Shown in pieces: positions 1 through 20,377 of a DNA stretch of 20,377 nucleotides. Numbering within the stretch: position 1 is the stretch's first letter; the number at the start of each line of letters is the position of its first letter. The stretch covers positions 1 through 20,377 of IMG/VR virus record IMGVR_UViG_3300028414_001175. One strand, written 5' to 3'. The translations under genes and the position numbers were made by a program. Under the pieces are notes generated by a model. That model ran no database searches and was not told the origin of the DNA. It saw only the letters and a program-made list of their open reading frames with translations. Origin of the DNA: a virus.

Positions 1-38
1 AAATGTTCTTTGGAGCATTTACTTGGAAAAATTTATAA
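1..38 (+). CDS. 3' end of a probable upstream gene (partial)
   Basis: Frame 3 is open from the left edge to a TAA at 36-38 and would end in the residues [10 protein letters not shown]. The stop overlaps the first bases of the strong Shine-Dalgarno sequence of the next gene, a layout usual in tightly packed phage genomes. Too little is visible to name the product, and the frame choice is an inference: frame 1 is also open and runs into the PqqA-like ORF. Confidence 0.3.
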
Positions 39-42
39 GGAG
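37..42 (+). promoter_or_regulatory. Strong ribosome binding site for the pqqA-like gene
   Basis: AAGGAG lies six bases before the ATG at 49. It is the best Shine-Dalgarno match among the genes in the window and is the main reason for starting the PqqA-like peptide at 49, rather than reading it as the tail of a longer frame-1 protein. Confidence 0.7.
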
Positions 43-48
43 ACTATT

Positions 49-120
49 ATGTGGACTAAACCAACTTATGAAAATATAAGACTTGGATTTGAAATCACTA
101 TGTATTTTAGTGTTAGATAA
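49..120 (+). CDS. pqqA: PqqA-like PQQ precursor peptide (23 aa)
   Basis: This 23-codon ORF starts MWTKP and ends [13 protein letters not shown]. PqqA is the ribosomal peptide from which pyrroloquinoline quinone is made: the radical-SAM enzyme PqqE, helped by PqqD, joins a Glu and a Tyr side chain three residues apart. Here these are E15 and Y19, in the family arrangement E-x3-Y. Compared from memory with the 23-residue Klebsiella PqqA (MWKKP... RLGLEVTLYISNR), the length is the same, about half the positions are identical and most others conservative. A strong AAGGAG supports translation. No pqqB, C, D or E is visible, so host enzymes would have to process the peptide. Frame 1 stays open to the left edge, so a longer protein with a PqqA-like tail is not excluded. 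The stop lies one base from the convergent zinc-ribbon gene. Confidence 0.8.
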
Positions 121-121
121 C

Positions 122-409
122 CTATAACTTGCCAATAGGCGTAGAACTAGAAGCACTCATATTCCAAACTTGTTTCTTTTCTACGCCTTTCTTTTGAGCA
201 AATACTTTAGCATCACAGTTCTTACATACGTGAAAATAATTGTTACTTAGGCGGTTAGGATCCATACTTCCTCTAGCACGTTCAAACTCTGCATCACAGT
301 TGTCGCATCTAAACACACATATAGTATATTCGCGTGTATAGGTGTGTTCCTTGCCTGTTTTACTTTTGCGAACGTGCCGGCTTTGCTTTTTAAATTCTCT
401 TATAAACAT
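122..409 (-). CDS. Small zinc-ribbon protein, function unknown (95 aa)
   Basis: The 95-residue product from the ATG at 409 is basic at its N-terminus (FKKQSRHVRKSKTGK) and carries two CxxC knuckles, C35-x2-C38 and C62-x2-C65, spaced as in a zinc ribbon or treble-clef finger. The pattern recalls the zinc-binding part of some HNH-type or DNA-binding phage proteins, but no HNH or other catalytic motif is visible, so no function is assigned. The frame extends to a TTG at 439; I prefer the ATG because the TTG is a rare start and has no clear ribosome site. The ATG also lacks a good one. A TATAAT on the minus strand at 428-433 could be a -10 element, but I see no good -35. It is the only minus-strand gene in the window, convergent with pqqA and divergent from the Fe-S carrier gene. 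Confidence 0.7.
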   Translation of the reverse strand: MFIREFKKQSRHVRKSKTGKEHTYTREYTICVFRCDNCDAEFERARGSMDPNRLSNNYFHVCKNCDAKVFAQKKGVEKKQVWNMSASSSTPIGKL

Positions 410-441
410 AACTATATTTACATTAAGATTATAAAACAATA

Positions 442-450
442 CGATAAATA
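442..450 (+). promoter_or_regulatory. T4-like late promoter (CGATAAATA)
   Basis: GATAAATA matches seven of eight bases of the T4 late-promoter core TATAAATA. It ends 21 nt before the ATG of the Fe-S carrier gene. The same motif recurs at nearly the same spacing before three other genes here. It probably drives the unit from 472 to 11341. Confidence 0.7.
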
Positions 451-471
451 TTGATGTGAAAGGTAAATTCT

Positions 472-846
472 ATGACATTATGTACACTAACTGACTCAGC
501 AAAACAACAAATAGACACTTTATGCAACGATCACGGGTGCTATGCTATTACACTAAACGTAAAGGGTGGTGGTTGCGCAGGATTTGAATATGAGTGGGGT
601 ACACTAGAATCACCTGATGATTTACAAGAGGGCGACGAAGTCCTAAAAACAGATAATAACTGTACCTTTGTAATTGGTGTGCATAGCACTATGTTTTTGG
701 TTGGTACAGAAATTAATTACAAAAAAGATATAATTGGATCTATGTTTGAAGTTAATAACCCTAATGCGCAATCAGCATGCGGTTGTGGTGTTAGTATAAA
801 CTTTGACAAGATGTTTGATCAAACACAAATACTGGAGCTAAAATAA
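472..846 (+). CDS. A-type Fe-S cluster carrier (IscA/SufA/ErpA family)
   Basis: This 124-residue protein has the length and signature of A-type carriers, which receive Fe-S clusters from a scaffold and pass them to apo-proteins. All three ligand cysteines are present: C35 in GGGCAGFEY, and C103 and C105 in SACGCGVSI, preceded by the family's NPNA motif. Which subfamily it belongs to cannot be told by eye. AAGG before the ATG serves as ribosome site, and a late promoter lies just upstream, so it is probably made with the structural proteins. It ends one base before the start of the giant fiber-like gene, suggesting coupled translation. It is most simply a host-derived auxiliary gene, either sustaining host Fe-S enzymes during infection or loading metal into a phage protein; both roles are inference. 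Confidence 0.88.
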   Translation: MTLCTLTDSAKQQIDTLCNDHGCYAITLNVKGGGCAGFEYEWGTLESPDDLQEGDEVLKTDNNCTFVIGVHSTMFLVGTEINYKKDIIGSMFEVNNPNAQSACGCGVSINFDKMFDQTQILELK

Positions 847-847
847 C

Positions 848-3800
848 ATGGCAAAGCAACAAATTGATATCGGCATTGAAGGTAACGACGGTACTGGCGA
901 TAGCATACGTGAGTCGTTTCGTAAAGTAAACGAAAACTTTCAAGAATTATATGCCGTTTTTGGTATTGGCGGGCAGATATCGTATACTGACCTAAACGAT
1001 ACACCAAACACTTATGAAGGTAGTGAGAATCAAGTTCCTTTAGTTAAATCAGACGGTAGCGGGATTAACTTTTTAGAGTTTGCATCAGATAATGCATTAG
1101 ACGGCGGCGCTGATACTATTGGATTTGATTATAGCGTTGACGGTAAAGTAGTTATTAGACAATTAGTATCAAGAGTAGCTAATGATCCTTTGCCAACATT
1201 AGACGCTCCGTTGAATGCTAGTTCATATCCAATTGGCAATGTAAGTGTAGATCCAACAGCACTACAACTTTTTAACGATGTTCATGGTACTGACTTTGAC
1301 ATTGGGTCTCTTGTAATTAATAAAGCATATGCTGATAGAAGTTATCAAGGAAAAAGTGTTGCAGGTAGCGGCATACGTATAGGTGACGAACCAACAACTA
1401 TTAGTCAGTATACACTAACAGCATCGGGTATCCTACAAGGCAATTTAAATATTACAGGACACGGGCTATCTGAAGCATTTACAGGTGCTAAATTTAAATT
1501 TACTTCGTCTGGTACTGATCCATTTGGCGTAGTAACAGGTTCTGATTATTATATTAGAGTCATAAACGAAAACACTATTGGTTTATATCCAACTGAAGAT
1601 GATGCTATTAACGCTACAGGAAGGATACTTCTAAGTGGAGGTACAGGATCATTTACAATTACTGATTCGGCGTACGATGCTTCATTAGAGGGCAACTGGT
1701 TAAGCAATGAAGCGTTGCCACGGAAATCTGTTGTGCGTAGACAAGGCGACAACATGGAAGGTGCTTTACACTTGTATGATCACCCTGGTGAAGTTGCAGG
1801 TAAAGGTACTCCAAATGGTCCAGACGACTTGCAAGCTGCAACAAAACTATATGTTGATAATGTTGCAGCAGTAAGTACAGTTAACCTTTATGTTAGTACA
1901 GACGGTGATGACTTACAAACATTTACCCCAGACGGTAAAGAAGGTCGTTCGCCAGGTTATGCATTTAGAACAATTAATGCAGCAGCACGTAAAGCAGAAG
2001 AATTAATTATTGCAGCAGTTCCCGAACCGGGTCCTTATCAACAAACAATGACGCATGGCGGAGGAGCTAATACCGCAACTATTACAACAGCAGGTATCAA
2101 TAGTCAAATAGCAGGTAGACAAGCAGCTAGAGATCTTATTGTTGCAAACAAAGAATTTGTTGCAAAAGAAGTAACGGCATATGTAGACGCAACATTTCCT
2201 TATTTTGCAGGAACATACAGTTTAGAAATTTGTCAACGTGATGTACAATTTATCTTAGATAGTGTTAGTTTAGACGCACTACTAGGTAATAACGCTAACT
2301 ATCTATCACGCTGGAGTGGCATACGTTATTATTCAAATGTTAGTGCGCAAAAAGCAATTGGTGTACAGCGTGTAGAAACATTAGCAGGACTTGAATATGC
2401 TAAGACTCTTGTAACACAATATATTTTAACAAATACAGCACCGCCAACATTATATCAATCTCGTGTTCCACAATTTATTGACGCTACTATAATTCCAGAT
2501 TCAAGTGCCGACGAAGTTATTGGTGCAAAAATGGATATTATTACAGGCATCATTAATAACGGAGTGTTCCAAGCGCCGCAAGTTGTTGACGGTCAAACAA
2601 CGTATAAAATTAATGCTTCAAACGGTAACCTAGGCTTTATTGATCAAGCTAACCCTGAAAACACAGATATAATTCCAGGTAAAGTTGTACGTGGTAAAAG
2701 TTCAGGTGCATTAGGTAGAATTGTTGACTATAGACAAGAATCGGGTGATAGACCAGTTGCTGTAGTAGAAACAGACGAAATTGAATTACAACTTTTAGAG
2801 CCAGTTGAATTTGAAATCGGAGAAGAATTAGAATATGGAAACTACCAAGTAGAAACACAAATTTCAATCAGAGTTGAATCAGGTATCTATTTAGAGGACT
2901 ATCCAATACGTGTGCCTAAAAACGTAAGTGTTAAAGGTGATGAATTTAGACGAGTAATTGTACGTCCAAAAAATCGTGTATCGCAATCACGTTGGGCAAG
3001 TACATTCTTTTATAGAGATGCAGAGTTTGACGGGCTTGTATTAGGCAAAACTAATATAGAAGCTATTAGTTTTGAACCGCAAACAGATTCTTTAAGAACA
3101 CCGGGTACATACACAGTAAGCACATGGACTAGTGATAAGCTAGGTAAAGATGCTGAATTTAGTATCGTCGTTGGTAGTGACGGTGCTATTGATAGTATCA
3201 CAATTACTAATAGCGGCGACCAATTTCAAAAGGGAGAACGTGTCACTGTACTAGATGCATCTCTTGGTAGCAATGGTGCAGCAAGTATATCATTTGTAGT
3301 TGATAGTGTACCAAACGGTATTCCTTATATAAATCCTTTAACTAATGCATGTGATGGTTATTTTGGTAACCACTACTTATTAAAACCAAACAAACTAAAA
3401 AATACAGGTCAAGGTTATGAAAACGTAGGTAAGTGGGAATCTAACGCACTTACAATGATTGACAACAGAGAATTTATTCAAGAACAAGTTGTAAATTATA
3501 TTGAAACTACATATCCTGCACTAGTAGGTACAGCACAATATTCAAGAACAAAATGTTTTAGAGACGCAGGATTAATTGTTGATGCACTTGTTAAAGACTT
3601 CCGCAACGGCGGCAACGAGTTTTCTCTTGAAGCACAAGGTGAATACTATGCAGGCGCTGTTGAAGTAGGAACAGAAACAGAAACAGTTGCTGGCATACAG
3701 CACATTTATACTGTAGCAAGTAAATTAATAATTGGCGAAAATCCAACTGAGCTTTACAACCAAGCAGGTGGCGGAGTATCTGATAGACAATATGCAGCAG

Positions 3801-6800
3801 ATTTGTTTAACGGTTCTGGAGAACCGCCGGCATGGACCGCTAATAACTTATATCGTTTAGGCAATGTTGTTAAATTTACAACTGGTTTGAATATAACAAC
3901 ATACTATACTCCAACTAAAGAACATACAGCAGGCGCAAATTTTGATGCAGCTGAAATTTCAGCAAACTGGAGAATTATTGACGGTCCAGACACAGTATTA
4001 CAAAACTTAATTAACACAGTTAAGTTTGCATTCAATAACGATTACAATCCGCCATTAAGAAATACAGAGATGGATGCGTTCTTAATGAACGATGCTACGA
4101 TTTTGCGTAACATGACTGTACAAGGACACGGTGGCTTTATGCTTGTACTTGATCCAGAAGGACAAGTACTTACTAAGTCTCCATATGTACAAACTGGTTC
4201 AAGTTTCTCAGCATCTGCAAACAAGCAGGCATTTAGAGGTGGCTTGTTTGTTGATGCGTTTGTTGGCAACTCAGCAGTGCAAGTTATAGAAAAAGTAGAC
4301 GGAAGTGCATTTAGACTAACTGTTAAAAGTTTAGGATCACAAGCAGAACCACAAGGGTTATTTGTAAGACGTCCTGAAACACCAAGTGCATTTTATGTAG
4401 ATGGTAGACGTTTCCAAGTTAACGCTGTTACTAATTACGATAAAGCAAATGGTACAGCAGATTTAATATTAGATCCTAGTTCAAACGGCGGCGTTGGATT
4501 TACTGGTGTTACAAGTGCATTAACAACAGGTATTGATTTAGACTCTGTTGGTACATTTGAATTTGATAGTGTAAAATGTGCTAGAGATACAGGATACATT
4601 CTAGATGGTATTGCAAAAGACGTAGCATTAGGTACCAACTATAATAGCGTGTATAACGGTCTTGCTTATCAAAGAGCAACAGGTGATTATGTACAAAGCA
4701 ATCAACAAAGCCAAACAACAAACGCAATTGCATTTGCAAAAGGGCAAGTACTTGCACTAGCACAAGTTGATGATAGCGTTACAGCTGAAACTAGAGTTAC
4801 AGCAGGATTTGACGAAGTTGTTGATATTATACAAAATGGCACAGTTAGTGTAAGTGAGCCAGGTGACGGAGTTGCAGATGCATTAACATTCCCTGCACCG
4901 GCTGTACTTCCAACTACAGATGCTGACGATGCTGCAACAAGATTACAAAATAACAAAACGTTCTTAGGTGCAGAAGTTGTTGCATTTGTAAATGCTAACA
5001 CGCCGCCTGCAGGATATGACAGTGTAAAATGTGCTAGAGATGTAAGATACATTGTTGATGCACTAACATACGATATACTTTATGGTGGTAATAGTGGTAC
5101 AGTAACTAATGCTCGTGCATACTTAGATGGTGCTGTAGCACAACTTCCCGTAGCACAACGAGCAGCAACAGCAGCGGCATATGTGCATTTAGCATCAGTG
5201 GTTGCAACAGTTCTTACAGATGTAACTGCAACACCAACAGTAACCCCTACCACAGGCAACACTGAAGTTCAAGACGCTTCTGGAAGCGCAGCAACAGCAA
5301 CTGAAACTGCTATTACAGATAGTTTGATTAACATTATTAAATTAACTGCTGAAAATGCAAACCTTAATGCTGTTCCTGATACAATTTTCCCAGCAGTAGA
5401 TACATTAGGCGTAAGTGCAGAATTAACAGACGCACATGATGATATTAATAACTCTAGAAAAGTAATTATTAATGCAACAGTACAAAGCGTTCCGGCACCA
5501 TTGCCTATTACATTACAAACAGCTGGTAATAGAAGTATACTAGGTAACGACTTTACACAAGTTAACGATTTAGGTTACGGCTTGGTTGCAAGTAATGGTG
5601 CGCTATCAGAGATGGTTAGTATGTTTACATATTACTGTCATGCTAGTTACTATTCAAAGAATGGTGCTGAGATTAGATCACTAACAGGTTCAAGTTGTTA
5701 TGGTGAGTTTGGTCTAGTAGCTGAAGGTAGTGATCCAAACGAAATTCCAGATTCAATACAATTGTATGAAGATATGACACAGCCAATGCGAGCGTTTGAT
5801 GTTGATGTTATCTTGTCCACAACTGGATTGTTAAATCTAACAGCAGGTGAAACATTAACACAGGCTATTACCGGTTCAACAGGAGAAGTTGCAGTTGCAA
5901 CAAGCACAACAGGCGGATCAAATGTTATATACGTAACAAATATTACCGGTGCATTTGATACAACCAATGAACTAACCGGTAGTGTAAGTGGCGCACTAGG
6001 TGCAGACAGTGTTCCAACAGCAATTGACGCAAATGGCTACGATAACTCAGTTGAAAAACTAGCGGTCTATGTTTACGATGCAAAAGATGTACCGTCAAAT
6101 AGATCAGAAGTTAACATATATCATCCATCTCGCCCAGCTTTTGCACGTTATGAAGTTGCCAACGCAGAAGTTGTGCAACACATAGTTGGTCAATATCCAG
6201 ACATTGACGGTGATCCAATTCAAACAGTGGCAGATGCCGGAGCAACTGGGTTTGACTTTACACTTACTAAAACAATTAATGGTGGATATCAAGTATCGGC
6301 AACATCAGCACAACTGGCAGCAACTTCAAATTATGATGTAGGTGATACTTTTGTAGTACCTGGTGACCAATTGGGTGGTGTAACTCCTGCAAACGATGCA
6401 ACAGTTACAGTAGACTCAGTAGCACTAGTAACAGGTGTAATTGAAACATTTAGCGTAACTGGTACAATAGCTGCTGAAGATAGTACTCCAATGAATAGCG
6501 GACAAGTTTACAAATTAAACTTTAGTACATCTGATGCGCAATTTAGTGCAAACGGACTATTAGAAATTGTACCGTTTAACACAAATATAGTTTACTACAG
6601 AAACCAAACACATATTATTAGTGACCTAGCTCGTCCAGATGTATTAACTATTCGTCCAAGTACAGCATTAACGTTTGATGAGAATCCAGGCTTTGTTTAT
6701 AGAAGTATTAGTTTCTTAACAAGTGACAGTATTGGTGACGAGTTACCTGCTAATACTTCACAAGCAGGTCTTGATAGCACTTACGACTTTATTAGACTAA

Positions 6801-9640
6801 CTGTAAATGCAGCAAAAGCTCAAGAGGTAATTGGAAATATTACAGACGGTGGTGTAGCACTCACAGGAGGTACTACAAAAGGTGGCACAGCAGGCGATAC
6901 TACAATAGCAGTACAACCTTGTGATGCAAACGAAATCTTTAGACTTAACAATAATGCAAGAACTCCTACATCAAGTAGACCTGCAGGATGGACAGTTGAT
7001 AGTTTAACTACCGAAGCTCCGATTATTACTTGGGATGGTAAAAAGCATTATGTATTCAACTATCGAGGAGTAGAAGGAACAACAGTTGTAGAAGGAAGTG
7101 AGTCAAACGATTACGCTATTGTTGACTTAGTTGATTATGAAACAATTAACCCAACTAATGCAACAGGGATTAATAGTACAGTTGTATTAGGCTCTGAACT
7201 TGTTACACTTAGAGGCGGTTTGAAAAATGGCGCAACAGGTAGTGTTACTGTTAACATTAGTACATGTCGTGCAACAGGACACGACTTCTTAGATATTGGC
7301 ACAGGCGGATTTAACTCAAGTAACTATCCAAATGTTATCTTTGGTGAGCCAGGAGAAAAGAAGGAATCTAACGAAGTTGTTGAAAAAGGCAAAGGTCGAG
7401 TATTTTATGTAAGTACAGATCAAAACGGTATCTTTAGAGTTGGTAGATTCTTTAGTGTAGACCAAGGTACTGGTACAGTTACATTTAGTGCATCACTTGC
7501 ACTTTCAGATGTTGACGGACTAGGCTTTAAGCGTGGTGTTGTTATTACTGAATTTAGTACAGACACAGCAATGACTGATAATGCATCAGATACTGTACCA
7601 ACAGAAAGTGCAATACGTGGTTATGTAAACAGACGCTTGGGTTACGATGTAACAGGTGCTCCTGTAGCTAATAAATTAGGGCCAGGTGTACTTGCTCCTA
7701 ACGGTGCTGTCCCAATGACAGACGATTTGAATGCAGCTAACAATACAATTACAAACGTAAAAGCACCTATATCAGCGTCAGACGTTGCTACTAAAGCATA
7801 TGTTGATAGTGCAAGCGGTTCTTTAGATACATTGGATGACCTACGAGACAATGAAATTAATGATGTTGCAGAAGCACAACTTCTAGTTACAACTGGATAT
7901 AAGAAAATTATTGTAAGTGCTGGATCACTTGTAGGTGGCGGGTTTGCTGTTGGTGATGCAATTACAGGATCTATAACAGGAGCAACTGGAGCCATTGTTG
8001 ATTATAAAGATGGTATTGTAGGTATTGAAGGCGACATTGTTGAAATTATTTACACACCAACAAGTGGTGAGTTCAGTGACGGCAAACCGGCGAGTGGACC
8101 GGCAGCTGATGTTATTACAGCATTGGGTGGCAAGCAAGGACAAATAGTAGATGGACCAATTGATGAATGGGCAAACGGTGTATGGAATGCAGCAAGCGAC
8201 ATTATTGCTTCTGTAAATAGAGAATCAGATGACTCTTATGCAACTCATCGTAGGACAGTATTTAACTTACAAATTAATCCTGGAGCAATTGTTAACAGTG
8301 ATATTAGTGGAACAGCACAAATTTCACAAACTAAACTAAATCTAAACGCAGCAACTACAAGAGTCGATGCTACAAGTATTGCACAAGCAGACTTAGGTAG
8401 TGCAGCGTTTGATGATGCTAAATTTGAAATCACTGATGGTTGGGTAACACTTAAAGGTGGTGCTGTTTCTTTAGCTGATATTGAACAAATTGCTACAGAT
8501 AGTGTGATAGGACGAGATGCAGCTGGTAATGGCGAAGTTAGTGCAGTTTCATTTAATACTGTAGTTGTTGAAGGTACTGGACTTGTAGACGCAGACTTTA
8601 ATTCTGAACTAACATCAGTTGCTGATCCTGGTCAAGCACTAATTAAAACTGGTGCAGGATCATATAGCGTTTCTAACGTAACTTCAACTGGTGAAGTTAA
8701 TTCAATTGTTAAGACAACTGCTTCAGGTAAAGTGCAAGCCAACTCGTTAATACTAGGCGGTGATGCAAGTTACGAAGTATTAAGTTTAGACACACTAACA
8801 CTAAATGTTAAAACACCATCACAGGGTTTAATTTTTACAGCAGTAGGCGGCTCAGGCGCAGGAACTCCAAGTGCAACATATCCTAATATGCTAATAAAAG
8901 GTAGTGTAGGTATTGGTGGCACTAATATTACTGAAAGTTCTTTACAAGGTACTTCTAACTTTAATGGTGAAAAAGTACTTGGCGTTGATTGGATGTACAG
9001 TAGCTTTATTGAAGCACCAGGTGAAAAAGGTGCGGCAAGTACAGGAATAGCAATTGGTGCAAACACAGGTAAAACAACAACTGGCCAAATTGGTATAGTT
9101 GTTGCTAACAGTGGAACAAGTTCTAGTGTTGCTCCAATGATTTTTGATTCAAGCGGTGCAAAGCCAGACTTAGACAATACATATAACATCGGTACATCTA
9201 CACTAAAATATTCAAATGTATATGCATCATACTTCCGCGGTACAGCTACCGAAGCATACTATGCTGACTTAGCAGAAAACTATGAAGCTGATGCAGGATA
9301 CGAGCCAGGTACTGTACTTGTATTTGGAGGCGAAAAAGAAGTTGCAATGACTGACACGCATAACGATCATAGAGTAGCAGGTGTTGTTTCTACTAATCCT
9401 GCATACTTGATGAACTCACACCAAGAAGCAGAGTTTGTTTGCCCAGTTGCAATGCAAGGTAGAGTTCCTTGTAAAGTAATTGGTAAAGTTGCTAAAGGTG
9501 ATATGCTTGTAACAAGTGCAATTCCAGGGTTTGCTATTGTTAACAATAATGCGGCGCCGGGCAGAATTGTTGGTAAGGCACTTGAAAATAAAACAGACAA
9601 TGACAAAGGCGTTATTGAAGTTGTAGTAGGTAAACACTAA
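848..9640 (+). CDS. Giant modular tail-fiber/adhesin-like virion protein (2930 aa)
   Basis: The ATG follows GGAG (834-837). In order: an N-terminal module (residues about 1-36, NDGTGDSIRESFRKVNENF) shared with the genes at 9770 and 18004; a fiber region with KAYADRSYQG near 160 and KLYVDN near 335; a beta-helix-like stretch near 670-710 (SGIYLEDYPIRVPKNVSVKG); four helical KCxRD modules with cysteines at 462, 903, 1244 and 1395; a conserved patch near 1560-1633 (GNRSILGNDFTQVNDLGYG); a segment near 2184-2237 (GIFRVGRFFSVDQGTGTVTF); and a C-terminal domain from about 2795 (YADLAENYEADAGYEPG) to the end. I associate these blocks with large structural proteins of marine T4-like phages. The C-terminal domain resembles terminal domains of phage fibers that may aid folding or self-cleave, but I see no proven catalytic residues. 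There is no signal peptide or membrane segment. Probable role: a tail- or baseplate-attached fiber contacting the host. The frame is intact throughout. Confidence 0.85.
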   Translation: MAKQQIDIGIEGNDGTGDSIRESFRKVNENFQELYAVFGIGGQISYTDLNDTPNTYEGSENQVPLVKSDGSGINFLEFASDNALDGGADTIGFDYSVDGKVVIRQLVSRVANDPLPTLDAPLNASSYPIGNVSVDPTALQLFNDVHGTDFDIGSLVINKAYADRSYQGKSVAGSGIRIGDEPTTISQYTLTASGILQGNLNITGHGLSEAFTGAKFKFTSSGTDPFGVVTGSDYYIRVINENTIGLYPTEDDAINATGRILLSGGTGSFTITDSAYDASLEGNWLSNEALPRKSVVRRQGDNMEGALHLYDHPGEVAGKGTPNGPDDLQAATKLYVDNVAAVSTVNLYVSTDGDDLQTFTPDGKEGRSPGYAFRTINAAARKAEELIIAAVPEPGPYQQTMTHGGGANTATITTAGINSQIAGRQAARDLIVANKEFVAKEVTAYVDATFPYFAGTYSLEICQRDVQFILDSVSLDALLGNNANYLSRWSGIRYYSNVSAQKAIGVQRVETLAGLEYAKTLVTQYILTNTAPPTLYQSRVPQFIDATIIPDSSADEVIGAKMDIITGIINNGVFQAPQVVDGQTTYKINASNGNLGFIDQANPENTDIIPGKVVRGKSSGALGRIVDYRQESGDRPVAVVETDEIELQLLEPVEFEIGEELEYGNYQVETQISIRVESGIYLEDYPIRVPKNVSVKGDEFRRVIVRPKNRVSQSRWASTFFYRDAEFDGLVLGKTNIEAISFEPQTDSLRTPGTYTVSTWTSDKLGKDAEFSIVVGSDGAIDSITITNSGDQFQKGERVTVLDASLGSNGAASISFVVDSVPNGIPYINPLTNACDGYFGNHYLLKPNKLKNTGQGYENVGKWESNALTMIDNREFIQEQVVNYIETTYPALVGTAQYSRTKCFRDAGLIVDALVKDFRNGGNEFSLEAQGEYYAGAVEVGTETETVAGIQHIYTVASKLIIGENPTELYNQAGGGVSDRQYAADLFNGSGEPPAWTANNLYRLGNVVKFTTGLNITTYYTPTKEHTAGANFDAAEISANWRIIDGPDTVLQNLINTVKFAFNNDYNPPLRNTEMDAFLMNDATILRNMTVQGHGGFMLVLDPEGQVLTKSPYVQTGSSFSASANKQAFRGGLFVDAFVGNSAVQVIEKVDGSAFRLTVKSLGSQAEPQGLFVRRPETPSAFYVDGRRFQVNAVTNYDKANGTADLILDPSSNGGVGFTGVTSALTTGIDLDSVGTFEFDSVKCARDTGYILDGIAKDVALGTNYNSVYNGLAYQRATGDYVQSNQQSQTTNAIAFAKGQVLALAQVDDSVTAETRVTAGFDEVVDIIQNGTVSVSEPGDGVADALTFPAPAVLPTTDADDAATRLQNNKTFLGAEVVAFVNANTPPAGYDSVKCARDVRYIVDALTYDILYGGNSGTVTNARAYLDGAVAQLPVAQRAATAAAYVHLASVVATVLTDVTATPTVTPTTGNTEVQDASGSAATATETAITDSLINIIKLTAENANLNAVPDTIFPAVDTLGVSAELTDAHDDINNSRKVIINATVQSVPAPLPITLQTAGNRSILGNDFTQVNDLGYGLVASNGALSEMVSMFTYYCHASYYSKNGAEIRSLTGSSCYGEFGLVAEGSDPNEIPDSIQLYEDMTQPMRAFDVDVILSTTGLLNLTAGETLTQAITGSTGEVAVATSTTGGSNVIYVTNITGAFDTTNELTGSVSGALGADSVPTAIDANGYDNSVEKLAVYVYDAKDVPSNRSEVNIYHPSRPAFARYEVANAEVVQHIVGQYPDIDGDPIQTVADAGATGFDFTLTKTINGGYQVSATSAQLAATSNYDVGDTFVVPGDQLGGVTPANDATVTVDSVALVTGVIETFSVTGTIAAEDSTPMNSGQVYKLNFSTSDAQFSANGLLEIVPFNTNIVYYRNQTHIISDLARPDVLTIRPSTALTFDENPGFVYRSISFLTSDSIGDELPANTSQAGLDSTYDFIRLTVNAAKAQEVIGNITDGGVALTGGTTKGGTAGDTTIAVQPCDANEIFRLNNNARTPTSSRPAGWTVDSLTTEAPIITWDGKKHYVFNYRGVEGTTVVEGSESNDYAIVDLVDYETINPTNATGINSTVVLGSELVTLRGGLKNGATGSVTVNISTCRATGHDFLDIGTGGFNSSNYPNVIFGEPGEKKESNEVVEKGKGRVFYVSTDQNGIFRVGRFFSVDQGTGTVTFSASLALSDVDGLGFKRGVVITEFSTDTAMTDNASDTVPTESAIRGYVNRRLGYDVTGAPVANKLGPGVLAPNGAVPMTDDLNAANNTITNVKAPISASDVATKAYVDSASGSLDTLDDLRDNEINDVAEAQLLVTTGYKKIIVSAGSLVGGGFAVGDAITGSITGATGAIVDYKDGIVGIEGDIVEIIYTPTSGEFSDGKPASGPAADVITALGGKQGQIVDGPIDEWANGVWNAASDIIASVNRESDDSYATHRRTVFNLQINPGAIVNSDISGTAQISQTKLNLNAATTRVDATSIAQADLGSAAFDDAKFEITDGWVTLKGGAVSLADIEQIATDSVIGRDAAGNGEVSAVSFNTVVVEGTGLVDADFNSELTSVADPGQALIKTGAGSYSVSNVTSTGEVNSIVKTTASGKVQANSLILGGDASYEVLSLDTLTLNVKTPSQGLIFTAVGGSGAGTPSATYPNMLIKGSVGIGGTNITESSLQGTSNFNGEKVLGVDWMYSSFIEAPGEKGAASTGIAIGANTGKTTTGQIGIVVANSGTSSSVAPMIFDSSGAKPDLDNTYNIGTSTLKYSNVYASYFRGTATEAYYADLAENYEADAGYEPGTVLVFGGEKEVAMTDTHNDHRVAGVVSTNPAYLMNSHQEAEFVCPVAMQGRVPCKVIGKVAKGDMLVTSAIPGFAIVNNNAAPGRIVGKALENKTDNDKGVIEVVVGKH
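4565..4588 (+). repeat. Near-identical 24-nt repeat, copy 1 (DSVKCARD)
   Basis: These 24 bases recur at 5018-5041 with a single C/T difference, inside the third KCxRD module of the giant protein. Both copies encode DSVKCARD. The near-identity at DNA level suggests recent internal duplication or gene conversion. Confidence 0.85.
5018..5041 (+). repeat. Near-identical 24-nt repeat, copy 2 (DSVKCARD)
   Basis: Second copy of the repeat at 4565-4588, in the fourth KCxRD module, 453 nt downstream of the first. The sequence after it stays similar at protein level (RYIVDALTYD against GYILDGIAKD). Confidence 0.85.
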
Positions 9641-9789
9641 TGGATAAAACACAAACTAATAAACTAGTAAAAAGCGGAGTAAAGGCAGCTGTTGATACTA
9701 GATCCCCGCAGCCGAGGCGTGTGCTCGCTACTGCTGGTAAACTAAGAGTCGAAGTTGGAGCAAGAAATAATGACACAAAAACTAATTAA
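9640..9789 (+). CDS. Small basic protein, overlapping neighbours (49 aa)
   Basis: The ATG overlaps the stop of the giant gene (TAATG), and the 49-codon frame runs 20 bases into the next gene. It fills exactly the gap that would otherwise be unexplained. AGG at 9628-9630 is a possible ribosome site. The product is rich in Lys and Arg and has a Pro/Arg-rich centre (TRSPQPRRVLATAGKLRVEV). There is no membrane segment, cysteine or recognised motif. The middle (about 9700-9735) is clearly richer in G and C than the surrounding DNA. Stop-start overlap suggests translational coupling between the two fiber genes. I do not recognise the family; a small chaperone or assembly factor is only a guess from position. 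The alternative is a non-coding linker. Confidence 0.55.
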   Translation: MDKTQTNKLVKSGVKAAVDTRSPQPRRVLATAGKLRVEVGARNNDTKTN

Positions 9790-11341
9790 TACAGGTACAA
9801 GTGCAAACAAAGGCGACGGAGATCCATTACGTTTAGCTTTTGAAAAAATCAACGACAACTTCACAGAGTTGTATACAGGATCTCCAATAGTACCACAAGA
9901 CCTAAGAGGTAGTGTATTTGGAGACGATAGTACTTTACTTGTAGACGGCGTTAACAGCAAAATTGTTGGGCCTATTGAATCAACATCAATACTTCCGGGT
10001 GATGGCACTACTGACATAGGCTCTACTAGTAATAGATTTTACAATGCTTGGTTTACTGGACAAGTTGAAACAGACTCAGTATTGGCTAATATTTTTTACG
10101 GACCTTTGACAGGTAACGTAACAGGTAACGTAACAGGTGATGTAAGTGGTACAGCAGGCGCAGTTGCTTTTAGCGGTATTACAGGCAAGCCTACAACACT
10201 TGCAGGATACGGAATAACAGATGCTATGGTGTCTGGTGCAGCATATGATGGTGACATTACAGGTAGTGTATTTGGAGATGATAGTACTCTACTAGTTGAC
10301 GGTGTAAACAATAAGATTGTTGGTCCAGTAGATACAGCAAGTGTAGATGCAGTAAGTTTAAGAACAAGTGCGACAAGTATAGCACTTGGTAGCAATGCAG
10401 GTAAAACTAATCAAGCAAACCTCGCAGTAGCAATTGGTACAAATGCAGGTGAAACAGGACAGTCTCTCTGGGCTGTAGCGGTTGGTACTGGCGCAGGAAG
10501 TATCAACCAAGGAATGCAATCAGTAGCAGTTGGTAATAATGCAGGTTTAAATGAGCAAGGTCAAGATGCAACAGCAATTGGTCAATCAGCGGGTGCAGAA
10601 TATCAAGGCCATGACACTGTTGCAGTTGGTGCAGCCGCAGGCGCCTTTGGGCAAGAACAAGGCGCTGTTGCAGTTGGCTATAGCGCAGCACCGGGTAACC
10701 TTCTTGTTCCTAGTTATGTAAGTGGCGGAACTGGCGGTGCAGCACTTGTTGTAGATGATACAACAGGAATATATCCAGGGTTCCGAGTTCGTGGCACTGG
10801 ATTTACAACACAAACTGTTGTTTCTGTAGATAGCGGCACAACACTTACACTAAGCGCAAATGCAAGTCAAACACCTACGAACGATATGTTTTTCCTCGGA
10901 GGACAAGGTACAGACGCTATAGCAATTGGTAAAGACGCAGCCGCAATTCAACAAAGTACCTCTGCTATAGCAATTGGTAAAGACGCAGGTAAAACTACTC
11001 AAGGCGCAAATGCAATAGCAATTGGTAAAGAATCAGGTGTATCAAATCAAGGCGCAAATGCAATAGCAATTGGTGAAAAAGCAGGTTATGCAAACCAAGC
11101 CGCAAACTCGATTGTAATAAACGCAACTGGTGCAGAAGTATACAACTTTGGAGCAAATAGCACAATAATTACACCAATTAGAAACGATACAATGGTAACC
11201 ATACTTGGTTACGATGCTGACACCGGACAAGTTACACACAACGCGGCAATACCAGGTTACACTAATACAGCAGACTTGAAAGTATTAGTAGCAGCAAGTG
11301 CAGACTTTGCAGACTTTCAAACTAGAATAGCAGCACTATAA
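9770..11341 (+). CDS. Fiber-like virion protein with YadA-like head repeats (523 aa)
   Basis: The ATG at 9770 is preferred over an upstream TTG at 9755 because GGAG (9757-9760) lies nine bases before it. Residues 1-36 repeat the N-terminal module of the giant protein (NKGDGDPLRLAFEKINDNF). Two GSVFGDDS modules start at residues 47 and 165. From about 204 come 16-residue repeats of the type AVAIGxxAGxxxQG, as in the heads of YadA-type trimeric adhesins, interrupted at about 310-381 by an unrelated beta-type insert (ALVVDDTTGIYPGFRVRGTG). The C-terminal part from 447 (SIVINATG, then TPIRN and TGQVTHNA) is shared with the middle of the next protein. The architecture points to a trimeric fiber or host-contact protein. 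No catalytic motif was seen. Head-repeat trimerisation is known for YadA and inferred here. Confidence 0.82.
   Translation: MTQKLINTGTSANKGDGDPLRLAFEKINDNFTELYTGSPIVPQDLRGSVFGDDSTLLVDGVNSKIVGPIESTSILPGDGTTDIGSTSNRFYNAWFTGQVETDSVLANIFYGPLTGNVTGNVTGDVSGTAGAVAFSGITGKPTTLAGYGITDAMVSGAAYDGDITGSVFGDDSTLLVDGVNNKIVGPVDTASVDAVSLRTSATSIALGSNAGKTNQANLAVAIGTNAGETGQSLWAVAVGTGAGSINQGMQSVAVGNNAGLNEQGQDATAIGQSAGAEYQGHDTVAVGAAAGAFGQEQGAVAVGYSAAPGNLLVPSYVSGGTGGAALVVDDTTGIYPGFRVRGTGFTTQTVVSVDSGTTLTLSANASQTPTNDMFFLGGQGTDAIAIGKDAAAIQQSTSAIAIGKDAGKTTQGANAIAIGKESGVSNQGANAIAIGEKAGYANQAANSIVINATGAEVYNFGANSTIITPIRNDTMVTILGYDADTGQVTHNAAIPGYTNTADLKVLVAASADFADFQTRIAAL
9908..10330 (+). repeat. GSVFGDDS module, copies 1 and 2
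   Basis: Copies at 9908-9976 and 10262-10330 encode the same 23-residue unit (GSVFGDDSTLLVDGVN, then KIVGPI or KIVGPV) with only two or three residue changes. Four more copies lie in the next gene. The DNA between the copies is ordinary coding sequence of the same gene. Confidence 0.85.
10109..10144 (+). repeat. Three 12-nt tandem units (TGNV)
   Basis: ACAGGTAACGTA occurs twice exactly (10109-10120, 10121-10132), followed by a third unit with two changes (10133-10144). It encodes TGNVTGNVTGDV, a glycine-rich spacer also seen in looser form in the next gene (GSITGDTAG, GDVTGNAAG). A likely site of slippage or recombination. Confidence 0.85.
10379..10696 (+). repeat. YadA-like head repeat array, first block
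   Basis: About six and a half units of 16 residues (48 nt), each with A(V/I)A(I/V)GxxAG and usually a Gln near the end. The units are diverged in DNA sequence but strictly periodic. The block ends at SAAPG, where a 72-residue insert begins. Confidence 0.85.
10913..11107 (+). repeat. YadA-like head repeat array, second block
   Basis: Four more 48-nt units, more alike than those of the first block. A 27-nt stretch encoding QGANAIAIG is identical at 11000-11026 and 11048-11074, exactly one unit apart, which suggests recent unit duplication. Confidence 0.88.
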
Positions 11342-11356
11342 TACTTCAAGTGGATA

Positions 11357-11365
11357 CGATAAATA
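11357..11365 (+). promoter_or_regulatory. T4-like late promoter (CGATAAATA)
   Basis: Same nine bases as the motif at 442-450. It lies in the 48-base gap between two fiber-like genes and ends 24 nt before the ATG at 11390, so the second fiber gene probably has its own late transcript. Confidence 0.7.
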
Positions 11366-11389
11366 TGTATAACAATAGGATTAATAAGA

Positions 11390-14300
11390 ATGGCAAATAG
11401 ATTTCCCCTAGTACTTGATACTACAGATGGCAATAAAATTAAGGAACTACCAGATTCTGACAATCTCGACTTGCGTACTAATTCAATTGTTAACGTACAA
11501 GACATAACGTCATTGGGAACAATCGATGCAACAGTAATAAAAGTTAACGGACAAAAATTAGTTGCACAAGCATTTGCTGACTTAACAGATACTCCGAGCT
11601 CTTTTATTGGATCACCTAACTATTTTGTAAAAGTAAAAGCGGACGGTACAGGATTAGAATATAGACCGTTAAGTGATTTAGGTAATATTGAAATCGATAC
11701 TATTACTGTTGATACTAGTATTGTTCCGAGTACAACAAATGTAGGTAATGTAGGTACAGAAGCATTAAAGTTTAATGAAATTGTTGCAACTACACTAAAA
11801 GGAAACTTAGTTTCGTACAACGAAGAAATTGTATTTGATGCTAGTACTGGAAAAGTAAGTTATGCATCACTACAAGGCGCTCCGCAATTTTTATCAGAAT
11901 TTTCAGACGATGTAGGATATTTACAAACTGCTGATTTGAACGCACAAATAGCAGGATTGTTTGACGAAGGCGTACCTTTTGAATCAGATATTAAGGGCAG
12001 TGTTTTTGGTGATGACTCAACTGTAATAGTTGATGGTGTTGCTGGCAAAATACGCGGCGATATTGAATTTACTAGCGCAGGAAGTATCACAGGTGCAAGC
12101 AATATTGTTATTAGTGCTGCTACAACTGTCGACTTAGGAAATACAAAAGTAACCGGCGACATTTATCCAGATACTGCTGACACTAGGTCAGTAGGTACTA
12201 CAACTAATCCATTTGGTGAAGGACATTTTGATACAATGACTTCACAGACTGTTGTAACTAATACACTAAATTATGGTACAGGATTAGGCATTGCTGAAAT
12301 GACAGCAGCAACTGATCTTGAAATTACAGCAGGCAATAGAGTAAAAATAAATGGTAATGTTCCGTTTAGACTGTCAGAAGTTAGTAGCACTAATTTACCT
12401 GCGATTGCAGCAGAAAACGGCGATTTGATTTATAACTCAACAACTAACAGAGTTGTTATGTATCAAAACGGTGCATGGAAGGATGTAAACGGTAATGTAG
12501 AAGCAACAGCAGGAACATCAAACTTTAATGATGTTGTAATTGCAGGTGACTTAACTATTACTGGCGATACTACAGAAATTGAAACAACTAATACTGCAAT
12601 TACAGATAATGTTATTGTATTAAACAAAGGTGAAACTGCCGCTGGTGTAACATTAGGCACATCTGGTATTGAAGTTGAACGAGGAACAGAAGCTAACAAA
12701 ACATTTGTATGGGACGAAGCAACTGACAAATGGACATTAGGTATAGAAACACTGGTTGCAGCAACATTTGAAGGTAACGTTACAGGTAGTATAACAGGTG
12801 ATACAGCAGGCACACATACTGGACCAGTTGTTGGTGACGTAACAGGTAATGCCGCAGGTGCGCACACAGGTACATTTGATGGCGACATGACTGGTAGTGT
12901 ATATGCTGACGATTCGGGTATATTAGTAGACGGTGTAAATGCTAAAATTATAGGTGATATTGAAACAGCAAGTTTAAGAACAAGTGAAGATAAAATTGCA
13001 CTTGGTGAAAACACAGGTGTAACTAACCAAGCGTATGGTGGAATAGCAATTGGACCATACGCTGGCACAACAGATCAAGATTCACAGGCAGTTGCAGTTG
13101 GTACTTCTGCTGGTAGAGAAAGACAAGGTGCTCAGGCTACAGCACTTGGACGTTACGCTGGACAAAATGATCAAGGTGTATCCGCAGTAGCAATTGGTAA
13201 TAGAGCAGGAAGAGAATCTCAGGGCGCTGATGCAATAGCAATTGGTCAATTAGCAGGTGAAACAAACCAAGCTACAAACTCAATTGTAATAAACGCAACT
13301 GGCGTTGCAGTAGAAAATACCACAGTAAGTAGTTTAGTAATTAAACCAGTACGTGATGCAGTTGGTACAACTGTAATGATGTACAACAATGCAAACGGCG
13401 AAGTAACACACACAGCAACACCAGGAACACTAGCAGCAAATATAGATCAAGCAACAGTAAATATTGGTGCAACAACAGCAACAGCAATTAATATTGGTAA
13501 TTCAGGTAGTACAACTACTATTGACGGCACTGTTAGTTTTTCAACTGCACTAGTTGCAAATAACATAACAGCTGACGACAGTATACAAATTACTACAGCA
13601 GTTGGTGCTAACAACGGTATTACACTTAATCCGCAAGGCACAGACACAAGTGTAAATATTACCGCAGACGCATTGCGTTTATTTGGAACACCAGTAACTG
13701 ACAACATTAAAGCAGTAGGCGGTCTTGAAGGTGATTTAACAGGTAGTGTGTTTGGCGACGACTCTGCTATGCTAGTTAATGGGCTAGACAGTAAACTTGT
13801 TGGAGATATTGATTCTGTAAATATACATGGACAAGCATTTAAAGCAGATACTATTGTTAACAATACTGGTACTACTTTAGATTTAACAGCGGCTGGCTTC
13901 TTGAACATAATCGGCGGCAACACTGACGCAGGTGTGTCTAATATTCAAATGGATAAGCAAGGCATTAACCATATAGAATTAAAAACAGAACCAGGTAACC
14001 CAACTGACCCAACTGACTATGCAAGAGTTGCAATTAACGCAGGAACAAATGAAGGTGATGTGAGAATTGGTACTCCAACATCAACAAGAAATCAAGTTGT
14101 AGAAGTATATAATGCAACAGTTTATGGTACGCTTGTAGGAACTATACAAGGTTCAATTGTTGGTGATGTTAAAGGTAGTATTGTAGCAGATGACTCAACT
14201 GTAATAATTGATGGTGTCGCTGGTAAAGTTTTAGGACCAATAAGCAAGATAGTTGGCGATGTGCAACAAATTAGTGGACCAGGAGAAATTAGTTTAGATA

Positions 14301-14542
14301 CACTAGTAACAGAAATTACAACTACTGCCACAGATGATGCATACACACTAGCAGATGGTGTTGTAGGACAAGTAAAAATAATTGCAATGGTTGGCGATGC
14401 CGGTGACGCTATACTTACTCCGACTACGTTTGCAAATGGAACTGATATTACATTTGAAGATGTAAATGATAACATAACATTATTATTCACATCAAATGGT
14501 TGGTTGAGCACTGCAAACCAGGGTAACCCCGTTATAGCATAA
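11390..14542 (+). CDS. Large modular fiber-like virion protein (1050 aa)
   Basis: AGGA (11377-11380) precedes the ATG by nine bases. The N-terminus (MANRFPLVLDTTDGNKIKEL) differs from the module used by the neighbouring fibers, so attachment may differ. Four GSVFGDDS-type modules start at residues 203, 502, 785 and 929. Other parts: a segment at about 380-420 (GDLTITGDTTEIETTNTAI), a head-repeat array at about 536-630, and the SIVINATG block shared with the previous protein. The C-terminal 100 residues (TDDAYTLADGVVGQVKIIAM, then LTPTTF and ITFEDVNDNITLLF) form a beta-rich terminal domain I associate with marine phage fibers, though I cannot give it a formal name. No catalytic motif, signal peptide or membrane segment is visible. 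Likely a fiber or spike component; its exact place in the virion is unknown. Confidence 0.82.
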   Translation: MANRFPLVLDTTDGNKIKELPDSDNLDLRTNSIVNVQDITSLGTIDATVIKVNGQKLVAQAFADLTDTPSSFIGSPNYFVKVKADGTGLEYRPLSDLGNIEIDTITVDTSIVPSTTNVGNVGTEALKFNEIVATTLKGNLVSYNEEIVFDASTGKVSYASLQGAPQFLSEFSDDVGYLQTADLNAQIAGLFDEGVPFESDIKGSVFGDDSTVIVDGVAGKIRGDIEFTSAGSITGASNIVISAATTVDLGNTKVTGDIYPDTADTRSVGTTTNPFGEGHFDTMTSQTVVTNTLNYGTGLGIAEMTAATDLEITAGNRVKINGNVPFRLSEVSSTNLPAIAAENGDLIYNSTTNRVVMYQNGAWKDVNGNVEATAGTSNFNDVVIAGDLTITGDTTEIETTNTAITDNVIVLNKGETAAGVTLGTSGIEVERGTEANKTFVWDEATDKWTLGIETLVAATFEGNVTGSITGDTAGTHTGPVVGDVTGNAAGAHTGTFDGDMTGSVYADDSGILVDGVNAKIIGDIETASLRTSEDKIALGENTGVTNQAYGGIAIGPYAGTTDQDSQAVAVGTSAGRERQGAQATALGRYAGQNDQGVSAVAIGNRAGRESQGADAIAIGQLAGETNQATNSIVINATGVAVENTTVSSLVIKPVRDAVGTTVMMYNNANGEVTHTATPGTLAANIDQATVNIGATTATAINIGNSGSTTTIDGTVSFSTALVANNITADDSIQITTAVGANNGITLNPQGTDTSVNITADALRLFGTPVTDNIKAVGGLEGDLTGSVFGDDSAMLVNGLDSKLVGDIDSVNIHGQAFKADTIVNNTGTTLDLTAAGFLNIIGGNTDAGVSNIQMDKQGINHIELKTEPGNPTDPTDYARVAINAGTNEGDVRIGTPTSTRNQVVEVYNATVYGTLVGTIQGSIVGDVKGSIVADDSTVIIDGVAGKVLGPISKIVGDVQQISGPGEISLDTLVTEITTTATDDAYTLADGVVGQVKIIAMVGDAGDAILTPTTFANGTDITFEDVNDNITLLFTSNGWLSTANQGNPVIA
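11996..14242 (+). repeat. GSVFGDDS module, copies 3 to 6
   Basis: Copies lie at 11996-12064, 12893-12961, 13742-13810 and 14174-14242. They keep the frame GS(V/I)xxDDSxxxV(D/N)G, then K and G(D/P)I, while the intervening sequence differs. The first and last of these share DGVAGK, so they are closer to each other than to the middle pair. Confidence 0.8.
12995..13279 (+). repeat. YadA-like head repeat array in the second fiber
   Basis: About six 48-nt units (IALGENTG, AIGPYAG, AVGTSAG, ALGRYAG, AIGNRAG, AIGQLAG), followed directly by SIVINATG as in the previous gene. There is no insert here. The array plus the following block is clearly paralogous to 10913 onward. Confidence 0.85.
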
Positions 14543-14545
14543 ATA
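14537..14545 (+). promoter_or_regulatory. T4-like late promoter (GCATAAATA)
   Basis: CATAAATA matches the T4 late core in seven of eight bases and ends 23 nt before the ATG at 14569. It overlaps the stop codon of the upstream fiber gene. It probably drives the protease gene and the gene at 18004. Confidence 0.65.
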
Positions 14546-14568
14546 TATAAAACATTAGGAAATGACAA

Positions 14569-17500
14569 ATGAGTGAAAAAGAATATATTGTAAGTTTAAA
14601 CAAAGGTGTAAACTACGAAGCGTTCAATCAAGAAATGATTGCTTCCACAGGAGGCGGTGATATTCCTGGACGCTCAGTTGACGTTGCTAATGCAAGACCT
14701 TTGTCACAGCGTAATACGCACTATATGTTAACTAACGAAGAAGCAGCAAAACTAAGTAGTGATACTAGAGTTTTAGCAGTTGAATTGCGTCCTGATTTAC
14801 GTGATGACATTGATTTAGTACGTACTGCAACACAAACAGGCGACTTTACAAAAACTACACTAGACTACGGTAATTTTGTTAACTGGGGTCTACGCAGGAT
14901 GAACGAAGTATCAAATCCATATACTGGTCCTAATGTTACAGGTGGATATGATTATACTTTAGACGGAACTGGTGTAGATATTGTTATTCAAGATAGTGGC
15001 GTCCAAGTAGACCATCCTGAATTTTATGATTATAACGGTACAAGTCGTGTACAACAAATTAACTGGTACACCGAAAGCGGACTAGCAGGTTCTCAAAGTG
15101 TTGACCACTATAGAGATTATGACGGTCACGGAACACACGTTGCAGGTATTGCATCCGGCTTAACATACGGTTGGGCTAAAGGTGCAAGAATTTATGCTGT
15201 AAAAGTATCAGGACTAGAAGGATCAAGTGACAGCGGCACAGGTATTCCTGTTTCAGATTGTTTTGATGTTATCAAAGGCTGGCATGCAAATAAGCCAGTT
15301 GATCCGGCTACAGGACAAAAACGTCCAACTATTGTTAATATGAGTTGGGGCTACGGCGGATACTTTACCGGTATTTCAGGAGGATCATATAGAGGTACAA
15401 GTTTTTCAGGAGCAGCAAGACGTCCAGACTACGGAATGGTAGGTTCATTTACAGGAATTGGTTATAGATATGTATCTAGAGTTGCTTCTGTTGACGTTGA
15501 TGTGCAAGAATTAATTGATGCTGGAGTACACGTTGTTATTGCAGCTGGCAATTCAAGACAAAAAATTGATGTTGACGGAGGTCTTGATTACGATAACTAT
15601 TTTACTAGAACATCAACTGGCACTACAGAATACTATTATAATAGAGGCGGCTCGCCGTTTTCAACACAAGCACATATTGTTGGTAATATCGATACTGATA
15701 TCAATTCAAATGGATTAGAGCAAAAAGCAGAGAGTTCTGAAACAGGTCCAGGTGTTACTGTATACGCTCCCGGTACAAACGTTATGAGTTCTACCAGCAC
15801 TATTAATAGGTGGGGGTCCGGTGACGGTCCTTATCCTGGAAATAGTAGCTTTACTATAACTAATATCAGTGGAACTAGTATGGCAAGTCCACAAGTTGCA
15901 GGATTATTGGCGTTATATACACAACTTAATCCGTCTGCAACTCCAGAGCAAGGATTAGCGTTTATTAATACAAGTTCAGGAAGTGATAAAATTTATACAA
16001 CGGGACTTGATAACGACTATACAGATTCAAGAAGTATTCTAAGTGGTAACAATAGATTTGCTTTTAATAAATTTAATAGTGCAACGCAAATGACTATTGG
16101 TCAAACAACTGAAACAACAGAACTTGTTCCGGCAACATACGCACTAACAGTTGATAGTAATACAGTTAACGAATCTGGTACATTTACAGTAACTCTAACA
16201 ACAACAAATGTTGCAACTGGAACATCAATACCTTATACAATTAGTGGAGTAACAAGTGAAGATATTGCCGACGAGCAATTGTCTGGAATATTTACAATAA
16301 GCAATAATACAGCTTCAAAAACTTATACTGTTACAGCAGATGAAACTACTGAAGGTACAGAAACATTTGAACTTTCTTTAACTAATATTAGTGAAAGTGT
16401 AAGTGTTACATTTAACGACACAAGTACAACTCCGGTAGCAAGTTATACATTGGATGTAGGCGGTGTAGCTAGTATTAACGAAGGATCAAATTTAACTGTT
16501 ACACTAACAACAGTAAATGTTACTGATGATACATTAGTACCTTATACGATTAGCGGTACAGGAATCACAACAGCTGATATCGGCGGTAACGCACTAACCG
16601 GTGACTTTACTGTTATTAACAATACTGCAACACTCATCCTTCCAATTACGTCAGATGCTACTACTGAAGGTTTAGAGGCGATGACTATCGGACTAAACAA
16701 TGGTGAAAGCTCAGTTAGTGTAAATATTAATGATACAAGTGTAGCAGGTGCAGTATCTTATACATTAACAAGTAATGTAACTAATGTTGACGAAGGCGGA
16801 AGTGCAACGGTTACATTAACAACAACAAATATTGATGACGCAACTTCTATACCATATACAATTACTGGTGTTGATTCGGCTGATATTAGTGGAGAAAGTT
16901 TAACAGGCAACTTTACTGTTACTAACAATACCGCAAATCTTATACTTACACTTGCAGAAGACTCTGTAACTGAAGGCGCTGAGACATTAGTTGTTACACT
17001 AAACAATGGTCAATCTAATGTTAGTATTACAATTAATGATACAAGCACAGCAGCAGCTCCAACGTTTGCGTTGTCAGGTGATGTTAGTGCAGTCAACGAA
17101 GGCGGCACAGTTTCAATTACGTTAACTACTACAGCAACAGATGATGCGACAACTGTACCATATACAATTACTGGTATTGACGCAAACGATTTAACAGCAG
17201 GAAGTATTACAGGCGACTTTACTATTACGTCAAATACAGATACATTGGTGTTTACATTTGCTGAAGACGTTGCAACCGAAGGCACAGAAACTATGAATCT
17301 TGCATTAGATAACGGACAAGATAATATTAGTATTACCGTTAACGATACAAGTATTGCGCCTGCTGCTACATATGCATTAGCAAATAGTGCAAACACTGTT
17401 AATGAAGGCGACTCGTTGACTATTACATTAACAACAGAAAACGTAGATGATGGTACATCTGTACCATATACAATCTCTGGCGTACTTCCAGCTGATATTG

Positions 17501-17991
17501 ATGATAATTTATTAACAGGTAACTTCACAGTTAATAGTGACACTGCGTCACTAGTATTACCAATTACAGCTGACCAAACAACAGAAGGTTCAGAAACATT
17601 ACAATTAGCATTAGACAATGGTGAAGCTACAACAACTGTTACTATTAATGATACTAGCACAACACCTGCAGCAGATTATACAATTACTGTTACAGCAAGC
17701 AGTTCAAGTGATTATACACTAAGTGGAACTGATAGAGGTGGTGCAGTAAATGGAACTGACCCAGGATTAAACTTCAATAATGGCGATATTGTTGACTTTA
17801 ATGTTAATGCTAGTGGACACCCGTTTTGGATTAAGACTGCTGCTGTTACAGGCACAGGAAGTCAAGCAACTGGCGTAACTAATGGCGGTACACAAAATGG
17901 TACGGTTAGATGGATAGTTGGCAGTACTGGTACATTCTATTACATCTGTCAATACCACGGTTCAATGGTTGGCACAATTACAGTTTCATAA
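14569..17991 (+). CDS. Subtilisin-like protease fused to Calx-beta repeats and a cupredoxin-like domain (1140 aa)
   Basis: Residues 1 to about 80 resemble an I9-type prosegment (EYIVSLNKG, then VLAVELRPD). The S8 peptidase core spans about 125-505 with a complete triad: D142 (QDSGVQVDHP), H187 (DGHGTHVAGI) and S437 (SGTSMASPQVAG), plus the oxyanion Asn N328 (AAGNS). Residues about 522-1033 hold five Calx-beta-like repeats, each with a (V/I)(N/D)E motif near its start and ending in NDTS (616, 721, 823, 925, 1027). The C-terminal 105 residues look like a cupredoxin: H1084 and C1127-x2-H1130-x2-M1133, the ligand spacing of amicyanin-type blue copper sites. There is no signal peptide or membrane anchor, so secretion would be by release at lysis or by being part of the virion. 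AGGA (14557-14560) is a possible ribosome site. Possible roles are attack on host surface proteins or processing of fibers; neither is shown by the sequence. Confidence 0.9.
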   Translation: MSEKEYIVSLNKGVNYEAFNQEMIASTGGGDIPGRSVDVANARPLSQRNTHYMLTNEEAAKLSSDTRVLAVELRPDLRDDIDLVRTATQTGDFTKTTLDYGNFVNWGLRRMNEVSNPYTGPNVTGGYDYTLDGTGVDIVIQDSGVQVDHPEFYDYNGTSRVQQINWYTESGLAGSQSVDHYRDYDGHGTHVAGIASGLTYGWAKGARIYAVKVSGLEGSSDSGTGIPVSDCFDVIKGWHANKPVDPATGQKRPTIVNMSWGYGGYFTGISGGSYRGTSFSGAARRPDYGMVGSFTGIGYRYVSRVASVDVDVQELIDAGVHVVIAAGNSRQKIDVDGGLDYDNYFTRTSTGTTEYYYNRGGSPFSTQAHIVGNIDTDINSNGLEQKAESSETGPGVTVYAPGTNVMSSTSTINRWGSGDGPYPGNSSFTITNISGTSMASPQVAGLLALYTQLNPSATPEQGLAFINTSSGSDKIYTTGLDNDYTDSRSILSGNNRFAFNKFNSATQMTIGQTTETTELVPATYALTVDSNTVNESGTFTVTLTTTNVATGTSIPYTISGVTSEDIADEQLSGIFTISNNTASKTYTVTADETTEGTETFELSLTNISESVSVTFNDTSTTPVASYTLDVGGVASINEGSNLTVTLTTVNVTDDTLVPYTISGTGITTADIGGNALTGDFTVINNTATLILPITSDATTEGLEAMTIGLNNGESSVSVNINDTSVAGAVSYTLTSNVTNVDEGGSATVTLTTTNIDDATSIPYTITGVDSADISGESLTGNFTVTNNTANLILTLAEDSVTEGAETLVVTLNNGQSNVSITINDTSTAAAPTFALSGDVSAVNEGGTVSITLTTTATDDATTVPYTITGIDANDLTAGSITGDFTITSNTDTLVFTFAEDVATEGTETMNLALDNGQDNISITVNDTSIAPAATYALANSANTVNEGDSLTITLTTENVDDGTSVPYTISGVLPADIDDNLLTGNFTVNSDTASLVLPITADQTTEGSETLQLALDNGEATTTVTINDTSTTPAADYTITVTASSSSDYTLSGTDRGGAVNGTDPGLNFNNGDIVDFNVNASGHPFWIKTAAVTGTGSQATGVTNGGTQNGTVRWIVGSTGTFYYICQYHGSMVGTITVS
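16132..17667 (+). repeat. Five Calx-beta-like repeats, period about 306 nt
   Basis: The NDTS motif that ends each unit is encoded at 16414, 16729, 17035, 17341 and 17647, so the last four units are exactly 102 codons apart and the first interval is 105. Shared marks are TVTLTTTN, (I/V)PYTI(S/T)G, GxFT, and TEGxE(T/A) followed by LxNG(Q/E). Such beta-sandwich repeats usually act as stalks or Ca-binding adhesion domains. Confidence 0.85.
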
Positions 17992-18003
17992 TAGGAAAAA
18001 AGA

Positions 18004-18858
18004 ATGGCAATACAATTAATCAATATTGGTAATATCGCAAATGACGGCACTGGTGACGATTTAAGAGAAGCATTTATTAAAACAAATGCTAACTTTGAAG
18101 AATTAGACTTACGTGATGATGAGAAAACAACTGCCACTAATTTAGGCGATAGTGGTCAAGGATTATTTGTACAACGTCTAAATTATGATCTACAGTTTAA
18201 AAAAATAGTAGGTGGTGCTGGATTAACGTTAAGTGCTACTGATAACAATATTACTATTAGTAATGATAAAGTGTACGATCTTACCCAAACTCCTGTATCA
18301 GACGATAATTATGTTACAAAGCAATATGACTTTGAAGATGCTAGAATACTTTATAATAATGTTTATAATACATTAGAAGACTTGCCAAATGCAAGTACAT
18401 ATCACGGATTATTTGTACACGTACATAGCACAGGCGGCGCATATTACAGCCATGGAGGTGCTTGGGTAGAGCTTGCACTTAAATCAGATATTCTAGAAAT
18501 ATCAGAAGATGCAACTCCACAACTCGGCGGCGACTTAGACGGCGGTGGATATGACATAGTAAATATTAATGAAATTACTGCCACTGGGCCTATTACAGCA
18601 CCACAATTTAAAGGACCGCTCGTAGGTTCTACTGTAGGATTTCATGAAGGCGATGTTAGAGGAAATTTGTATGGTAACGTTAGAGGTGTAGATGTAGAAG
18701 CATTGTATAACCAATACTTTGCACCTGGAACTGGAGACTTCGGCGGCCTTGACTCTATAGCAAATAACGCACTTGAATTTATAATTTTTAATTCTGATGT
18801 TGATTTTGGCACATTAACAGCTCCTGCAGCCACAAGTCTAGACGGTGGCGCTTTATAA
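18004..18858 (+). CDS. Virion-type protein with the shared fiber N-terminal module (284 aa)
   Basis: The N-terminus (INIGNIANDGTGDDLREAF, then NANFEEL) matches the modules of the proteins at 848 and 9770. The middle has YVTKQYDFEDARI and a compact segment YHGLFVHVHSTGGAYYSHGG, which is His/Tyr/Gly-rich, followed by TPQLGGDLDGGGYDIVNI, a phrase I associate with phage fiber and collar proteins. The C-terminal part has GDVRGNLYGNVRG, reminiscent of the GNVTGNVTG spacers. Near the C-terminus a stretch reads NALEFIIFNSDVDFGTL. It starts 12 nt after the protease stop with AGGA (17993-17996) before the ATG, and has no late-promoter motif of its own, so it is probably cotranscribed with the protease. 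It could be a short adaptor or fiber anchored at the same site as the two larger fibers; that is inference. Confidence 0.75.
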   Translation: MAIQLINIGNIANDGTGDDLREAFIKTNANFEELDLRDDEKTTATNLGDSGQGLFVQRLNYDLQFKKIVGGAGLTLSATDNNITISNDKVYDLTQTPVSDDNYVTKQYDFEDARILYNNVYNTLEDLPNASTYHGLFVHVHSTGGAYYSHGGAWVELALKSDILEISEDATPQLGGDLDGGGYDIVNINEITATGPITAPQFKGPLVGSTVGFHEGDVRGNLYGNVRGVDVEALYNQYFAPGTGDFGGLDSIANNALEFIIFNSDVDFGTLTAPAATSLDGGAL

Positions 18859-18891
18859 ACTTCCGATAAATACTTAATATTAAGGAAGTTT
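18857..18891 (+). promoter_or_regulatory. Hairpin sequestering a ribosome site, with a late promoter in its loop
   Basis: AAACTTCC (18857-18864) and GGAAGTTT (18884-18891) form a perfect 8-bp inverted repeat with a 19-nt loop. The right arm covers most of the AAGGAAG ribosome site of the gene at 18897. The late-promoter core GATAAATA fills the start of the loop, so a transcript begun there (about 18878-18880) would lack the left arm. It is followed by TTAATTAAT rather than a T-run, so it is not a convincing terminator. Confidence 0.55.
18864..18872 (+). promoter_or_regulatory. T4-like late promoter (CGATAAATA)
   Basis: Third exact copy of the nine-base motif, ending 24 nt before the ATG at 18897. 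Confidence 0.7.
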
Positions 18892-18896
18892 AATTA

Positions 18897-20377
18897 ATGT
18901 CTAAATTATGGAATATACCAACAGGTACTAGGTACCGTGTACTAGTCGAACGTAGTGCAGTAAACATACTACTTCCGCTTTCGTCTGTTGCTAACATAGA
19001 AGTTGAACAAATAGGCGGCGACTTACCTTCCGGTACTCGTTTAGAAGGTAATTACTTAACAGGTACTGTTTATGAAGTTGCATATGACACTACGTTTACA
19101 TCAGTATTTAGAGCGTCAACAGACGATGAATGGCAAGACTGTACAATAGAGTTTGTTGTTACCGGACCTGATGATCCACAATGGACAACTGTACCAGGAT
19201 TATTAAATGTAGGATCAAATGACGCACTTTTTATCTTAGACAGTGAAATAATAGATTATCAATTAACAGCAACAGACACCGATCTAAGCGCAGGCGACGA
19301 ATTAACATATTTCATTGCTGACGGTGACGGCGTACTCCCTCCAGGAATCACATTATCCGAAGACGGCAAACTTACAGGTACTACAGAACCTCTTCTTAGT
19401 CTAGACAAACGATACGTGGGTGGAGGATATGATATGTCTCCGTTTGCAGGATTGCCAATGGATTATGCTGCACTAAGTTCAAACGGGTATGCTAGTTTTT
19501 ATTATGACACAGTTGACTACGGTTATAATGAGCCTACTTCTAATCCACGTAAATTAAATCGTTATTATCCATTTGCTGTTACAGTAACAGACGGAGAAAA
19601 CTTTGTAAGACGCGAGTTCAAAATATACCTAGTAGGTGATGATTACTTAAAAGCAGACAACACATTAATGCAGTCTGCTACAGGTATATTTACTGCTGAC
19701 GTAACAAATGTAAGAACACCAACTTGGATTACTCCAAGAGATTTAGGTTTTAAACGTGCAGCCAATTATACTACGTTATACTTAGACATTATAGATAATT
19801 GGACACTAGAAGGCGTTGTAGTTTACACTCTTGACGATGTTAACGATGACGGATCACCAAGTGAACTTCCGCCAGGCATGGTACTTGATAGTCAAAATGG
19901 AGAAATTGCCGGGCGTATACCATATCAGCCAGCTATTACACAAAATTATAAATTCTCAGTAAAAGCAACACGTTTGACTACAGATTTAGAAACTGTATCA
20001 ATTTTTGGTAATTATTACGAAGATGTATTATTAGGAAATAATAATATAAAAATCTATAAAATAGACCTAACAGGTGACTTAGATGGCGTAAACGATTTAT
20101 TTGAATTAGTTAATAGAAACATACTGTTAGGTAATAGGCAATACAAAGTTACAAACGTAGATGATCGAAATCGAGATTATGATGTAATTTACTTCGATGA
20201 CACCCTTGCACCTAGTATTAATTTAATATTAAGTAGAACTGCAACAACAGGCACTGACTATATGTTTGTAAGCAGATTAAATGAAACAGAAAAACAAAAG
20301 TATGCTGGTAGAACCCTTAAATTTAGCGAAACTGAAAAATATAAGATAAGCACAATTACTCCGTATATTGAATGGGA
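18897..20377 (+). CDS. Virion-type protein with Ig/cadherin-like repeats (partial, runs off the window)
   Basis: The ATG follows AAGGAAG (18882-18888). The frame is open for 493 codons to the right edge, so the C-terminus is missing. It begins MSKLWNIPTGTRYRVLVERS. Around residues 115-160 is a dystroglycan/cadherin-like or putative-Ig (He_PIG type) unit: QLTATDTD, then LPPGITLSEDGKLTGT. A second one appears near 324 (LPPGMVLDSQNGEIAGRIPY, then YKFSVKA). Between them are Tyr/Asp-rich stretches (ASFYYDTVDYGYNEP). No signal peptide or catalytic motif is visible. Such repeats are common in adhesive surface and tail-fiber proteins, so a fiber or baseplate-decorating protein is likely. Its late promoter and hairpin suggest that expression is restricted to late infection. 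Confidence 0.8.
   Translation, partial: MSKLWNIPTGTRYRVLVERSAVNILLPLSSVANIEVEQIGGDLPSGTRLEGNYLTGTVYEVAYDTTFTSVFRASTDDEWQDCTIEFVVTGPDDPQWTTVPGLLNVGSNDALFILDSEIIDYQLTATDTDLSAGDELTYFIADGDGVLPPGITLSEDGKLTGTTEPLLSLDKRYVGGGYDMSPFAGLPMDYAALSSNGYASFYYDTVDYGYNEPTSNPRKLNRYYPFAVTVTDGENFVRREFKIYLVGDDYLKADNTLMQSATGIFTADVTNVRTPTWITPRDLGFKRAANYTTLYLDIIDNWTLEGVVVYTLDDVNDDGSPSELPPGMVLDSQNGEIAGRIPYQPAITQNYKFSVKATRLTTDLETVSIFGNYYEDVLLGNNNIKIYKIDLTGDLDGVNDLFELVNRNILLGNRQYKVTNVDDRNRDYDVIYFDDTLAPSINLILSRTATTGTDYMFVSRLNETEKQKYAGRTLKFSETEKYKISTITPYIEW

Follow-up and report, generated by a model that had tools for sequence, protein, structure and literature searches.

A free-standing pqqA gene in a phage with T4-type tail genes may supply the consumable precursor of PQQ to host enzymes

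The window analyzed here, that is, the whole stretch of 20,377 bases from a virus record, opens with the last codons of a gene that we call cyt2, and the start of a free-standing gene for the precursor peptide PqqA lies 10 nt downstream of it (table 1). Beyond pqqA are a convergent gene and a gene for an A-type Fe-S carrier; the latter did not reach the cut-offs of the narrower models (ErpA, SufA, and IscA) and served as a landmark for finding relatives of the window. This carrier has at least 594 viral relatives, and PqqE, too, belongs to the Fe-S enzymes. T4 gp9/10-type and other tail proteins are encoded within the window, which bears out the phage location assumed in an earlier sequence-only reading of this DNA. 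Positions 848–9640 form a single 2930-aa open reading frame with a T4 gp9/10-like N-terminus, and a 1140-aa protein among the tail genes (14569–17991) contains a subtilase domain (PF00082, 102 bits) followed by repeats, as seen by eye. The protein encoded at 18897–20375, with an Ig-like He_PIG domain, had no relative in the phage collection.

Table 1. Features at the left end of the window
Feature	Position	Strand	Evidence or remark
cyt2, 3′ end (last 11 full codons and stop at 36–38)	1..38	+	C-terminus identical to that of relative L161; invariant residues; fold of the relative's protein
Shine-Dalgarno sequence AAGGAG	37..42	+	Six bases 5′ of the ATG; overlaps the cyt2 stop codon (36–38)
pqqA, PqqA precursor peptide, 23 aa	49..120	+	PF08042 and TIGR02107 above curated cut-offs
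Glu15 codon GAA	91..93	+	First residue of the PqqE-crosslinked pair
Tyr19 codon TAT	103..105	+	Second residue of the PqqE-crosslinked pair
Convergent gene, 105 aa from TTG, CxxC pairs, zinc-ribbon-like by eye	122..439	-	Marks the 3′ boundary of the cassette
A-type Fe-S carrier (ErpA/IscA/SufA-like)	472..846	+	PF01521, 55.2 bits; TIGR00049, 80.1 bits

The sequence-only reading had identified the 23-codon frame with its strong AAGGAG as PqqA and had suggested a search against the Pfam family. This search gave a match to PF08042 with an E-value of 3.6e-10 and a score of 40 bits, the cut-off being 21.1, and the NCBI equivalog model TIGR02107 matched at 6.3e-13 (48.2 bits, cut-off 20); thus, the identification was confirmed by both profile models, far above their cut-offs. 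PHROGs gave no match for the window peptide. The same reading had named the C-terminus of an unrelated longer protein as an alternative. The pqqA frame is open up to the window edge, but in L161, a relative that is 90% identical to the window over its first 900 bases, the frame is closed by a stop lying 32 codons upstream within the preceding gene, and an in-frame stop was present upstream in all 119 viral pqqA loci among the matches listed (median distance of 9 codons), so the C-terminal tail of a longer protein was rejected. Moreover, a Shine-Dalgarno-like site preceded 113 of the 119 viral pqqA starts, compared with 1,173 of 15,943 plus-strand ATGs (7.4%) in the same loci. Promoter and terminator scans around pqqA produced counts near those of shuffled sequence (11 vs. 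10.6) or modestly higher (7 vs. 4.0) and were left unused. With both cut-offs passed, a conserved Glu-x-x-x-Tyr, and a short free-standing peptide that has its own start and ribosome-binding site, the stretch at 49–120 is, as judged from its sequence, a genuine and complete PqqA gene, and a chance match is dismissed.

We addressed the conservation of the peptide by two scans of viral contigs. The first used a pattern at the DNA level that covered leader and core of PqqA, with Glu fixed and Tyr free, and the second left both residues free; at least 119 stretches were obtained by each, and because the matches listed do not comprise all of those found, the 119 loci described here represent a lower bound. 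Most of them were first recovered through the Glu-fixed pattern, and the Glu-free scan added two loci (L201 and L202), both with Glu. Among the listed viral loci whose translation fits the pattern free at both positions, Glu was conserved in 119 of 119 and Tyr in 119 of 119, and two loci outside the second pattern (L111 and L153) also have both residues. The 119 loci, duplicates included, correspond to 83 distinct genes and 54 distinct peptides. Across the 83 distinct genes, Tyr19 is encoded by TAT (44) or TAC (39) and Glu15 by GAA (82) or GAG (1), the peptide is 23 residues long in 78, and the final residue is R (42), K (31), V (5), S (4), or Y (1). Of the PqqA features singled out in the sequence-only reading, the E15/Y19 pair proved invariant, with none of the free variation that would speak against PqqA, and the length of 23 held in 78 of 83 genes, but the final Arg turned out not to be fixed. 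Two peptide types were present among the 119 listed loci, RFG (84) and RLG (35), and the window peptide belongs to the latter. For seven distinct viral pqqA genes reached via the neighboring cyt2 gene, the recognition of which still demanded W, K, P, E, and Y, pS was 0.49 and pN was 0.10 over all pairs.

In the viral loci searched, no other pqq gene was found with pqqA. When 206 viral loci, of which the pqqA patterns contributed 121, phage records 6, and the cyt2 search 79 (some contigs being shared), were searched with tblastn for pqqB, C, D, and E and a PQQ dehydrogenase, no hit was obtained, whereas 28 bacterial pqqA loci used as a control gave pqqB in 26, pqqD in 25, pqqE in 23, and pqqC in 18–19. 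These results agree with the earlier suggestion that only the peptide would be supplied, and the arrangement of a PQQ biosynthesis operon, with pqqB, C, D, and E alongside, was not found in the viral loci. The PQQ-dehydrogenase query matched 0 of the 28 control loci, which are short stretches around pqqA, and for this gene the search of whole records weighs more: a PQQ propeller domain over the cut-off was found in 0 of 54 pqqA-bearing records, with one sub-threshold PQQ_2 match (G021). PqqE gave a match in 0 of the 48 whole pqqA-bearing viral contigs searched, the longer ones of the 121. A terminase match was present in 24 of these 48 contigs, 23 of them over the cut-off, many contigs being fragments. 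Neither a pqqBCDE operon nor other bacterial genes were seen around pqqA in the window or in L161.

The gene order behind cyt2 was variable. A cyt2 relative was encoded in 117 viral stretches, the best 80 of which were kept; two of these end too soon, and among the 78 readable loci (best 80 of 117) pqqA was located behind cyt2 in 19 and was absent from 59. In 15 of the 19, pqqA lies within ~12 nt of cyt2, and in 4 it lies ~140 nt behind; in L271, L272, L274, and L275, the ~140 bases between cyt2 and pqqA perhaps contain a small open reading frame. Between the cyt2 stop and the nearest block conserved in the convergent gene there were 93 bases in the window but 4 or 10 bases in L002–L006, which are close relatives by the Fe-S carrier gene. 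Thus, pqqA is a presence/absence cassette of 80–90 bases, as counted by eye. In a search of 50 whole contigs with the PqqA model, 0 of 45 cassette-less relatives gave a match, and the five positive controls were all found. Likewise, pqqA was found in 0 of 50 Fe-S-carrier relatives, a set that has no positive control within it and shares one record with the preceding search.

In L161, pqqA is situated behind two mutually overlapping genes, cyt1 (427 aa) and cyt2 (408 aa), the products of which have signal-peptide-like N-termini, as seen by eye, and each a CxxCH motif. When 24 viral cyt2 and 6 viral cyt1 proteins were aligned, the haem motif, H182, H183, H245, H316, H318, and M398 proved invariant. 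In their arrangement as HH, H, HxH, and M, these residues resemble the copper ligands of peptidylglycine monooxygenase (PHM), which we take to be residues 107, 108, 172, 242, 244, and 314; the resemblance is one of pattern, not of residue-wise superposition. A structure model of the relative's cyt2, of medium confidence (pLDDT 65, pTM 0.61), gave 29 Foldseek hits at E ≤ 0.001, all of which were PHM or dopamine beta-hydroxylase (DBH), the best at 8.3e-7; the Z-scores were 15.4 for DBH and ~14 for PHM, and the first unrelated row scored 8.1. Because no Pfam copper-monooxygenase match was obtained for cyt2 at E 0.01, we call it PHM-like in fold only. By its model, and as a statement about fold, cyt2 resembles the PHM/DBH copper monooxygenases. 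Sequence searches of the PDB with the neighbor proteins gave weak matches, mostly to cytochromes, and neither cyt1 nor cyt2 had a match in PHROGs. A cyt2 relative was present in 8 of the 54 pqqA-bearing records, one of them weak and partial and many of the records being fragments. The cyt1-cyt2-pqqA arrangement was also observed in a 340-kb relative of the window (G001, IMGVR_UViG_3300024228_000554, 339,794 bases) that likewise has T4-type tail genes. At this locus (L248), genes at 3988–5397, 6450–8522, 12308–13384, and 15260–16165, around cyt1-cyt2-pqqA, encode T4 gp15, a CHASE2-guanylate cyclase, a curlin-repeat protein, and CsgG, a curli-like export set in a phage.

Isolated phages also carry the gene. 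In tblastn searches of 50,697 phage records (E limit 10), two different PqqA queries returned the same 12 records: nine isolates recorded on Methylophilales/Methylophilaceae (four Melnitz, Venkman, MEP301, MEP401, MEP402, and P19250A), the uncultured podovirus MW202481, and two records named "Acinetobacter phage MD-2021a" (CAKLQF020000010.1 and CAKLQH020000055.1). In CAKLQF020000010.1, pqqB, C, and D and a radical SAM gene come directly after pqqA, ppk and fur are also present, and the record looks like a bacterial chromosome. The TIGR02107 cut-off was passed by six of six peptides, from five isolate genomes (Melnitz, Venkman, MEP301, MEP402, and P19250A) and MW202481. In the records of these same five isolates and MW202481, pqqA is unannotated, there being no feature or an opposite-strand open reading frame at its position; the expectation of the sequence-only reading that the gene may be unannotated in related phages was thus realized in the five isolate records examined. 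Annotation may miss phage pqqA because the gene is ~23 codons long. The main text of the papers on MEP301 and MEP401/402 does not contain the term "pqq", and in the Melnitz paper PQQ is mentioned a single time, as an additive to the host medium. The pqqA-bearing isolates are of different kinds (Kyanoviridae, Zobellviridae, and others). The five isolates are like the window in that pqqA is present and no pqqB–E was found in the 5–8 kb around it; across their whole genomes there was no PQQ propeller match and, in any of the five, no cyt2 match. They differ from the window in that the peptide, where read, is of RFGFE type, the phages belong to other families, and pqqA is unannotated.

One scan of bacterial and archaeal genomes, for which the pattern was kept close to the peptide type of the window, yielded 28 contigs, of which 27 are titled Proteobacteria, mostly Gammaproteobacteria lineages, and one is a Verrucomicrobiales MAG that has no PqqE match in its genome and may be mis-binned. 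Several titles, as we read them, point to seawater surveys. In this pattern-limited scan, the window peptide was identical at 21 of 23 residues to the PqqA of L207, L222, and L229 alike, and the His22 of L207 is common to a related phage type (L125/L252). Models of PqqE and of PQQ alcohol dehydrogenase each exceeded the cut-off in 27 of the 28 candidate genomes; PQQ-dehydrogenase matches (E ≤ 0.001, many below the cut-off) numbered 35 in the L207 genome, 56 at most, and 3–5 in five genomes. Relatives of cyt2 were found in 22 of the 28 genomes, with up to 24 per genome. Ranked by E-value, the L207 genome was second for cyt2 at 55% identity, the first being at 53%, and it held the best cyt1 match (80%) among 21 genomes searched. 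In host genomes behind L203–L230, cyt2-like proteins often occur in longer frames (~560–650 aa), and the one that was scanned, from L245, has an AhpC/TSA domain in front.

Three phage groups were compared for agreement between the host indicated by PqqA and that indicated by cyt1, and one disagreed. Like the window's, the L286 group agrees with a single host group, in this case another one, with a QKIR-type PqqA and an 82% cyt1, whereas the L271 group has a PqqA like that of the L203/L208 hosts and a cyt1 closest to the L207 genome (both from cyt1 regions in nine genomes). In a pqqB tree, the position of L207 was an open fork that also included Porticoccaceae, Pseudohongiellaceae, and other rows, and for this reason we name no host family. 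From these similarities, we propose that the host might be a PQQ-using gammaproteobacterium, probably marine. The candidates already have a pqqA of their own. In three host regions chosen for visible closeness (L341–L343), cyt1 relatives of 37–40% identity were located within ~160 bases of a PQQ dehydrogenase gene. The idea that the close host relatives of cyt1 (~66–80%) stand beside PQQ dehydrogenase genes was not borne out in the regions read.

A phage location and a peptide that matches bacterial PqqA at 21 of 23 residues are what would be expected of an auxiliary gene, and we consider it probable, in line with the sequence-only reading, that phage pqqA is an auxiliary metabolic gene that would supply the consumable substrate of PQQ synthesis, and nothing else, to the enzymes of the host. 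One PqqA is consumed for each PQQ, and the enzymes are catalytic and persistent. Being consumed one for one, PqqA is the part of the pathway that needs continuous manufacture, and because the enzymes are catalytic, a 72-base gene would be the cheapest means of holding the pathway open. In the course of infection, PqqA would probably be translated from the downstream end of an operon, behind two haem c/copper-monooxygenase-like proteins. The phage peptide would then be bound by the PqqD and PqqE of the host, and its Glu15 and Tyr19 would be crosslinked by them. Subsequent enzymes of the host, PqqB and PqqC among them, would complete PQQ, and the cofactor would be loaded into the PQQ-dependent dehydrogenases of the host, such that periplasmic oxidation might be kept going while host gene expression fails. 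We infer the expression of the gene, its recognition by host PqqE/PqqD, the rise in PQQ, and the benefit to the phage. In the portion of the literature consulted, the Glu and Tyr of PqqA are given as a reactive pair, likely brought to PqqE by PqqD (PMC10906245), and, according to excerpts of a study in Acetobacter pasteurianus, overexpression of pqqAB raised PQQ by 29% and the whole pqqABCDE cluster raised it eightfold; Gluconobacter strains cited there were improved by single genes, with pqqA second after pqqB (PMC7936290). As far as these excerpts go, extra precursor can help, but the enzymes can limit as well. Against the supply of PqqA as the function, the gene is accessory in its lineage, being absent from 59 of the 78 readable cyt2 loci (best 80 of 117), and the candidate hosts possess a pqqA themselves; against the link to a particular host, that link is one of sequence similarity, and the peptide ties among three candidates.

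The supply of precursor may be extended to the two genes in front of pqqA: two haem c-tethered PHM-type oxygenases would hydroxylate a periplasmic substrate, host PQQ dehydrogenases would oxidize the resulting alcohols, and phage PqqA would top up their cofactor. We hold this extension tentatively. It is favored by the position of pqqA behind cyt2 in 19 of the 78 readable loci (best 80 of 117), by the CxxCH and the HH, H, HxH, and M positions shared by cyt1 and cyt2, the latter positions resembling the PHM ligands in pattern, by the gap between the Z-scores of the cyt2 model for DBH (15.4) or PHM (~14) and the next unrelated structure (8.1), and by the abundance of both partners in candidate hosts, in which cyt2 relatives occur in 22 of 28 genomes (≤24 per genome) and PQQ-dehydrogenase matches reach 56; the 37–40% cyt1 relatives near PQQ dehydrogenase genes in the selected regions L341–L343 point the same way. 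However, the closest host relatives of cyt1 (~66–80%) are not beside such genes in the regions read, 59 of the 78 readable cyt2 loci (best 80 of 117) are without pqqA, a cyt2 relative was found in 8 of 54 pqqA-bearing records, many of them fragments, and in 0 of 5 isolates, and the cyt2 model is of medium confidence (pLDDT 65) with no Pfam copper-monooxygenase match. On a larger scale, it is conceivable, if somewhat doubtful, that T4-like phages carry a periplasmic oxidation module consisting of two secreted haem c-tethered copper hydroxylases and the PQQ precursor, the products of which are passed to the many PQQ dehydrogenases of the host, and that phages of several families independently took the smallest gene of the pathway, the only one whose product is consumed stoichiometrically.

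The encoding of the substrate alone would also be expected of a competitive ligand, and the phage peptide might thus act as a decoy or brake that occupies PqqD/PqqE and lowers PQQ synthesis in the host; in the part of the source seen, PqqD binds PqqA tightly, with a Kd of 0.39 µM (PMC10906245). We regard this as improbable, since the crosslinked residues are dispensable for a decoy, yet E and Y are invariant in the 119 of 119 loci listed, and the whole peptide, with 21 of 23 residues, resembles host substrates. The patchy presence of pqqA in the lineage might instead reflect a host fragment that was picked up by chance and is unused, which we consider rather less probable still: ribosome-binding sites precede 113 of 119 starts, pN is well below pS, no neighboring pqq gene was carried along, and phages from other families have pqqA as well. 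Contamination of viral contigs with bacterial DNA seems to apply to the two "Acinetobacter phage MD-2021a" hits, CAKLQF020000010.1 with its pqqB, C, D, and radical SAM gene; as a general explanation it is exceedingly improbable, because complete genomes of isolated phages carry pqqA, a terminase match was found in 24 of 48 pqqA contigs (23 over the cut-off), pqqB–E were found in 0 of 206 viral loci, and T4-type tail genes are present in the window and in its 340-kb relative.

If the supply of precursor is the function, viruses would steer how PQQ-dependent aquatic bacteria oxidize alcohols via a ribosomally made cofactor precursor, the gene of which is so small that annotation drops it, isolate genomes included. 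Phages would, moreover, be linked to PHM-like copper monooxygenases. A simple rule would be to supply the consumable and borrow the catalysts, and this rule is testable in cultured Methylophilales phage–host pairs. The copper-monooxygenase-like gene pair before pqqA in relatives, the PQQ-using gammaproteobacterial host candidates, and the prior reports of viral pqqA go beyond what the sequence-only reading contained.

Viral pqqA as such is already in print, as passages from two reports indicate. In the sections of a 2020 report on Lake Baikal that we drew on, the virus VP_266 has a PqqA gene, interpreted as an auxiliary metabolic gene that serves PQQ-dependent oxidation (PMC7678222), and in the retrieved text of a 2026 report on reservoir sediments, pqqA, pqqE, and pqqD are virus-encoded and listed as phosphorus-cycling genes (PMC13188868). 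For precursor-only pqqA in isolates, its breadth, and its pairing with PHM-like genes, no report was found in the open-access literature searched. The viruses of the reservoir sediments are like the window in that pqqA is virus-encoded; no peptide-level analysis was found in the retrieved text (PMC13188868). VP_266, as portrayed in the sections mentioned, is unlike the window in that it also carries methanol dehydrogenase and was assigned to methylotrophs (PMC7678222), whereas no PQQ propeller domain exceeded the cut-off in the 54 pqqA-bearing records studied here. The modeled cyt2 is like PHM and DBH in fold (Z 14–15) and resembles them in the pattern of its putative copper-ligand residues, and is unlike them in its N-terminal CxxCH haem motif, an identity of 12–16%, and an activity that is putative. 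The chromosomal PqqA peptides of L207, L222, and L229 and the window peptide are alike in length, leader, E-x-x-x-Y core, and 21 of 23 residues, whereas the chromosomal pqqA of L207 precedes pqqB, D, and E and the beginning of pqqC, as named by eye and, for PqqE, by model as well, and that of the window stands without them behind a phage gene.
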